Assembly (NCBI RefSeq): GCF_003402975.1
Contig: NZ_QURB01000010.1
Coordinates: 1 to 64,000 of the forward strand
Source: Brumimicrobium aurantiacum
Lineage (GTDB): Bacteria; Bacteroidota; Bacteroidia; Flavobacteriales_D; Crocinitomicaceae
DNA length: 64,000 bases
Direction of reading: 5' to 3'
Positions 1-64,000 of this stretch are shown piece after piece. The notes beneath the pieces were generated by a model. That model was given only the letters and a program-made list of their open reading frames with translations, was not told the origin of the DNA and searched no databases. Made by a program: the position numbers and the translations under genes. Position 1 is the first letter of the stretch; the number at the start of each line of letters is the position of its first letter.

Positions 1-42
1 GGTACTGCCCTTTTAAGGGTGGGAGAGTAAGTCGACGCCACT
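1..42 (+). rRNA. rrf: 5S ribosomal RNA, 3' end only
   Basis: The first bases show the conserved 3' part of a Bacteroidota 5S rRNA: the GGTACTGCC helix strand, then GGGTGGGAGAGTA and the closing GTCGACGCC. The rest of the gene, and presumably the 16S-23S part of the operon, lies left of the window. A strong intrinsic terminator follows within ten bases, as expected at the end of an rRNA operon. The exact mature 3' end is uncertain by a few bases. Confidence 0.85.
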
Positions 43-46
43 TTTT

Positions 47-82
47 AAAAACCTCATACATTCATTTGTGTGAGGTTTTTTG
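47..82 (+). terminator. Intrinsic terminator of the rRNA operon
   Basis: A ten-base-pair stem (51-60 with 67-76, one G-T wobble, six-base loop) has an A run on its left and a T run on its right. It lies directly behind the 5S rRNA end. Confidence 0.85.
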
Positions 83-591
83 TTTTATATACTTTTTTTA
101 TTTGCGTTGATGATACTGTCCGTCAGCCGACGGATGGGCTAGTATTCCAATAGTGATCGGAACGACTTCACTTTTAACTCAAACATGTATTTGTGTGAGA
201 CTTCTCAGTATTGTTTATATATACTTATTGCTATAATTATTTTCTATACCATAAACTTCTTATTTGTGCTTTATTGATACTAGAATTACAATGTTCTTAA
301 ATTTAACCCTGGTGTATTCCACCCTGGCGTAGACCGATAGCTTTATGCTGCTATTTTATAGTTAGAATATGTCTTTGAGATAGCGACCTTGTGAAGCTCA
401 CTCAAGAAATAATTTCTATATAAAAGAGCAAGTAAACTTAAGGATGTAGACGGATTAGGTGGCCAAATAAAAGTATCTAATTTATTTAGCTTCTGTTTAT
501 ACGAGTTCTTAATTGTTGACATTAGTTTTTTCATTGTTTCTATAATCTTTAGTTTCAGATAACTGGATTTTTTCTTTACATATTTTTATTG
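81..591. other. Gene-free stretch between the rRNA operon and the riboswitch operon
   Basis: No convincing gene is present. Two structures are visible. One is a six-base perfect inverted repeat, TCCGTC/GACGGA, at 119-134 with a four-base spacer. The other is a hairpin at 178-199 (CTCAAACA/TGTGTGAG) that resembles the rRNA terminator at 51-76 but has a mismatch and no T run; it may be a decayed duplicate of that terminator. A 63-codon minus-strand reading frame at 343-534 has no recognisable domain and is not called. Confidence 0.5.
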
Positions 592-627
592 TTTGTTTAT
601 TGACCAAAATTATATTTCCTATATTTG
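592..627 (+). promoter_or_regulatory. Bacteroidota-type promoter for the TPP-riboswitch operon
   Basis: A TTTG element at 592-595 and a perfect TAnnTTTG element (TATATTTG) at 620-627 match the Bacteroidota housekeeping promoter. The 24-base spacer is slightly long. Transcription would start about seven bases downstream, near 634, just before the first conserved riboswitch base, which supports the assignment. Confidence 0.5.
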
Positions 628-635
628 GTTCATAA

Positions 636-713
636 TATAAGGGGTGCTTAATTATTTTTAGGCTGAGATTATACCCAATCTGATCTGGATAATGCCAGCG
701 TAGAGAGTATATG
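636..713 (+). promoter_or_regulatory. TPP (THI-element) riboswitch
   Basis: All strongly conserved blocks of the thiamine pyrophosphate aptamer occur in order: GGGGTGC at 641-647, GGCTGAGA at 661-668, an ACCC block at 673-676, then CTGATCTGGATAATGCCAGC and GTAGAGA up to about 707. CATA near 631 can pair with TATG near 709 to close P1. A weak hairpin (TTTCAA/TTGAAA, about 717-732) lies between the aptamer and the start codon at 786, with no strong T-run terminator, so control is probably translational or uses a longer fold. The riboswitch predicts that the four downstream genes are turned down when TPP is plentiful. Confidence 0.93.
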
Positions 714-785
714 ACTTTTCAAGTTAATTGAAAGTGTCCCTTTATATTGTTATTTATAAAGTTTTGACATTTTAAACAATTAACA

Positions 786-1511
786 ATGATTCCAGAAAAA
801 ATTAATGAAGCCAAGTTTGATCTTTTATCCAACGATTTAAGTGTTTGGCAAGGACGTGAAGAATGGTTTTTTAATCGTGAACACACTGATACCTACGAGC
901 AATGGTATGAAGGTCGTTATAAAAGAGCTGAAATTTGGCAAAAGAAAATCCTTGGTCGTTATATTCAAAAAGATACAAGAGTTAAAACCTTATTAGAATT
1001 TGGTTGTGGTACAACCCGTTTTACGCGTTGGTGGCATGAAATAGGTATTGAAGCCAGTGGTGGTGATATTTCTCCATTTATGTTAGGACAAGGGGTTCAC
1101 TTATTTAAAGGAGATTTGGTATTGGCAGATTCTCATTATATGCCTTTTAAAGACAACACCTTCGATTCATTGGCATTTGTTACAACTTTTGAATATTACA
1201 AAGACCCTGTTCAAGTGATTCGTGAAGCTGCTAGAGTTGGAAAACATGGAATTGTCTTCGGAATGATGAATAAGAATTCTCCTAAATTTTATAGACGTAG
1301 AATACAAGAAGTATTTGGTGCCAATCCTTTTTATTTGACTGCTACTTTTTATTCTCCAAAATCTTTAATAAAAGTTATTGAAAAAGCATTAGAGGGACGT
1401 TCTTATGAAATAGAATGGCAAACTACTGGATTACCAAAATGGTTCCCTGTGCAAGAATGGAGTCAACCGTATGGTGACTTTTTTGGTTTGTATGTCAAAT
1501 TAAAGGATTAG
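786..1511 (+). CDS. Class I SAM-dependent methyltransferase, first gene of the TPP-riboswitch operon
   Basis: This 241-residue protein has the class I methyltransferase fold signature: motif I LEFGCGTTRF at about residues 70-79, an acidic residue at the end of strand 2 (GGDIS, D94), and the D115/MPF...FD pattern around residues 115-128 that is typical of the Methyltransf_11 group. It has no signal peptide, so it is cytoplasmic. The substrate cannot be read from the sequence. Its ATG lies 73 bases after the TPP aptamer and has no Shine-Dalgarno sequence. The next gene starts two bases after its stop codon. A Trm112-like protein, a family known to activate partner methyltransferases, is encoded last in the same operon, so the two may form a heterodimer. 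A ubiquinone/menaquinone-type methyltransferase is an alternative, but the riboswitch argues for a thiamine-linked role. Confidence 0.8.
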   Translation: MIPEKINEAKFDLLSNDLSVWQGREEWFFNREHTDTYEQWYEGRYKRAEIWQKKILGRYIQKDTRVKTLLEFGCGTTRFTRWWHEIGIEASGGDISPFMLGQGVHLFKGDLVLADSHYMPFKDNTFDSLAFVTTFEYYKDPVQVIREAARVGKHGIVFGMMNKNSPKFYRRRIQEVFGANPFYLTATFYSPKSLIKVIEKALEGRSYEIEWQTTGLPKWFPVQEWSQPYGDFFGLYVKLKD

Positions 1512-1513
1512 TC

Positions 1514-2578
1514 ATGTTAACACAAAATGACTTAAACGGGAAAATTAATTCTGCTGCATTTAAAGAAGTGTTGTTGCCAAATACTGGGTTTAAGCGTGAT
1601 GAAGTAATTGTTGGACCACAATTTGGCGTTGACAATGCAGTTGTTGATTTGGGTAACAAATTAGGATTAGTTACTTCAAGCGATCCAACTTCTTTAATTC
1701 CCAATTTAGGACCCAAAATTTCTGCATGGATGTCTGTTCATTTATTAGCCAATGACATGGCTACTTCTGGTTTTTCACCTCAATACGCTCAGTTTGTTTT
1801 GAATCTTCCAACAACAATCTCACTTTCCTTTTTTAAGGAATATTGGAATTATATTCACCAGTTTTGTAAAGATATAGGCGTTTCAATTACCGGAGGTCAT
1901 ACAGGAAGTATCGAAGGACAAAACTCTACTATTTCTGGTGGTGGAACAATGTTTTTAACTGCTCCTTTAGAACAAATTCTTTCAAGTAAAAATGCGCAAC
2001 CTGGAGATGTGATTATAGTAACGAAAGAAGCTGCATTAAATTCCTCTTCTATTTTAGCAATGAGCTTTCCTGAAACGATTAAAGAAAAATTGGGTGATGC
2101 TATCTATGATAAAGCTTGTGCTAATTTTTATCAAACTTCCTCTTTAAATGAAGCTTTATTGGCCAAGGAAATATTGTTACCAAATGAAGAGTTAACAGCA
2201 ATGCATGATGTTACGGAAGGTGGCGTTTTAGGTGCTATTTATGAAATGTCACAAGCTTCGAATTGTGGTTTTGAAATATTTGATCAACAGATTCCAAAAG
2301 GAAATGTGCAGTCAGAAATTATGGATCTTTTTGAAGTGGATCAACGATTTTGTGTAGGTGCCGGTTCTATGCTCATGTCGGTTAAAAAGAATAAGGTTGA
2401 TGAGTTAATCGATTTTCTTGCTAAAAATGAAATTAAAGCAACTGCAGTAGGTGAGTTTAAAACTTTAGATTTTGGTCGTAAAATTCATGAAAATGGAAAA
2501 ACTAAAGAATTTAAATTTGATGGTGTTGATCCGTATTGGGGCGCCTTTTTTAAAGCATTAAATAATGGACTCAAATAA
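1514..2578 (+). CDS. AIR synthase-related (PurM/HypE/ThiL superfamily) ATP-dependent enzyme
   Basis: The 354-residue protein has the two-domain layout of the PurM/HypE/ThiL/SelD superfamily. The N-terminal part has FGVDNAVVDLGNKLGLVTSSDP (about residues 38-59), an ANDMATSGFSP nucleotide/metal-binding segment (about 77-87) and GGHTGS. The C-terminal part has the AMHDVTEGGVLGAIYEM motif (about 232-248) seen in HypE and PurM relatives. It lacks the C-terminal cysteine used by true HypE carbamoyl carriers and no hydrogenase genes are nearby. ThiL, the thiamine-monophosphate kinase, belongs to the same superfamily, so a ThiL-like kinase is a possible role given the riboswitch; this is inference. 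The start is tightly coupled to the upstream methyltransferase, and the 3' end overlaps the ThiE-like gene by 14 bases. Confidence 0.75.
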   Translation: MLTQNDLNGKINSAAFKEVLLPNTGFKRDEVIVGPQFGVDNAVVDLGNKLGLVTSSDPTSLIPNLGPKISAWMSVHLLANDMATSGFSPQYAQFVLNLPTTISLSFFKEYWNYIHQFCKDIGVSITGGHTGSIEGQNSTISGGGTMFLTAPLEQILSSKNAQPGDVIIVTKEAALNSSSILAMSFPETIKEKLGDAIYDKACANFYQTSSLNEALLAKEILLPNEELTAMHDVTEGGVLGAIYEMSQASNCGFEIFDQQIPKGNVQSEIMDLFEVDQRFCVGAGSMLMSVKKNKVDELIDFLAKNEIKATAVGEFKTLDFGRKIHENGKTKEFKFDGVDPYWGAFFKALNNGLK

Positions 2579-3221
2579 AATAAAACACAATTTAAAGGGA
2601 CTTTATTTGGTTTTAGATCCTTCTTTGGAGATGAATCAATTAATTCAAAAACTTAAAAGTGCATTGGAAGGTGGAGTTAGTATTGTTCAAATATGGAATA
2701 ATTGGCCTTCATTAATTACAACTTCTGGAAAAATTGAAATCATAAATGAAATAATTAAGGCCTCCAATATTTATCAGGTTCCTGTTTTAATTAATGAAGA
2801 ATATGCTTTGTTGAATGAAACAGATTTGGCAGGTGTTCACTTTGATCAAATACCAGATAGTTTTGAGGAAGTTAGATCTGTGATTACTTCGGATAAAATT
2901 ATAGGCATTACGTGTGGAAATGATTTGGATAGAATCGAATGGGCGAATGAAAATCAAATAGATTATTTGTCATTTTGTTCAATCTTTCCTTCAAAGTCTG
3001 CCGGAGAATGTGAAATTGTAAGTAAGGAAACATTAGAAAGAGCAAAATCTATCACGCAAATTCCATTTTTTGTATCAGGAGGAATCACAATAGAAAATTT
3101 AACTGAGTTATCAAGCTATGGAATATCAGGAGCAGCTGTGATTTCAGGAGTACTAAGTGCAGCATCTCCAAAAGAAAAAAGTCAAGAATATAATCAAGTA
3201 TTAAATAAAATTATACAATGA
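2565..3221 (+). CDS. Diverged thiamine-phosphate synthase (ThiE/TenI) family protein
   Basis: The 218-residue protein has the ThiE/TenI TIM-barrel pattern: GLYLVLDPS at residues 12-20, LEGGVSIVQIW at 34-44, LINEEYAL at 75-82, LAGVHFDQ at 88-95, IIGITCG at 112-118, YLSFCSIFPS at 134-143 and FFVSGGIT at 168-175. Several canonical ThiE substrate-binding motifs are altered. The QLR(D/E)K pyrophosphate-binding strand reads VQIWNNW. The GxE/QD loop is missing after GVHF. The TxTK segment after the GPIF-like strand reads SKSAGE. Standard thiamine-phosphate synthase activity is therefore doubtful, while a related binding or isomerase role like TenI is possible. The gene overlaps its neighbours on both sides (14 and 4 bases) and sits under a TPP riboswitch, so a thiamine-related job is likely. 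Confidence 0.75.
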   Translation: MDSNKIKHNLKGLYLVLDPSLEMNQLIQKLKSALEGGVSIVQIWNNWPSLITTSGKIEIINEIIKASNIYQVPVLINEEYALLNETDLAGVHFDQIPDSFEEVRSVITSDKIIGITCGNDLDRIEWANENQIDYLSFCSIFPSKSAGECEIVSKETLERAKSITQIPFFVSGGITIENLTELSSYGISGAAVISGVLSAASPKEKSQEYNQVLNKIIQ

Positions 3222-3487
3222 AAACATCATTATTAGAAAAGTTATGCTGTCCACAGGACAAGTCAGATTTACATTTAGAAGTCTTTAATCAAGAAGAAGA
3301 TGATATTAGAGAAGGTATGTTCACATGTCCTAAATGCAATCGCTATTATCCTATTGTTTATGGTGTACCAATTATGACACCAGATGAATATCGTCAAAAA
3401 GCATTGGAAGAACCATTGTTAAAGAAATGGGGATTACAATTAAATGAAAAAGAGGCTAAATTTATGTTATTAGACTCAACGAACTAA
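3218..3487 (+). CDS. Trm112-like (UPF0434/YcaR) zinc-binding protein
   Basis: This 89-residue protein matches the Trm112 family: an N-terminal LLEKLCCPQDKSDLHL segment (residues 5-20), a zinc-ribbon pair CPKC at 37-40, and YPIVYGVPIMTPDEYR (about 44-59), the conserved YPIxxGIPxM core. Residue 14 is Asp where some relatives have a metal-binding Cys, leaving C10/C11, C37 and C40 as ligands. Trm112 proteins in eukaryotes and archaea are obligate partners of several methyltransferases; bacterial versions are small and poorly understood. The gene starts with an ATGA overlap and ends the riboswitch operon, so a partnership with the methyltransferase encoded at its start is plausible but unproven. 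Confidence 0.8.
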   Translation: MKTSLLEKLCCPQDKSDLHLEVFNQEEDDIREGMFTCPKCNRYYPIVYGVPIMTPDEYRQKALEEPLLKKWGLQLNEKEAKFMLLDSTN

Positions 3488-3507
3488 GTAAGCCTACAAC
3501 TCAAATA

Positions 3508-3559
3508 AAACCTAAGCTGAGTAATATTAACTATAAGTTTTAATGACCAGCTTAGGTTT
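3508..3559 (+). terminator. Hairpin terminator of the riboswitch operon
   Basis: Twelve-base perfect arms, AAACCTAAGCTG at 3508-3519 and CAGCTTAGGTTT at 3548-3559, enclose a 28-base loop about 20 bases after the Trm112-like stop codon. The loop is long and only short T runs follow. The remainder of the gap to 3740 holds nothing else recognised. Confidence 0.6.
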
Positions 3560-3743
3560 ATCTCCTTTAATTTTTATTCATTCTTCTAGGCTTCAACGAA
3601 TTTTTCGTTTTTAAAATCATCTCAGGTCATATTTAGAACAAATTGTTCAAAGTATATTATTTTAAATAACTGATGAGATTTCTCCTTTTAGCGTGTTGTT
3701 TTCTTTCAGAAAACAAGAATTAATCAATTATTTAGATTCAAAT

Positions 3744-3769
3744 AAAAAGGAGGTCAATAATTGACCTCC
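3744..3769 (-). terminator. Intrinsic terminator for the VCBS/GEVED secreted protein
   Basis: A perfect nine-base stem (GGAGGTCAA 3749-3757, TTGACCTCC 3761-3769, three-base loop) is followed, on the minus strand, by a T run at 3748-3744. It lies 30 bases beyond the stop of the minus-strand gene that ends at 3801. Confidence 0.88.
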
Positions 3770-3800
3770 GTGATTTAGGTGTTGGTTTGAGGAACTTACA

Positions 3801-5966
3801 TTATTCAACAATTATACTTTGTACAAATGTTCTTTTTTCTCCATTTAATCTTAGGAAATATATTCCAGAATCAAAAGTTTGTAGATTTACCATGAAGGAT
3901 TTTGAATGTATAATTCCATTTTGAAGTATTTTTCCAAGTGAATTTGTAATTGTATAGCTTTCAATATTTTTTTCAGACTCTATTTTAATATACTCTCTTG
4001 CTGGATTTGGGTAAATCACTATATTGGATAAATTTTCATCCGATATGTTTAAGTATTCAATACTAATGGTAGATCTTAAATAATTTGAAACATCAGTACC
4101 ACAATCTGTTGTTATAATGAAATCATAATCACCTGATGGGAGATTAGAAACAATTGTATAGGTCGTACCCACTGGTTCCGTTCCACTTTGAATAATTGTA
4201 TTCGCTTCTACGCTATCACCGACATTAACAATATACCAGTTATAAAAATTAAAACCACCGGTGTTAGCAGGTTCATACCAATTAAACTCTACATCATTAT
4301 TGGTGTGGATATTATATGAAGTTTGAGTAGGCAATGGACAAAATGGTGGTTCTTGAATAAATAGCATATAATCTTCCGTTTGTCCCATTGTTAAATCTTG
4401 CTGACATGGATCAATTATAGAATTGTTCGTTTGTCCACTTGTATTTGCAGATTTAATAATTCTCATTCTCATATAACCTAGTTGCGTGGTGTCTTCAAAG
4501 TAGATATTTTGTGTTAGTGTGATAGGAGCTGTTGAGTTAGTCATTTGACCAATGTAAAAGGCCTCACCAGGATCTGAATAATCGTTGTTTTTGTTAAAAT
4601 CTATATATACCATAACATCACTAGGATGATTCGGTGAAGTTCCTGTTACGGAGATTTGATGTGGTTCTCCTCGATTGATAGGAGTTAAAATAGTAGAAAA
4701 GTCTTCATATTCTTCATTGTTGGCCGGTGTAGTATTATCAATTTCTCTAAAAGTTATATTTGTTATATCGTAATCAGTAGCTCCACTTGAATATACTGGT
4801 ACACACCTTTGGTTAGTTTTATTTTCATATACTTTGGTAACATTAAGGTTAGCGTCATTAAAACCACTTATTAAAATATCCTTGTCTCCATCATGATCAA
4901 AATCAGAACAATGAACGGAACTTATATATACATTTTCAAATAGATTACTAGTGATATAATCTTCAGTCAATGTCCCATTATTATTGGTATATAATGCACT
5001 TATTACATTGCCTCCAGAATCCATTCCTGTTAAAAATACATCTTGTTGTCCATCGAGGTTGAAATCTATAAAATCAGCCGTTCCAAAATATAATTGATCA
5101 AGATTTGTATTGTTTAATTCTGTAAAAACCCCTGTTCCATCATTTAAGAATATTGCCGTTGTTGGCGAATATGTATCACTCATTCCATTGATTAGTAAAT
5201 CTGTATTTCCGTCGTTATTAAAGTCAGCAGCACTGACACCTGAGAAATATACATTTACTAATCCTGTATTAGAATGTTCTGTAAAATTGGCACTACCATC
5301 GTTTAAATATAATGTTGTTGTTGGAATGTTAGAACCACTATACCCAGTAATAAGAACATCCAATTTGTTGTCGTTGTTGGCATCGAAAATTTCAATATCA
5401 CCAAAGATATTTACAAAGAAAGGAGTGGTATGTTCTGTAAATCCACTGTTTCCATTTCCTAAAAATAGTTTAGCAACTTTCCCATTTGAATCTTGTCCGA
5501 TAATTACAATGTCATCGAAACCATCATCGTTTAAGTCAGCAACTTCAATTGCACCTGTTGTTACTCCTTCAAAAGGCAAGGTAGTTTCTGTGTAAATTCC
5601 ATTTTGATTTTGAATGTATAAAAGAGCAGACGGTACGGTGGAGGCGGTTGTATCGGCCCCTGCAGTGATAAAGTCCATAATACCATCATTGTTTGCATCG
5701 ACCTGACAGGCAAGACCATGACCATATCCCATAATTTTTGTTCCTACAGTGTCGTAAGTCAAATAATCATAACTAACCACTGTACCTTGTGGATCAAAAT
5801 TGTTGTCATAACCCACAATCACAATATCTTGATATGTAGAGTTTTCTTTTTCTACCCAAATTGAAGTACCATAGTAGACTCCTTCATGAGTTGAATGTTC
5901 TTCGAATTCTTGAGCATTGATGAATGAACTCAATGCTAAGAATGCCATTAAACTTGTTTTTTTCAT
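3801..5966 (-). CDS. Secreted VCBS/FG-GAP repeat protein with GEVED domain and T9SS sorting domain
   Basis: The 721-residue protein begins with a signal peptide (MKKTSLMAFLALSSFINAQ). Residues of about 20-385 form FG-GAP/VCBS repeats, each with an Asp-rich calcium loop such as DLNDDGFDD, DANNDNKLD, DFNNDGNTD and DHDGDKD, and are predicted to fold as a beta-propeller. A GEVED-type domain follows (about 388-540, with VYIDFNKNNDYSDPGEAF). A fibronectin-like segment (about 545-640) leads to a T9SS type A sorting domain (IVIYPNPAREYIKIES, then GIYFLRL near the end). It should be exported through the outer membrane by T9SS and attached or released. The target is unknown. A perfect TAATTTTG promoter element lies on the minus strand at 5999-5992, 26 bases before the ATG. 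Confidence 0.85.
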   Translation of the reverse strand: MKKTSLMAFLALSSFINAQEFEEHSTHEGVYYGTSIWVEKENSTYQDIVIVGYDNNFDPQGTVVSYDYLTYDTVGTKIMGYGHGLACQVDANNDGIMDFITAGADTTASTVPSALLYIQNQNGIYTETTLPFEGVTTGAIEVADLNDDGFDDIVIIGQDSNGKVAKLFLGNGNSGFTEHTTPFFVNIFGDIEIFDANNDNKLDVLITGYSGSNIPTTTLYLNDGSANFTEHSNTGLVNVYFSGVSAADFNNDGNTDLLINGMSDTYSPTTAIFLNDGTGVFTELNNTNLDQLYFGTADFIDFNLDGQQDVFLTGMDSGGNVISALYTNNNGTLTEDYITSNLFENVYISSVHCSDFDHDGDKDILISGFNDANLNVTKVYENKTNQRCVPVYSSGATDYDITNITFREIDNTTPANNEEYEDFSTILTPINRGEPHQISVTGTSPNHPSDVMVYIDFNKNNDYSDPGEAFYIGQMTNSTAPITLTQNIYFEDTTQLGYMRMRIIKSANTSGQTNNSIIDPCQQDLTMGQTEDYMLFIQEPPFCPLPTQTSYNIHTNNDVEFNWYEPANTGGFNFYNWYIVNVGDSVEANTIIQSGTEPVGTTYTIVSNLPSGDYDFIITTDCGTDVSNYLRSTISIEYLNISDENLSNIVIYPNPAREYIKIESEKNIESYTITNSLGKILQNGIIHSKSFMVNLQTFDSGIYFLRLNGEKRTFVQSIIVE

Positions 5967-6072
5967 GTTGTAATTTTTATTTAGATTAAATCAAAATTAC
6001 TACTTGTTTGAATTATTCTCTATAACATAATTCGATTGAGACTATCATGAAAATGGATTGAGGAAATTAATT

Positions 6073-6951
6073 TTATACTGTTGTTTTTAAATTCTCCAAG
6101 ATATTTTTCCTAATGAGTTTTAATTCTTCTTCTTTTTCAAATGCTCTTGGGCTCAATAGGTTGATTTCTACCGAGTAAGATTGTCTATCATCGGAGTTTT
6201 TTTGGGAAAGGCATTTCGGATTTTTAGGAAATATTGAAATTCCTCCATTGTGTTCAAGGATTTTTTTGATGGTTTCTAAAGATCCACATTGATATTGAAT
6301 TTTGTCAGAGGCTTTTATTAAGATATCAGAACATCCATTTTGAGTGAAAATTTTTTTAAATATTGATTTGAGATCATTTTGAACAACAGCACCATTGTCA
6401 ATAAATTCTTTTTCCAAATCTTGAATAGAAACAGCAGTGTTCTGTATTCCCTTTTTCAATTCAAAAGGTTGTTTATATAAAGTCCAATTATAATATCCAG
6501 AATAATCACGTAGATTAGGAGCGATACAAGCATCCACTTTATTATTTGATAAATATTCCTGGATTTGATCTAAAGAAAGTTCATGAATGAACAGTTTGAT
6601 ATTGTGTTGAGCAAAAGCTTTGATAAAAATAGGAATTGTTGTACTTGCGATACCAGACCAGATTCCTAAAGTAAAACTTGATTTAACAGACCCGTCTTTT
6701 GTTTTGGCCATTAATGTGAAGTCTTCAATCTTTTTGGTGATTTTTCTGGCTTGTGCTAATAAATCTAAACCTTTTTTTGTTGGAACAATAGGCGTTCTAG
6801 AACGATCAAAAATCATTACATCTAATTCTGTCTCGAGATTCATGATCTCCCTACTCAAAGTAGATTGAGCAATTTCACAACTTTCAGCAGCTCTGGTGAA
6901 ATTCTTGTGCTCATCAACGGCAACAATATATTTAATCTGTTTTAGATTCAA
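6073..6951 (-). CDS. LysR-family transcriptional regulator
   Basis: The N-terminus is a classical LysR winged helix (MNLKQIKYIVAVDEHKNFTR with AAESCEIAQSTLSREIMNLE, residues 1-40), followed by LFDR-like FDRSRTPIVPTKKGL and a linker helix. The 292-residue length is normal. The effector domain (about 90-292) is poorly conserved and has a basic, asparagine-rich centre. The helix-turn-helix resembles OxyR, but the OxyR redox pair CxxxxxxxxC around residue 200 is not clearly present. The cysteines seen are in DACIAP, NGCSD, YQCGS and PKCLS. The effector is therefore unknown. No divergent target gene is present: the gene upstream (ending at 7057) runs in the same direction. A TAATTTTG element at 6994-6987 on the minus strand is a likely -7 box. 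Confidence 0.85.
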   Translation of the reverse strand: MNLKQIKYIVAVDEHKNFTRAAESCEIAQSTLSREIMNLETELDVMIFDRSRTPIVPTKKGLDLLAQARKITKKIEDFTLMAKTKDGSVKSSFTLGIWSGIASTTIPIFIKAFAQHNIKLFIHELSLDQIQEYLSNNKVDACIAPNLRDYSGYYNWTLYKQPFELKKGIQNTAVSIQDLEKEFIDNGAVVQNDLKSIFKKIFTQNGCSDILIKASDKIQYQCGSLETIKKILEHNGGISIFPKNPKCLSQKNSDDRQSYSVEINLLSPRAFEKEEELKLIRKNILENLKTTV

Positions 6952-7056
6952 CTTTTGGGAATTAGTCCTTTTATTAATTTCGATTACAAAATTAAATTAT
7001 TAAGACTGAATCTAAATAACCTGTTTTAGGTATTCTATTATTAAATAGCGTTTTTT

Positions 7057-7731
7057 TTAGAGTAAAGATTCTCCATTAATATCTGTTGTGAGCACATCTG
7101 ACATGTAATCAAAGAATGGACGAATGGCAATAAAAGCTTCGTTTACTTTCTCTTTAAAATCTTCACTGTTCACTTCCTTGTCTGAAAATTGCTTCGTGAA
7201 AACAAATTGTTTTTTTCTAATTAAGTCAATGTCTGGATGTGCTTTATTAAAGCCTTTTGGAGCTGTTTTTAATTCATCACCTTCTAATTCCCCCCAAATT
7301 GTTTTTATTTTTTCATCAGAAAGAATAGCTCTCATTTCTTCAGCATCTGTTTCAAATTCTTTTCGAATCCTCAATAAATCTTCTTTTTCTGGAGCCCAAA
7401 AACCTGTAGCGATAAAAGAATTGTCTTTTTGAATGTGTAAATAGTAACTTCCACGTAACTCAGGTTTTGTTCTCATAAAGGCACCACCAAAATTGTTTTT
7501 ATACGGATCTTTATTTTTAGAGAATCTTACATCTCGATAAATTCTGAATACCTTTAACTTTTCGATACTGTCATGTTGTTGAATATCTTCTAAAAGTGAA
7601 TTTAAAAATCCTTTTACTTTTTTTTCGACCTCTTTAAATTCAGCTTTATTATCGTTAAACCATTCTCGATTATTATTTTTTTGAAGTTTATCTAAAAAAT
7701 TAAACGCTTCTTTGGGTATTGTATTTTCCAT
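7057..7731 (-). CDS. DUF2461 (TIGR02453) family protein
   Basis: The 224-residue protein has the DUF2461 pattern: FLDKLQKNNNREWFNDNK at about residues 12-29, RIYRDVRFSKNKDPYKNN at about 63-80, GGAFMRTK, GSYYLHIQ and TGFWAPEKEDL. No catalytic role is established for this family. It has no signal peptide and should be cytoplasmic. The neighbouring gene at 7757-8725 runs in the same direction with a 25-base gap, so the two may be co-transcribed. Nothing in the sequence links them functionally. Confidence 0.85.
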   Translation of the reverse strand: MENTIPKEAFNFLDKLQKNNNREWFNDNKAEFKEVEKKVKGFLNSLLEDIQQHDSIEKLKVFRIYRDVRFSKNKDPYKNNFGGAFMRTKPELRGSYYLHIQKDNSFIATGFWAPEKEDLLRIRKEFETDAEEMRAILSDEKIKTIWGELEGDELKTAPKGFNKAHPDIDLIRKKQFVFTKQFSDKEVNSEDFKEKVNEAFIAIRPFFDYMSDVLTTDINGESLL

Positions 7732-7756
7732 TTATGATGTATTGCTCTGTTCAATA

Positions 7757-8725
7757 TTAAATAATTCCAATAGTTTCGGAATGAGAAATGGCTTTTGAAC
7801 TTCCTTTGAAATAGCACGTTTCAACATTGTTTTCTGAAATTTTATTTAAAGTTTCGGCTATTACTGAAGTTTTGGACCTTCCTGTTTGACGAATATACAC
7901 AGCTTTGACTCTTTCAGGAAACTCTTGTGTGATTTTATGATAAATAAAAGCATCTTTTTGTGAATCATCGCCTAACAAGACATATTGTATATTCGGATAG
8001 AACAAAAGTAAGTCTTTGATTTTATCAAATTTGTGATCATGACTTCCTCCACCTGATTTTAGGAAATCTAATAAGCCTGTTTTTACTTTTTTGAGTAACA
8101 TAATTCCCTTCGGAAGTTTTTGGATTTTCATGAATTCAGCAATAAAATCATATAAATTCCATTCACTACTCGAAACGTAAAAAAAAGAATTGAATGCCGT
8201 ATCGTCACTTTGACCAAATTTACTTAACGCTTGATAATGCGGTGTAACATCTTTAAAAACCTTCCGTTTATTGACGTTTTTAAATAACATGATATATAGT
8301 TTTTTAAAGATGTTGTCACTATGAGAAACTAAAAATGTATCATCAATGTCAGAGATAATTCCGAATTTACTTTCGAAAGGTTTTAGTACCTCTTCCTTAT
8401 TTATAATTCCAAAGTTATCTAACTTACATTCCACTTCATATTCGTGCCATCCACTGGTCAACATTGAGTCAAATGGAATTTCAAACTTAAAAAAGCCATC
8501 AGATCCAGTTAAGGTCGTTGTGCAAAGGTCATAAAACCGAAGAGTAACTTTTTGATTCTTTAAAGGCTTAATCCTGAACATGTGTAAAACAGAAAATGCA
8601 TGTCGAATTCCATTTCTATCCAACCTAAATTTATCAGGAGCCCAGGACTTAAAAGCATGACCATAAACAATTAATTTATTGTCATTTAGGTAACCTCTGT
8701 ATAATTTTAAATCGAATTTTGCCAT
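7757..8725 (-). CDS. App1-type phosphatidate phosphatase (DUF2183, HAD-like)
   Basis: The 322-residue protein carries the catalytic domain of App1-family phosphatidate phosphatases. The key site is FGIISDIDDT (DxDxT, about residues 122-131), followed by YVSSSEWNLYDF (about 175-186) and LLGDDSQKD (about 248-256), equivalent to the SxP/W and GD-SxxD blocks of the family. The N-terminal half (DLCTTTLTGSDGFFKFEIPF) looks like a beta-sandwich that could contact membrane lipid. The family dephosphorylates phosphatidic acid to diacylglycerol. A diacylglycerol-kinase-like gene starts divergently 50 bases away, so the pair may interconvert phosphatidic acid and diacylglycerol; this functional link is inference from position and family. 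Confidence 0.82.
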   Translation of the reverse strand: MAKFDLKLYRGYLNDNKLIVYGHAFKSWAPDKFRLDRNGIRHAFSVLHMFRIKPLKNQKVTLRFYDLCTTTLTGSDGFFKFEIPFDSMLTSGWHEYEVECKLDNFGIINKEEVLKPFESKFGIISDIDDTFLVSHSDNIFKKLYIMLFKNVNKRKVFKDVTPHYQALSKFGQSDDTAFNSFFYVSSSEWNLYDFIAEFMKIQKLPKGIMLLKKVKTGLLDFLKSGGGSHDHKFDKIKDLLLFYPNIQYVLLGDDSQKDAFIYHKITQEFPERVKAVYIRQTGRSKTSVIAETLNKISENNVETCYFKGSSKAISHSETIGII

Positions 8726-8775
8726 AAAAAGTATTCTCTTGCTATTAAAATATCTAAATTTATTGGAATAATAGG

Positions 8776-9663
8776 ATGAAAATGAAAGAAATCAAGAAAG
8801 TGTTATTTGTAGTTAATCCCATTTCTGGAGATGTCGATAAAAATGAATTATTAGAATTTATTGAAAACGAATTAAAACAACAAGATATTGCACTTGAAAT
8901 TTATAAAACGAATGGTGAAAATGATATATCTAATATCAAATCTATAGTTGAGCAAAGTCAATTTGATCGTGTTTTTGTTGCAGGAGGAGATGGTACAATC
9001 AAAATGGTATCTGAAGCTTTATTAAGCACTAACGTTCCAATGGTACTTTTCCCTGCAGGTTCTGCAAACGGTTTCGCTTTAAATTTTGATATTCCAGAAA
9101 ATAAAGAAGCTCAACTTGATGTGGCTTTATTTGGAAATATTATTGAGGTAGATTTAATCAAAATAAATGAACATTACAGTTTACATTTGGCTGATTTTGG
9201 AGTAAATGCCGACCTAATCAAAAACTATGACAATGCTACCTTAAGAGGGAAGGCAGGTTATTTATTACAAACCATTCCAACATTAATGAAGAGTAATCAT
9301 CCTTATGAATTTGAAATTTCATCGAATGGAGAGCGTTTTGTTCTTGAAGCCAGTGTTCTTTCAATTGCGAATTGCCAGAAATATGGAACCGGAGCTTGTA
9401 TCAACCCAGAAGGAAAGTCAAATGATGGAAAGTTTGAAATTATAGGATTTAAGAATTTAAACCTCATTGAAATTGTAAAAACTTTTACCAATCAAACAAC
9501 GCTAAATCCAGAATTTGCAACTTCGACCTCTACAACCTCAGCTAAAGTAAATTGTAAATCACCTGTACCTTTTCAGATAGATGGTGAATACATTGGAGAA
9601 TTAGAAAATATCGAGGTTTCCATCTTGCACAAAGCCATTCAATTGTGCATTGCGTCGAATTAA
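8776..9663 (+). CDS. Diacylglycerol kinase-like lipid kinase (YegS/DgkB family)
   Basis: The 295-residue protein has the DAGK catalytic fold. It starts with VLFVVNPISG (residues 9-18), has the nucleotide-binding VAGGDGTIKMVSEAL (about 73-87) and VLFPAGSANGFALNF (about 96-110), and a C-terminal beta-rich domain ending PFQIDGEYIGELENIEV. It phosphorylates a lipid hydroxyl, with diacylglycerol or a related lipid as probable substrate. Length and order match the YegS/BmrU/DgkB group. It has no membrane segment. The start at 8776 is followed two codons later by another ATG. It is transcribed away from the App1-type phosphatase. Confidence 0.88.
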   Translation: MKMKEIKKVLFVVNPISGDVDKNELLEFIENELKQQDIALEIYKTNGENDISNIKSIVEQSQFDRVFVAGGDGTIKMVSEALLSTNVPMVLFPAGSANGFALNFDIPENKEAQLDVALFGNIIEVDLIKINEHYSLHLADFGVNADLIKNYDNATLRGKAGYLLQTIPTLMKSNHPYEFEISSNGERFVLEASVLSIANCQKYGTGACINPEGKSNDGKFEIIGFKNLNLIEIVKTFTNQTTLNPEFATSTSTTSAKVNCKSPVPFQIDGEYIGELENIEVSILHKAIQLCIASN

Positions 9664-9697
9664 GTATTGCTCATGAAAAGAAAAATGAGTTTACTTA
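9661..9697. terminator. Nested inverted repeat between two convergent genes
   Basis: TAAGTA (9661-9666) pairs with TACTTA (9692-9697), and CTCAT (9670-9674) with ATGAG (9685-9689). It lies between the lipid kinase stop and the convergent small membrane protein, where a bidirectional terminator is expected. The T runs are weak. Confidence 0.4.
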
Positions 9698-9699
9698 AT

Positions 9700-9996
9700 T
9701 TATTTCCGCATCTTATTTGTAATTCTTTTCGCAAAAAACAAACCTAGAACACCACCTAAAAAAGACACTAAAAAATTAATCCCGAGCAATAAAAAATTAA
9801 TTTCACCTGATGCTAATATTGAAACAGGATCAAAACCTAATCGCCCAAAACTTTTTATTAGTAGAATTCCACCAAAAATACCTACGAGTGTATTGCCAGT
9901 GAAACCCATCGAATATTCTTTCTTGATGAATGCTAAGAAATGAGCACCAAACAAGCCAACAAATATGCTGATCATCGAAATTAAGGTGTGCGTCAT
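9700..9996 (-). CDS. Small membrane protein downstream of cydAB
   Basis: The 98-residue protein has about three hydrophobic segments (residues 4-24, 35-50 and 65-90) with a glycine-rich middle (GFTGNTLVGIFGGILL) and a basic tail (KRITNKMRK). It starts ten bases after cydB and is in the same direction, so it is probably in the cyd operon. It is too long and has too many membrane segments to be CydX. It somewhat resembles the glycine-rich transglycosylase-associated (YeaQ/GlsB) proteins, but I cannot assign it. A role in assembling or stabilising the bd oxidase is possible but unsupported beyond position. Confidence 0.6.
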   Translation of the reverse strand: MTHTLISMISIFVGLFGAHFLAFIKKEYSMGFTGNTLVGIFGGILLIKSFGRLGFDPVSILASGEINFLLLGINFLVSFLGGVLGLFFAKRITNKMRK

Positions 9997-10006
9997 AATC
10001 TACTTT

Positions 10007-11083
10007 TTAGTGTTCGCCATAGCCAACATCATCCATTTTTCCACTGAAAACCCTATATTGAACAAACATATATACTGCAACTAAAATTATAGCAATAATA
10101 AACCAATATACTCCAACTGATAATCCATATTCAGCGGTTGATGTATTGTAAATATCTAAAGAAGGAACAACATCGTTTGTTGAAGGCAAAACTTTTGGAA
10201 AAATTGAGGCTACAGTTGAGGTTAATCCACCAAATAGAAACAATGATGAAAATAAGAATCCTGTTCCGTCTTTTTTGAATTGCTTTACTTTAAACATTCC
10301 GAATAATCCAACCAAACAAATAATAGGGAAAATAAACATCCACGGATTTTCAATAAAATTGTGAAAAGGATCTGGTTCTATTATGTGCCAAACTGAAAGC
10401 GAAGTAATGACTAAAATTAAGAGTACGATATTTAAATTAAACACCGTTTTTTTCAATTTAGGATTCAATTCGGAGTTTGTTTTAAAAATAATCCAATTTG
10501 CTCCATGAATCATTAATGCAACAACACTTACAATTCCCAAAAACAAAGTAAACCAATCAATAACACCTAAATGTTCGGCTTGAGGACTAAAAGTAGAATT
10601 CCAAAGAGGAAGAATAAAATAAGCATCTTCATAGACTGCTACTCCATCGGTAACCATACCAAGGTTTACACCTCTGATTACATTGCCCAGCGCTACACCA
10701 AAGAATAAGGCCAAAAGCAAACTCGATATCCCAAAGGCTTTATCCCAAATGGATTCCCATATTTTATTGTGAATTTGTCCACGTAACTCAAGTCCAATTG
10801 CTCTAAATATTAAAAGCCACAAAATCATGATTAATGGTAAATAGAAACCACTAAATGAAATAGCGTAAAGTGTCGGAAATGCAAAGAACAAAATTCCACC
10901 TCCAGCAATTAACCATACCTCATTGGCATCCCAAAATGGACCAATTGATTTGGTGATTAAAACCTTATCTTTTTCTTTTTTAGCAAAAAACAAATGAATA
11001 ATTCCTGCACCAAAATCATAACCATCTAGAATAACGTAGACAGTTAGAATAGTCATTAAAACGATGTACCAAAAGATTTCCAT
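10007..11083 (-). CDS. cydB: Cytochrome bd oxidase subunit II
   Basis: The 358-residue polytopic protein begins MEIFWYIVLMTILTVYVILDGYDFGAGI, the family's N-terminal signature (LDGYDFG at residues 19-25), followed by GPFWDANEVWLIAGGGILFFAFP (about 48-70). About eight or nine membrane helices follow. CydB packs against CydA in the quinol:O2 oxidoreductase, which reduces oxygen with high affinity and does not pump protons. It starts two bases after the cydA stop, so the two are co-translated. Length and motifs are normal. Confidence 0.95.
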   Translation of the reverse strand: MEIFWYIVLMTILTVYVILDGYDFGAGIIHLFFAKKEKDKVLITKSIGPFWDANEVWLIAGGGILFFAFPTLYAISFSGFYLPLIMILWLLIFRAIGLELRGQIHNKIWESIWDKAFGISSLLLALFFGVALGNVIRGVNLGMVTDGVAVYEDAYFILPLWNSTFSPQAEHLGVIDWFTLFLGIVSVVALMIHGANWIIFKTNSELNPKLKKTVFNLNIVLLILVITSLSVWHIIEPDPFHNFIENPWMFIFPIICLVGLFGMFKVKQFKKDGTGFLFSSLFLFGGLTSTVASIFPKVLPSTNDVVPSLDIYNTSTAEYGLSVGVYWFIIAIILVAVYMFVQYRVFSGKMDDVGYGEH

Positions 11084-11085
11084 AA

Positions 11086-12420
11086 TTAATCAATTTTTGA
11101 AGTTTCAGGGCCTTTATTTATGATTTTACCTGCAAGCAATAAGAACAATAATCCGAGTAAAAAGTATAAACCTACAAATCCGAGTAAAGTAAAGAGTGTA
11201 TTCCCAGAAGAAACAGTAGGAGAAATTCCATCCACTGTTCGTAGTAAATCATAAACTAACCAAGGTTGTCTACCCAATTCGGCAGTGTACCATCCAGCAG
11301 TGTTAGCGATGTATGGAAATGGGATCATAAAAAGTAAGGCCCATAAAATCCATTTTGTTTGATAGAGTTTCTTTCTAAATAATTGAATTGTTGCCAAAAT
11401 CATCAGTCCAATAAAAACAGTTCCCAATCCAACCATAATATGATAAGAGTAATATAAACCTGGAACATTTGTAGGGTGTACACTTTCATCAAATTCATTT
11501 AAACCTTTGATTTCAGCATCCCATCTTTGGTAGGTAAGGAAGCTCAATACATTTGGAACAGCAATTTTATTATCGAGTCGTTTATTTTCCATATCAGGTT
11601 GACCAATTAAAACAATTTCAGCACCACCTTCTTCTGTTTCGAAAATCCCTTCCATTCCTGCAAAGGCAGCTGGTTGATATTTTGCAACATTCTTCGCGGC
11701 CAAATCACCAGTTGGAAAAGCTACAAGAATACTCGAAATTAAACCGAAAATAACGCCTGTTTTAAGGAATAACTTTCCGAATGCTACATTTTTTTTACTC
11801 AAAATATAAAAAGCTCCAATTCCCGCTACAATAAAGGATGAAGTAATGACAGACCCCATTTGATTATGAAGAAACGCAGGTATTAACCACGGATTTGAAA
11901 ACAAATCTCCAAAATTATTTAAAACATATCGACCATTTTCTAAAATTTCATATCCTACAGGATGTTGCATCCATGAATGGGTTGCGATAATTAAATACCC
12001 ACTGGCCCATGAACCTAAAAACACTAGAAAACCAGTAAGAAAATGTAATTTTTGACCGAGTAGTTTTTCTCCAAAGAGAAATAAACCTAAAAAGGAAGAT
12101 TCAAGGAAAAAGGAAAACATTCCTTCCATAGCGAGGGTTTGCCCGATAATTCCACCGGTTAGTTCAGAGAATTTTGCCCAATTTGTACCAAATTGAAATT
12201 CCATTGGTATTCCAGTAACTACTCCCATAGCAAAATTTAAGGCAAATATTTTCATCCAAAACTTTGCTGCATCATTGAACATACTTTCATTAGTTCGAAG
12301 AAATTTCCACTTAAAATATACAATCATAAGGGAGAGTCCCATTGTTAGTTGTGGGAATAAATAATGAAAGGTAATTGTGAATGCAAATTGCAATCTATCA
12401 TAAAATATCATGTCTTCCAT
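11086..12420 (-). CDS. cydA: Cytochrome bd oxidase subunit I
   Basis: The 444-residue protein has the family's key sites: H19 in ITFHYLFPQLTMGLSL (axial ligand of a b heme), MEGMFSFFLESSFLGLFLFGEK (about 98-119, with the glutamates of the proton path), FLHNQMGSVITSS (about 183-195, the second heme-ligating His) and GRQPW near the C-terminus. The periplasmic Q-loop is short, so this is the short-loop type found in many Bacteroidota and Firmicutes. It is first in the operon cydA-cydB-small membrane protein. A promoter TTTG-N18-TAACTTTA lies on the minus strand upstream. Confidence 0.95.
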   Translation of the reverse strand: MEDMIFYDRLQFAFTITFHYLFPQLTMGLSLMIVYFKWKFLRTNESMFNDAAKFWMKIFALNFAMGVVTGIPMEFQFGTNWAKFSELTGGIIGQTLAMEGMFSFFLESSFLGLFLFGEKLLGQKLHFLTGFLVFLGSWASGYLIIATHSWMQHPVGYEILENGRYVLNNFGDLFSNPWLIPAFLHNQMGSVITSSFIVAGIGAFYILSKKNVAFGKLFLKTGVIFGLISSILVAFPTGDLAAKNVAKYQPAAFAGMEGIFETEEGGAEIVLIGQPDMENKRLDNKIAVPNVLSFLTYQRWDAEIKGLNEFDESVHPTNVPGLYYSYHIMVGLGTVFIGLMILATIQLFRKKLYQTKWILWALLFMIPFPYIANTAGWYTAELGRQPWLVYDLLRTVDGISPTVSSGNTLFTLLGFVGLYFLLGLLFLLLAGKIINKGPETSKID

Positions 12421-12446
12421 TGGACAATACTTTTAAGTTTATCTTA

Positions 12447-12476
12447 TAAAGTTACGCCTAGAATTGATATTTCAAA
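12447..12476 (-). promoter_or_regulatory. Promoter of the cydAB operon
   Basis: On the minus strand TTTG (12476-12473) and TAACTTTA (12454-12447, one mismatch to TAnnTTTG) are 18 bases apart, a good Bacteroidota spacing. Just upstream, an imperfect dyad GTGAC-TTTT-GTTAC at about 12477-12490 (plus-strand sense) could bind a redox regulator; that part is speculative. Confidence 0.5.
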
Positions 12477-12547
12477 GTGACTTTTGTTACTTTTTATCAC
12501 AATTTATCTAATTTAAAATATGTTTAGATTGCATAGGTGAAATTAGT

Positions 12548-14503
12548 TTATGTTTTAATTATTTTCTCAATAAACTGTTCATTATTGTAGTTGTATTTTA
12601 AAAGGTATATTCCATTTTGATTCGGAAGCTGTAACCATCTTGAACTTGTTACTATCTCTTGCTTGATTGGTTGTCCAAGTAAATTATAAATTTGAACTTC
12701 TACATGATTTACATTTGAATTTAACGCTAAGTAAACATCATCACTTGTTGGATTGGGATAAATTTGGATGATTTTCTCATCATTACAGTTGGAAGTTATT
12801 GTTTCGAGTACCTTTTTCTTTCCGTCAAAATCAGTTTGCGAAAGTCTATAGTATGTAGTGCCAAAATTCTTAGTTTCATCAACAATACTATAATGGGTTT
12901 CTGAACTAGTGTTTCCTTTACCTTCAATTTTCTTAATTACATCATAAGTATTTCCTTCTGTGGATTTCTCAACTGTAAAGTAATCATTATTACTTTCAGA
13001 AGCCGTTGTCCACTCAATGATTGTTCTCCCTTTTATACAGTTATAATTAAAATCCGTTAATTTAACAGGTAATGGTGTCATTCCACTTACTGATCCGATT
13101 GTGAAATATTTAGTTGCATTGACTGGGATGTGATTGGTATTTATATCTTTTAAGGTAATAATTCCTGCCGAATAATTAATGGTTAATCCGGACGAGCCTC
13201 CACTGGCAAAAGATTGTGTACCACCATTTGAGAAATCACCATCATCATCAATAAGGAGCCTTAAATCTAAGGGGTTTATATTTGATAAGTTTGCTGAAGA
13301 AGGAAGTTTAATATCAATATGAAATTTGGTTATCATATTCGTATTTTTAATTTTCCAATTACGTTCGATCATTGAATATAATCCTGATCCGGTGGGTAAA
13401 TTAGATGCTGAATTAATTGTTGCACTTTGTGGATTGTTATTGTGAGCAAGTACAATAAAAGATTTGTCGTTAATAAAGTTTCCCGTATTTGACTTATTGG
13501 TTAGTTGAAGCGAATTGAGATAGACCCTAATACTGTCATCCAATGAATGTGATTGTTTCTGAAGCAAATCTGAGTTAGAATCTTTACCAATTCCTATTAT
13601 ATCATTTGGATGTGTAGAACTTCCTTCCCATATAACAGTTCCATTTGAGGATAAGTAATCAAAACTAGAATGCAAGGTAACACCATATTTTATGGCAAGA
13701 TAAGATTCAACTTTATTTCGTTCATATTTGCTTAAGAATTTTGAAAAAGTGATTACTTCTGCAATAGATCCTTCGAATTTAGCATTATCTGTGATTTCAC
13801 CAATACTAAAATTACCATCATAATTATAACTACTTGAAATTTGACCTATATTGAGAAGTCTTCCTCCAGTACCATTACCTGACCCATAATAACCGTTCCA
13901 TCCAGCAATTCCAAAAATATCACCAATTGTACCATAATTATTTCCAGTTTTGGTAGTTTTAAATTGTATTGTTCTAATATCAGGTTTGCTTCCAAGTGAA
14001 TTGTAGTTACCTGTAAAATAGCTTGTAGCCCCAGATGGAGGATTGTTTAATGTTCCAGAAGAATAGTAATAAGAGTTCTCCTTTGTAAATGCAACATATT
14101 CTCGACCTGATGTTCTAATATCTGCGTAATATCCACATAAACCTGAATTGTTTGAAGTTTCAGTTCTAGCAATAACGATCATTGTACCTTCATAATTTCC
14201 GAATATTTCTTGGGCGTGATTAACACTTCTCGTGAATCCTCCTGAGCCATCAAAATTAAATGTTGTATTATAATTCCAATTGGAGTTGCTATGACTATAG
14301 GTAACATTTGAGGGAGAATATATTCCTAATGCGGTAACACCACCAGATACTGAGTTATACCAAAAAACTTGAGAAGGATTATATGTTCCAGCATTAAACC
14401 AATTTTTAAGTCCAGAGACCCCACCAGGAGATTGTGCGTAATGATAAAATGGGAAAGTTAATAAAAGAAAAAAATATAGTACTTTTGCATTTTGTTTTAT
14501 CAT
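12548..14503 (-). CDS. Secreted LamG-like protein with T9SS sorting domain
   Basis: The 651-residue protein has an N-terminal signal peptide (KVLYFFLLLTFPFYHYAQ). A concanavalin/LamG-like region (about residues 30-275) includes FSIGEITDNAKFEGSIAEVITFSKFLSKYERNKVESYLAIKYG, the pattern at the end of such domains in Bacteroidota. A DUF8202-like segment follows (about 280-475, with ERNWKI). Residues around 480-575 contain PLPVKLTDF...TIIEWTTASESNNDYFTVEKS. A T9SS type A sorting domain closes the protein (IIQIYPNPTSDDVYLAL, then GIYLLKYNYNNEQFIEKIIK). It should be exported to the cell surface; ligand unknown. It is monocistronic, convergent with nothing close. Confidence 0.82.
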   Translation of the reverse strand: MIKQNAKVLYFFLLLTFPFYHYAQSPGGVSGLKNWFNAGTYNPSQVFWYNSVSGGVTALGIYSPSNVTYSHSNSNWNYNTTFNFDGSGGFTRSVNHAQEIFGNYEGTMIVIARTETSNNSGLCGYYADIRTSGREYVAFTKENSYYYSSGTLNNPPSGATSYFTGNYNSLGSKPDIRTIQFKTTKTGNNYGTIGDIFGIAGWNGYYGSGNGTGGRLLNIGQISSSYNYDGNFSIGEITDNAKFEGSIAEVITFSKFLSKYERNKVESYLAIKYGVTLHSSFDYLSSNGTVIWEGSSTHPNDIIGIGKDSNSDLLQKQSHSLDDSIRVYLNSLQLTNKSNTGNFINDKSFIVLAHNNNPQSATINSASNLPTGSGLYSMIERNWKIKNTNMITKFHIDIKLPSSANLSNINPLDLRLLIDDDGDFSNGGTQSFASGGSSGLTINYSAGIITLKDINTNHIPVNATKYFTIGSVSGMTPLPVKLTDFNYNCIKGRTIIEWTTASESNNDYFTVEKSTEGNTYDVIKKIEGKGNTSSETHYSIVDETKNFGTTYYRLSQTDFDGKKKVLETITSNCNDEKIIQIYPNPTSDDVYLALNSNVNHVEVQIYNLLGQPIKQEIVTSSRWLQLPNQNGIYLLKYNYNNEQFIEKIIKT

Positions 14504-14676
14504 AAATGTAGTTTTGATTAAACATAAGTCAATAAGTGATTATATTGGTTGCTAGTAAGTTAGGTATAAAAATTGTATAGAACAAATAAATCAGCATTTA
14601 AGTGACAAAAAACATCAATAGAAATCTTAAGTCCTTAATAATTTAAGATATTTGTATTCTTAAAAAATAGAATAAA

Positions 14677-15141
14677 ATGAAGTATACGCGTCTCCCATTA
14701 CAAGACTTAAAAGATCTAGAAAAAGAATTTATTGACTTTTTGGCTGTCAATGGAATTCCTGCTGATGAATGGGTTAAACTAAAGGAAAACGATATTGATA
14801 AAGTCGAAGGAATTATTGACCAGTTCAGTGATGTAATTTGGGAAGGTGTATTACGTAAAACTGAAATGGTTGAGCACCGAAGAAAGGATAAGTTGACGAT
14901 TTGTAAAGTGGAGGAAAATCAATTAATTACTTTATTGATTAAAAATATTGATGACTCACTTGACATGACAAATACCAATGACCTTGAAAAGATTCTTTCA
15001 TCAGAAGATAATTATGAAGTAGTTGCTCAGAAAACAAAAATTGAAACTCCTAAACCGGAACAATTATTTGAATTATTGAAAGTAGGTTTTTATATTGTAA
15101 AAGATGAAAGATACGCTAAGCTTTTAGAAAAACATATTTAA
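14677..15141 (+). CDS. DUF6495-like protein of unknown function
   Basis: The 154-residue soluble protein starts MKYTRLPLQDLKDLEKEFIDFLAVNGI and contains FSDVIWEGVLRKTEMVEHR (about residues 50-68), which I associate with a Flavobacteriales-specific family (DUF6495). No catalytic motif is evident; it is acidic and probably cytoplasmic. Its stop overlaps by four bases the stop of the convergent LRR gene. The function is unknown. The 172-base gap upstream holds a weak promoter-like GATATTTG at about 14646-14653. Confidence 0.7.
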   Translation: MKYTRLPLQDLKDLEKEFIDFLAVNGIPADEWVKLKENDIDKVEGIIDQFSDVIWEGVLRKTEMVEHRRKDKLTICKVEENQLITLLIKNIDDSLDMTNTNDLEKILSSEDNYEVVAQKTKIETPKPEQLFELLKVGFYIVKDERYAKLLEKHI

Positions 15142-15725
15142 TCAAGACAACTGCACGGCTTGTCAAAATAGATTTTAGTATTCGGAAAGTTATTGGTCCA
15201 CTGCTTAACAAATGTAGTTGAGAAAGTTGTTCCTCGAAAATCGATGTGCTCTAATTGTTGTAATTCTGCAAAAGCGTCATCAATTGTTGTAAATCTATTG
15301 TCCCAAACATCTAGGTATTTTAATTGCTTTAGGTTTTTTATTCCTGCAGGAATACTTCCTATTTCATTTCTACTCAAATCTAAATACACCAATTCAGATA
15401 AATGAAATACTTGTGGTGGAAAAAATGTAAAGCTGTTCTTATTAAGGTATAAAAACTGTAAATCTTTAAAAGAAGTAAAAAATTGTGGCAATTCTTCCAG
15501 CTTATTTTTCGTCAATTTCAACCCTTTGAGTGCTGTGAATTTTTGGAGTTCTTGAGGCAATGATTCTAACCCTTCTTTTTCAAGATCAATCGCAAATACA
15601 GTATCAGGAGAAGCATTTTTCACTTCTTCCATACTATAGTAATGCAGATTGTCTGTGGGAATTTGTCCGAAGACAGTACTACCAATTAAAATCGTTAATC
15701 CAATTGCGAAGACATTTTTCATCAT
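15138..15725 (-). CDS. Secreted leucine-rich repeat protein
   Basis: The 195-residue protein has a signal peptide (MKNVFAIGLTILIGSTVFGQ) followed by about five leucine-rich repeats of 23 residues (LESLPQELQKFTALKGLKL, LEELPQFFTSFKDLQFLYL and so on, residues 55-165). The C-terminus ends with two Cys (PCSCLD). LRR surfaces bind proteins. The start lies inside the 3' end of ribF, an overlap of 47 bases in another frame, so translation may be coupled to ribF. A second ATG is one codon downstream. Confidence 0.75.
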   Translation of the reverse strand: MMKNVFAIGLTILIGSTVFGQIPTDNLHYYSMEEVKNASPDTVFAIDLEKEGLESLPQELQKFTALKGLKLTKNKLEELPQFFTSFKDLQFLYLNKNSFTFFPPQVFHLSELVYLDLSRNEIGSIPAGIKNLKQLKYLDVWDNRFTTIDDAFAELQQLEHIDFRGTTFSTTFVKQWTNNFPNTKIYFDKPCSCLD

Positions 15726-16623
15726 TTTTCATTTCAGTTTTTAATTCTTCAATGGTGTTGAACTTTTTTTCGTCCCTTAAACGTTTTAGCATTTTAAGCT
15801 GAAGCTTTGATCCATATAGGTCGCCTTCGAAATCAAGAATGTAAACTTCTATGGTTGTTTTTCCCGAATCATCAACAGTAGGACGTTCTCCAATATTAAC
15901 CAATCCAAAATGAGAATTACCATTTTCTAGAATTACACGGGTGGCATAAACTCCATTTTTAGGAATCGACTTAATTTCATTTTCAACATCTATATTCGCT
16001 GTTGGAAATCCTAATTTCGTTCCCAGCTGCTCTCCACGAACAACTTTACCATTAATTTGAAACTCTTCACCTAAGTAGGTGTTTGCTAATTCTATATCCC
16101 CTTCCTTTAAGGCTTTTCTAATTTTCGTAGAACTAACATTAACTTCATCAATATCCTTTGCTCCAATTTCAATAACTTCAAAGTCATAAACTGGGGCAAG
16201 GTCCTTTAATAATTCAATGCTTCCTTCTCTGTTTTTTCCGAATTGATGATCGTAACCAATTACAATCGTTTTTATATTCAATTGATTAATAAGGAAGTCA
16301 CGAACAAATTCTATGGCTGTTAATCTTGAAAATTCTTTTGTAAAAGGATGAACAATAATGTTTTTTAACCCCATTCTTTCCAGTTTATCCAACTTTTCCT
16401 CCTGCGTTTGAATCAATTTTAATCCATGTGCATCTGGAAATAAAACCATACGTGGGTGAGGATAGAAGGTAAACAACACTGATTCACCTCCATTTTTGGC
16501 AGCAACCTCGTTCAGTTGTTTAATAATTTTCTGGTGACCTAAATGAACTCCATCAAATGTTCCTATAGTAAGCACAGGATGTGGAATTTTAGACATTTTG
16601 TTAAATCCTTGAAAAACTTTCAC
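15679..16623 (-). CDS. ribF: Bifunctional riboflavin kinase / FAD synthetase
   Basis: The 314-residue protein has the two-domain RibF structure. The N-terminal FAD synthetase part has TIGTFDGVHLGHQKII (about residues 20-35) with the nucleotidyl-transferase GxFDGVHxGH motif, and IGYDHQFGKNREGS (about 121-134). The C-terminal flavokinase part has GKVVRGEQLGTKLGFPTANI (about 192-211) and NIGERPTVDDSGKTTIEVYILDF (about 247-269). It converts riboflavin to FMN and then FAD. It lies upstream of, and overlaps, the LRR gene. Length is normal. Confidence 0.96.
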   Translation of the reverse strand: MKVFQGFNKMSKIPHPVLTIGTFDGVHLGHQKIIKQLNEVAAKNGGESVLFTFYPHPRMVLFPDAHGLKLIQTQEEKLDKLERMGLKNIIVHPFTKEFSRLTAIEFVRDFLINQLNIKTIVIGYDHQFGKNREGSIELLKDLAPVYDFEVIEIGAKDIDEVNVSSTKIRKALKEGDIELANTYLGEEFQINGKVVRGEQLGTKLGFPTANIDVENEIKSIPKNGVYATRVILENGNSHFGLVNIGERPTVDDSGKTTIEVYILDFEGDLYGSKLQLKMLKRLRDEKKFNTIEELKTEMKNDEKCLRNWINDFNW

Positions 16624-16793
16624 TTATTTAAATCTTTTTTTCAAAGATAAAGAATTCTTAGTGTTGTGTCGTGGTTTTATGAATTTTCAAGATAAAAATT
16701 ACAAATCTTAGTTTAGTATGCTTGCATAATAAAGATATTCATTTTATATTTACCCTACCTAAAAATTAAATGCAATTATAAAACAAGAATATT

Positions 16794-18578
16794 ATGTCAG
16801 AAAAAACAGCAATTAAAGGAGGTGAATTTATCATTCGCGATGTTAAACCAGAAGATATCTTCACACCAGAAGAATGGAATGAAGAACAGGAAATGATCGC
16901 TAAAATGTGTGATGATTTCATTGCCCAAGAAGTAGAACCAAATCTAGAGCGAATTGACGAAATGGAAGAGGGCTTAATGCCTTCAATCCTGGAGAAGGCA
17001 GGTGAACTTGGACTTTTAAGTTTGTCTGTTCCTGAAGAATTAGGTGGAATGGGGGTAGACTTCAAAACTACACTTTTGGCCACTGAACGTTTAGGTACAG
17101 GATATTCATTTTCTGTTGCCTATGGTGCGCATACAGGTATTGGTACATTGCCAATCTTATATTATGGTAACCAAGAGCAAAAGGAAAAATACATTCCTAA
17201 ATTAGCTTCAGGTGAATGGAAAGCTTCTTATTGTTTAACAGAACCATCTGCAGGATCAGATGCAAACTCTGGAAAAACAAAAGCTGAATTAACAGAAGAT
17301 GGAAAACATTATGTCATTAATGGTCAGAAAATGTGGATTACCAACGCTGGATTTGCGAAGGTATTAACTGTTTTTGCCAAAATTGGTGATGATAAAAACC
17401 TAACAGCATTTATCGTTGATGCAGAATCGGAAGGAATCAGTTTAAATCCAGAAGAAAAGAAAATGGGAATTAAAGGTTCTTCTACACGTCAAGTTTTCTT
17501 CAATGATGTAAAAGTTCCTGTTGAGAACATGTTGTCTGAAAGAGGTAACGGATTTAAAATCGCATTGAATATTCTAAACATCGGTCGTATTAAATTGGCT
17601 GGTGCTGTATTAGGGGGAGCTAAGTCTGGTATTGACTACTCTATTAAATATGCCAATGAACGTCAACAGTTTGGACGTCCAATTTCAAAATATGGAGCGA
17701 TTCGTCACAAGATTGCAGAACAAGTAATTAAGTGTTTTGTAACTGAGTCAGCTACTTATAGAGCTGGACAAAATATTGATGATGCTATTCAAGCATTTAT
17801 TGATGAAGGAATGGACAAAGAACAAGCAACATTAAAAGGAATTGAGCAATTCGCTCCGGAATGTGCAATTTTGAAAGTAGCAGGTTCTGAAGCCTTAGAT
17901 TATGTTGTAGATGAAGCTGTTCAAATTTATGGAGGTATGGGGTATTCTGCTGAATCTCCAGTAGAAAGAGCTTATCGTGATGCACGAATCAATAGAATCT
18001 TTGAAGGTACAAACGAGATCAATAGAATGTTAACTGTTGACTTAGTATTGAAAAGAGCGATGAAAGGTGAACTGGATTTGATGGGGCCTGCACAAGAAGT
18101 TGCTAATGAATTAATGAGTATTCCAGATTTCGGTGACGCTCCTGAAGGTGTTTTTGCAAATGAGTATAAAGCATTAAAAGGATTTAAGAAAACAATTTTG
18201 ATGGTTGCAGGATCAGCTGTTCAGAAATTAATGCAAACTTTAGCCAAAGAGCAAGAAGTATTAATGAATATCGCTGATTTATCAATTGATACGTACATGG
18301 CTGAATCTGTTTTATTACGTGTAGATAAAATGATCGCCAATAAAGGAGAAGAAGCGTGTAAAGATGAAATCGCAATAGTGAAAACGTATTTCTATGATAT
18401 TGCTGATAAAATCAATAAATCAGGAAAAGATGCAATCAACGCATTTGCTGGTGGAGACGAAGCAAAAATGATGTTGATGGGATTAAAACGATTTACAAAA
18501 ATTGATGGTTACAATTCTAAAGAAGCGCGTCAACAAATTGCACAACGTGTAATTGAAGCCGGAAAATATAACTTCTAA
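16794..18578 (+). CDS. Long-type acyl-CoA dehydrogenase (VLCAD/ACAD9-like)
   Basis: The 594-residue protein has the acyl-CoA dehydrogenase fold: YCLTEPSAGSDAN (about residues 143-155), MWITNAGFA (about 182-190), FLKI/RxQFGRPI region ANERQQFGRPISKYGAIRHKIA, and the C-terminal IYGGMGYSAESPVERAYRDARI with RIFEGTNEINR, where the Glu of FEGT is the catalytic base. It oxidises acyl-CoA to enoyl-CoA with FAD in beta-oxidation. The roughly 170-residue C-terminal extension beyond the usual 400-residue core matches the VLCAD/ACAD9 group. It is monocistronic and ends in a strong bidirectional terminator. Confidence 0.92.
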   Translation: MSEKTAIKGGEFIIRDVKPEDIFTPEEWNEEQEMIAKMCDDFIAQEVEPNLERIDEMEEGLMPSILEKAGELGLLSLSVPEELGGMGVDFKTTLLATERLGTGYSFSVAYGAHTGIGTLPILYYGNQEQKEKYIPKLASGEWKASYCLTEPSAGSDANSGKTKAELTEDGKHYVINGQKMWITNAGFAKVLTVFAKIGDDKNLTAFIVDAESEGISLNPEEKKMGIKGSSTRQVFFNDVKVPVENMLSERGNGFKIALNILNIGRIKLAGAVLGGAKSGIDYSIKYANERQQFGRPISKYGAIRHKIAEQVIKCFVTESATYRAGQNIDDAIQAFIDEGMDKEQATLKGIEQFAPECAILKVAGSEALDYVVDEAVQIYGGMGYSAESPVERAYRDARINRIFEGTNEINRMLTVDLVLKRAMKGELDLMGPAQEVANELMSIPDFGDAPEGVFANEYKALKGFKKTILMVAGSAVQKLMQTLAKEQEVLMNIADLSIDTYMAESVLLRVDKMIANKGEEACKDEIAIVKTYFYDIADKINKSGKDAINAFAGGDEAKMMLMGLKRFTKIDGYNSKEARQQIAQRVIEAGKYNF

Positions 18579-18599
18579 TTTTTAAAGGGATAGAAGATA

Positions 18600-18635
18600 A
18601 CAAAACAAGGGCGCAAAATTGCGCCCTTGTTTTGT
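18600..18635. terminator. Bidirectional intrinsic terminator
   Basis: A 16-base perfect GC-containing stem (ACAAAACAAGGGCGCA with its complement) spans 18600-18635. It has A-rich left and T-rich right arms, so it can end both the acyl-CoA dehydrogenase transcript and the convergent lipoprotein transcript. Confidence 0.9.
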
Positions 18636-18652
18636 ATTCAGTAATTTGAAAT

Positions 18653-19198
18653 TTATTTTACTAACTCAATTCCATCAGCGATGAAAGTCATTGTATATTT
18701 TGGTTCTGTAATTGCATCAATTTCTTCTTGAGGTGCATTTGCATCTTCTAAGAAATGTTTTTGCATATCAACAGATACTGTGTCTTGTATTGCTTTTCCT
18801 GAAAGATACGCCATTGTTCCTGGTTCAGTTTCAACAGGAATTGTAAAGTGATCTTTAAATCTTACCATAAACGTTTCTCCATCATCTTGCGCGATATTCA
18901 CCCAACATCCCATTTTAGAACATGTTTCGTTAATTTCACCTTTAAAAGTAGCTTCAAGTTCAGTTTTTCCTTCAAATTTCTCTAATAATTCTGCAGTTGT
19001 AATTGCTATAGAAGTATCAACTTTATTAGGTCCGAATGAAGTTTTTGTGGTGTCAACAACATCTTGAGCAACTGGTCCAACATCTACTTTTACAGTATCT
19101 TTAACTTCAGCTGCCACTTCTTCTGTTTCCGCTGGTGCACCACAACTAGTTAACATTCCAGCTGCAAGCAATCCGATCAATAAGTATTTTTTATTCAT
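18653..19198 (-). CDS. DUF4920 lipoprotein
   Basis: The 181-residue protein has a lipoprotein signal (MNKKYLLIGLLAAGMLTSC, lipid-modified Cys 19) and an acidic linker (residues 20-55). A DUF4920 domain follows with the conserved INETCSKMGCWVNIAQDDGETFMVRFKDH (about 103-131). The CxKxGCW motif suggests metal or redox binding. It should sit on the periplasmic face of a membrane; the role is unknown. It is monocistronic and convergent with the acyl-CoA dehydrogenase gene. Confidence 0.85.
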   Translation of the reverse strand: MNKKYLLIGLLAAGMLTSCGAPAETEEVAAEVKDTVKVDVGPVAQDVVDTTKTSFGPNKVDTSIAITTAELLEKFEGKTELEATFKGEINETCSKMGCWVNIAQDDGETFMVRFKDHFTIPVETEPGTMAYLSGKAIQDTVSVDMQKHFLEDANAPQEEIDAITEPKYTMTFIADGIELVK

Positions 19199-19354
19199 GT
19201 GTTTAAAATTTTTTACTAAAGTACAATTTTTTGTGATGTCTTAAAAATGTATAGATATTGCATAATGAATTACGAATCTCATACCCCACCATGTGCGTAC
19301 TGTTGATCTACACTTTTCTTATTGGGTCTCCCTATAATTTAAATATTATAAAAT

Positions 19355-19399
19355 ATATAGTACCTTGTATTGCATAGTACTATATTATTTGTATATTTG
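19355..19399 (+). promoter_or_regulatory. Dyad operator and promoter for the padR-pspC pair
   Basis: A perfect nine-base inverted repeat, ATATAGTAC (19355-19363) and GTACTATAT (19377-19385), has a 13-base spacer. It sits just before a perfect TAnnTTTG -7 element (TATATTTG, 19392-19399), 19 bases before the PadR ATG. Such a dyad over the -33 region is a good candidate for PadR self-repression. Confidence 0.55.
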
Positions 19400-19418
19400 T
19401 CGAAATAATTGTTTCAAA

Positions 19419-19751
19419 ATGAAAGTAGAGAATACAAAAGCACAAATGAGAAAAGGTATCTTAGAATACTGTGTAATGTCGATTCTTTCAAATAAGGAAT
19501 GTTATCCATCCGAAATTATTGAACATTTAAAAGATGCAGAACTAATTGTCGTTGAAGGAACATTGTACCCTTTGTTAACGCGATTAAAGAATGCGAAATT
19601 ACTTGATTATCGTTGGGAAGAATCGAATGCAGGACCTCCAAGAAAATATTATGAATTAACTCCGGAAGGGGTTGCATTTTTAACAGAATTAAAATCAACC
19701 TGGCGAGTATTAAACAAAGCAGTTAACCAACTTGAAAATAAAAACTTATGA
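19419..19751 (+). CDS. PadR-family transcriptional regulator
   Basis: I place the start at the ATG at 19419 (MKVENTKAQMRKGILEYCVM), not the upstream ATG at 19365, because 19365 lies inside the operator/promoter. The protein then has 110 residues, normal for small PadR regulators. The winged helix is clear: MRKGILEYCVMSILSNKECYPSEIIEHLKDAE, VVEGTLYPLLTRLKNAKLLDYRWEESNAGPPRKYYELTPEGVAFL. The GTLYPLLTRL recognition helix and the PPRKYYELT wing are family hallmarks. It overlaps the PspC gene by four bases, so it likely controls that gene and itself. Confidence 0.9.
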   Translation: MKVENTKAQMRKGILEYCVMSILSNKECYPSEIIEHLKDAELIVVEGTLYPLLTRLKNAKLLDYRWEESNAGPPRKYYELTPEGVAFLTELKSTWRVLNKAVNQLENKNL

Positions 19752-21301
19752 AAAGGACAACAACAATAAATTTGGCAGGAATGGTGTATCACATCGAAGA
19801 GGATGCCTTCCAGATTTTACAAAAATACCTACTCGATATTAAACGTGTTTTTTCATACCAAGAAGGCGTTGATGAAATGGTATATGATATTGAGGTAAGA
19901 ATTGCTGAACTATTTCAAGAAAGACTCAACAAAAACAAGGAGGTTATTACATCATCTGATGTTAATGAAGTCGTTCAAATCATGGGATCACCAAATCAAT
20001 ATGATGAAAATTATGAAGGTGACACGGATGAACAATTCTATGAAGAGCATTATGAAAGTCCAAAACGATTATACCGCGATACAGATGAAGGAATGTTAGG
20101 TGGTGTTTCTGCTGGATTGGCGCATTTTTTCGGGATTGATCCTGTATTAATTCGTGTGTTTTGGATTATTTTAGTGCTTGTTGGTGGTTCTGGAGTTTTA
20201 ATTTACATCATTGCTTGGATAGCCATTCCTGAGGCAAAAACGACTGCACAGAAACTCCAAATGCGTGGACAATCGCCGAACCTTGACAATATAAAGGACT
20301 TCGCCGATTCGGTAACTAGAGAAGCAAAAACAGGATTTAAACGAGCTTCTCGTTCAGTAAAAAGAACCTTTAAAAAAAAAGATAGTACCTTAGTTAATAT
20401 CACCAAAGGTATTGGTCGAGTACTTGGTTTTGGAATGTTTATCATCGGACTACTCGGCTTAATCTCTGTTGTCTTATTTTTTGTGGCTGATGTTGCTTTC
20501 TTCTTTGTCAACGACGGATTTTTTAGCGCCGACATTAGTGATTTAGCAGATTCATTCTTTCTTCATTCTACCCTCGCTTTTTGGTTAATTTTCACTATAT
20601 CTGTTATTCCTTTGCTTTTAATGATTTTAGCTGGAGGAATCTTATTGTTCAACTTAAAAAGTAAATCAAGGGCATTAATAATTTCTTTATTGGTGATATG
20701 GATAGCTTCTATAATTGGACTTTCAATTATAGGTACAAAAACAGGAGTTGAGTTTAAGAAATCCTATAAAATCAACGATGAAAAGGTGTTTGTGTTGAAG
20801 AACGACTGGATTAATAAAAATCAAATTCAGGTGAATTTAATCGAAGATGGTTTACCTATTCCCAGCGCCAATAACTACAATTTTGACAACTATATCACTA
20901 TTACAGACGAGCAAGTGAAGTTAGGATATGCAAAAATCGAAATTACCTCAACAAAAGATTCACTTTTCAGTTATTCGGTAGAAAGACAAAGTAACGGACC
21001 GAGCCTCAAAAAAGCCAAATTAAATGCTGAAGAGATCATTTACTCACTTCAACAAGTCGGAAATTCACTAAACCTTCCTTCTCAATACGAGTTTCCTAGA
21101 GAAACAAAATTTAGAGGGCAACGAGTAAAACTTAAAATTTTCGTTCCTGTGGGTAAAGAAATCATTTTGAACGGAAACCTCGAAGATTATCCAATTCGAG
21201 TGAGAACCATAAATCGTTTTTCGGATGACTATTTAGAACGTTCATCAGTTTGGAAATCCAGCATTGATGGGATGGAATTTGTGCGATTTTTGGAGCGGTG
21301 A
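19748..21301 (+). CDS. PspC-domain membrane protein
   Basis: The 517-residue protein has an N-terminal cytoplasmic segment (residues 1-100) that includes VYDIEVRIAELFQERL. The PspC domain follows (RLYRDTDEGMLGGVSAGLAHFF and GIDPVLIRVFWIILVLVGG, about 107-148, continuing to IAWIAIPEA). Further membrane helices lie at about 220-245, 275-300 and 308-328. A C-terminal part (about 335-517) is extracytoplasmic and beta-rich. PspC proteins take part in membrane-stress responses. This PadR-PspC pairing is common in Bacteroidota and suggests envelope-stress control. Confidence 0.88.
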   Translation: MKRTTTINLAGMVYHIEEDAFQILQKYLLDIKRVFSYQEGVDEMVYDIEVRIAELFQERLNKNKEVITSSDVNEVVQIMGSPNQYDENYEGDTDEQFYEEHYESPKRLYRDTDEGMLGGVSAGLAHFFGIDPVLIRVFWIILVLVGGSGVLIYIIAWIAIPEAKTTAQKLQMRGQSPNLDNIKDFADSVTREAKTGFKRASRSVKRTFKKKDSTLVNITKGIGRVLGFGMFIIGLLGLISVVLFFVADVAFFFVNDGFFSADISDLADSFFLHSTLAFWLIFTISVIPLLLMILAGGILLFNLKSKSRALIISLLVIWIASIIGLSIIGTKTGVEFKKSYKINDEKVFVLKNDWINKNQIQVNLIEDGLPIPSANNYNFDNYITITDEQVKLGYAKIEITSTKDSLFSYSVERQSNGPSLKKAKLNAEEIIYSLQQVGNSLNLPSQYEFPRETKFRGQRVKLKIFVPVGKEIILNGNLEDYPIRVRTINRFSDDYLERSSVWKSSIDGMEFVRFLER

Positions 21302-21315
21302 AGATAGATTTACTT

Positions 21316-21388
21316 CTTAATCGCAAGCGATTAAGCCTAAGCACATCCGCAAGGGAAATTTCATAAATGAAATTTAGGGAAAAGCAAA
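21316..21388 (+). repeat. REP-like composite module 1 (hairpins A and C)
   Basis: Hairpin A is a perfect nine-base stem CTTAATCGC/GCGATTAAG (21316-21335). Hairpin C is AAATTTCAT/ATGAAATTT (21356-21375), followed by the conserved tail AGGGAAAAGCAA. Only a remnant (ATCCG) of palindrome B lies between them. The same units recur at 23.6, 24.7 and 25.4 kb around the RAYT gene. Confidence 0.8.
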
Positions 21389-21471
21389 TACTCCAAAGTG
21401 ATCTATACTTCCAGTAACCAACCATAAGTTTTATTTCTGCGTAATTATTACAAAGAAATAAAACCAACATT

Positions 21472-23602
21472 ATGAAAAATTGCATTCTAATATTATTTGT
21501 ATTTACTTTTATTACGATAAATGGACAAACCGGAAACTGGGCTAGTTTCACCAACAATAGTGAGGTTTATGATTTAGCAAGTAATAATGATAAACTATGG
21601 ATAGCAACAAATGGAGGAGCTGCCACAATCGATCAATCGTCAGGTGATGTGATGCATTACCTAAGTGCTAATACAGAAGTTACTGGGGTAAGGTTAACTG
21701 GTTTAAGTGCTACTACCAATGGAAGTCTTTGGTTTAATGTTTATGAAAAAGGAGTTTCCAAATTTGACGGCAATCATTGGACAAATTACACCAAATCAAA
21801 CTCACCAATTCCTGATTCAAATATTAGCTACATTAAAGGTGATGCAAATGGTGATGTCTGGATGCTTTCATGATTTAATAAAGTTTGATGGTGTAAATTG
21901 GACTGTTTATAATTCTTCAAACACTAATTTACCTCAAGTTTTAGGGAGATTCTCTATTGATAGTAACGGAGTACTCTGGATGACTTCTAGCAACTTAGGT
22001 TTAATTCGTTTTGATGAAAACAATACTGAATATTTTGTAACGAGTAATTCCTCCATTATAAGTAATGAGGTAATTGACGTTATAATAGATATCAACGATA
22101 TCATTTGGCTGTCAACAGACCATGGTATATCTAAATTTGATGGACAAACTTGGGAAAACTATACGACCTACAATTCTGCATTACCCAATAGCAATGTCAT
22201 AAGTTTAGCAATCTCTAATGGTGAAGTTTGGGGTTTATGGAGTGAAGGTGAGAACCTAGGAAGTGGTTTATTTATGTTTGATGGAACAGACTTTACAGAA
22301 TTTAACGATACAAATTCTAGTTTGCCCAGCAACTTACATGGCAACTTACAAATTACCTCTAATGGAGATAAATGGTTATTATCGGGTGATTTGCTAAAAC
22401 CAGAAATCATTCAGTTTAATGATGTTGAAACTATTTATCACGATATTAAAAACTCACCTCTACAATCAAACCGTATTGAAGATATTGATGTTGATAACAG
22501 TGGGAAATTATGGATCCCTGGATTGAATATTAGTTCAATCCAAAGTCAACTTCTTACATATAAAAATCATAATTGGGAAAGTTATAACATAAATTCTAGT
22601 AATGGATGGGTAGCCATTCAAAATGACTCCAATATTTGGGTAGGAATATCTGATGGTGTAGTAAAACTCGAAAATGGTAACACCACAATTTACAACTCTA
22701 CAAATTCTGGACTACCTTCAGATTTTGTAAGTGATGGAACTGTAGATTCATTAGGAAATATGTGGTTTACAACATGGGAAGGTGTGGTAAAATACGATGG
22801 CAGTAACTGGACAGTATATGATTCAACCAACTCAACAATTCCTCATTTTTACTCTTTAGACATTGCTGTAGATGCTTCAAATAATATTTGGATAGGTACA
22901 AATAACGATGGTATCTTTAAATATGACGGTACAGATTGGACTGTATATAATGATAGTAATACAGGATTTGTAACAAGCTATATTGATGCTATAGAAACCG
23001 ATATTCAAGGAAACTTATGGGCAGGAACAAGATTTAATGGATTATTAAAATTTGATGGCTCTAGCTGGACAAATTACAATTCAAGCAATTCAAGTTTGCC
23101 ATCTGATTATATTTCCGCATTAGGTATGGACAAGCAGAACCGTCTTTGGGTTGGGACATGGGCTGGAGTTGCCTACCCGAGCGGTTCTTCATGGGAAGTT
23201 TTCACAACTGAAAACTCACAAATACCTCATAACTTTGTACTGGATTTTGAATTTGATGACCTAGGTAATGTTTGGATGTCCACTTCTCAGGCTGGTTTAG
23301 GTGTATACAACCCAAACGGTGTTGACCTAAGCACATACAAAGAAAGTTTTCCAAAAAACAAATTTGATTTTAACATTTATCCAGTACCATTCAATAATGA
23401 ATTTAATGTTGATATTGAAAAACCACTCGTGGGTGCTAAATTGATTTTATACGATATAAGTGGAAGAAAATTGAATGCATTCAATTTAAATGAAACTCAA
23501 AATAAAATTCAACCAAACTTCTTAAATGATGGTGTATATTTTTACAGTATTATTAAAAACAGTTCGGTCGTTGGAAAAGGGAAACTAGTAAAAGGGAAAT
23601 AG
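21472..23602 (+). pseudogene. Frameshifted secreted beta-propeller protein with T9SS sorting domain
   Basis: Residues 1-133 read MKNCILILFVFTFITINGQ (signal peptide) and propeller repeats up to WMLS, then stop at 21871-21873. The next frame (+1) continues at once with HDLIKFDGVNWTVYN and runs to 23602. Both parts share one architecture: about ten two-component-regulator-type propeller blades of about 45 residues (for example NIWIGTNNDGIFKYDGTDW). The C-terminus is a T9SS sorting domain (FNIYPVPFNNEFNV, then GVYFYSIIKNSSVVGKGKLV). A one-base insertion or two-base deletion near 21866-21873 explains the break. No programmed-frameshift signal is evident. A sequencing error is possible, but the next gene downstream also carries a disabling stop. 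The second frame's apparent ATG at 21707 is an artefact. Confidence 0.72.
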
Positions 23603-23621
23603 AATTGAAAAGGTTTCTCCT

Positions 23622-23678
23622 CTTAATCGCTTGTAGCTTAATCTTAATACAGAACGGATGAATTGCGATTCATCCGTT
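23622..23678 (+). repeat. REP-like composite module 2 (hairpins A and B)
   Basis: A degraded hairpin A (CTTAATCGC, then TTGTAGCTTAAT) is followed by palindrome B at 23653-23678, with 11-base arms AACGGATGAAT/ATTCATCCGTT and a TGCG loop. It lies between the frameshifted propeller gene and the stop-interrupted gene, where it could also serve as a terminator. Confidence 0.75.
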
Positions 23679-23686
23679 TTCTTAAT

Positions 23687-24631
23687 TCACTCCTTCCACT
23701 TTTTTATCACCGACCAATAATATTCGTCAAAAGGCTCCTTCATCATTCTACCTGGTGTGATATAAAAATAAAAAGATGGACGTCGATAATATGTGCTTAA
23801 TCCGATCTCTTCACGTTTTTCTTTGATTTTGTTAAGTGGAGTGCTAACTTTTGTTTTAGAATATGGACTTACAAAGTAAATAGAACAGTCCTCTTCGGTA
23901 TAATAAGCTCTATCTTTTGCTCTGGCAAAAGTCCACGGATCTAAAACCCCACCTTTAACTAATTCTAAAAGTTGATTTTCAATTGAAGCAAAATTCTCGT
24001 AGTTCATGTGTTTTAGAATTCTAGACAAATAAAAATCACCCATTCTTAGCGTTTTTATTTGAGGTAAAAAATCGACCAGCTGAATAAAATTTAGGGAATC
24101 CACTTCTAACATCTTTTCAAACCGATTAACATAAACAGAGTCCGTTTCATTTCCCCACCAAATCGAATCCATTCCTCTATCTTTCATTCTAACTAATCGA
24201 TCTAAATCACTTAATTTTTCGAGCTGATTTGAAAGCTCTAATTCAGCTAAGTATTCAGCTGAAGTTGTATCTACATATGAATCTAGTTTGTTGAGTTGTT
24301 TTTCAGTCAGCTCAATGTCAAACCTTTCAATTTCATTTGAAATAGGAACGTGTGTACCCCCAATCTCTTCTAAATGATTTTTAAGCAATTTATAAATCTT
24401 TTTCTGTTCATTCTGTTGGGAAAGAATCATACTATAAACCATTAAGTCTTTGTATTTTATCTTTTCAACTAGCTAAAACGCTTCTTCAAAAGTCCATTTA
24501 GCTTCCAAGTACTTCCCTTGATCATATAAATATTCGGCTTTATTGGTGAGGTTCAAATAAGGGATATTGTTGTCTGCAGAACAAGGATTTATTTTAAATA
24601 AAAAGATTAAAAGTAGGAGTATGTATTTCAT
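23687..24631 (-). pseudogene. Secreted helical-repeat-like protein interrupted by an in-frame TAG
   Basis: An uninterrupted frame of 251 codons runs from the ATG at 24442 to 23687. The same frame extends upstream past one TAG (24475-24473) to an ATG at 24631. The extension encodes a signal peptide (MKYILLLLIFLFKINPCSA) and AEYLYDQGKYLEAKWTFEEAF, which looks like the start of a TPR motif, directly before the stop. The downstream part contains RLVRMKDRGMDSIWWGNE and FYFYITPGRMMKEPFDEYYWSVIKKW near the end. I do not recognise the family. The full gene would be about 314 codons. The stop makes it a probable pseudogene unless the codon is read through. It lies in the decayed island next to the RAYT. 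Confidence 0.7.
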
Positions 24632-24696
24632 AAGTTTCTAAATTGATTTCTTTAGCAATAAATATACAAATTCTATTATAATTCTTCTTTTCCACT

Positions 24697-24799
24697 CTTA
24701 ATCGCTTGCGATTAAGCTATTGCCCAGTACGGACGAATTGCAATTCGTCCGTACTAAACGCAAGAAAAATTTCATTTATGAAATTTAGGGAAAAAGCAA
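24697..24799 (+). repeat. REP-like composite module 3 (hairpins A, B and C), complete
   Basis: Hairpin A (CTTAATCGC/GCGATTAAG, 24697-24716), palindrome B (24726-24755, two perfect 15-base arms around GAATTGCAATTC) and hairpin C (24767-24786) with the tail AGGGAAAAAGCAA occur in order. This is the most complete copy and lies 15 bases beyond the 3' end of the RAYT gene. Confidence 0.88.
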
Positions 24800-24813
24800 T
24801 TTCCCAAAAATCA

Positions 24814-25350
24814 TCAGTATTTCCAGTCTCTCACATTATTCAAAATATAATTCTTCACATTCATTAATTCTCTTTCATCACGAATAATTCGATCATGGAA
24901 TCTTCCATGCCAAACTTGATTTTTCTTTTCTAATTTCAATTCATTGCTACTTCTAGTTACAGAACTCTTATAGCTTCGAATAATAGCAGGCAAGGTTTGT
25001 TTCGGTGATACAAACTTTCCTGGTATATTGTTTTTATTCAAAGAATAGCAAATCTCCACAATAGCATGAAAATGATTGGGCATGACCACGTATTCATGGA
25101 GCTTTATATTTTTCCTGATTTCACCTGTTTTTTTCCACTCTTTATCTAAAGTCACTCCAAGCTTACTTGGGTACATTACTTTATCTTTGATTTCACCAAA
25201 GATATGCTTATGATCTATCGCATTTATTGTAATAAAATACCATCCAATTGATGCGTAATCATAGCCTTTTAACCGAATACTTTTCCTTGTTAGATTGTTT
25301 TGTTTTTTCATATCACTTGATTTAGGTCTAATTAAAATAATGAAAAACAT
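24814..25350 (-). mobile_element. REP-associated tyrosine transposase (RAYT, IS200-like Y1 domain)
   Basis: The coding frame is 178 residues, but the family's usual start RKSIRLKGYDY suggests the ATG at 25311 (MKKQNNLTRK) as the true start, giving 165 residues. The Y1 transposase signature is complete: YFITINAIDHKHIFGEI, the HUH motif MPNHFHAIVE, the catalytic tyrosine in IIRSYKSSVTR, and the C-terminal RFHDRIIRDERELMNVKNYILNN. RAYTs act on single-stranded REP-type palindromes. Composite palindromic modules flank the gene on both sides (24697-24799 and 25402-25460), with two more nearby. No terminal repeats of an autonomous insertion sequence were seen, so it looks like a domesticated or non-autonomous RAYT. 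Confidence 0.9.
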
Positions 25351-25401
25351 GAATTTTAAAAAGGGATTAGTGAAATTATTATGAAAAGCGGCTTTCTCCC
25401 T

Positions 25402-25460
25402 CTTAATCGCTTGCGGTTAAGCCTGAGCATGGTACGTACGAATTGCAATTCGTACGTACC
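25402..25460 (+). repeat. REP-like composite module 4 (hairpins A and B)
   Basis: Hairpin A is CTTAATCGC/GCGGTTAAG (one G-T wobble, 25402-25421). Palindrome B at 25431-25460 has two perfect 15-base arms (GGTACGTACGAATTG and its complement). The palindrome core matches module 3 while the outer bases differ in a compensating way. Hairpin C is absent. It lies between the RAYT and valS. Confidence 0.85.
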
Positions 25461-25510
25461 ATTCATAATTAATATTCCACCCAACCCTCCTCGATTTCCT
25501 ACGCTTTAAT

Positions 25511-25518
25511 TATCTTTG
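25511..25518 (+). promoter_or_regulatory. -7 element of the valS promoter
   Basis: TATCTTTG is a perfect TAnnTTTG box 20 bases before the valS ATG. No clear TTTG -33 element is present, so confidence is modest. Confidence 0.45.
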
Positions 25519-25538
25519 TATCAAACAAGAAAATAAGC

Positions 25539-28163
25539 ATGGAAATTCCAACAAAATACGAACCGAAAAAAGCAGAAGACAAGTGGTATAAGCACTGGAT
25601 GGAGAAGAATTACTTCCACAGTGAGCCAGATGAAAGAGAACCTTATACGATTGTAATTCCACCGCCAAATGTGACTGGAGTTTTACACATGGGACACATG
25701 TTGAATAATACCATTCAAGATGTCTTGATTCGTCGTGCGCGTATGCAAGGAAAAAATGCTTGTTGGGTTCCTGGTACAGATCATGCCTCAATTGCTACAG
25801 AAGCGAAAGTGGTAAATAAATTGCGTGGAGAAGGGATTAAAAAATCAGACCTTTCTCGTGATGAATTCATGGAACACGCTTGGGAATGGAAAGAAAAACA
25901 TGGGGGAATTATTCTTGACCAATTGAAAAAATTGGGTGCTTCATGTGACTGGGAAAGAACTTCTTTCACAATGGATGAAAGTTATGCCGAATCTGTTGAA
26001 GATATTTTCATTGATCTATACAAAAAAGGAAAGATTTACCGTGGCGTAAGAATGGTGAATTGGGATCCTTCTGCGAAAACTGCCCTTTCAGATGAAGAGG
26101 TAATCCACAAAGAGGTAAATTCAAAATTATATAATGTTCGTTACCAAATCGAAGGAACGGATGAATGGTTAACAATTGCCACAACACGACCAGAAACAAT
26201 TTTGGGTGATACTGCAATTTGTGTTAATCCAAACGATGTGCGTTATGTGAACTTGGTGGGTAAAAAAGCCATTGTGCCTATCGCTAACCGTGCTATTCCA
26301 ATTATTCAAGATGAATATGTAGATATGGAATTTGGAACGGGATGTTTGAAAATTACGCCTGCGCATGATGTAAATGACCATGAAATGGGAGAGCGTCATG
26401 ACTTGGAAGTAATTGATATTCTAAATGCAGATGGAACTTTGAATGAAAAAGGAATGCATTACGAAGGAATGGATCGTTTCGAAGCGCGTAAAGCCATTGC
26501 AAAAGAATTGGAAGAAAAAGAGTTCATGGTTAAAATTGAAGACCATGTGAACAAACTAGGTTTTTCTGAAAGAACTGATGCGGTAATCGAACCTCGTCTT
26601 TCTTTACAATGGTTTGTGGATATGAAAAACATTTCTGAACCAGCCTTGGAGAATGTAATGAATGGAAACATCAACTTTTTCCCTGACAATATGAAAAACA
26701 CCTACCGTCACTGGATGGAAAACATCAAAGATTGGTGTATTTCTAGGCAATTGTGGTGGGGACATAGAATTCCAGCGTGGTATTTCGGAGAAGGTGAAGA
26801 TGATTTTGTTGTGGCAAAAACAATGGATGAAGCTTTAAAATTAGCCAATGAAAAATCGGGTAAAACAATTACGGAGTCTGAGCTTAAACAAGATGAAGAT
26901 GTATTAGATACATGGTTCTCTAGTTGGTTATGGCCAATCTCTGTTTTTGATGGGTTAACAAATCCAGATAACGAAGAAATTAAATATTACTATCCAACAA
27001 ACGATATCGTAACTGCGCCAGAAATTATGTTCTTCTGGGTAGCGAGAATGATTATCGCTGGATATGAGTGGATGGGAGAAAAACCATTCAAAAATGTTTA
27101 CTATACAGGAATTGTTCGTGATAAATTAGGCCGTAAAATGTCTAAATCACTGGGGAATTCACCAGATCCAATTAAATTAATTGAAGATTACGGTGCTGAT
27201 GGAGTGAGAATCGGTATGTTGGTTTCATCGCCAGCAGGGAATGATTTACCTTTCGACACAAGTCAATGTGAACAAGGAAGAAACTTTACCAATAAAATTT
27301 GGAATGCCTTCCGTTTGGTTAGCGCTTGGGAAGTAGCAGATATTGAACAACCCCAATCTTCAAAAATTGCAATTAATTGGTTCCAAAGTAAACTAAACGA
27401 CACTTTGGTTCACATTAATGATCAATTCGAAAAGTTCAGAATATCAGATGCACTAATGGCGTCATACAAATTGGTTTGGGATGATTTCTGTTCTTGGTAT
27501 TTGGAAATGATTAAACCAGGATATCAACAACCTATTGATGCAAAAACAAAAGCACAAACAGTTGAATTCTTTGAGCAATTAATGAAGATTATTCATCCAT
27601 TTACGCCATTCATTTCTGAGGAAATCTGGCATTTGTTGGGTGACAGAAAAGAAGGAGATGATATTATTGTTGCTTCATGGCCAGAAGCAGGTGAGGTTAA
27701 TCAAGAATTGATTGAGCAATTTAAAACAACTGCTGAAGTTATTTCAAACATTAGAAATATCCGTAAGCAAAATAACATTGCAAATAAGATTGAGATTGAG
27801 CTAGGGATTGTGAAAAGTAACAATCACGCAGAAGCAATGGATCCTGTTTTAATAAAAATGGGGAATATAAGTTCACTTTCTTATATCGATGAGAAAATGG
27901 AGAATGCTTTCTCTTTTATCGTCAAAAACACTTCCTTCTATATTCCTTTTGGTGAAACAGTTGATGTTGAAGCTGAAATAGAGAAAGTAAAGAAAGAGTT
28001 AGAATATACACAAGGGTTTATGAAATCTGTTCAAAAGAAATTAGGAAACGAAAGATTCGTGAATAACGCTCCTGAACAAGTTGTGGCCGTCGAAAAGAAA
28101 AAACTAGCCGATGCGCAAGAAAAGATTAAAATCTTGGAAGAAAAACTGAATGGCTTAGGGTAA
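25539..28163 (+). CDS. valS: Valyl-tRNA synthetase
   Basis: The 874-residue class I synthetase has the ATP-binding HMGH at residues 50-53 (PPPNVTGVLHMGHM), the editing domain with TTRPETILGDTAICVNP (about 214-230), an anticodon-binding helical domain and the KMSKS motif (GRKMSKSLGNSPDP, about 530). A C-terminal coiled coil (about 805-874) follows the ValS pattern. It charges tRNA-Val and hydrolyses Thr-tRNA-Val. Length and order are normal; there is no ileS- or leuS-specific insertion. Confidence 0.98.
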   Translation: MEIPTKYEPKKAEDKWYKHWMEKNYFHSEPDEREPYTIVIPPPNVTGVLHMGHMLNNTIQDVLIRRARMQGKNACWVPGTDHASIATEAKVVNKLRGEGIKKSDLSRDEFMEHAWEWKEKHGGIILDQLKKLGASCDWERTSFTMDESYAESVEDIFIDLYKKGKIYRGVRMVNWDPSAKTALSDEEVIHKEVNSKLYNVRYQIEGTDEWLTIATTRPETILGDTAICVNPNDVRYVNLVGKKAIVPIANRAIPIIQDEYVDMEFGTGCLKITPAHDVNDHEMGERHDLEVIDILNADGTLNEKGMHYEGMDRFEARKAIAKELEEKEFMVKIEDHVNKLGFSERTDAVIEPRLSLQWFVDMKNISEPALENVMNGNINFFPDNMKNTYRHWMENIKDWCISRQLWWGHRIPAWYFGEGEDDFVVAKTMDEALKLANEKSGKTITESELKQDEDVLDTWFSSWLWPISVFDGLTNPDNEEIKYYYPTNDIVTAPEIMFFWVARMIIAGYEWMGEKPFKNVYYTGIVRDKLGRKMSKSLGNSPDPIKLIEDYGADGVRIGMLVSSPAGNDLPFDTSQCEQGRNFTNKIWNAFRLVSAWEVADIEQPQSSKIAINWFQSKLNDTLVHINDQFEKFRISDALMASYKLVWDDFCSWYLEMIKPGYQQPIDAKTKAQTVEFFEQLMKIIHPFTPFISEEIWHLLGDRKEGDDIIVASWPEAGEVNQELIEQFKTTAEVISNIRNIRKQNNIANKIEIELGIVKSNNHAEAMDPVLIKMGNISSLSYIDEKMENAFSFIVKNTSFYIPFGETVDVEAEIEKVKKELEYTQGFMKSVQKKLGNERFVNNAPEQVVAVEKKKLADAQEKIKILEEKLNGLG

Positions 28164-28194
28164 GGTATTCACTCCTTCTCCATTAAAATATAAA

Positions 28195-28283
28195 TCCTGA
28201 AAGAATGATATGACTAAAGCCAAGGGTGAAAATCCTTGGTTTTAGAATAAAAAAGGAAATAAAAAACCCTGAAAGGGTGACAT
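28195..28283 (+). repeat. CCTGAAAG-type hairpin repeat cluster
   Basis: Two copies of an imperfect CCTGAAAGNNTGANAT motif (28196-28211 and 28268-28283) flank a 12-base-pair hairpin (28214-28225 with 28234-28245). The second copy contains a small ACCCT/AGGGT stem. Short repeats with the CCTGAAAGGGTG core occur in many Bacteroidota intergenic regions. It lies between valS and hutU and might also act as a terminator, but no T run follows. Confidence 0.6.
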
Positions 28284-28336
28284 AAAAAGAACTATCTTAT
28301 TCAAATAATTCGTAATAGAAATAAAACTTTTTTAAC

Positions 28337-30334
28337 ATGACATTACAAGATATACAAAAAGACATTCAAGAAGGAATTCCTTCAACACTTCCACCTGTAA
28401 AACCGTATGATTCATCTGTTAATCATGCACCAAAAAGGAAGCAAATTCTTACGAAAGAAGAAGAGAGGCTGGCGTTGAAAAACGCATTACGTTATTTCCC
28501 TTCCGAACAACATGCAGAATTGTTACCCGAATTTAAAGAAGAATTGAAGACTTACGGTCGTATTTATATGTACCGTTTACGTCCAGACTATAAATTGCAC
28601 GCCAGAGATATTGCGGAATATCCTGGACAATGTGACCAAGCGAAAGCGATCATGTTGATGATCCATAACAACTTGGATTATGCAGTAGCGCAACATCCAC
28701 ATGAGTTAATCACTTACGGAGGAAATGGTGCAGTTTTTCAAAATTGGGCGCAATACCGTTTAACAATGAAGTATTTATCTGAAATGACAGATGAACAAAC
28801 TTTGGTCATGTATTCAGGGCACCCGATGGGACTTTTTCCTTCGCATAAAGATGCACCAAGAGTTGTGGTAACCAATGGAATGATGATTCCGAATTATTCA
28901 AAACCTGATGATTGGGAAAAATACAATGCACTTGGGGTAACCCAATACGGCCAAATGACTGCAGGTTCTTTTATGTATATCGGACCACAAGGAATTGTAC
29001 ACGGTACAACAATTACTGTACTCAATGCAGGAAGAAAGATTTCTGTTAATGGTGAAGGTTTAGCAGGAAAAGTATTCCTAACAGCCGGACTTGGAGGAAT
29101 GTCTGGAGCACAACCAAAAGCAGGAAATATCGCAGGATGTATCACTGTTTGTGCTGAAATCAATGAAAAAGCTACAGAAACACGTCATTCTCAAGGTTGG
29201 GTAGATGAGGTGATTTCGGATTTAGATGAATTGGTTACACGTGTAAATACAGCCAAAGCCAATAAAGAAGTTGTATCCATTGCCTACCAAGGAAATATCG
29301 TTGATGTGTGGGAGAAATTTGATGAAGAAAACGTAAAAGTGGACTTAGGATCAGACCAAACATCATTGCATAATCCTTGGGCTGGAGGTTATTATCCAGT
29401 TGGTTTTTCTTTGGAAGAATCCAATCAAATGATGGCTGAAAACCCTGAGCAATTTAAGAAAGAAGTTCAGAAAACGTTAGTACGTCACGCCAATGCAATC
29501 AATAACCATACAGCTAAAGGAACTTATTTCTTTGATTATGGAAATGCATTTTTATTGGAAGCTTCTCGTGCTGGAGCAGATATCATGGCAGAAAATGGAA
29601 TTGATTTTAAATATCCTTCGTATGTTCAAGACATCATGGGGCCAATGTGTTTCGATTTTGGATTTGGACCTTTCCGTTGGGTGTGTGCATCAAACGATCC
29701 AGCAGATTTATTGAAAACTGACGAAATTGCTTGTCAAGTTTTAGAAGAATTGCAGAAAGAAAGTCCAGCAGAGATTCAACAGCAGATGGCCGACAACATC
29801 CAATGGATAAAGGGCGCACAAGAAAATAAATTAGTGGTTGGTTCACAAGCGAGAATCTTGTATGCTGACGCTATTGGTCGAATGAAAATCGCTGAAGCCT
29901 TCAATAAAGCAATTGAAAAAGGCGAAATTGGACCTGTAGTATTAGGAAGAGACCACCACGATGTTTCAGGAACAGATTCACCGTTTAGAGAAACCTCAAA
30001 CATTTATGACGGTTCACAATTCACTGCCGACATGGCCATCCAAAATGTTATCGGAGATTCTTTCCGAGGAGCAACTTGGGTTTCTATCCACAATGGTGGT
30101 GGAGTAGGTTGGGGAGAAGTCATCAACGGTGGTTTTGGAATGTTACTCGATGGAACAGCAGATGCTGATAGAAGATTAAAATCAATGTTGCACTGGGATG
30201 TGAACAATGGAATCGCAAGACGAAATTGGGCAAGAAACGAAGGTGCGATGTTTGCCATCAAACGCGCCATGGAAATGGAACCAAAATTAAAAGTTACAAT
30301 ACCGAATTTGGTTGATGAAAATCTTTTTAATTAG
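28337..30334 (+). CDS. hutU: Urocanate hydratase (long form)
   Basis: The 665-residue protein has the NAD-dependent urocanase signatures: TYGGNGAVFQNWAQYRLTM (about residues 132-150), VMYSGHPMGLFPSH, GPQGIVHGTTITVL, a GLGGMSGAQPKAGNIAG nucleotide loop (about 251-267) and QDIMGPMCFDFGFGPFRWVC (about 432-451, with the conserved active-site region). It converts urocanate to imidazolonepropionate in histidine breakdown. It is about 110 residues longer than the proteobacterial enzyme, with extra N-terminal and internal sequence, as in the known long urocanase group. No other hut gene is adjacent, so hutHIG must lie elsewhere. Confidence 0.96.
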   Translation: MTLQDIQKDIQEGIPSTLPPVKPYDSSVNHAPKRKQILTKEEERLALKNALRYFPSEQHAELLPEFKEELKTYGRIYMYRLRPDYKLHARDIAEYPGQCDQAKAIMLMIHNNLDYAVAQHPHELITYGGNGAVFQNWAQYRLTMKYLSEMTDEQTLVMYSGHPMGLFPSHKDAPRVVVTNGMMIPNYSKPDDWEKYNALGVTQYGQMTAGSFMYIGPQGIVHGTTITVLNAGRKISVNGEGLAGKVFLTAGLGGMSGAQPKAGNIAGCITVCAEINEKATETRHSQGWVDEVISDLDELVTRVNTAKANKEVVSIAYQGNIVDVWEKFDEENVKVDLGSDQTSLHNPWAGGYYPVGFSLEESNQMMAENPEQFKKEVQKTLVRHANAINNHTAKGTYFFDYGNAFLLEASRAGADIMAENGIDFKYPSYVQDIMGPMCFDFGFGPFRWVCASNDPADLLKTDEIACQVLEELQKESPAEIQQQMADNIQWIKGAQENKLVVGSQARILYADAIGRMKIAEAFNKAIEKGEIGPVVLGRDHHDVSGTDSPFRETSNIYDGSQFTADMAIQNVIGDSFRGATWVSIHNGGGVGWGEVINGGFGMLLDGTADADRRLKSMLHWDVNNGIARRNWARNEGAMFAIKRAMEMEPKLKVTIPNLVDENLFN

Positions 30335-30418
30335 GAATTTGAAATTACGAATTACGTAATTGGCTTAAGCTTTTAATCAAAAGCATTAGGCATTTTAAAA
30401 ATAAATCTTAAATATTGA

Positions 30419-30447
30419 AGGGTTAATCGAAAGGTTGACCCTTTTTT
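30419..30447 (+). terminator. Intrinsic terminator after hutU
   Basis: A ten-base-pair stem (AGGGTTAATC with GGTTGACCCT, two G-T wobbles) closes a GAAA tetraloop at 30419-30442 and is followed by a T run. Confidence 0.85.
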
Positions 30448-30673
30448 GTTGCCTTCAACAAAATCTTCCAACTTTCTCTCGGCCGAAAAAAATGAAATTA
30501 TGTAGATATGGTTTGTAACCCCTCCTTTTCCATTTGTTTTAAATTATTGAGTTTAATCCGCCTAAATATGCGCTGCTTGCATCCGTGTCATCTGTGTTCC
30601 ATCATTCCTATTTCACCCTAATCAAATCGAGGTATTCAAATACTTATTTTTCCTTATATTTAACCAATTCAAA
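30448..30673. other. Gene-free stretch before the prolyl oligopeptidase
   Basis: No gene is visible. A segment around 30585-30602 (ATCCGTGTCATCTGTGTTCC) resembles short dispersed sequences often seen in Bacteroidota intergenic regions, but no second copy occurs in this window. A TATATTTA at about 30655 may be a -7 box for the next gene. Confidence 0.35.
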
Positions 30674-32842
30674 ATGCAAAAAACTATGTATAAAAAGTTA
30701 TTAGTCATTCCTTTACTTGGAAGTATCCTCATTGGATGTAACCAGGCAGAACAAGGAAATCAAGAATCAAAAGAAATGAAAACAGCATTGGAATATCCCA
30801 AAACAGATGAACGCAATGATGCAGATACGCTTTTTGGAAAAGTGATTCCAGATCCATATCGTTGGTTGGAAGATGATATGAGTGATGAAACAGCAGAATG
30901 GGTAAAAGCTCAAAACGAAGTAACCTTCGATTATTTAGATAAAATTCCTTACCGTGATGAACTAAAATCTAGATTGTCGGAATTATGGAATTATGAACGT
31001 ATTTCTGCGCCGAGTAAAAAGGGAGATTACGTTTACTATTCTAAAAACGATGGTCTTCAAAATCAATCGGTTATTTATAGAAAAGATCAAGATGGTAATG
31101 AGGAGGTTTTCCTTGATCCTAATACTTTTTCTGAAGATGGAACAACATCATTGGGTCAACTTTCTTTTACAGAAGACGGAACTTTGGCAGCGTATGCAAT
31201 CTCTGAGGGAGGAAGCGACTGGAGAAAAGTGATTGTGATGGATGCTGTAAACAAAGAAATTATTGAAGATACTTTAATAGATATTAAATTCTCAGGACTT
31301 TCTTGGAAAAACAACGAAGGTTTCTTCTACAGTAGTTATGACAAGCCTGAAGGAAGTGAGTTGTCAGCAAAGACAGACCAACATAAATTGTATTACCATA
31401 AATTAGGAACAGCTCAAGCAGATGATCCTGTAATTTATGGAGCTACAGAGGAGCAAAAAAGAAGATATGTTGGAGGTTCAGTTTCTAAAGATGGAAAATA
31501 TTTGTTTATCTCTGGTTCTGTTTCTACTTCTGGAAATGAATTGAGTGTTCTTGATTTGACAAAAGAAAATGCTGAAATCAAACCATTAATTACAGGATAT
31601 GACCAAGACGCAGGTGTTGTTACTACGAAGGGTGAAACTTTCTACATCAGCACAAATTTAGATGCACCAAATAAACGCTTGGTAAAAACAACTTTTAACA
31701 ATCCAACAGCAGAAAATTGGGAAGATGTTATTCCAGAAACTGAAAATGTATTGTCTATTTCTAAAGGAGCTGGTTACTTCTTTGCACAATATATGGTAGA
31801 TGCAACTACCGAAGTAAAGCAATATGATTTTGATGGAAAATTAATTCGTTCGATTGAACTTCCAGGAATAGGTTCTGCAGGAGGATTCGGTGGTAAAGAA
31901 GATGATGAAGTTCTTTACTATTCTTTCATGAATTATGTTACTCCAAATAGTGTTTTTGAATTTAATCCAGAAAATGGAGAATCCAAAAAATACTGGGAAC
32001 CTTCAATTGATTTTAATTCAGATGATTTTGTTTCCAAACAAGTGTTTTATGAATCTAAAGATGGAACAAAAGTTCCGATGATTATCACCCATAAAAAAGG
32101 AGTTGAAATGAATGGAAACAATCCAACAATTTTATATGGTTATGGTGGATTTAATGTAAGTCTAACACCATCTTTCTCAACAGCAAATGCTGTATGGATG
32201 GAAAATGGTGGAATTTATGCTGTTCCTAACCTTCGTGGTGGAGGAGAATACGGAAAAGAATGGCACAATGCTGGAACAAAAATGCAAAAGCAAAACGTGT
32301 TTGATGATTTTATAAGTGCAGCTCATTATTTAATTGAAAATAATTACACTTCATCAGATTACTTAGCAATTCGCGGTGGATCAAATGGAGGATTGTTGGT
32401 AGGTGCGTGCATGACACAAGAGCCAGATTTATTCAAAGTTGCATTACCAGCAGTTGGAGTATTAGACATGATTCGTTACCATACATTTACTGCCGGAGCA
32501 GGTTGGGCTTATGATTATGGAACAGCTGAAGATTCTCTAGAAATGTTGAATTATTTACTTGGATATTCTCCAGTTCACAACGTGAAAGAGGGAGTTACTT
32601 ATCCAGCTACAATGATTACAACAGGAGATCATGATGATAGAGTAGTGCCTGCGCATTCATTTAAATTTGCTGCAGAACTACAAAAGAAAAATGCGGGTAA
32701 TAATCCAATGTTGATTCGTATTGAGGTAAATGCAGGTCATGGTGCTGGAACACCAATCAGTAAAACCATTCAGCAATATGCCGATATTTATGGATTTACA
32801 TTGTATAATATGGGGGTGACTGAATTAGGAAATACAAAGTAG
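30674..32842 (+). CDS. Prolyl oligopeptidase family lipoprotein (S9A)
   Basis: The 722-residue protein has a lipoprotein signal (LLVIPLLGSILIGC, Cys 22). The propeller domain begins YPKTDERNDADTLFGKVIPDPYRWLEDDMS (about residues 41-70). The catalytic domain carries the GGSNGGLLVGA nucleophile elbow (Ser in GGSNGG, about residue 572), DHDDRVVPAHSFKFAAELQ (Asp, about 655) and NAGHGAG (His, about 692). It should cleave proline-containing peptides at the periplasmic or surface side. The start at 30674 has a second in-frame ATG four codons on. Confidence 0.93.
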   Translation: MQKTMYKKLLVIPLLGSILIGCNQAEQGNQESKEMKTALEYPKTDERNDADTLFGKVIPDPYRWLEDDMSDETAEWVKAQNEVTFDYLDKIPYRDELKSRLSELWNYERISAPSKKGDYVYYSKNDGLQNQSVIYRKDQDGNEEVFLDPNTFSEDGTTSLGQLSFTEDGTLAAYAISEGGSDWRKVIVMDAVNKEIIEDTLIDIKFSGLSWKNNEGFFYSSYDKPEGSELSAKTDQHKLYYHKLGTAQADDPVIYGATEEQKRRYVGGSVSKDGKYLFISGSVSTSGNELSVLDLTKENAEIKPLITGYDQDAGVVTTKGETFYISTNLDAPNKRLVKTTFNNPTAENWEDVIPETENVLSISKGAGYFFAQYMVDATTEVKQYDFDGKLIRSIELPGIGSAGGFGGKEDDEVLYYSFMNYVTPNSVFEFNPENGESKKYWEPSIDFNSDDFVSKQVFYESKDGTKVPMIITHKKGVEMNGNNPTILYGYGGFNVSLTPSFSTANAVWMENGGIYAVPNLRGGGEYGKEWHNAGTKMQKQNVFDDFISAAHYLIENNYTSSDYLAIRGGSNGGLLVGACMTQEPDLFKVALPAVGVLDMIRYHTFTAGAGWAYDYGTAEDSLEMLNYLLGYSPVHNVKEGVTYPATMITTGDHDDRVVPAHSFKFAAELQKKNAGNNPMLIRIEVNAGHGAGTPISKTIQQYADIYGFTLYNMGVTELGNTK

Positions 32843-32892
32843 AGAAATACGAATTCTAAGTTGGTTCTAAACCTCAAGCTTAATTTGAAATT

Positions 32893-32929
32893 AGCCAGTT
32901 GTGAAGTTTACTTAGCAACTGGCTTTTTT
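32893..32929 (+). terminator. Intrinsic terminator after the prolyl oligopeptidase
   Basis: Nine-base arms AGCCAGTTG (32893-32901) and CAACTGGCT (32916-32924) enclose a loop and are followed by a T run. Confidence 0.85.
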
Positions 32930-33058
32930 ATTTAGGGGAAATAAACCTTATTGTACTAATTAATTAACAAAAAGGAAATTTTGAATTAACATATAACTGC
33001 AATATTTTTTTTATTTTTACTGTAAACCAATAAATTGACAGAAAGCTTATACCATAAA

Positions 33059-33793
33059 ATGAAGATTCATTACACCGCTATTACTTTAATAACTTCTTTA
33101 ATTCTATTAATATTATTGGTTTGGATTGAAAAGTTGTCTTTTGGTAGCGGGGTAAATGTTCTGGCATTCTTGGGGTTCTACTTATTGATAGGAATTGGCG
33201 GATATATTACTGTTTTTGTAAACAAGAATAGTTATGTCAATTTGTTGGTTATAGTTGTGTTTATTGCTGCCAATGGAATCGTAATTGAGCAAGTTGCTTT
33301 TGGAAATGAATCAGAATCTTGGAGCGATGAATCCTTTTCGTTTGAATCAGAAAAACCTCCAGTATTGAGTTCGTCTGGAAAAGATGATAAATCATCGCTT
33401 TATCATTCATCAACTCCAAGGAAAGACCAAGTTAATGCTGTTGATTCTGAACTAGACAGTTTGATCCGCGTATGGACCTGGGATGAACAAATAGAAGAGC
33501 CGACGAAAAGTCTAATATCTAATTTTTCCTTTGATAAAAAATACTTGTTTCAAGCATGGGGGAATAAAGAAGATAAAACCTCTATTTTATTCGAATTCGA
33601 TGCTATAGCCTTTTGTTCGAATGAGCTAAAATACAAATACACTTTACATCATGATTCCTTAAGAATTTTCACCAAGCAAGACATTCTTGATGGTGTTGAA
33701 AGAGGGATTGTTAAGTTTTTAAATAAAGATAGCTTGATAATTCAGTGGAGCAACACTGAAAAAACAAGTGCTTTTTATTCCATTGCAAAATGA
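33059..33793 (+). CDS. Membrane-anchored protein of unknown function
   Basis: I use the ATG at 33059 (MKIHYTAITLITSLILLILLVWIEKL), giving 244 residues, rather than an upstream TTG at 33035. Three hydrophobic segments lie in the first 75 residues (about 7-25, 33-55 and 60-76). The remaining part is soluble, with a Ser-rich linker (FSFESEKPPVLSSSGKDD) and a C-terminal domain with KYLFQAWGNKEDKTSILFEFD and IQWSNTEKTSAFYSIAK. I do not recognise the family. It is convergent with the LytTR gene. Confidence 0.6.
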   Translation: MKIHYTAITLITSLILLILLVWIEKLSFGSGVNVLAFLGFYLLIGIGGYITVFVNKNSYVNLLVIVVFIAANGIVIEQVAFGNESESWSDESFSFESEKPPVLSSSGKDDKSSLYHSSTPRKDQVNAVDSELDSLIRVWTWDEQIEEPTKSLISNFSFDKKYLFQAWGNKEDKTSILFEFDAIAFCSNELKYKYTLHHDSLRIFTKQDILDGVERGIVKFLNKDSLIIQWSNTEKTSAFYSIAK

Positions 33794-33806
33794 TTAAAAT
33801 TAGACG

Positions 33807-34520
33807 CTAGCTCTTTTTCAAAATCCTTACTAAATCTGTTTTGTAATTTCGGGAAACCGGATATTGTTGCTGGTCATTGAGAACAACATTTTGACCTTCT
33901 AATTTTTCAATGTGATCGAGATTGATAATATGTGATCGATGACAACGGAATAATTTATCGTGAATTTCTTCATAAACTTTTAATGGTTTTGAGGAGAGAA
34001 TAACTTTGTCTGTTAATTGAAATTTACTGTACATTCCATCTGCAGTTATAGAAATAATTTCATGAATATTGATAAAATATGTTCCTTCATGTGATTTGAT
34101 CACAATGACATTTTGATTCTCAATTGTCTTCAATTGCTGATAGGTGTTTTCTGTTTTCCTTTCGTTTAATATACGTTCCAAACATGCAGAAAGTTCAGTG
34201 TGTTCTATTGGTTTTAGTAAATAATCGAAAGCAGAAAGTCTTATCGCTTGTATGGTATATTGATCATATGCGGTGACAAAAATCAATTTGAAATTGAATT
34301 CTTCTTCATTTAAAAATGATTTGATTTTTAATCCAATATGTTCAGGCATTTGAATATCTAGAAATACAACATCAGGTTTTTCTTTTCGTATTAAATCAAC
34401 GCCTTCCATTAAATTTTTGGCTTCTCCTACCAATTGGAAAGGAAGTCCGAGTGATTCTATTGAAAAAATCAATAATTCTCTTGGGTTAGGCTCGTCATCG
34501 ACTACAATGTATTTAATCAT
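33807..34520 (-). CDS. LytTR-type response regulator
   Basis: The 237-residue protein has a receiver domain (IKYIVVDDEPN at 2-12, DVVFLDIQMPE with the phospho-acceptor Asp at about 54, and LKPIEHTEL with the conserved Lys) and a C-terminal LytTR DNA-binding domain (about 135-237: IISITADGMYSKFQLTDKVILSSKPL...CHRSHIINLDHIEKLEG...YPVSRNYKTDLVRIL). The start overlaps the stop region of the histidine-kinase gene by eight bases, so it is co-translated with its cognate kinase. Confidence 0.95.
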   Translation of the reverse strand: MIKYIVVDDEPNPRELLIFSIESLGLPFQLVGEAKNLMEGVDLIRKEKPDVVFLDIQMPEHIGLKIKSFLNEEEFNFKLIFVTAYDQYTIQAIRLSAFDYLLKPIEHTELSACLERILNERKTENTYQQLKTIENQNVIVIKSHEGTYFINIHEIISITADGMYSKFQLTDKVILSSKPLKVYEEIHDKLFRCHRSHIINLDHIEKLEGQNVVLNDQQQYPVSRNYKTDLVRILKKS

Positions 34521-37314
34521 ATTCTTTAACTTTTATGGTGGTTTTCGTTCCTTCTTCATTGGAAGCTATTTCTAAATCTACACTAATTTCATTGAGGGAA
34601 TTAATATATGAAATACGTTTTTTAATGGCTTTCATCGCAAATGAATCTGGCTTTTTATTCTCAGCGTTAATTTGATTTGCTTTTTCTATTCCAATACCAT
34701 TATCGATGATTTCTAAGGAATAAGACAAGTCGTCAATTTTATGAAGAATGATGCTAATTTTCTTTTCGCCATGCTTATGTTTTAATCCGTGATGAATTGA
34801 ATTTTCAGCAATTGGTTGTGTGATTAATGATGGAATTCTAAAGTCTTCTAAATCCATTTCTTCATTAATGTTCATCTCAATGATTAATTCATCTTCAAAA
34901 CGGTTTCTCTCTAATTCTAAATAGTTATTGAGAATATCTAACTCTTGTTTTAGAGAAATCAATTCTGTTTGTGAATAGTTTAAAATTCCTCGCATTAATG
35001 AAGAAAATTTCTGAACCATTTTGAAGGCTGCACCTGTTTCTTTTTTTGCAATTTTCAATTGAATAGACGAAAGGGTATTGAAGACAAAATGTGGATTCAT
35101 TTGTGAACGAATTGCCGTTAGTTCTGATTTAAACAATCTTGTTTTTAATCGTTCTTCCTGAATTCGTTTTAGATTTTCTTTTTTCATCAAATTCAACCTT
35201 CTTTTTTGAATGACGATCAATAAAAAGGTAATGGAAATAAAAATAATAAGAATGAACCAAAAAGATTTGTAAAATGGAGCGTTAACATAGGTGTTTACAG
35301 AATGTTTTAGTGTGTTATCATTGGTTTCTAAGATAAATTGTAATACAGAATTCCCTTCAGGAACAAAGGCCAAATTAAACTGAAAAGCATTTTGTTGATT
35401 TGGTTCTATCTTTGTCCATTCTCCTTCTTGATCTCCAATGGTATAGTATAAATCGTAATAGGTAAAGAAGGACAGGTCTTTATTTGATTTAAGATACAAC
35501 TCTAATCCATTGTTTTTATGTGATAAATTAATGGTTTTAGTAATAATTTCCCCATTCTTTTTGCTAACAATCAATGATATGTCGTGTGGAGGAGTTTTGT
35601 ATAAGAATTGAGCATAGTTTTGAATAATGTAAACATCACTCAATGTGGTGATGTATAGATTATTGTTGCTTGTTGAAATAGAGACAATGTTTTTCCCTTT
35701 TGTAATAGCCGAAATAAAATTGATCTTTCTCCCTTTATTAAATGCAGCATTGAATAATACAACTTCACTTTTGTTATAACAAAGCACTTCATTATCATTT
35801 ATTTTAACAACCTTACGAATGTTGGCTATAGGTAATTTAGTTGTTTTTCCTGAATGGTATCCAACAGCTTCTCCATTGAAATCAAACATGAATAAATCAC
35901 TGTTGAGTTCAAGTACTTCAGTGATGTTTCGTTTTTTTTCAACTGTACTTACAACCGAAAAATCATTGCGATTGACAATTTTTAAACCCGTTTTTGTACC
36001 TAAATAAAATAGTTCATCTTTTGGATTATAATATATTGAATTATGCCACTTTCCTTTGTCAATTTTAATCCCTTGTGTCAAATTTTGAAAATCTTCAGAT
36101 GTAGCCACAAAAACATCACTATCTACATAAATATCTTTGGTGGAGTGAACCTTTTCTGTTTCAATTACAGTATATGTGTTTAAATCAATCACAAATAATT
36201 GATCACAATAAACATATAAAAGGTCGTCTTTGTGTGCTATAGATTGTACTTCTCCATTTTTAGCCAAATGGATTACTTTCTTGATGTCTTGTTCGATGTT
36301 CCACGAAATAAGTGAACCGAGATTAGTTCCCAAAAATAAATTCCCATTCGTCAAATAAGAAGCTACAATTTTTTCCTTTCTTTGAAGTATAGAGCTAATG
36401 TCATTTTTTAAAATGTTAATAGATGGAATTTGAAGAACTCCTTCATATTTTGTGCCCAACCAAATATTCTCAAATTGATCGGAAGACACTGCGTGGATCG
36501 GTGTTCCTCTAAAATAATGATTCCATTTTTTTTGATTAGGCATCCAAATAGATAAACCATCATTATGTCCAATGGAAATCAATCCATTTTCTTGAATTTT
36601 GATGTCGTATAGTTTTACATTTAAAAGCCGAATTGGCAAATCAAAGCGCATATTAATTTGACTAGAATTTTGATCAAATTCATATACAATGTTTTCAGAA
36701 ACGAGGTAATTGTTTTCTTTAGATGTGAAGACCTTGCGAACTGACTTTTTAAATTGTGTTGGGGTTTTACATTGTTTTTGTAGGTTATATAAGTCAATTG
36801 TATTTTTGCTTTGTCGGATTAAGAAATTACCCTTTTTCGTTTTTATAAATCCATGATGATAATGGTCAATTCCAAAATCTATTTTCATAAAATCAGCTGT
36901 TTGACCAACAAAAAGTGATTTCGGAGTAGTAACAAAAATGGAATCTTTGATAACTATTAAGTCTTTGATGTTTTCTTCAAAATGTTGGATAAATAAAAGA
37001 CTATCATTTTTTAGACGATAAATGCTATTATTGAAGCTTAAAGCATAGACTTTTTCTTTTTGTAAATATATTTTATGAAAAGTTTCTTCTGTTTCACTAT
37101 GAAGTGGTGATAGCACTTTTCCTGTATATCTGAATAGCCCTTTTTCTGAGGCAATCAATATTTCATTCTTGGCTTTATATTCGACAATATCATATACAGT
37201 TCCGAAATTTTCATAGTCAATAGGAATAGTCATTGGTTCATTTTCCTGACTAAATAGAGGGAAACAAAGTAAAAATGTGATGAATGCTATTATGTAATGT
37301 TTAAACATATTCAA
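34513..37314 (-). CDS. LytS-type sensor histidine kinase with propeller sensor
   Basis: The 933-residue protein has a signal peptide (HYIIAFITFLLCFPLFSQ). A large periplasmic region with propeller-like repeats (about residues 20-580) and a Y_Y_Y-like segment (about 590-670) follow. There is one membrane helix (FWFILIIFISITFLLIVIQ, about 688-706) and a coiled coil. The His_kinase domain carries the phospho-acceptor in MNPHFVFNTLSSIQ (about 742-755), and the HATPase_c domain has QPIAENSIHHGLKHK and IIDNGIGI. It resembles the hybrid two-component propeller kinases of Bacteroidota without the receiver domain. It pairs with the overlapping LytTR regulator. The signal sensed is unknown. Confidence 0.9.
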   Translation of the reverse strand: MNMFKHYIIAFITFLLCFPLFSQENEPMTIPIDYENFGTVYDIVEYKAKNEILIASEKGLFRYTGKVLSPLHSETEETFHKIYLQKEKVYALSFNNSIYRLKNDSLLFIQHFEENIKDLIVIKDSIFVTTPKSLFVGQTADFMKIDFGIDHYHHGFIKTKKGNFLIRQSKNTIDLYNLQKQCKTPTQFKKSVRKVFTSKENNYLVSENIVYEFDQNSSQINMRFDLPIRLLNVKLYDIKIQENGLISIGHNDGLSIWMPNQKKWNHYFRGTPIHAVSSDQFENIWLGTKYEGVLQIPSINILKNDISSILQRKEKIVASYLTNGNLFLGTNLGSLISWNIEQDIKKVIHLAKNGEVQSIAHKDDLLYVYCDQLFVIDLNTYTVIETEKVHSTKDIYVDSDVFVATSEDFQNLTQGIKIDKGKWHNSIYYNPKDELFYLGTKTGLKIVNRNDFSVVSTVEKKRNITEVLELNSDLFMFDFNGEAVGYHSGKTTKLPIANIRKVVKINDNEVLCYNKSEVVLFNAAFNKGRKINFISAITKGKNIVSISTSNNNLYITTLSDVYIIQNYAQFLYKTPPHDISLIVSKKNGEIITKTINLSHKNNGLELYLKSNKDLSFFTYYDLYYTIGDQEGEWTKIEPNQQNAFQFNLAFVPEGNSVLQFILETNDNTLKHSVNTYVNAPFYKSFWFILIIFISITFLLIVIQKRRLNLMKKENLKRIQEERLKTRLFKSELTAIRSQMNPHFVFNTLSSIQLKIAKKETGAAFKMVQKFSSLMRGILNYSQTELISLKQELDILNNYLELERNRFEDELIIEMNINEEMDLEDFRIPSLITQPIAENSIHHGLKHKHGEKKISIILHKIDDLSYSLEIIDNGIGIEKANQINAENKKPDSFAMKAIKKRISYINSLNEISVDLEIASNEEGTKTTIKVKEYD

Positions 37315-37345
37315 AATTAATATAAAAAAAATCGATGGTTTTGTC

Positions 37346-37377
37346 GTTTAGCAATTATATCTGTTGTTCAGCAATTG
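37346..37377. promoter_or_regulatory. Candidate LytTR binding site (tandem direct repeats)
   Basis: Two direct repeats GTTtAGCAATT (37346-37356) and GTTcAGCAATT (37366-37376) are spaced by one 20-base period. LytTR-type regulators bind pairs of 9-10-base direct repeats about two helical turns apart, and the GTTNAG core fits the AgrA/LytTR form. The site lies between the kinase gene and the divergent secreted-protein gene at 37442, so it may control either or both. Confidence 0.5.
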
Positions 37378-37441
37378 CTTACAGATAATTTGACCTCTTC
37401 TTGTTTAATTTGCTCTGAATTTAAATTAAAATCAAAGAAAA

Positions 37442-38533
37442 ATGAACAAGTTAATCCTGTTTTTCGCATTACTGTGCCTTGGTAACTACACTGCTGCTCA
37501 ATTAGGTGCGTTAAATAAAATGAAAAACAAAATCGAGAGTACTAAATCGAGTGTAAAGTCTGCATCAATGCCTGTTATTGGTGAAAAAGAATTGAATGAG
37601 CAAACTTATGCGGACCATGATCGATTGTTTGTGGCTGAAAATGGTCAAATGATTATTAAAGGAGTACACACTGCGGATTATACAGATGATATTGATTTCT
37701 CAGGCAATTATTATATCAACACTTTTGCCATTGAAGCTCCTGCCAATCAATTCAGTAAAGATACTACAAAAGCCTATTTAGGATTCGCCATTGAATATGA
37801 TCAAGAAAAACACACGATGCAAATTCATTGGGATGAAGGAAACTCAAATTATGCAATGGTACCAGATCGATATAAAAGTTCCGCTGATAAAGGAAATGTA
37901 ATGTTCCAAATGGGAATGACAGGTGGTCCTTCTTCTTGGTATAATGGTGAATGCTTGCTTTTAGAACCAGGTGTAATTCTAATTGGTGCAAATGTTTATC
38001 ACAAAAATGATGAGATTGGGCATCAGTGGATGAACAATATTACACCAGAATCTTTCATCATCGCTGCCAAAGACACTACAAAGTTTAAAGAGTATCAAAA
38101 AAATGTAGAGTACACTTCTAAAGTTGTATTTGAAAAATTTGATGCTTTACGTGCCATGTGGAAAAACGATGAAATTAAAGATGCGAAGCCATTGCCTGCA
38201 GAAGGAATGAAAGACGCGGCTTTGAAATCTGACGCTTTGGCTTTGATTCAAAGAACTGCAAAAGGGTACAAATGGAAAGAAGAAGTAATCTATGCTTATG
38301 TGACTTCAACAGATTGGGAAATTAAAAAACATCCTTTTACAGGGGCAACATTAAAACGAGTAGCCAAAGCTATTGTGGTAATGAAAACACCTCAAGGAAA
38401 TTATAAACGCGAAGGTTTTTACATCGCTCAAGATTATGTTGGAGGAGGAGACTTTGGAAAAACGTACATGTTGTATAACGACCAAAGAATCTACTATGTG
38501 AATCCAAATGATGCAATGAAATACAAAAACTAA
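37442..38533 (+). CDS. Secreted protein of unknown function, divergent from the LytS gene
   Basis: The 363-residue protein has a signal peptide (MNKLILFFALLCLGNYTAAQ) and a short basic helical stretch (about residues 22-40). A beta-rich domain (about 45-200) contains TMQIHWDEGNSNYAMVPDRYKSS and GPSSWYNGECLLLEPGVILI. A C-terminal domain (about 235-360) contains YKWKEEVIYAYVTSTDWEIKKHPFTGATLKR. No T9SS sorting domain is evident, so it probably stays periplasmic or outer-membrane associated. I do not recognise the family. The candidate LytTR site is upstream, making it the nearest possible target of the kinase-regulator pair. Confidence 0.7.
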   Translation: MNKLILFFALLCLGNYTAAQLGALNKMKNKIESTKSSVKSASMPVIGEKELNEQTYADHDRLFVAENGQMIIKGVHTADYTDDIDFSGNYYINTFAIEAPANQFSKDTTKAYLGFAIEYDQEKHTMQIHWDEGNSNYAMVPDRYKSSADKGNVMFQMGMTGGPSSWYNGECLLLEPGVILIGANVYHKNDEIGHQWMNNITPESFIIAAKDTTKFKEYQKNVEYTSKVVFEKFDALRAMWKNDEIKDAKPLPAEGMKDAALKSDALALIQRTAKGYKWKEEVIYAYVTSTDWEIKKHPFTGATLKRVAKAIVVMKTPQGNYKREGFYIAQDYVGGGDFGKTYMLYNDQRIYYVNPNDAMKYKN

Positions 38534-38554
38534 TCAAAATAAATTAATTTAAAA

Positions 38555-40537
38555 ATGAAAAAAACAATTCTGATATTATCGGCTGTTGGGCTTTCTCTTT
38601 TAGGGAAGGAGTTAAATGCCCAACAAATACCAACTCAAGATTTAGTTGTAGAATATAAATTTGATACGGGTAATTTCATAGAAACGAGCGGGAGTTCCTA
38701 TAATGCAGGAGGTATAACTCCATCCCATACTGCTTCCTTTGTTCCTGGAATTGAACAAGGGACTAGCGCTATTTCGCCTGACGGAGCATCACTTAGTAAC
38801 GTAGGAAATATTACTTTTTCTGGAAATGTAAAAGAATATGTAGTTAGTTTTTGGTTTAAAGCAAATCAAGGAACTGGTGATTTTCAATTATTAGAATTAA
38901 AAGATCCAGGTAGTAGTAATGGTTTAACAATTGATGTATTAAACTTCAGTAATAACACTTCAGCTTTAACGGTTAGTCAAGCATCTATTGGAGTAAGCCC
39001 TACGGGTACTTATAATACGTTTGCAAGTTATTTAGATAATGAATGGCATCATTTAGTTGTAAAAATGGTGTATTGGACGAGTGGAGGAAAGTATTATTTA
39101 CGTACTTATCTTGATGATGTTGAAGTTTTGGATAAGCAATATACAGTTAGTTTAAGCAATGTTTGGGTTTTTGGAGGTTTAGATATTTATCTACCTTCAC
39201 AGAACATTGGAAATGGTACATCTCAAGGTTTAAAAATTGACAATTTCCGTTTTTATGAGTTCCCAATTACTCAAACGGATATAACTACATTATTTAACGA
39301 GAAAAACGCTTCTTCGAACTGTGCAAACATTGTAAACATCCCCGATGCTAATTTTAAAACTGCGTTATTAGAGCATGGTACAACAATTACAGGCAATGGA
39401 ATTAGCACTATAGATACAGACGGAGATGGTGAAATTTGCGAAACAGAAGCGCAAGCCTATACAGGAAAGATATATGTACTAGGTCAAGGGGTAAACGACC
39501 TTACAGGAATTGAAGCTTTTACTGCTTTAACACATTTAGATTGTTCTCAAAATAATTTAACTAATTTAGATGTTTCAGCAAATACAGCTTTATTAACATT
39601 AAATTGTAGTTTTAACCAATTAACGAGTTTAAATGTTGCAAATGGCAACAATAATTATCTGTCAATGATGACTGCGTTTAATAATCCTAACTTAACTTGT
39701 ATTCAACACGATACAGGGTATACACCTACTCCTTGGGTTCAAGGCCAAGGTTGGTTAAAAGATGCTACTGCAAGTTGGAGTACAAATTGTAATTCGAGCT
39801 GTGCAAACATTGTAAACATCCCCGATGCCAACTTTAAAGCCGCTTTATTAGCTCAGGGTACAACAATTACAGGTAATGGAATTAGCCCGATAGATACAGA
39901 CGGAGATGGTGAAATTTGCGAAACAGAAGCGCAAGCCTACACAGGAAATATACAAATACCAAGTCAAGGGATAAGCGACCTTACAGGAATTGAAGCTTTT
40001 ACTGCTTTAACAGTATTAAACTGTTCTTCAAATCAATTAACTAATTTAGATGTTTCAGCAAATACAGCTTTATTAACATTAAATTGTACTTTTAACCAAT
40101 TAACCAGTTTAAATGTCGCCAATGGCAACAACAATAATATGTCAATGATGACTGCGTTTAATAATCCTAACTTAACTTGTATTCAACACGATACAGGGTA
40201 TACACCTACCCCTTGGGTTCAAGGCGAAGGCTGGTTAAAAGACGCTACTGCATCTTGGAGTGAAAATTGTGGTACAGCTGGGATTGAAGATTTTGATTCT
40301 GCTTTGAATATTTCTATTTATCCTAATCCTACAAATGGTGACTTCACAATAAACTTGGGAGAAACGATTGAATCTTTAACCGTTTACATTACGGATATTA
40401 CAGGGAAAGAAGTGTATTCCAATGGTTTTAAATCTACAGAAAAAGTAAATCTCAACTTGAACGATGCTCCTGGAGTTTATTTTGTAACAATTTTAGCGAA
40501 TGGATCACAGTTGAAATATAAACTAATCAAAAAATAA
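38555..40537 (+). CDS. Secreted LamG-like protein with duplicated EF-hand/LRR module and T9SS sorting domain
   Basis: The 660-residue protein has a signal peptide (about residues 1-22) and a LamG/concanavalin-like domain (about 30-245, with VVSFWFKANQGTGDF and EWHHLVVKM). Two nearly identical 160-residue modules follow (about 253-412 and 413-572). Each starts CANIVNIPDANFKxALL, has an EF-hand/dockerin-like calcium loop DTDGDGEICETEAQ, then leucine-rich repeats (LDCSQNNLTNLDVSANTALL). A T9SS type A domain ends it (NISIYPNPTNGDFTINLG, GVYFVTILANG). It should be a surface adhesin-like or binding protein. The start follows the previous gene by 21 bases, so the run 37442-42103 may be one operon. 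Confidence 0.85.
   Translation: MKKTILILSAVGLSLLGKELNAQQIPTQDLVVEYKFDTGNFIETSGSSYNAGGITPSHTASFVPGIEQGTSAISPDGASLSNVGNITFSGNVKEYVVSFWFKANQGTGDFQLLELKDPGSSNGLTIDVLNFSNNTSALTVSQASIGVSPTGTYNTFASYLDNEWHHLVVKMVYWTSGGKYYLRTYLDDVEVLDKQYTVSLSNVWVFGGLDIYLPSQNIGNGTSQGLKIDNFRFYEFPITQTDITTLFNEKNASSNCANIVNIPDANFKTALLEHGTTITGNGISTIDTDGDGEICETEAQAYTGKIYVLGQGVNDLTGIEAFTALTHLDCSQNNLTNLDVSANTALLTLNCSFNQLTSLNVANGNNNYLSMMTAFNNPNLTCIQHDTGYTPTPWVQGQGWLKDATASWSTNCNSSCANIVNIPDANFKAALLAQGTTITGNGISPIDTDGDGEICETEAQAYTGNIQIPSQGISDLTGIEAFTALTVLNCSSNQLTNLDVSANTALLTLNCTFNQLTSLNVANGNNNNMSMMTAFNNPNLTCIQHDTGYTPTPWVQGEGWLKDATASWSENCGTAGIEDFDSALNISIYPNPTNGDFTINLGETIESLTVYITDITGKEVYSNGFKSTEKVNLNLNDAPGVYFVTILANGSQLKYKLIKK
39313..40271 (+). 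repeat. 480-base tandem in-frame duplication
   Basis: The DNA of the two modules is almost the same, offset by exactly 480 bases (for example GTGCAAACATTGTAAACATC at 39321 and 39801). Most differences are silent or conservative. This indicates a recent in-frame tandem duplication within the gene. Confidence 0.85.
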
Positions 40538-40543
40538 CTGAAA

Positions 40544-42103
40544 ATGAAAAGATTGTACATAACATTTTTGGCTATAGCAATAAGCTTGTCGGCTTCAGCG
40601 TTAAATAGATTTTATGTAGATGATGATGCTACCGGTAACAATGATGGAAGTTCATGGGTAGATGCCTATACAGATTTAAACGATGCGCTTTTGCACGTTG
40701 CAAGTTCGAGTAATTATATTGGAGCAGAAATATGGATTGCAGAAGGTTTTTACACACGACTATCTCAAAATCAAAGCTTCTTGGTGACTAATGATGCACT
40801 TTTATATGGTGGATTTTCCGGTAATGAAACAGATCTTAATGAAAGAGATATACAAAATCATCCGACTATTATAAGCGGAGATGTAGATTGGAATGATACT
40901 GGGGCACCAAGTAGTTCTAATTCAAGTATGTTGCTAAATGCAGCAAATGTATTTAAAGTTTCAAGTCCTAATCGTGCTTTGTTTGACGGATTAATTATAG
41001 AACGTGCATATAGTACAACTGAATCGGGTGGTGGTATTAATGTTATTAGTACTTCTCTTGAGAATCTGCAAATATCTAATTGTATTATCAGAGAAAATGT
41101 TGCTAAGAACAGAGCAGGTGTACTCTATTATTCTGATTTAAATGGTAGTGGCTTCTATCTATTTAACAATAGAATTGAAGATAACGTAAACACAGACGGT
41201 TCTTCATCATATACCATTGAATTTAGGGCTTCGAGTAGCAACTGGACGTATTCGGATGTTCATTTTGTAAACAACTTATTTAAAAACAATAGTTCAGAAT
41301 CTTCATTTCAAATGGGTACGTGCGCTAAGTTTACAGCTTTCGGCGGAAGCGACATTGATTTGTATTTAACAAACAACACATTCGTGGGCAACCCACAAAC
41401 TGGTACTAATACAAATAACGTTTCTTCACTTATTGTCTATCAACACGGAGGTGGGGGCAGTGCTCTTCACGCATTTGTGAACAATAATATTTTTTATAAT
41501 AATCCTGGAGCAAACGCTATTTTTGGAGAGAGTTTACAAGGTAGTAGCGTAACTGGTGAATTGAATATTTCCAATACAAGTTCTAATCAAAACGTACAGG
41601 ATTTTGCAGATAACTTAAACTTGCTAAATACGCATGAAGTAACTTCTTCTCCTTTTGTTGATGCAGCGAATGAAGACTATACGCCAATAGCGGCATATCA
41701 AACAATTGGAGATTTAGCTTACTACGATAACCAGTTTTTAAACAACTCTTATCCGGGACAAGAATATCCAACAAGAGATCTGGCTGGCAATCCACGATTT
41801 GATGGACAGGGAAATCTTTCAATAGGGGCTTATCAATATGATGAAACTGCAAGTTTAGAGCATGTTGCAGAAGTTAATTTTAACGTGTTTCCTAATCCTT
41901 TTATAGAAGAAGTACACATTCAATCGAATTCTACAATTGAAAGTGTTGTAATTAGAAACACGATGGGTCAAGTGGTTTATGAATCACATGAGGTGAATTC
42001 GAAGAGTTATACCACTGACTTATCAGCGCTAGATGCAGGAGTATACTTCGTTAATGTTGAATATGTTGACCAGAAAGGCCAATCTAGTAAAATTGTTAAA
42101 TGA
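40544..42103 (+). CDS. Secreted parallel beta-helix protein with T9SS sorting domain
   Basis: The 519-residue protein has a signal peptide (ITFLAIAISLSASA) and a segment RFYVDDDATGNNDGSSWVDAYTDLNDAL (about residues 22-49), which is the usual start of right-handed parallel beta-helix (choice-of-anchor Q) proteins. Beta-helix turns (for example LQISNCIIRENVAKNRAG, LFNNRIEDNV, NNNIFYNNPGANAIFG) run to about residue 420. The T9SS type A domain follows (NFNVFPNPFIEEVHIQS, then GVYFVNVEYVDQKGQSSKIVK). It may bind or cleave polysaccharide; no catalytic motif is clear. It starts six bases after the previous stop. Confidence 0.83.
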   Translation: MKRLYITFLAIAISLSASALNRFYVDDDATGNNDGSSWVDAYTDLNDALLHVASSSNYIGAEIWIAEGFYTRLSQNQSFLVTNDALLYGGFSGNETDLNERDIQNHPTIISGDVDWNDTGAPSSSNSSMLLNAANVFKVSSPNRALFDGLIIERAYSTTESGGGINVISTSLENLQISNCIIRENVAKNRAGVLYYSDLNGSGFYLFNNRIEDNVNTDGSSSYTIEFRASSSNWTYSDVHFVNNLFKNNSSESSFQMGTCAKFTAFGGSDIDLYLTNNTFVGNPQTGTNTNNVSSLIVYQHGGGGSALHAFVNNNIFYNNPGANAIFGESLQGSSVTGELNISNTSSNQNVQDFADNLNLLNTHEVTSSPFVDAANEDYTPIAAYQTIGDLAYYDNQFLNNSYPGQEYPTRDLAGNPRFDGQGNLSIGAYQYDETASLEHVAEVNFNVFPNPFIEEVHIQSNSTIESVVIRNTMGQVVYESHEVNSKSYTTDLSALDAGVYFVNVEYVDQKGQSSKIVK

Positions 42104-42225
42104 TTTTTAACTGAATACAACCAACAATCTAGATCTAAACTTTTTTGTATTTGGAATGAAAATACGATTAAGGTTGAATAATGAGTTCATTTTTACATGG
42201 GTTCTCCTAGTAATTAATGAAAATA

Positions 42226-42259
42226 ACCAGTTACGTAGTTATGCGTAACTGGTTTTTTT
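42226..42259 (+). terminator. Intrinsic terminator of the 37.4-42.1 kb run
   Basis: Ten-base perfect arms ACCAGTTACG (42226-42235) and CGTAACTGGT (42244-42253) with an eight-base loop precede a run of Ts. It is 120 bases after the beta-helix gene. Confidence 0.88.
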
Positions 42260-42634
42260 AGTCTAAAACTCCATACTTTTATCGAATTCTTGCAGTACTT
42301 AATTGATGAAGAGTTTGCATGGAAATAATTCGAACTTGAATTGCTATTCAATCGTCCCGCTTCAAAAAGGTTTGGATATTCCAAGCTGAATCCCATTTCA
42401 TGAGTTAAGCGTCTTAATTATTAAATTTTACGATTATTGGATGGTTTTGCTATTCTCTTGTTCTTAGTGCTTTATAAAATCAAGAATATTATCAACTCTA
42501 AATTCTATCGGACATCACAATTTGGTAACATTCAAATCATCGGTCTTCTAACTTTTCATTCTATCTTCGCGGCTCGAAAAAAATATTAATTAAATTTTCG
42601 CACGATTGCGATTAAAAAACAACCTCTATTTAAA
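42260..42634. other. Gene-free stretch before the tandem-repeat protein
   Basis: No gene, RNA or strong repeat is visible. A 60-codon minus-strand frame at 42214-42396 has no signal and overlaps the terminator, so it is not called. The sequence just before 42635 is AT-rich and should hold the promoter of the next gene, but no clear TAnnTTTG pair was found. Confidence 0.4.
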
Positions 42635-45160
42635 ATGAAGAAATTTTACATTTTTATGCTTACAGTGGTAATGCTTATTTTATCAAGTGCACTAAAAGCA
42701 CAAGATATTGTTATTACTGAAATAATGTATAATCCACCAGAATCTGGACAAGACTCTTTAGAGTTTATTGAACTTTACAATAATGATAATATAAGTGTTG
42801 ATCTCAACGGATGGTCATTTAGTCAAGGTGTGTCACACACCTTTGGAACTGTCACAATGAATCCAGGAGAATACCTCGTGGTTGCCGTTGACGCAGCAGC
42901 AATACAAAATGTATTCGGTTATTCAACTGCAATTGAATGGACCTCAGGAGGTCTATCTAATGGAGGTGAGGATATTATTCTTGTAGATGGTGGAGGCGCT
43001 ACTATTGATGTCGTTGATTTCGATGATGGTGGAGTGTGGCCTAGCGGATCATCTGCAGGTAACCCAGATGGAGGAGGTGCTTCCCTAGTTTTGTGTGATC
43101 CAAATTCTGACAATGATAATGGAATAAATTGGATTGCTTCAACATCTAGTACCAATGTTATTACTAATGGAAAAGAAGTTTTAGGAAGTCCTGGAGCTGC
43201 AGATAATGGTTGTTTATCACTATGTAACACTGTATCATCATTTACGGAGGTAGCATGTGCTAGCTATACTGTGCCAAGTGGTGATGAGGTTTATACAACA
43301 AGTGGAACATATATGGATACTATTCCAAACGCAGCAGGATGCGATTCTGTAATGACAATCGATTTGACAATAAACCCAGTGGCAGCAGGAACAGATGTTC
43401 AAGTAGCTTGTGGAAGTTACACATGGATTGATGGAATAACTTATACAGCATCAAATACAACAGCAACACATACAATTGTTGGAGGAGCTACAAATGGATG
43501 TGACTCTATTGTTACATTAGATTTGACAATAAACCCAGTGGCAGTAGGAACAGATGTTCAAGTAGCTTGTGGAAGTTACACATGGATTGATGGAATGACT
43601 TACACAGCATCAAATACAACAGCAACACATACAATTGTTGGCGGAGCTGCAAATGGATGTGACTCTATTGTTACATTAGATTTGACAATAAACCTAGTGG
43701 CAACAGGAACAGATGTTCAAGTGGCTTGCGGAAGTTTCACATGGATTGATGGAATGACTTACACAGCATCAAACACAACAGCAACACATACAATTGTTGG
43801 CGGAGCTGTAAATGGATGTGACTCTATTGTTACATTAGATTTGACAATAAACAATTCCGTTACAGGAACAGATGTTCAAGTAGCTTGTGGAAGTTACACA
43901 TGGATTGATGGAATAACTTACACAGCATCAAACACAACAGCAACACATACAATTGTTGGAGGAGCTGCAAATGGATGTGACTCTATTGTTATATTAGATT
44001 TGACAATAAACCTAGTGGCAACAGGAACAGATGTTCAAGTAGCTTGTGGAAGTTACACATGGATTGATGGAATAACTTACACAGCATCAAATACAACAGC
44101 AACACATACAATTGTTGGAGGAGCTGCAAATGGATGTGACTCTATTGTTACATTAGATTTGACAATAAACAATTTCGTTACTGGAACAGATGTTCAAGTA
44201 GCTTGCGGAAGTTTCACATGGATTGATGGAATGACTTACACAGCATCAAACACAACAGCAACACATACAATTGTTGGCGGAGCTGTAAATGGATGTGACT
44301 CTATTGTTACATTAGATTTGACAATAAACAATTCCGTTACAGGAACAGATGTTCAAGTAGCTTGTGGAAGTTACACATGGATTGATGGAATAACTTACAC
44401 AGCATCAAATACAACAGCAACACATACAATTGTTGGAGGAGCTGCAAATGGATGTGACTCTATTGTTACATTAGATTTGACAATAAACAATTTCGTTACT
44501 GGAACAGATGTTCAAGTTGCTTGCGGAAGTTTCACATGGATTGATGGAATGACTTACACAGCATCAAACACAACAGCAACACATACAATTGTTGGGGGAG
44601 CTGTAAATGGCTGTGACTCTATTGTTACATTAGATTTGACAATAAACCCAACAAATGAAGCTGGTGTAGATGTAGTTATATTTGTGTGTATGAATGAACC
44701 AATAGATCTTGATACATTAAGTGCATTAGGCAACGTAGGAAGCTGGTTAGATGAATCAAATAATTCGGTAATGGGAGTTGTTACATTCGCCGCAACAGGG
44801 TCTTACGACTATAAATATATTGTTGCAACATCAGGAAATTGTCCTGCGGATACTGCAATCTATACAATTGACGTAGATGGTACTTGTGATTATTTGAGTT
44901 TAGAAAAGGAGGCTAAGATTGAAGTCTCGGTTTACCCAAATCCAGTTTCAAGTGTCTTAACAATCACCAATTATTCAGGTGCAAAAACCTTGAAAATGGA
45001 GCTTGTAGATATGAATGGAAGAGTAGTACTAGTTGAAAATAATCTGTTTAATAGTACAGATAAAGAAACAATTTCAATGGAAAGTTTACAAGAAGGATTT
45101 TATACATTACGTATATACAATGGTAGCATCCAAAAATCATTTAAAGTTGTAAAGCAATAG
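42635..45160 (+). CDS. Secreted lamin-tail-domain protein with eight tandem repeats and T9SS sorting domain
   Basis: The 841-residue protein has a signal peptide (FYIFMLTVVMLILSSALKAQ) and a lamin tail domain (about residues 23-165: DIVITEIMYNPPESGQDSLE). One diverged repeat (about 193-246) is followed by eight near-identical 53-residue repeats (about 247-670), each containing DVQVACGSYTWIDGITYTA, then GCDSIVTLDLTIN. Each repeat has two Cys, which could form a disulfide. A T9SS type A domain ends it (EVSVYPNPVSSVLTITN, GFYTLRIYNGSIQKSFKVVK). It is probably a long surface stalk or adhesin. The strong terminator after it marks a single-gene unit. Confidence 0.88.
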   Translation: MKKFYIFMLTVVMLILSSALKAQDIVITEIMYNPPESGQDSLEFIELYNNDNISVDLNGWSFSQGVSHTFGTVTMNPGEYLVVAVDAAAIQNVFGYSTAIEWTSGGLSNGGEDIILVDGGGATIDVVDFDDGGVWPSGSSAGNPDGGGASLVLCDPNSDNDNGINWIASTSSTNVITNGKEVLGSPGAADNGCLSLCNTVSSFTEVACASYTVPSGDEVYTTSGTYMDTIPNAAGCDSVMTIDLTINPVAAGTDVQVACGSYTWIDGITYTASNTTATHTIVGGATNGCDSIVTLDLTINPVAVGTDVQVACGSYTWIDGMTYTASNTTATHTIVGGAANGCDSIVTLDLTINLVATGTDVQVACGSFTWIDGMTYTASNTTATHTIVGGAVNGCDSIVTLDLTINNSVTGTDVQVACGSYTWIDGITYTASNTTATHTIVGGAANGCDSIVILDLTINLVATGTDVQVACGSYTWIDGITYTASNTTATHTIVGGAANGCDSIVTLDLTINNFVTGTDVQVACGSFTWIDGMTYTASNTTATHTIVGGAVNGCDSIVTLDLTINNSVTGTDVQVACGSYTWIDGITYTASNTTATHTIVGGAANGCDSIVTLDLTINNFVTGTDVQVACGSFTWIDGMTYTASNTTATHTIVGGAVNGCDSIVTLDLTINPTNEAGVDVVIFVCMNEPIDLDTLSALGNVGSWLDESNNSVMGVVTFAATGSYDYKYIVATSGNCPADTAIYTIDVDGTCDYLSLEKEAKIEVSVYPNPVSSVLTITNYSGAKTLKMELVDMNGRVVLVENNLFNSTDKETISMESLQEGFYTLRIYNGSIQKSFKVVKQ
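43374..44645 (+). repeat. Eight-unit tandem repeat, 159 bases per unit
   Basis: ACAGATGTTCAAG recurs at 43391, 43550, 43709, 43868, 44027, 44186, 44345 and 44504, always 159 bases apart. Units differ at few positions (Tyr/Phe in GS[YF]TW, Ile/Met in G[IM]TY, and the leader NPVA, NLVA, NNSV or NNFV). Units 6, 7 and 8 alternate between two forms, giving a 318-base higher-order period. Confidence 0.95.
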
Positions 45161-45184
45161 AAGCAACTGATAAAAATAAGTTTT

Positions 45185-45220
45185 AAAAAAAGCGTTTTTC
45201 GAAAGAAAAACGCTTTTTTT
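45185..45220 (+). terminator. Intrinsic terminator after the tandem-repeat protein
   Basis: A 15-base perfect stem (45185-45199 with 45206-45220, loop of six) has an A run on the left and a T run on the right, so it can also stop the minus-strand pyruvate carboxylase transcript. Confidence 0.92.
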
Positions 45221-45328
45221 ATTTATGACATTGACACATGTTTTAGCAATATGGTTGAAGGCCTTAATTTGAACTTTTTTCCACATATTTATTAGAAAAG
45301 GCGTCGACATGTGAAGAGGGAAACCGAT

Positions 45329-48300
45329 TTATTCCATTTCCACTACCAAGTCATCAGCATGAACCATCACACCTTCTTTTAAGTGGATTTTCTTTATTTT
45401 CCCATCGGTATTGGCACAAATTGTTGTTCCCATTTTCATTGCTTCGATTACAAATAAGCCTTGATTTTTCTCAACAATATCTCCTTCTTTTACCATGATA
45501 GAAGCCAAAGAACCTTGTAAAGGTGCACCTACCTCATTCGGATTATCTTTGTCCGCTTTTTGGTGGTTTATTTTCTCTACAGCAATTGAGTTGTCTTTTA
45601 TATCTGTACTTCTTGTTTGACCATTTACCTTGAAGAATACAGTTTTTTCTCCGTCTTCATTGGCCTCCGTAACAGAAATTAACTCTATCAATAAAGTTTT
45701 TCCTTTATCTAGTTCCACAATGATTTCCTCTCCTTGTTGTAATCCATAGAAAAAGTTAAGGGATGGAATGTGCATCACCTTACCGAATTTAACATAGTGG
45801 TCATATAAATCCGTGAATACCTTAGGGTAAAGTTTGTATGATAAGAAATCTGTAATTTCCAATTCTCTATCTATTCCTTTATTAAATGTTTTCTTGAATT
45901 CTGCAAATTCTTTATCAAAATCAATAGGCTCTAAATGTGCATTTGGTCTATTGGTATAAGGTTTTTCATCACGAAGTACTATTTTTTGTACGTCTTTAGG
46001 AAAACCTCCTACAGGTTGACCTAAATCTCCTTTAAAGAAGTTTTTAACTGATTCAGGGAAAGAAAGGGATTCACCTTTTTCCATAAACTCCTCAATTGTA
46101 ATATTATTACTTACAAGATATTGGGCCATGTCTCCAACAACTTTCGAACTTGGAGTAACTTTAATGATATTACCAAACAAGTCATTTACCTTGGCGTACA
46201 TGTCTGTAATTTCTGTAAATCGATCTCTCAATCCTAAAGATTCTGCTTGAGGTATTAAGTTCGAATATTGACCTCCTGGAATTTCATGTTTGTATACTTC
46301 TCCTGTTCCAGATTTTAATCCTGACTCAAATGGAGAATAATGTTCACGAACATCAGACCAATAATTTGAATATTCATTCAGTTTCTGGAAGTCCATTTTA
46401 TTTTCTCTCTCTTGGAAACGCATGGTTTCAACCAATGAATTAAAGTTCGGCTGTGATATTAATCCACTTAATCCACCCAAGGCAACATCAACAACATCTA
46501 CACCAGCTTCAATTGCTTTTAAGTACGTAGCAGACTGAATAGACGAAGTGTCATGTGTATGTAAATGAATAGGAATTGAAATTTCAGATTTAAGTGCCGT
46601 AACCAATTCTTTTGCTGCATAAGGCTTAAGTAGTCCAGCCATATCTTTTATAGCTAAAATGTGAGCTCCTGCATTTTCAATTTCCTTGGCAAGGTTTAAA
46701 TAATATTTTAAAGTGTATTTATCTGCTTTTGGGTCCAAAATATCTCCAGTGTAACACATTGAACCTTCAGCTAAACCATTGGTGTGTTTTCGAACATGTT
46801 CAATTGTAGGACCAATTGATTTCATCCAGTTTTGTGAATCGAAAATACGGAAGATATCAATTCCGTTTTCCCATGATTCTTTTACAAAACGTTCAATTAA
46901 ATTATCAGGATACGCAGTATAACCTACACCGTTAGATCCTCTTAAAAGCATTTGAAGTAATATATTAGGCATAGCTTCCCTCAAAATACGTAATCTTTCC
47001 CAAGGATTTTCTTTCAAAAATCGCATACAAACATCAAACGTAGCTCCTCCCCATACTTCCATACTGAAAACTTCAGGATGATTCATTGCAAATCCTTTGG
47101 CTACTTTTTCTAAGTCATAAGTTCGCATACGCGTGGCCAATAAACTTTGATGTGCATCACGCATTGTAGTGTCCGTAAAATGAATTTTCTTTTCGTCACT
47201 CAACCATTTTGAAAATTTCTCAGGACCTAATTCCGTTAAGATGTCTTTTGTTCCTTTCGGGTAGGCTGCATGCTGATCAAACTTTGGAATTTGAGGTTTA
47301 ACATGTTTTTTATACGGATCGAATGATTTTATATCAGGATTTCCATTTACGACAATATCACCTAAGAAATTAAGCATTTTTTCTGCTCTGTTTCTTGGTT
47401 CTTGAATATTGAAAAGCTCAGGAGTATTTGCAATATAATTAACAGTCACTTTTCCTTCTCTAAATGTCGGATCTTGTAGAATGTTGTCGAGAAATGCCAT
47501 GTTTGTTTTTACTCCTCTAACTCTAAATTCAGCCAATGCTCGTCTCATTTTACGACATGCTCCATCTAATGTTCTGCTGTTGGCAGTTATTTTGGTCAAC
47601 ATGGAATCAAAAAATGGCGAAATGGTTACCCCTTGATAAACACTTCCAGAGTCTAATCGAATTCCAAATCCTCCACCGCTTCTGTAGGTAGTAATCGTTC
47701 CATAATCTGGTTTGAAATCATTCTGAGGGTCTTCAGTTGTAATTCTACATTGTACAGCAAATCCTTTTGTTGAAATAGTTTCTTGACTGAAAATTTTAAT
47801 TTGTTCGTCTGCTAATTTATAACCTCCTGCAATGAAAATTTGAGATTTCACAATGTCTATACCAGTCACAACTTCTGTCACCGTATGCTCAACTTGAATT
47901 CGTGGATTTACCTCAATAAAGTAAATGCTTTGGTCTTCATCTACTAAAAACTCAACTGTTCCTGCATTGCTATAATTTACAGCTTTCCCTATATCAAGGG
48001 CGTATTGGTATAGTTTTTCTTTGACTTCTTCTTTCAAGTCAACTGATGGAGCAATCTCAATTACTTTTTGATAACGGCGCTGTACAGAACAATCTCTTTC
48101 ATACATGTGTACCAGATTTCCATGTTGGTCTCCTAATATTTGGACCTCGATGTGTTTAGGATTCTGTACAAACTTTTCTACGAAAACAGTATCATCTCCA
48201 AAAGCTGCTTTAGCTTCTCTTTTCGATTCTGGATATGCTTGTTTTAGCTGTTCTTGGTTCTGAATTACGCGCATTCCTCGACCACCTCCTCCTGATGCTG

Positions 48301-48781
48301 CTTTCAACATTACAGGATATCCAATTCTTTCCGCTTCTTCAATGGCAATTTCGACAGTGGTCAAATCGTTTTGATTACTCTCAATAATTGGAACATTGTT
48401 GTCAATAGCAACGCGCTTAGCCATGACTTTATCACCTAATGATTTTAAAACAGAAACATCTGGTCCAATAAAAATAATTCCATTGTCCTTACATGCTTGG
48501 GCAAAATCAGCATTTTCTGATAAAAAACCATACCCCGGATGTATGGCATCAATGTTGTTTTCCTTGGCTACTTGAATGATTTTGTCAATATTCAAGTAGG
48601 GTTTGATTGGATCATCATCTTCACCTATCTGATAAGCTTCATCAGCTTTGTAACGGTGTAGTGAATAACGGTCTTCGAAGGTGTAAATACCTACAGTTCT
48701 TAATCCTATTTCCGTGCATGAACGGAAGATGCGGATTGCGATTTCACCTCTGTTAGCGACGAGAACTTTTTTAATTTTCAT
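45329..48781 (-). CDS. pyc: Pyruvate carboxylase
   Basis: The 1150-residue protein has the full three-part architecture. Biotin carboxylase (about residues 1-450) has KVLVANRGEIAIRIFRSC, the ATP-grasp loop AASGGGGRGMRVI and FIEVNPRIQVEHTVTE. The carboxyltransferase (about 530-830) has TTMRDAHQSLLATRMRTYD and HLHTHDTSSIQ. The biotinyl domain ends it with VIEAMKMGT, where Lys 1116 is the biotin attachment site. It makes oxaloacetate from pyruvate, bicarbonate and ATP to refill the TCA cycle. Length is normal for the single-chain type. It is divergent from the S8 protease gene. Confidence 0.98.
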   Translation of the reverse strand: MKIKKVLVANRGEIAIRIFRSCTEIGLRTVGIYTFEDRYSLHRYKADEAYQIGEDDDPIKPYLNIDKIIQVAKENNIDAIHPGYGFLSENADFAQACKDNGIIFIGPDVSVLKSLGDKVMAKRVAIDNNVPIIESNQNDLTTVEIAIEEAERIGYPVMLKAASGGGGRGMRVIQNQEQLKQAYPESKREAKAAFGDDTVFVEKFVQNPKHIEVQILGDQHGNLVHMYERDCSVQRRYQKVIEIAPSVDLKEEVKEKLYQYALDIGKAVNYSNAGTVEFLVDEDQSIYFIEVNPRIQVEHTVTEVVTGIDIVKSQIFIAGGYKLADEQIKIFSQETISTKGFAVQCRITTEDPQNDFKPDYGTITTYRSGGGFGIRLDSGSVYQGVTISPFFDSMLTKITANSRTLDGACRKMRRALAEFRVRGVKTNMAFLDNILQDPTFREGKVTVNYIANTPELFNIQEPRNRAEKMLNFLGDIVVNGNPDIKSFDPYKKHVKPQIPKFDQHAAYPKGTKDILTELGPEKFSKWLSDEKKIHFTDTTMRDAHQSLLATRMRTYDLEKVAKGFAMNHPEVFSMEVWGGATFDVCMRFLKENPWERLRILREAMPNILLQMLLRGSNGVGYTAYPDNLIERFVKESWENGIDIFRIFDSQNWMKSIGPTIEHVRKHTNGLAEGSMCYTGDILDPKADKYTLKYYLNLAKEIENAGAHILAIKDMAGLLKPYAAKELVTALKSEISIPIHLHTHDTSSIQSATYLKAIEAGVDVVDVALGGLSGLISQPNFNSLVETMRFQERENKMDFQKLNEYSNYWSDVREHYSPFESGLKSGTGEVYKHEIPGGQYSNLIPQAESLGLRDRFTEITDMYAKVNDLFGNIIKVTPSSKVVGDMAQYLVSNNITIEEFMEKGESLSFPESVKNFFKGDLGQPVGGFPKDVQKIVLRDEKPYTNRPNAHLEPIDFDKEFAEFKKTFNKGIDRELEITDFLSYKLYPKVFTDLYDHYVKFGKVMHIPSLNFFYGLQQGEEIIVELDKGKTLLIELISVTEANEDGEKTVFFKVNGQTRSTDIKDNSIAVEKINHQKADKDNPNEVGAPLQGSLASIMVKEGDIVEKNQGLFVIEAMKMGTTICANTDGKIKKIHLKEGVMVHADDLVVEME

Positions 48782-48921
48782 TTTAATTGTTTTATGTTTT
48801 GGGCAATCGTTTTAAGCTTAGTCCTAAATATCCTGATTTTCAGTCGAAATATTGTTGTTTTTCGCAACTTTTACTTTTTTTAAGATAAAATCAATCATAT
48901 TTGAGGTTTTAGAAAGTCTAA

Positions 48922-48950
48922 TTTGATTCGAGATTATTTTTTTACTTTCG
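48922..48950 (+). promoter_or_regulatory. Promoter of the S8 protease gene at 48997
   Basis: TTTG (48922-48925), a 17-base spacer and TACTTTCG (48943-48950, one mismatch to TAnnTTTG) match the Bacteroidota consensus, with the expected start site about 40 bases before the ATG. Confidence 0.5.
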
Positions 48951-48996
48951 TACAAGGTAATCACATTGTTTTCATTTATTTTAATCTTCAATTGTT

Positions 48997-50574
48997 ATGA
49001 ATCATCCAGGCATTTGTTCACTTTTTTGTCTACTTGTTTTTGGAGTGTTATCTGTGCAGGGACAATCTGATCACTGGCACCATTTAGATCCTGAAACCAA
49101 CGGTGTTTTAGGAGTGAGTAAGTATAGAGCTTATGAATTATTAAAAGACAAAACTCCAGACACTGTAATTGTAGCTGTGGTAGATAATGGAGTAGAATTA
49201 TCCCATGATGATTTACAAGGTGTGATTTGGGTAAATCCAAATGAAATTCCCGATAATGGAATCGATGATGATCAAAACGGTTATGTTGATGATATTCATG
49301 GTTGGAATTTTTTAGGAAACGAAAAAGGGGAAAACCTTAAAAATGAAACAACAGGACTAACTCGTCTTTATGCTCAACTTCATCAAAAATATAAGAATAC
49401 TGCTAAAGAAGAGCTCCCTAAGAATCAACATCAGGAATATGAATTGTATTTAAAGGTAAAGACAGATTACTTGTCAAAAGTCAAAGAAAGGGAACAAAGT
49501 ATAGTCAATTTAAAACAGCTTTTAATTGAGTTTAACTATGCAGATCAAACCATTAAAGAAAATCTTGGCAATGAAAAATACACCAGAACGGAGCTTGAGA
49601 AAAGTAAAATTAGAAATACTGATTTTACCGCTTCACGAAACTTTATGCTTTACATGTTTGATAATAATATTTCTAAATCGATGATAGAGAAGGAATTGAA
49701 AACCAATGTAAATGCCTTAAAAACAAGGTTAAATCCTGATTTTAAGAATAGGGAGAATATCGTAGGAGACAATCCAGATGATCTAGAAGATACTGATTAT
49801 GGTAACAATATGCTTGATGTTCGAGGTCCATATCACGGAACGGGTGTAGCAAGTATTATCGGCGCTTTGAATAATGATTTTGGTGTTGATGGTCTTGCTA
49901 AACATGTCAAATTAATGATTTTAAGGGTTGTTCCTAATGGAGACGAACGTGATAAGGACATTGCTTTGGCATTCAGATATGCAGTTCAGAATGGAGCAGA
50001 CATAATAAGTTGTAGCTTTGCCAAAAAGTATGCGCTACATCATGATTTTGTTCAGTTGGCAATTGAAGAAGCTGAAAAAGAAGGCGTGTTAATTGTCAAT
50101 GCATCAGGAAATTCTTCTGAAAATATAGATGAGGTTATAAGTTATCCCACAGGTTATAAACTAAATGGGGAAAAAGCCCAAAATTATATGGTTGTCGGAG
50201 CTTCTAGAGCACAGGATGACACAAATTTAGTAGCTTCTTTTTCTAATTATGGACGAGAAAATGTTGATGTCTTTGCCCCAGGATTTAACATCGCTACATG
50301 CGTTTTAAAGAACGGATATGGTATGTCAAGTGGTACAAGTGATGCTTCTCCAATTGTAGCGGGAATAGCAGCAGTTTTAAAATCCTATTATTCTCATTTA
50401 ACAGCCAGTCAATTGAAGGAAATCATCATTAGATCGGTGTATATTCCAAAAACAGAAAAGGTTGTTCAACCTGGAGGAGAAGTGTTGGTTGATTTTAATT
50501 CGTTGAGTGTATCGGGTGGAATTGCTAATTTGTATCGCGCTGTTCAATTGGTTGAGAAAGAGTATCTAAAATAG
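48997..50574 (+). CDS. Subtilisin-family (S8) serine protease with long helical insertion
   Basis: The 525-residue protein has a signal-like N-terminus (GICSLFCLLVFGVLSVQGQ). The catalytic triad is visible: D63 in VVDNGVELSHDD, H280 in GPYHGTGVASIIGA and S448 in SGTSDASP, with the oxyanion Asn in NASGNSS. Between Asp and His lies an unusually long charged insertion of about 170 residues (about 105-270) that is predicted to be largely helical. The fold without the insertion matches family S8. There is no C-terminal T9SS domain, so it may act in the periplasm. The 214-base gap to pyc holds a divergent promoter. Confidence 0.9.
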   Translation: MNHPGICSLFCLLVFGVLSVQGQSDHWHHLDPETNGVLGVSKYRAYELLKDKTPDTVIVAVVDNGVELSHDDLQGVIWVNPNEIPDNGIDDDQNGYVDDIHGWNFLGNEKGENLKNETTGLTRLYAQLHQKYKNTAKEELPKNQHQEYELYLKVKTDYLSKVKEREQSIVNLKQLLIEFNYADQTIKENLGNEKYTRTELEKSKIRNTDFTASRNFMLYMFDNNISKSMIEKELKTNVNALKTRLNPDFKNRENIVGDNPDDLEDTDYGNNMLDVRGPYHGTGVASIIGALNNDFGVDGLAKHVKLMILRVVPNGDERDKDIALAFRYAVQNGADIISCSFAKKYALHHDFVQLAIEEAEKEGVLIVNASGNSSENIDEVISYPTGYKLNGEKAQNYMVVGASRAQDDTNLVASFSNYGRENVDVFAPGFNIATCVLKNGYGMSSGTSDASPIVAGIAAVLKSYYSHLTASQLKEIIIRSVYIPKTEKVVQPGGEVLVDFNSLSVSGGIANLYRAVQLVEKEYLK

Positions 50575-50620
50575 GTTTGAGGGTTTTTGAATTGGAATTT
50601 TCTAAAAAATAATGTATCTT

Positions 50621-50667
50621 TTTCTCTATTTCTAGGTCTACTAAATGAACCATAAAATATAGAGAAA
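50621..50667 (+). promoter_or_regulatory. Leader inverted repeat reaching the start codon of the Cys-rich peptide
   Basis: TTTCTCTAT (50621-50629) and ATAGAGAAA (50659-50667) are perfect nine-base arms with a 29-base loop. The right arm includes the A of the ATG of the 37-residue peptide. If both arms are transcribed, the hairpin could mask the start codon or ribosome-binding region and so control translation. Confidence 0.5.
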
Positions 50668-50780
50668 TGAATAATTGTAAGTGTATCAATTGCGAATGTA
50701 AAAAATGTAATTGCGGAAATTGCCTCGAAAATCAATGTCCTTGTACTAAATGCGAGTGTTCTAAATGTGATTGCTGTTAA
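50667..50780 (+). CDS. Metallothionein-like 37-residue Cys-rich peptide
   Basis: The peptide has 14 cysteines in 37 residues, at positions 4, 6, 9, 11, 14, 16, 19, 24, 26, 29, 31, 34, 36 and 37. Six are CxC pairs (4-6, 9-11, 14-16, 24-26, 29-31, 34-36). The regular CxCxxCxC rhythm, with no aromatic residue and no His, is what a metallothionein looks like, and the two halves (4-19 and 24-37) could form two metal-thiolate clusters. It has no signal peptide, so it is cytoplasmic. I know of no bacterial family with this exact pattern. It is followed by a strong terminator and then by a SigZ-like sigma factor. It may bind zinc, copper or cadmium, which I infer from composition only. Confidence 0.75.
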   Translation: MNNCKCINCECKKCNCGNCLENQCPCTKCECSKCDCC

Positions 50781-50790
50781 ATATTAATAA

Positions 50791-50822
50791 GGAGGTCGAT
50801 TGATAAAATCGGCCTCTTTTTG
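50791..50822 (+). terminator. Intrinsic terminator between the Cys-rich peptide and the sigma factor
   Basis: A ten-base-pair stem (GAGGTCGATT 50792-50801 with AATCGGCCTC 50807-50816, one G-T wobble, five-base loop) precedes TTTTT. It ends the peptide transcript 12 bases before the sigma factor ATG, so the sigma factor depends on read-through or on a promoter inside the gap. Confidence 0.85.
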
Positions 50823-50832
50823 ATGAAGGATT

Positions 50833-51357
50833 ATGGAAACACAAAAGGTATGGATCGATTTAAATGAAGAGTTGTATTTTTTCATCTTGAAAAAGGTGAA
50901 GAACAAATCTATAGCAAACGACGTACTTCAAAATACTTTTTATAAAATACATAAAAGTATTGCTCAATTGAAGGATGAAAAGAAATTAAGAAGTTGGGCC
51001 TTTCAAATAGCGCGTAATGAAATAATCAATTTCTTTAACCAGGAAAAGGTTTACGAAATGAAGACCGATTGGAATAGAGTAGAAGATGAAGCTTTCTTTA
51101 CTGATGTATGCTGTTTCGATAAATTTATTGAAGAATTACCAAAGAAGTACCGGGATAGCATTGAATTGATTTATGTTAAAGGCAAGAAACAACAAGAGGC
51201 TGCGGATGAATTAGAGATTAGTTTAACCAATGTTAAAGCACGTGTCAGAAGAGCCAAAGAAATGCTCAAATCGAAACTCAATGAATGTTGTAAATACGAG
51301 TATGATGAGCAAGGAAACTTAACTGGTGAATCTAATTGTGCTGCGTGTAATCAATGA
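50833..51357 (+). CDS. SigZ-like ECF sigma factor with Cys-rich C-terminus
   Basis: The 174-residue protein has sigma region 2 (about residues 10-65: YFFILKKVKNKSIANDVLQNTFYKIHKSI) and region 4 (about 105-150: ELPKKYRDSIELIYVKGKKQQEAADELEISLTNVKARVRRAKEML). The C-terminus adds a tail with a CC pair, a D...G spacer and CAAC before the end. CC also occurs at about residue 95. Cysteines at such positions are rare in ECF factors and suggest direct sensing of metal or redox state. No anti-sigma gene is adjacent. The metallothionein-like gene just upstream supports a metal-response role, as inference. Confidence 0.85.
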   Translation: METQKVWIDLNEELYFFILKKVKNKSIANDVLQNTFYKIHKSIAQLKDEKKLRSWAFQIARNEIINFFNQEKVYEMKTDWNRVEDEAFFTDVCCFDKFIEELPKKYRDSIELIYVKGKKQQEAADELEISLTNVKARVRRAKEMLKSKLNECCKYEYDEQGNLTGESNCAACNQ

Positions 51358-51469
51358 TGGAGTAATTTAAAATACTTGGCATAAGCTATTATTTAATATA
51401 TTGTTCTCTGTTTTGGCGCTAATTATGATTGAAATTTTGCGCCTTATTATAGTATAAACACAAACTACA

Positions 51470-53368
51470 ATGAAGAAACTTTTATTGATATCATTGGTTT
51501 TGCCGCTTGTTCATGCAAATGTTATAGCACAAAGTCCTGAAGATAGAGCCCGAATAATCGCGTTAACAGATACAGTATCCTTAAATAAAAAAGCAAAGGA
51601 ATGGAATGCTAGATTTGAAAATGGATTGACAATTTCAAAAAAACTTGATATTCCAAAACAAATAATTTCAACCAATAACCAGAGGGCTTATCTAGCAGGA
51701 TTTGATTTTGAAGGTAGACCTGTTTACGATACTGATGATAATTTAGACTTGGCTTTTTCAAGTCGTATTGATAGAATTTGGTCAGGTGGTTCAAGTGGCC
51801 TCAATCTAGATGGATCAGGCATAGAAATTGGTCATTGGGAAGCAGGTGGTCTAGCTTTAATTTCACATCAAGAATACAATGGTCGTGTAACACATGCTGA
51901 AAACGAAACAGTGACGAGTCATGCTACACATACCGCAGGAACGATGATAGGAACAGGAATAGAATCTGATGCAAGAGGAATTGCTTCAAGTGCGACAATT
52001 ATTTCTCGAAGAAGTAACAATGACGAGGCTGAAATGGCTGCTTTTGGGGCTGCAGGAGGAATCGTTTCAAATCATTCATATAGTTCTGGAAATCCTAATG
52101 GAGACCTAACAAAATATGGACTTTACAATTACCACTCCGAAGATTGGGATGAAATAGCCTACGATGCTCCATATTTAACCATTTGTAAATCGGCAGGAAA
52201 TAATAGAAATGATGGCGTAAATTCAGGGGATAACGGATATGACTTGATGTACACAACAGCAGCTTCTAAAAATGTTATTACAATTGGAGCAGTTAATGAT
52301 GTGCCGAATTATATAAACCCTCAATCTGTTATACAATCTTCTTTTACAAATTGGGGACCGACAGATGATTGGAGAATAAAACCAGATATAACTGCCAATG
52401 GAGTTTCAGTTTATTCAGCGGATAATGCCAATGACACAGATTATTCAACAAAAAGTGGTACCTCAATGTCTGCTCCCGCAGTTACTGGTGCTGTTACATT
52501 GTTACAAGAACATTATTATAACAATCAAGGATTTTACATGAAATCAGCAACAGTTAGAGCATTGTTGCAAGGAACTACCGATGAGGCAGGAGCAAATGAT
52601 GGCCCGGATTTTCAAAGTGGTTGGGGATTAATGAATGCAGAAAGAGCTGCTGAAGTAATTACCAATATGGGCATTTCATCAGAACTGAATGAACTTTCAT
52701 TAGCCGATAATGAATCATACTCAACATTGATTATCACTGAAGGTGGAGAGCCATTAACAGCAACAATTGCTTGGACAGACCCTGCGGGAACTCCGGTTAC
52801 AAGTGGAGGAGTTGATGATCAAACTCTAATTCTTGTCAATGATTTAGATATTAGAATTACCAATGCAGCGGGTACAGAGATTTATGAACCTTGGGTGTTA
52901 ACGCCTAACTCAACTTCTGATAACTTTACTGATGCAGCAACAAAAGGTGATAATTACAGAGATAATTTTGAAAGAATTGATGTAGATTTTATGCCACAAG
53001 GAATCTACACTGTTTCAGTAACGCATAAAAATAACCTTGTCAACGGTTTTCAGGATTTTTCATTAATGATTAATGGAGCCAGAATAAGTTCTTTATCAAC
53101 GGATGATTTTCCTCAGAAGGATTTAGCATTTGTAGTTTATCCTAATCCTTCAAGTAATGGATTGTTTAATGTTAATATTCCGAATGAAGTAAAAGGAACT
53201 GAGTTTAAAGTAGAAGTCATAGATTTATTAGGAAGAACGAATAAAAGTGAAGTCTTTAACGAGAATCAATTTAGTCTTGATCTTACTAATATGAATGGAG
53301 GTATATTTATTTTAAAAATTCAAGGGAATGGGAAAATGCACCAAGAACTCATTCGAATTAAAAAGTAA
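51470..53368 (+). CDS. S8-family secreted protease with T9SS sorting domain; catalytic Asp replaced by Glu
   Basis: The 632-residue protein has a signal peptide (MKKLLLISLVLPLVHANVIA). The S8 domain has GIEIGHWEAGGLALISHQEYNGRV (about residues 117-140), TSHATHTAGTMIG (His 151) and KSGTSMSAPAVTGAV (Ser). In normal T9SS subtilases the first motif reads WDGG with the catalytic Asp; here residue 124 is Glu. A C-terminal P-domain-like beta-sandwich (about 405-545) and a T9SS type A domain (VVYPNPSSNGLFNVNIP, GIFILKIQGNG) follow. Glu could still act with His, but activity is uncertain. A candidate promoter TTTG-N16-AAATTTTG lies at 51412-51439. Confidence 0.85.
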   Translation: MKKLLLISLVLPLVHANVIAQSPEDRARIIALTDTVSLNKKAKEWNARFENGLTISKKLDIPKQIISTNNQRAYLAGFDFEGRPVYDTDDNLDLAFSSRIDRIWSGGSSGLNLDGSGIEIGHWEAGGLALISHQEYNGRVTHAENETVTSHATHTAGTMIGTGIESDARGIASSATIISRRSNNDEAEMAAFGAAGGIVSNHSYSSGNPNGDLTKYGLYNYHSEDWDEIAYDAPYLTICKSAGNNRNDGVNSGDNGYDLMYTTAASKNVITIGAVNDVPNYINPQSVIQSSFTNWGPTDDWRIKPDITANGVSVYSADNANDTDYSTKSGTSMSAPAVTGAVTLLQEHYYNNQGFYMKSATVRALLQGTTDEAGANDGPDFQSGWGLMNAERAAEVITNMGISSELNELSLADNESYSTLIITEGGEPLTATIAWTDPAGTPVTSGGVDDQTLILVNDLDIRITNAAGTEIYEPWVLTPNSTSDNFTDAATKGDNYRDNFERIDVDFMPQGIYTVSVTHKNNLVNGFQDFSLMINGARISSLSTDDFPQKDLAFVVYPNPSSNGLFNVNIPNEVKGTEFKVEVIDLLGRTNKSEVFNENQFSLDLTNMNGGIFILKIQGNGKMHQELIRIKK

Positions 53369-53434
53369 GCGCTGGTTGACGAGGAAATTTTGAGTCGGTC
53401 GGACCTATATGTTGTTTAACCTTAATTTTAAATT

Positions 53435-54019
53435 ATGAAATTGAATATTTTTACATCTCTTTTATTCATGCTTGTGACAGTTTTTTCTTTCGCACAATTC
53501 ACAACTAAAACCTGTGTACTTTTTAAGAACAAGGATGATTTTTCAGTAGTTGATCATCATGGTGATTCTACTTTAGTTTTAAAAGTTAAGTGGAATAAAT
53601 ATAATATAGAGAATCAAGGTGTTTTTGAAATTGCCAATGGAAAAGGTTTAAAAAAAGACACGGATGGTATTCGTGAATGGAATAAGAAATACCTTGTGAA
53701 AAATGAAATGGACACTTTGTTGACCTTGCATAAACATGAAGACAGACTCATCATGAATGATGAAATTTCACTTCATATTGAAGAGACGGATGATGGATGG
53801 AAGTTTCTAAATGAACAAAATGAAGTCGTTTATGAACTTGAGTTGCTGTGGAACCACAAAAAATATGTGTTTACCATTCAAGAACATGAATCCTCTCCTG
53901 AGATGAAACACCTCAACCAATTTATCTTAACATCACTTCCGCATCTTGCAGAAAAACGCAGCACATCCGAAGACGAAGTGTTTGATATTTGGTTTATCAT
54001 GTGGTTGACGATGTTATAA
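53435..54019 (+). CDS. Secreted protein of unknown function
   Basis: The 194-residue protein has a signal peptide (FTSLLFMLVTVFSFAQ). The rest is mixed alpha/beta with a segment FLNEQNEVVYELELLWNHKKYVFTIQEHE (about residues 128-156) and no known motif. It ends in a hydrophobic, Trp-containing tail (FDIWFIMWLTML), unusual for a soluble protein. I do not recognise the family. It is probably monocistronic. Confidence 0.6.
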   Translation: MKLNIFTSLLFMLVTVFSFAQFTTKTCVLFKNKDDFSVVDHHGDSTLVLKVKWNKYNIENQGVFEIANGKGLKKDTDGIREWNKKYLVKNEMDTLLTLHKHEDRLIMNDEISLHIEETDDGWKFLNEQNEVVYELELLWNHKKYVFTIQEHESSPEMKHLNQFILTSLPHLAEKRSTSEDEVFDIWFIMWLTML

Positions 54020-54112
54020 AAAAGAACGAAATTATAACATAGCAACAATTCAAGGCTTCTCAAACTATAATTTCATTTCATTTCTTATTTTTACCTTCAA
54101 TCAGGTGAAATA

Positions 54113-55408
54113 ATGAATCAGAAGAAAAAAGTACTTGTTATTGCATATTATTGGCCACCAAGTGGAGGGGCAGGAGTTCAACGTTGGTTAAAGTTGACTA
54201 AATATTTATGCAAATTAGGTCATGAAGTACATGTTTTAACGGTTGATCCCAAACAAGCAAGTTATTTTGCGGTTGATGAAAGTTTGAGACAAGATATTCA
54301 TCCTGATGTTAAAGTTCACCTTTCGGATTCATTTGAACCCATTAACATTTACAGTAAATTCGTTGGTAAGAAGAATGTGCCAACTGCTGGCTACTCTAAT
54401 GTGGACGAACAACATTGGAAGCAAAAATTAGTAAGTGGAATTCGAAGTCATCTTTTTATTCCAGATCCTCGAGTGGGATGGAAAAATCATGCTGTTAAGA
54501 AAGCTTTGGATATTATTAATAACGAAAATATTCATAATGTAATTACAACTTCACCACCTCATTCAACACAATTGATTGGGTTGAAACTGAAGAAAAAGTT
54601 AAAAGAGAAATTAAATTGGATTGTTGATTTTAGAGATCCTTGGACAGATATTTATTATTATCCATTATTACAACATTCTAAAATTTCACATCAAATAAAC
54701 CTTAGTCTAGAAAGAAAGGTCATAGAGCAATCAGATCACATCATTACTGTTGGTGAAGGGTTTAAATCATCATTTTTGTCTAAAACCAACAAAGTAAAAC
54801 CCACTAAGTTTGAAATCATCTCGAATGCTTTCGATCCTGATGATTTTCGCATGAAGGATGAGGTTAAACCTGAGAAAGATGTTTTTCTTGCTTCATATAT
54901 TGGAACTGTTTCTGATACTTATGAACCTGAAATATTTTTTGAAGCTTTAGGTCAATTGGCAAACGATTTTCCTGATGCACCAATTCGATTCAAAGCGACA
55001 GGCGTGGTCTCAGACAGATTACAACATTTCATTAAAGATAAACTAGGAAATAAAGCTTCATTTCACGACCCTGTACCTCATGAAGAGGCGGTACATGCGA
55101 TGCTTAAATCGCATGTGCTATTATTGATTACTCCAGGAATTGAAGGTACAATCCCAGGAAAAACATTTGAGTATTTAGCTTCAGGTAGACGAATTGTAAG
55201 TGTTGGAAAAGGAGATAGTGCGAAGGCAATCGAAAAATGTAAAGCAGGAAAGGCTTTTGATCGTACAGAGACAAAAGAGCTTTATACTTATTTGAAGGAA
55301 GCCCTAATGGATTTCAAAGCAAAAAAAGAATTCACAACAAATTACGAAGAATTGAAGAAAATGTCATGGGACTACAATGCTACTCAAGTCGCCAAACTTC
55401 TCAAGTAA
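54113..55408 (+). CDS. Glycosyltransferase, GT4-like
   Basis: The 431-residue protein has the GT-B fold of family 4: KVLVIAYYWPPSGGAGVQRWLKLTKYLCKLGHEVHVLTV at residues 6-44, WIVDFRDPWTD (about 163-173), IITVGEGFKSSF, FEIISNAFDPDDF, and the donor-binding GIEGTIPGKTFEYLASGRRIVSVG (about 343-366) with the conserved Glu of the EX7E-like motif. It probably adds a sugar in cell-surface polysaccharide or lipid-linked glycan synthesis. It stands alone, without other polysaccharide genes. Confidence 0.88.
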   Translation: MNQKKKVLVIAYYWPPSGGAGVQRWLKLTKYLCKLGHEVHVLTVDPKQASYFAVDESLRQDIHPDVKVHLSDSFEPINIYSKFVGKKNVPTAGYSNVDEQHWKQKLVSGIRSHLFIPDPRVGWKNHAVKKALDIINNENIHNVITTSPPHSTQLIGLKLKKKLKEKLNWIVDFRDPWTDIYYYPLLQHSKISHQINLSLERKVIEQSDHIITVGEGFKSSFLSKTNKVKPTKFEIISNAFDPDDFRMKDEVKPEKDVFLASYIGTVSDTYEPEIFFEALGQLANDFPDAPIRFKATGVVSDRLQHFIKDKLGNKASFHDPVPHEEAVHAMLKSHVLLLITPGIEGTIPGKTFEYLASGRRIVSVGKGDSAKAIEKCKAGKAFDRTETKELYTYLKEALMDFKAKKEFTTNYEELKKMSWDYNATQVAKLLK

Positions 55409-55516
55409 AACTAAATTAGTTTACGCGTATAAAAAATCAATCTCACAGCAAAATAAATATTTCGCTGCCGCGCGCTTTCAATTCGTGGTCGAAATACCTA
55501 TTGGTCAATTGTGGCG

Positions 55517-56824
55517 TTAAAACAATCTTTGAAAATCTCCACTTAACAAAGCAATGTTTAATCTTGCAGTTTGGTATTCAATTTGGGATTGAAGCAATCT
55601 TCCTTCTGCCTGAATTGCACTGTACTGAATTTCTCTTAATTCCAAAGGTGTTATACTTCCTGCATTTAACGCTTTCTGTGAAATTTCAATAATTGATTGT
55701 GTTTGTGAAATATTACGCTGTTCAAACAATAATTTCTCCTTAGAGAATTGTAAAACTTGATAGTAATTGTTTAAATCCGCTAAAGCAGAAATTGAATCAT
55801 TTTTTAAAGTCAATTGCGCACGTTCCTCGTTCAAACGACTATTCCTTAATTCAGTAGCACGAGATAAATGATTTAAGATACTCCATGAAGCTGTAATTCC
55901 AACACTTGGTCCGTAGCTTCGATTGGAAGCTAAAAATCCAACTTCATTTACAGAGCTTCCGAAATTATATGCAGCATAAAAACTCAATTGAGGATAAAAT
56001 CTACTTTTTGCTTCTTTGGTGGTTAATTCAGTTACTGCAATGTTTGATTTTGCTTGCATGATTGAAGTATTTTGTTCACTAAATTGTTTGGCTATTTCAT
56101 CCCAATTTGGTGTTTCTTCATTCACATTTAAATCTCCTTTAACCCTTATTTCCTCGTTTACAGGTAGCTGAAGTATCTTGATTAGATCAGCTTTAATTTG
56201 AGCTTGAGCTTGTTGATTGGCAATATATGCAGCGCTATCTGCTGTAAGATCAAGTTCTGCTTGCATCAATTGAATTCTATTTGCAGCACCGCTATTGAAA
56301 CGGTTTTGTGTATAATCCTTACGCATCTTCGATAATTCAATTGCACCAGTGTAGACTTCTTCCATTTCCTGAAGAGATAAAAGGGTGTAGTAATTCACAA
56401 CTGCCTCATAAATTTTCATTTCCATCGCTGCACGAAGATTTAACTCACTATAACGCTCTAGTTCGTCTAGTTTTTTGTCTGTTATAAACATTTTAAATCC
56501 ATCAAAAAATGTCCAGTTTAAAACAGCACCAGCGCTAAAAGCTGTGTTTTTAGCATTTGTAGCTTCCGTAATGTCACCACTTAAAAATTCCTGTCGAGCT
56601 GTATTTAAAGTTAAGTCCTGAGTTGCTTCAATGTTTAAGGTAGGTAAATATCCTGCATTTCCCGGGTTGTTGCTGTTTTTGGCTATTTCTGCATCAATTT
56701 TTGAAATTTGAATACCAAAGTTTTGTGTTAACACACGGTCAACAACTTGCTGTAAACTTAGCTCCTTTTGTCCAATTGCAATTGAACTGAAAATTAGTAA
56801 ACTACTTATGATAAGTGCTTTCAT
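55517..56824 (-). CDS. TolC-family outer-membrane efflux protein
   Basis: The 435-residue protein has a signal peptide (ALIISSLLIFSSIAIG) and two outer membrane efflux protein repeats (about 22-215 and 225-430) made of long helices: VDRVLTQNFGIQISKIDAEIAKN and LNAGSITPLELREIQYSAIQAEGRLLQSQIEYQTARLN near the end. It forms the outer-membrane channel of the tripartite RND pump. Its start codon overlaps the stop codon of the permease gene, so it is the last gene of the marR-adaptor-permease-TolC operon. Confidence 0.93.
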   Translation of the reverse strand: MKALIISSLLIFSSIAIGQKELSLQQVVDRVLTQNFGIQISKIDAEIAKNSNNPGNAGYLPTLNIEATQDLTLNTARQEFLSGDITEATNAKNTAFSAGAVLNWTFFDGFKMFITDKKLDELERYSELNLRAAMEMKIYEAVVNYYTLLSLQEMEEVYTGAIELSKMRKDYTQNRFNSGAANRIQLMQAELDLTADSAAYIANQQAQAQIKADLIKILQLPVNEEIRVKGDLNVNEETPNWDEIAKQFSEQNTSIMQAKSNIAVTELTTKEAKSRFYPQLSFYAAYNFGSSVNEVGFLASNRSYGPSVGITASWSILNHLSRATELRNSRLNEERAQLTLKNDSISALADLNNYYQVLQFSKEKLLFEQRNISQTQSIIEISQKALNAGSITPLELREIQYSAIQAEGRLLQSQIEYQTARLNIALLSGDFQRLF

Positions 56825-59800
56825 TATGTAAGTTCTTTTGTTTCTGTTTTACCTTTGTACTTCGAAGAAATATAAATGTATATTCCTGGAATTATGTAGA
56901 GGGTTAACACCAATGAGAAGGTTAAACCTCCAATAATTGAAAGTCCCATTGGTATTCTACTTGTTGCAGCATCTCCAAGTGCAAGAGCAATTGGAAGCGC
57001 ACCTAAAATAGTTGCTAAAGAAGTCATTAAAATTGGTCTAAATCGTTCAGATGATGCGTCAATAATTGCAGATTTTAATGTTAGACCAGCTTTCTTTCGC
57101 TGATTAGCAAATTCAACAATTAGAATTCCGTTTTTGGTAACTAATCCGACCAAAACAATAATACCAATTTGACTAAAAATATTTAATGTTTGATCAAATA
57201 ACCACAAGGTTAAAACTGCCCCTGCAAGTGCTAATGGAACAGTTAACATAATCGTAAATGGATCTCTGAAGCTCTCAAATTGAGCTGATAATACAAGGTA
57301 AACCAGTACAAGTGCCAGTCCAAAGGCAAAGATTAAACTTCCTCCACTTTCTGCAAACTCTTTTGATGTTCCAGCTAAAGAAGTTGAGAATGATGGATCC
57401 AATATTTCCTCTGCGATTTTATCCATTTCTGCAATCCCATCTCCAATTGTTTTTCCAGGAACTGGAGCAGCAGATACGGTTGCCGAAACATATCTATTGT
57501 ATCTAAATAATTGGGGCGGACTGGATTCGTCTTTGATGTCAACTAAATTGCTCAACGGAATTAATTCCCCACTTTTGCTTCTCACGTTGATTTCCTGTAA
57601 ATCTTTTGGTTCATTTCTGAATTCTTTCATGGCTTGTCCAATCACCTCATACTGTTTTCCATCTTTAATGAAATATCCATATCGCTGTCCAGAGAAGTAC
57701 AATTGCATTGTTTGCGCAATGTCCAATACTGAAACGCCAACTGTATTGGCTTTCTCACGGTTGATGGTAACTTGTAGTTCGGGTTTGTTGAACTTTAAAT
57801 TGATGTCTACCATTTGAAAAACAGGACTGTTCCTCGCCTTGTCTAAGAAATCAGGGAGTATTTCTTCCAACTTTTTAAGGTTTGGGGCTTGTAAAACATA
57901 TTGTACCGGCAAGCCTGACATTCTTCCGCCTCCAATGGTTTGCTCTTGAACGACGAATGTTCTGGCAAAATTGAAATCTTTGAGCTTGGTTGAAATCTCA
58001 TTGGCCAACTGACTCTGACTTTTTTCTCTTTCATTCTTATTCACTAAGTTCATTCTTACAAACCCAGTATTCGTTGAAATTGATGAACCAAAGCCTGGAG
58101 AGGTTACCGCTAGAAGATTTCTTTTTTCTTCCATTGTATCTACAAACGAAATGATTTTACGTTGAAATTCATCCATTCGCTCATAAGAAGTTCCTTCAGG
58201 CGCTGTACTCATGATCATCAATCGGCCTTTGTCTTCCATTGGCGCTAATTCTGATTGTAACTGACTTCCAAAGAAAAAGATTGATCCTATTATAATGGCC
58301 ATGTAAATAAATGCTTGCCATGGACGTTTCATAAAGGCGATTAAAGTACGTTTGTAACCTCTTGTTAAACCTTCAAAAAAGCGTTCTGATTTCATGAAAA
58401 TCTTGCTTCTGTTTTTGGTCTTCTTCAATAGACGAGAAGACATCATTGGTGTTAAAGACAAAGAAACAAAAGAAGAGATGATAACGGAACCTGCGACAAC
58501 AATACCAAATTCTCTAAACAATCGACCTGTTAACCCTTCCAAGAAAATTACAGGCATAAATACAGCTGTTAGTGTAATTGTTGTTGCGATTACGGCAAAA
58601 ATAATTTCATTTGCTCCTTCAATGGCCGCTTTTTTGGGTTTCATCCCACGTTCAATTTTCGTATAAATGTTTTCCATTACCACAATGGCATCATCAACCA
58701 CCAGTCCTGTGGTAAGTACAATAGCCAATAAGGTTAAGATATTAATCGAGAAATCCATTAAATACATTATGAAGAATGTACCAATTAATGAAATTGGAAT
58801 TGCGATAATAGGAACAAGCGTAGTTCTCCAATTCCTCAAAAACATGAATACGACAAGCACAACCAATAAAAATGAAATCAATACCGTTTCTTTCACCTCG
58901 GCAATAGATTTTCTTATGTTTTCTGTTGTATCTAATGCAACACCAAGATGAATGTCTTCAGGTAAATCGGCACTAATTTGATTGATTTTTGCATAAATTT
59001 CATCTACAATCTCAATGTAATTAGCTCCAGGCTGTGGCTGAATGGCAATTCCAATCATTGGAACACCTTTGTTTCCTCGAAGAATCGTTCTTTCGTTCTC
59101 AGGTCGCATTTCTGCAGAACCAATGTCTTTCAATCGAATGATTTCGTCATTTTCTTCACGAATAATAAGGTTGTTGAATTCCTCTTCTGTGGTTAATCGA
59201 CCAAATGTTCTGATGGTTAATTCAACATCATCTCCTTCAATTCTCCCGGACGGAAGTTCAATGTTTTCTCTCAATAAGGCTGCTTGTACTTCAGTTGCAG
59301 TGATGTTTTTTGCCGTCAATTTATTAGGCTCAAGCATCAATTTCATTGAGAATAACTTTTCCCCCCAAAGATAAATTCGGCTAATTCCCGAAATGGTTTG
59401 TAAACGTTCCTTAAATAAATTGATTCCAATATCAGTTAACTCAAGTAAACTTCGATTGTCTGACTGTACAGTTAAAGAGAAAATGGTTTCGGCATCAGCA
59501 TCAGATTTCGCAACAATTGGTGGATCAGCATCATCTGGCAATTGTCGTATCGCTCCAGAAACTTTATCTCGAATATCGTTTGCGGCATTGTCCAAATCAA
59601 GGTCTAGATTAAACTCTACTGTAATTGTGCTTCGTCCATCACTACTCACAGAAGTCATCGTTCTAATTCCTTGGACTTGATTAACAGCTTCCTCTAAAGG
59701 TTCCGTAATCTGCGACTCAATAATGTCGGCATTTGCCCCAGAATAGTTTGTTGTTACTGTAATAATTGGTGGGTCTACAGATGGAAACTCTCTTACACCT

Positions 59801-59895
59801 AAGGAGTAAAAACCAATTGCTCCGAAAATCACAATTACGATAGACATTACTATCGCGAGAACAGGGCGATTTATACTTGTTGTTGAAATACTCAT
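56824..59895 (-). CDS. RND multidrug-type efflux permease (HAE1 family)
   Basis: The 1023-residue protein starts SISTTSINRPVLAIVMSIVIVIFG and has the RND layout: 12 membrane helices and two large periplasmic loops. The conserved GLVVDDAIVVMENI lies at about residues 398-411. TM4 contains the Asp pair used for proton relay. TM10-11 have VGLVTKNGILIVEFANQ (about 925-942). It is driven by the proton gradient and exports hydrophobic drugs or dyes through the TolC channel. It starts with an ATGA overlap with the adaptor gene and ends overlapping the tolC-like start. Confidence 0.96.
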   Translation of the reverse strand: MSISTTSINRPVLAIVMSIVIVIFGAIGFYSLGVREFPSVDPPIITVTTNYSGANADIIESQITEPLEEAVNQVQGIRTMTSVSSDGRSTITVEFNLDLDLDNAANDIRDKVSGAIRQLPDDADPPIVAKSDADAETIFSLTVQSDNRSLLELTDIGINLFKERLQTISGISRIYLWGEKLFSMKLMLEPNKLTAKNITATEVQAALLRENIELPSGRIEGDDVELTIRTFGRLTTEEEFNNLIIREENDEIIRLKDIGSAEMRPENERTILRGNKGVPMIGIAIQPQPGANYIEIVDEIYAKINQISADLPEDIHLGVALDTTENIRKSIAEVKETVLISFLLVVLVVFMFLRNWRTTLVPIIAIPISLIGTFFIMYLMDFSINILTLLAIVLTTGLVVDDAIVVMENIYTKIERGMKPKKAAIEGANEIIFAVIATTITLTAVFMPVIFLEGLTGRLFREFGIVVAGSVIISSFVSLSLTPMMSSRLLKKTKNRSKIFMKSERFFEGLTRGYKRTLIAFMKRPWQAFIYMAIIIGSIFFFGSQLQSELAPMEDKGRLMIMSTAPEGTSYERMDEFQRKIISFVDTMEEKRNLLAVTSPGFGSSISTNTGFVRMNLVNKNEREKSQSQLANEISTKLKDFNFARTFVVQEQTIGGGRMSGLPVQYVLQAPNLKKLEEILPDFLDKARNSPVFQMVDINLKFNKPELQVTINREKANTVGVSVLDIAQTMQLYFSGQRYGYFIKDGKQYEVIGQAMKEFRNEPKDLQEINVRSKSGELIPLSNLVDIKDESSPPQLFRYNRYVSATVSAAPVPGKTIGDGIAEMDKIAEEILDPSFSTSLAGTSKEFAESGGSLIFAFGLALVLVYLVLSAQFESFRDPFTIMLTVPLALAGAVLTLWLFDQTLNIFSQIGIIVLVGLVTKNGILIVEFANQRKKAGLTLKSAIIDASSERFRPILMTSLATILGALPIALALGDAATSRIPMGLSIIGGLTFSLVLTLYIIPGIYIYISSKYKGKTETKELT

Positions 59896-60935
59896 TTAAT
59901 TTCGTTTTTCGCTTTGATAGACATCCCTTCACGCATTCCTAAAAGTCCTGTCATTACAATAGTGTCATTGGGCAGGACTTCTCCGTAAATCTGAACCATT
60001 TTATTTGATCGATTTCCTATGTTCACCTTTTTCTGAGTTGCTTTACCATTTTTGAATACCCAAACAATTTGACCATCAATAACAGAAACAATTGCAGATG
60101 TAGGAACGCTAATGCTGTTTGGAACCTCCCCAATGTTGTAATCTACGTTGACAAATCCTCCTGCAACGATATTATCACTTTGCTCGATTTTTGCGCGAAC
60201 ATTTAACATCTGAGTATTTTCATTAATAACTGGGTTCATTGCGTAAACTTCAGCTTTGACAGGAGTGGACTGAATTGAGTCAGACGGCGGTCTTAAAACT
60301 ACTTCTTGTCCTTGTTGAACCTTATGAGCATAACGTTGCGCTATTGCGAAGTCTACTTTTAGTTTGTCGGTTTGCGCAAGGACAGTGATTAAATCATTTG
60401 TTGTAATAAAGGCGCCTTCACTTATTTCTCTCAAACCAGCTTTTCCTGTGAATGGAGCAGTAATTCTTCCTTTAGCGATTTGAACATCCAAAGATTGAAT
60501 CTGAGCTTTTAAAGAATTAACTTTTGATTCCGCCTGCTCGAATGCTTCTTCTGTACCAGCTTCACTTTCTAAAAGTGATTTTTTTCGGGCTTTATCTTTT
60601 TCAGCTAAAGCTAAATCAACATTTAATTTATTGCGTTCTGCATTAAGAATGTCCGTATCTACTGTGACCATTAATTGGCCTTTTTTGACAAGACTTCCTT
60701 CTTCAAAATGAATTTTTTTCACTCTACCATTAATTTCACTGAAGATTTTCACTTGTTCAAATGGCATTGTTTTTCCTGGAACAGTGATGATTTCCTCGAA
60801 TGTTTCGGCTTGAGCTACGTAGTAGTTAACCTTTGTGTAGTCAATCGCACCAGTGTTTGTTTTTAACCCTGGATCTTCACTACATGATAAAACAAGTAGC
60901 ATTGGAAGCGAAAGTATGAGCGTTTTAATATTCAT
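59892..60935 (-). CDS. RND periplasmic adaptor lipoprotein
   Basis: The 347-residue protein has a lipoprotein signal (ILSLPMLLVLSC, Cys 18). The membrane-fusion architecture is clear: a biotinyl-lipoyl half (IFSEINGRVKKIHFEEGSLVKKGQLMVTVD, about residues 65-94), a helical hairpin (about 95-145), the second lipoyl half (GRITAPFTGKAGLREISEGAFI, about 157-178) and a beta-barrel domain. It connects the inner-membrane permease to TolC. The gene overlaps the permease start by four bases and follows marR by three bases. Confidence 0.94.
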   Translation of the reverse strand: MNIKTLILSLPMLLVLSCSEDPGLKTNTGAIDYTKVNYYVAQAETFEEIITVPGKTMPFEQVKIFSEINGRVKKIHFEEGSLVKKGQLMVTVDTDILNAERNKLNVDLALAEKDKARKKSLLESEAGTEEAFEQAESKVNSLKAQIQSLDVQIAKGRITAPFTGKAGLREISEGAFITTNDLITVLAQTDKLKVDFAIAQRYAHKVQQGQEVVLRPPSDSIQSTPVKAEVYAMNPVINENTQMLNVRAKIEQSDNIVAGGFVNVDYNIGEVPNSISVPTSAIVSVIDGQIVWVFKNGKATQKKVNIGNRSNKMVQIYGEVLPNDTIVMTGLLGMREGMSIKAKNEIK

Positions 60936-60938
60936 TTT

Positions 60939-61415
60939 CTATTTTTTAATTCTTTTATAATCAAGTACAATCTTTTCTTCCTTCACAGGTCCAAGTTTAT
61001 TCACCAACTTTGTAATTCCAGAGAAGAAATCGTCATCTGCATTTGCATCAAATGCTTCTGTAAATTCTTGATCTGTTTCAATTAAGGCTTGTGTAACATC
61101 CGGAACATATTTTTTACCGTTTTCAGTGATATGAAGTAAAAAAGACCTTTTGTCTATTGGGTGTTGTCGTTTTTCAACTAGATTCATTTCAGTGAGATGC
61201 TTGATGATTCTAACAACCATTACTTTGTCGGTTCTTACAATATCTCCTAATTGTTTAGAATTTATTTTTCCATCATTTTCTGAAATGATCCAAAATGAAT
61301 AATAGTATCGATCTATAGGTAAATGCTCAAGTTTTTCACTCAGTGTTCCTAAGTACTGTTTTGTTAAAATCGCAAATAACTTTCCTAAAGGGACGTTTTG
61401 TTCAGCTTTAATCAT
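60939..61415 (-). CDS. MarR-family regulator of the efflux operon
   Basis: The 158-residue winged-helix protein has YYYSFWIISENDGKINSKQLGDIVRTDKVMVVRIIKHLTEMNLVEKRQHPIDKRSFLLHITENGKKYV (about residues 37-104), with the DKRS wing motif of MarR. It is first in the operon with the adaptor, permease and TolC genes, so it probably represses them and itself. Two 14-base dyads over its own -7 element (61443-61473) are candidate operators. The ligand that relieves repression is unknown. Confidence 0.92.
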   Translation of the reverse strand: MIKAEQNVPLGKLFAILTKQYLGTLSEKLEHLPIDRYYYSFWIISENDGKINSKQLGDIVRTDKVMVVRIIKHLTEMNLVEKRQHPIDKRSFLLHITENGKKYVPDVTQALIETDQEFTEAFDANADDDFFSGITKLVNKLGPVKEEKIVLDYKRIKK

Positions 61416-61442
61416 ATTGAATAACTTTTCTGAAGAAGTTTA

Positions 61443-61473
61443 CAAAGTTAACGAATTAACAAATGAATATTTG
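61443..61473 (-). promoter_or_regulatory. MarR operator dyads over the efflux operon promoter
   Basis: On the plus strand GTTAA-CGAA-TTAAC (61447-61460) and CAAAT-GAAT-ATTTG (61460-61473) are two adjacent perfect dyads with five-base arms. On the minus strand TAACTTTG (61450-61443) is a perfect -7 box that overlaps the first dyad. MarR binding there would block RNA polymerase. Confidence 0.5.
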
Positions 61474-61543
61474 CTATGTTTAGAAAAGTTCTAAATAAAC
61501 TGTTAAATAACCTTGACATAATGTTTCCCAGTTTTTAGGGTCG

Positions 61544-61551
61544 TATTTTTG
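61544..61551 (+). promoter_or_regulatory. -7 element of the S1/P1 nuclease promoter
   Basis: TATTTTTG is a perfect TAnnTTTG box 11 bases before the nuclease ATG. The best -33 match is TTTC at 61524-61527 with a 16-base spacer. The leader would be very short. Confidence 0.4.
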
Positions 61552-61562
61552 ATATAAATTGA

Positions 61563-62342
61563 ATGAAAATGAAAAGAATAATAACGTATATATTGTTTGT
61601 TTTTACATTGATAGTGTCTTTGGAGGCAAATGCTTGGGGACTTCTAGGTCATCGTGTTGTTGGCGAGGTGGCAATTCATCATCTCAATGAATCAGCAAAA
61701 CATAAAATCAAAAGTATCCTAGGAAACCAAACTTTGGCGGAGGTGAGTACGTGGATGGATGATATTAAATCAGATTCGAAATATGATTCCTTAAAACCTT
61801 GGCATTATGTGACCATTCCTGATGGTATGCGATATAGCGAAACAAACAAGAATCCACAAGGAGATGTTATTGCGGGAATTAACTTTGTTGTTGACCAATT
61901 GAAATCTGACACTATAGATCCTACACGAGAAAAAGAGTATCTAATGATGCTGGTTCACCTCGTAGGAGATATTCACCAACCTCTTCATGTAGGGAATGGA
62001 ACTGATCGAGGTGGAAATCAAGTGGAGGTACGTTGGTTTGGTGAGAAGTCTAATCTTCATCGTGTGTGGGATACCCAAATGCTAGATGGAAAAAAATACA
62101 GCTATACGGAGTTAACTAAAATTATCAATCATCCTGAGCACGAAGAAATCGTTTCGTGGCAAACGGACAATGTTGAGGATTGGGCGCATCAATGTATGGA
62201 GTTTCGAGACGGAATTTACACTATGGCAGATGGATATTCATGGGCATACAAGTACCAATATGTTCATTGGGACACCATGAAAAAACAACTGCTTAAAGGT
62301 GGTGTACGTTTGGCAGGTTTGCTCAACGATATATACGGTTAA
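61563..62342 (+). CDS. S1/P1-type nuclease
   Basis: The 259-residue protein has a signal peptide (TYILFVFTLIVSLEANA); cleavage before WGLLGHRVVGEVA exposes the N-terminal Trp that binds zinc in this family. Other zinc ligands are visible: WHYVTIPDG (about residue 79), MLVHLVGDIHQPLHVGN (about 128-144) and NLHRVWDTQML (about 164-174). The enzyme cuts single-stranded DNA and RNA with three zinc ions and probably acts in the periplasm or outside to release phosphate or nucleotides. Length is typical. A second ATG lies two codons downstream. Confidence 0.95.
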   Translation: MKMKRIITYILFVFTLIVSLEANAWGLLGHRVVGEVAIHHLNESAKHKIKSILGNQTLAEVSTWMDDIKSDSKYDSLKPWHYVTIPDGMRYSETNKNPQGDVIAGINFVVDQLKSDTIDPTREKEYLMMLVHLVGDIHQPLHVGNGTDRGGNQVEVRWFGEKSNLHRVWDTQMLDGKKYSYTELTKIINHPEHEEIVSWQTDNVEDWAHQCMEFRDGIYTMADGYSWAYKYQYVHWDTMKKQLLKGGVRLAGLLNDIYG

Positions 62343-62350
62343 AAATCCAT

Positions 62351-62806
62351 TTATTCTTGCCCACGCAAACGAATGGTAAATAACCACTTTAGCGTTGGAT
62401 GGGGTTCTATGCTACAGTCGAGTATTTTTCGTTGATCAAGATTTTTTCGCCATGTTAAATAGGAGTCGTATTTAACAGGAGTTTCCTTTTTTAGAAAATT
62501 ACTTTCTTCAAAAACTTTAAGGGTAGATCTTTCTTTCGACGAAAAAATAAAAGTACTTTTTTGATAGTTGTTTGTAAAGCTATGATATTCTAAAATACTA
62601 TCCTTGGTTGCGATTTGTATGCCTAAACTATCAAGTTTATCAACAGTATTTGAACTCCATTCATTAAAATGTGAGAAAAATTGAGAAACCAATTCCGCTT
62701 GCGAAGGAACTTCCTTCTCCTCGACAAGAGGTTTGTTGTTACATGCCGTTAAAAACAGCGTAATTGCACTAAGAGTATAGAATATTACTTTCTTCCACAA
62801 GGTCAT
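62351..62806 (-). CDS. Small lipoprotein of unknown function
   Basis: The 151-residue protein has a lipoprotein signal (KVIFYTLSAITLFLTAC, Cys 22) and a globular domain with no known motif (YHSFTNNYQKSTFIFSSKERSTLKV, then LTWRKNLDQRKILDCSIEPHPTLKWLFTIRLRG). It overlaps the end of the exonuclease gene by 38 bases, so translation may be coupled. It is convergent with the S1/P1 nuclease gene. Function unknown. Confidence 0.65.
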   Translation of the reverse strand: MTLWKKVIFYTLSAITLFLTACNNKPLVEEKEVPSQAELVSQFFSHFNEWSSNTVDKLDSLGIQIATKDSILEYHSFTNNYQKSTFIFSSKERSTLKVFEESNFLKKETPVKYDSYLTWRKNLDQRKILDCSIEPHPTLKWLFTIRLRGQE

Positions 62807-63500
62807 TCCCTTTCATTTTTAAAAATAACTGAATCAACGCTACAACGTCTTTTTCGCAATATACTTTTATTCTTTCAAGATCATTCTCTTCATAGTAAAC
62901 TCTTGCTACGTCAGCCCCAGAAATATCGTCCTTTGGTGTTGGTATATTAAAGATGTGACATAATAGAGGAAGGGAAGTATAATGCTTGTAGTCTCCAAAC
63001 TTCCACAATTCTAAGGTGTCAAGGTGATTCACTTCCCATGGTTTTTTTCCTGCAATATCTAAAGCATTCGGAAGCTTTAGTCCGTGAATCAACATTCTTC
63101 TTGCAATATATGGAAAGTCAAATTCTTTAGCATTGTGACCACATAGTAAATGATATGGACTATTATAATAGTCGTTCAATAAATCAGCGAATTGCTTTAA
63201 TAAGGTTTCTTCATCATCGTGATAGAAAGATTTCATTCTGATTTTTTTTCCTGTGACTACTCCCGATTTAGGTTCTGTTACAAAACCAACAGATATGCAA
63301 ACTATTTTTCCGAACTCAGCAAGAATTCCTCCGCGTTCACCATAAATTTCATCCACAGTTTTACCATCCTTTTGTTGAAACCTAGTTTTTTGGTTAAATA
63401 ACCCTGCTGTGGTTTCGTCTAAATTTTTGAAGTCATATACCTGTGGAACAGTTTCTATATCAAGAAACAGTATTTTTTCAAGTTGTACCTTTTCTAACAT
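62769..63500 (-). CDS. Predicted 3'-5' exonuclease, PolB-like (DnaQ fold)
   Basis: The 243-residue protein has the DEDD exonuclease motifs: ILFLDIETVPQV (about residues 10-21, Asp and Glu), HLLCGHNAKEFDFPYIARRM (about 119-138, Asp) and VYCEKDVVALIQLFLKM (about 213-229, Asp). This matches the predicted 3'-5' exonuclease related to the exonuclease domain of PolB. It is soluble and probably acts in DNA or RNA repair or turnover. The gene overlaps the lipoprotein gene at its 3' end. Confidence 0.88.
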   Translation of the reverse strand: MLEKVQLEKILFLDIETVPQVYDFKNLDETTAGLFNQKTRFQQKDGKTVDEIYGERGGILAEFGKIVCISVGFVTEPKSGVVTGKKIRMKSFYHDDEETLLKQFADLLNDYYNSPYHLLCGHNAKEFDFPYIARRMLIHGLKLPNALDIAGKKPWEVNHLDTLELWKFGDYKHYTSLPLLCHIFNIPTPKDDISGADVARVYYEENDLERIKVYCEKDVVALIQLFLKMKGNDLVEESNILYS

Positions 63501-63672
63501 GCTTTTTTTGTTTTATATTTCTAATATAGTGTTTTTGTTGATTATACACTGTTTATGGCTGGTTTTTTGAGTTGTATATTTTTCTAAAAAAATGTGAATT
63601 TACAGATTTTAACTTTCTAATCATTGAAGAATACCTAACTTGGTTGGGAATCAATAAAAATATATAACTATT

Positions 63673-63870
63673 ATGAAAAAAGTATTATTTGTAGGAATCG
63701 TTTTCGGATCATTGGCATTAACATCTTGTAAGAAAGATTACACTTGTACATACGGTGAAGGTGAAACAAAAGTAGTTGAGGAGCACAAAGACTTAACGAA
63801 TGATGAAGCAGAGGACAAGAAAGCTGATTGTGAAGGAGGAGTTATAGAAGGAACTTGGTCGGTGGACTAA
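63673..63870 (+). CDS. Small lipoprotein of unknown function
   Basis: The 65-residue protein has a lipoprotein signal (KVLFVGIVFGSLALTSC, Cys 19). The mature part is acidic, with two further cysteines (C25 and C54) that could form a disulfide. I do not recognise a family. A strong terminator follows, so it is a real transcription unit. Confidence 0.65.
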   Translation: MKKVLFVGIVFGSLALTSCKKDYTCTYGEGETKVVEEHKDLTNDEAEDKKADCEGGVIEGTWSVD

Positions 63871-63898
63871 TCAATAATTTATAGCATAAAAATTTAAT

Positions 63899-63929
63899 AA
63901 GGTGTAACTTAATTGTTACACCTTTTTTG
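63899..63929 (+). terminator. Intrinsic terminator after the small lipoprotein gene
   Basis: Ten-base arms AAGGTGTAAC (63899-63908) and GTTACACCTT (63915-63924) with a six-base loop precede a T run. Only 71 bases remain to the window end, and they show no gene. Confidence 0.9.
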
Positions 63930-64000
63930 TTGCATTTTTAAGAAAATATATCCGTAAACCTGCTTAAATAGCTCATAAATTGTTGTTTTTAATTTAATGA

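What the first reader, a model, noticed from the sequence alone, without database searches (positions are those of the whole stretch)
50667..50780. Unlisted 37-residue metallothionein-like peptide
It has 14 cysteines in 37 residues, six CxC motifs, a CxCxxCxC rhythm and no aromatic residue. It has its own leader hairpin and terminator. It falls below usual gene-calling length, so it is probably missed in annotations. I know of no described bacterial metallothionein with this pattern.
Basis: partly seen in the sequence, partly recalled or inferred. Interest (0 to 1): 0.85.

Follow-up and report, generated by a model that had tools for sequence, protein, structure and literature searches.

The report
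Metallothionein-like peptide under SigZ-like sigma
A tiny cysteine-packed protein is a real, conserved gene, probably switched on by the cysteine-tailed sigma factor encoded beside it, to soak up a toxic metal or arsenic inside the cell.

Summary
The 37-aa, 14-Cys ORF at 50667-50780 is real and is a gene: across 30 homologues all 14 Cys codons mix TGT and TGC, and pN/pS is 0.23. It is half of a two-gene unit. The next gene (50833-51357) is a SigZ-like ECF sigma factor with a Cys pair in its linker and a Cys tail. Of 26 closest sigma loci, 25 have the same peptide upstream; the exception has a cation-efflux gene there behind the same promoter. An ECF-type promoter (strict TGTATCYTTTT-N12-GTCT in 24, relaxed in 31 of 34 peptide+sigma loci) sits 26-29 nt before the peptide ATG and occurs once in the home genome. 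Related sigma factors elsewhere carry TGCRTCYTTTT-N10-12-GTCT; of 20 motif targets tested, 13 are ArsM and 4 ArsI/CadI above cut-off. Best reading: a metal(loid)-activated sigma factor drives a thiol-rich sequestering peptide; the regulator is conserved, the effector varies. Metal binding and the inducing metal are untested. The leader hairpin is not supported; the terminator is.

The parts
50613..50641 (+). ECF-type promoter: -35 TGTATC(TTTTT), 12 nt, -10 GTCTAC; the only match of the strict and of the widened motif in the 3.42 Mb home genome
   Evidence: relaxed form in 31 of 34 peptide+sigma loci at 26-29 nt before the ATG
50667..50780 (+). gene for the 37-aa, 14-Cys metallothionein-like peptide
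50789..50821 (+). intrinsic-terminator-like hairpin and T-run between peptide and sigma gene; probably lets only part of the transcripts reach the sigma gene
50833..51357 (+). SigZ-like ECF sigma factor (174 aa), next gene on the same strand
   Evidence: (TIGR02959 144.8 bits against cut-off 168.65)
51109..51114 (+). Cys93-Cys94 pair in the linker between sigma regions 2 and 4
   Evidence: CC in 33 of 33 sigma rows with the type A peptide, 0 of 13 type B, 2 of 59 without peptide; numbering counted from the translation
51286..51348 (+). C-terminal Cys tail of the sigma factor, CC-x15-C-x2-C (Cys152, 153, 169, 172), predicted beta-hairpin then short helix
   Evidence: (tail pLDDT about 58-69)

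Best explanation
The peptide is a cytoplasmic thiol-rich sequestering peptide (works like a metallothionein) and the main effector of a small self-regulated operon. Proposed steps: (1) a soft metal or metalloid, with As(III), Cd(II) or Zn(II) as leading candidates, binds the Cys pair in the linker and the CC...CxxC tail of the SigZ-like sigma factor (inferred). (2) The loaded sigma recognises TGTATCYTTTT-N12-GTCT, its promoter in this genome (the promoter is shown by conservation; sigma binding is inferred). (3) Transcription yields much peptide mRNA, and the terminator-like hairpin lets fewer transcripts continue into the sigma gene (hairpin shown, ratio inferred). (4) The peptide, with 14 thiols, binds the metal and so both protects the cell and removes the inducing signal (inferred). 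Related promoters stand before ArsM, ArsI/CadI, other Cys peptides or a cation-efflux gene in relatives, so the regulator is conserved and the effector is exchanged.
For: Real gene under selection: 30 genes, pN/pS 0.23, pN below pS in 434 of 435 pairs, TGT/TGC mixed at all 14 Cys columns. Partnership: among 80 sigma loci, small Cys-rich ORFs lie within 400 bp of sigma in 29 loci, against 0 in 495 kb of farther flank. In the starred 31-row clade of the sigma tree, 30 have this peptide and one (L048) has a PF01545 cation-efflux gene behind the same motif. One peptide gene per genome in 27 of 28 genomes, none in L048's genome. Promoter: strict form in 24 and relaxed in 31 of 34 peptide+sigma loci; one site in the home genome. 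The widened motif has 59 sites in 51 of 80 loci (605 kb), 57 on the sigma strand; 20 dinucleotide shuffles gave mean 0.05 and the reversed pattern 0. Metal link: of 20 motif targets handed to NCBIfam 13 are ArsM and 4 ArsI/CadI above cut-off; a ZIP transporter gene lies next to sigma in G004 and to a sigma-less peptide in G207 (Pfam; G001's neighbour looks alike by eye); a cation-efflux gene follows sigma on the same strand in L029. Cys tail in 46 of 46 peptide-bearing rows; the 10 rows without tail have no peptide. A sigma with linker CXC and a C-terminal Cys domain that is metal-activated is precedented by CorE (PMC8999054, PMC3107203, passages).
Against: No metal binding, transcript or induction data. 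Of six peptide-HMM-positive genomes in the class sample (own included) three (G113, G294, G207) have no sigma beside the peptide, none at E<=1e-20 in the genome and no motif; in G113 the contig ends about 500 bp downstream. The motif is absent at L005 and L020/L054, which have both genes. With 11-13 nt spacing allowed, five unrelated sites appear in 59 genomes, as many as genomes hit by the reversed control; in 28 clade genomes the control hit 2 against 32 sites. ArsM/ArsI targets belong to other sigma branches; only 8 of 32 genomes of the window's sigma clade have an ArsM above cut-off, each on a contig without a listed motif site, and the home genome has none at E<=1e-40. Two annotated Priestia SigZ plasmids show no arsenic gene within 4 kb. 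ZIP and CDF neighbours point to zinc or cadmium rather than arsenic. Linker CC and peptide both follow one clade, so their link is not many independent events. The model's tail is low-confidence and no distances were read.
Confidence: 0.72

Rival explanations
1. The peptide is mainly a regulator of the sigma factor: a metal-dependent anti-sigma or metal-buffering partner that sets the sigma's switch point, with protection a side effect.
For: Tight pairing of peptide and sigma, a single promoter site in the home genome so that no other target gene is known there, and shared Cys chemistry.
Against: The peptide is replaced by a cation-efflux gene behind the same promoter in L048, and related promoters stand before ArsM/ArsI in sister branches, as for an effector; peptide-like genes also occur without sigma; several unlike Cys peptides fill the same place.
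Confidence: 0.13
2. The peptide is a zinc or copper store/chaperone for normal metabolism rather than a detoxification peptide.
For: ZIP transporter neighbours (Pfam in L018 and L112; L019 by eye) and cation-efflux genes in L048 and L029; all-Cys, His-free CxC clusters suit Cu(I) (general knowledge).
Against: Patchy presence (6 of 395 class genomes by HMM), which suits an accessory stress function; arsenic-detoxification targets of related sigma factors.
Confidence: 0.1
3. The peptide is a secreted or modified natural product (for instance a cysteine-rich bacteriocin or RiPP precursor).
For: Small, Cys-rich, under its own promoter; two subtilase genes flank the unit in the window.
Against: No leader or cleavage region, the Cys array starts at residue 4 and fills the peptide; no dominant neighbour family in a tally of 103 neighbours (top 25 of 111 families shown); no subtilase in the roughly 1.5 kb shown on each side of the same-genus homologues.
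Confidence: 0.03
4. Chance open reading frame.
For: Very short ORF; no library match.
Against: Conserved length, 14 Cys, promoter, terminator and partner across many genera; chance of the Cys content about 1e-12.
Confidence: 0.01

Closest known systems
Bacterial metallothioneins SmtA/BmtA (Pfam Metallothio_Pro) and mycobacterial MymT (names and features recalled, no call)
   Same: Small, Cys-rich, no enzymatic domain; presumed thiolate metal cluster
   Different: No Pfam match; no His; regular CxCxx repeats; linked to a sigma factor, whereas smtA is recalled to be controlled by the SmtB repressor and mymT by a copper repressor
CorE / CorE2 metal-dependent ECF sigma factors of Myxococcus xanthus
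   Same: ECF sigma with Cys motif in the sigma2-sigma4 linker and a C-terminal Cys-rich extension (PMC8999054, PMC3107203, passages)
   Different: SigZ-like, linker CC rather than CXC, tail of 4 Cys in 21 residues rather than six Cys in a 38-residue domain; neighbour is a metallothionein-like peptide; not shown to bind metal
SigZ (TIGR02959, NF007215)
   Same: Closest curated family (144.8 and 146.9 bits); similar Cys tail; sister proteins L063, L069 and L060 pass both cut-offs
   Different: Window protein is below both cut-offs; extra linker Cys pair; -35 TGTATC instead of TGCRTC
Yeast Ace1-Cup1 (recalled, no call)
   Same: Cys-rich metal-sensing activator turning on a small metallothionein
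   Different: Unrelated proteins; eukaryotic activator rather than a sigma factor
Arsenic resistance genes arsM and arsI/cadI
   Same: The related sigma-linked promoter motif precedes such genes in other phyla
   Different: Here the effector is a peptide; no arsM match in the home genome at E<=1e-40

Membership tests
Metallothionein in the general sense | Small protein, very high Cys with CxC motifs, few or no aromatic residues | tested here: met
   14 of 37 Cys, six CxC, no aromatic; in 22 aligned sequences 11 Cys columns are invariant and 3 more are at 90% or above
Metallothionein in the general sense | Binds several metal ions through thiolates | not testable with these tools
   needs purified peptide
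Prokaryotic metallothionein family of Pfam | Match to a Pfam or NCBIfam model | tested here: not met
   0 families up to E 1
SigZ equivalog (TIGR02959 / NF007215) | Score above curated cut-off | tested here: not met
   144.8 against 168.65 and 146.9 against 212; relatives L063, L069, L060 pass both and L057 passes TIGR02959 only
CorE-like ECF sigma factors | CXC motif in the sigma2-sigma4 linker | tested here: not met
   the linker has adjacent CC, not CXC
CorE-like ECF sigma factors | C-terminal Cys-rich domain of about 38 residues with six Cys | tested here: not met
   tail CC-x15-C-x2-C, four Cys
CorE-like ECF sigma factors | Metal-dependent transcription | not testable with these tools
   needs reporter assay
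Autoregulated ECF sigma operon | Conserved ECF-type promoter before the operon | tested here: met
   relaxed form in 31 of 34 peptide+sigma loci
Autoregulated ECF sigma operon | The sigma factor itself recognises that promoter | not testable with these tools
   inferred from co-occurrence and from the related motif at sister sigma loci

The most novel reading that the evidence does not exclude
SigZ and its relatives form a cross-phylum, sigma-factor-based response to arsenite or other thiophilic metal(loid)s, with a shared promoter TGYRTCYTTTT-N10-12-GTCT and exchangeable effectors: ArsM, ArsI/CadI, cation efflux, or, in Bacteroidota, several unlike tiny Cys-rich peptides. The window's peptide would be a genetically encoded metallo- or arseno-thionein run by its own metal-sensing sigma factor, a bacterial counterpart of Ace1-Cup1.
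Probability: 0.45. Interest if true: 0.85.

Novelty: new variant of a known kind. Interest (0 to 1): 0.74.

Why it matters
It would give a function, a promoter and effectors to a widespread sigma-factor family for which the searches made here found no described regulon. It would put a metallothionein-like gene under a dedicated sigma switch instead of a repressor, and it points to a class of genes of about 25-60 residues that gene callers may skip. It makes the inducing signal of SigZ-like factors directly testable, because the promoter sequence and candidate effectors are now named.

Tried and rejected
Leader hairpin: rejected. Sigma-70 promoter scan: 3 sites against 4.8 in shuffles, uninformative. 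Rfam over 50400-51000: no family. Anti-phage defence: no PADLOC match for peptide or sigma. Conserved third gene: a Pfam tally over 103 neighbours (up to two each side of 27 loci) shows no dominant family; top family 5 of 103, 25 of 111 families shown (A4 is not a true alignment and served only to scan its members). Further regulon members in the clade: 25 of 28 genomes have the form GTATCYTTTT-N12-GTCT, 32 places, reversed control 2. Eight places lie away from the sigma locus: five inside a long ORF (L157, L162, L167, L169, L171), three unclear (L159, L165, L166). Plasmid carriage: only two Priestia SigZ records at E<=1e-20, no Cys peptide annotated within 4 kb; a relaxed motif lies there upstream of sigZ on the other strand, facing the aldo/keto reductase gene. 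Literature: SigZ with ECF sigma factor and metallothionein, 0 papers; SigZ with arsenic, 3 papers, off topic by title and abstract start; ECF, metallothionein and cysteine-rich, 4 listed, not read; SigZ searches (1 listed; 8; 2), of which only passages of PMC12194929 were read; metallothionein searches (2 listed; 15 of 2,760 listed, broad terms; 0), not read further. Of PMC8999054 and PMC3107203 passages were read. The library lacks most subscription papers, so absence in print is only as wide as these searches.

Rows dropped or limits: 7 of 112 sigma loci were not parsed by the script (L018, L121, L122, L123, L127, L130, L131); by eye L018 has the type A peptide and L123 and L130 have other Cys peptides. 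L024's peptide lies beyond 400 bp and was counted as none. In one search, 30 of 37 genes were used (L004, L005, L020, L044, L054, L111, L112 left out for length or register). L054 and L020 carry identical peptides and may be one genome in two collections; L052 and L053 are near-copies; so counts are not independent events. One structure job was run and no fold search.

Full report
1. The observation. The ORF at 50667-50780 on the + strand encodes 37 residues with 14 Cys, six CxC and no aromatic residue. The Cys content is far beyond chance (about 1e-12 with the window's TGY frequency). It is built of repeating CxCxx units, visible also as a direct repeat with 30-nt spacing. No family in Pfam, NCBIfam or PADLOC and no PDB sequence matches it.

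2. It is a conserved gene. In 59 genomes (own included) the peptide is found at 77-81% identity in three same-genus genomes and 64% in one of the same order; the other matches have E of 0.1 or more. An alignment of 22 peptides keeps 11 Cys columns invariant and three more at 90% or above. Over 30 of 37 homologous genes, pS is 0.87 and pN 0.20, pN is below pS in 434 of 435 pairs, and each of the 14 Cys columns uses both TGT and TGC. So the amino-acid pattern is selected, not the DNA.

3. It has a partner. The next gene (50833-51357) is an ECF sigma factor closest to SigZ but under the curated cut-offs. The same sigma was sought in the 59 genomes: 12 places in 11 genomes, and 11 of 12 have a Cys-rich ORF of 32-61 residues within 470 bp, upstream or downstream. 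The one scan of the genome collection kept 80 of 455 sigma loci, from Bacteroidota and other phyla. Within 400 bp of sigma 29 of 80 loci have a small Cys-rich ORF; in the remaining 495 kb of flank there is none. In a tree of 104 sigma proteins (105 of 112 loci parsed), the window's sigma falls in a starred clade of 31 rows: 30 have this peptide upstream and one does not. Elsewhere in the 105 loci 13 have unlike Cys peptides and 59 (L048 included) none. In 395 genomes of the class, own included, the peptide profile hits 6 and the sigma hits 20; in three of the six the peptide stands without a sigma beside it.

4. The promoter. Upstream of the peptide, 31 of 34 peptide+sigma loci hold GTATCYTTT-N13-[GA]TCT, 24 of them the strict TGTATCYTTTT-N12-GTCT, 26-29 nt before the ATG; three sigma-less peptide genes lack it (sequences). 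This has the form of an ECF promoter. The home genome has exactly one match on both strands. In the 59 genomes, with 11-13 nt allowed, the 12-nt spacing occurs only in the four same-genus genomes that have peptide and sigma; five other genomes have the pattern with another spacing, and the reversed control also hits five. In 28 genomes of the clade 25 have a site, 32 in all, 24 of them at the sigma locus; reversed control 2.

5. The exception. Zunongwangia pacifica (L048) has the sigma and the promoter but no peptide match in its genome. Behind the promoter lies a gene for a 209-aa cation-efflux protein (PF01545, 41.2 bits against cut-off 26.6) ending in CCCD, then sigma. In L029 (Roseivirga) a cation-efflux gene follows sigma on the same strand.

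6. The wider family. Other loci show a close variant, TGCRTCYTTTT-N10-12-GTCT, before sigma and in several cases separately before the Cys peptide. Over the 80 loci the widened motif occurs 59 times, 57 on the sigma strand, in 51 loci; 20 dinucleotide shuffles gave a mean of 0.05 and the reversed pattern 0. It is present in 31 of 51 peptide-less loci and absent in 20. I handed 20 target genes to NCBIfam, chosen mostly because they looked ArsM- or ArsI-like: 13 are arsenite methyltransferases above cut-off, one is a short ArsM below cut-off (L081), 4 are ArsI/CadI above cut-off, 2 are something else (L058, L077). The remaining targets (sigma itself, MATE-like transporters by eye, unclear ORFs) were not classified. 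The sigma factors of two such loci, L063 and L069, pass both SigZ cut-offs. Genomes of the window's sigma clade mostly lack ArsM: 8 of 32 have one above cut-off, each on a contig without a listed motif site, and the home genome has none at E<=1e-40. Two annotated Priestia SigZ plasmids have no arsenic gene within 4 kb.

7. Anatomy of the sigma factor. All 33 type A rows have a CC pair in the linker between regions 2 and 4, against 0 of 13 type B and 2 of 59 others; all 46 peptide-bearing rows have the CC...C tail, and the 10 rows without the tail have no peptide. These traits follow clades, so they are not independent events. AlphaFold2 gives mean pLDDT 79 and draws the tail as a beta-hairpin followed by a short helix, at low confidence; the likeness to a zinc knuckle is my reading. 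CorE of Myxococcus, where a linker CXC and a C-terminal Cys domain are needed for metal-dependent activity, is the working precedent (PMC8999054 and PMC3107203, passages).

8. Terminator. Between peptide and sigma genes 30 of 34 loci have a hairpin of at least 8 pairs with at least 3 G-C pairs (my count); in the window it has -20.2 kcal/mol and z -6.9. That arrangement would give much peptide and little sigma.

9. Mechanism and limits. Shown by sequence: gene, operon order, promoter, hairpin, Cys architecture, exchange of effectors. Inferred: metal binding by both proteins, activation of the sigma by metal, promoter recognition by this sigma, protection. The metal is open: related loci say arsenic; CDF and ZIP neighbours say zinc or cadmium; the peptide's chemistry suits all soft metals.

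10. Known or new. Metallothioneins and metal-sensing ECF sigma factors are both known kinds. A metallothionein-like peptide family tied to a SigZ-like sigma with its own conserved promoter, and the ArsM/ArsI link of that promoter, were not found in the searches made (listings only, apart from the passages named). I file it as a new variant of a known kind.

Noticed in passing
L055, L061, L063, L064, L065, L067, L069, L072, L076, L078, L079, L083, L084, L088, L092, L096, L101: SigZ-like sigma loci of several phyla carry the motif TGYRTCYTTTT-N10-12-GTCT before arsM or arsI/cadI genes; SigZ may be an arsenic-response sigma factor.
   Followed up: partly
L022, L023, L024, L025, L026, L057, L062, L100, L115, L116, L118, L120, L128, L132: Several unlike small Cys-rich peptides (25-61 aa) sit beside other SigZ-like sigma factors, some with their own copy of the motif.
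   Followed up: partly
L112 (G207) 1480-1611: A 43-aa, 14-Cys relative stands without sigma or motif, convergent with a ZIP zinc transporter gene.
   Followed up: no
L074, L075, L093, L095, L103, L105, L119: A branch of SigZ-like factors lacks the CC...C tail (CPNV or CPNI instead) and has no Cys peptide within 400 bp; its targets are unknown.
   Followed up: no
L076 1791, L084 7253: Proteins with Cys-rich N-termini (430 and 200 aa) follow further copies of the motif, so Cys-rich starts may be shared by products of this regulon.
   Followed up: no
window 48997-50574 and 51470-53368: Two different S8 subtilase genes flank the unit, the second with a type IX secretion sorting domain; none in the roughly 1.5 kb shown beside the same-genus homologues.
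   Followed up: partly
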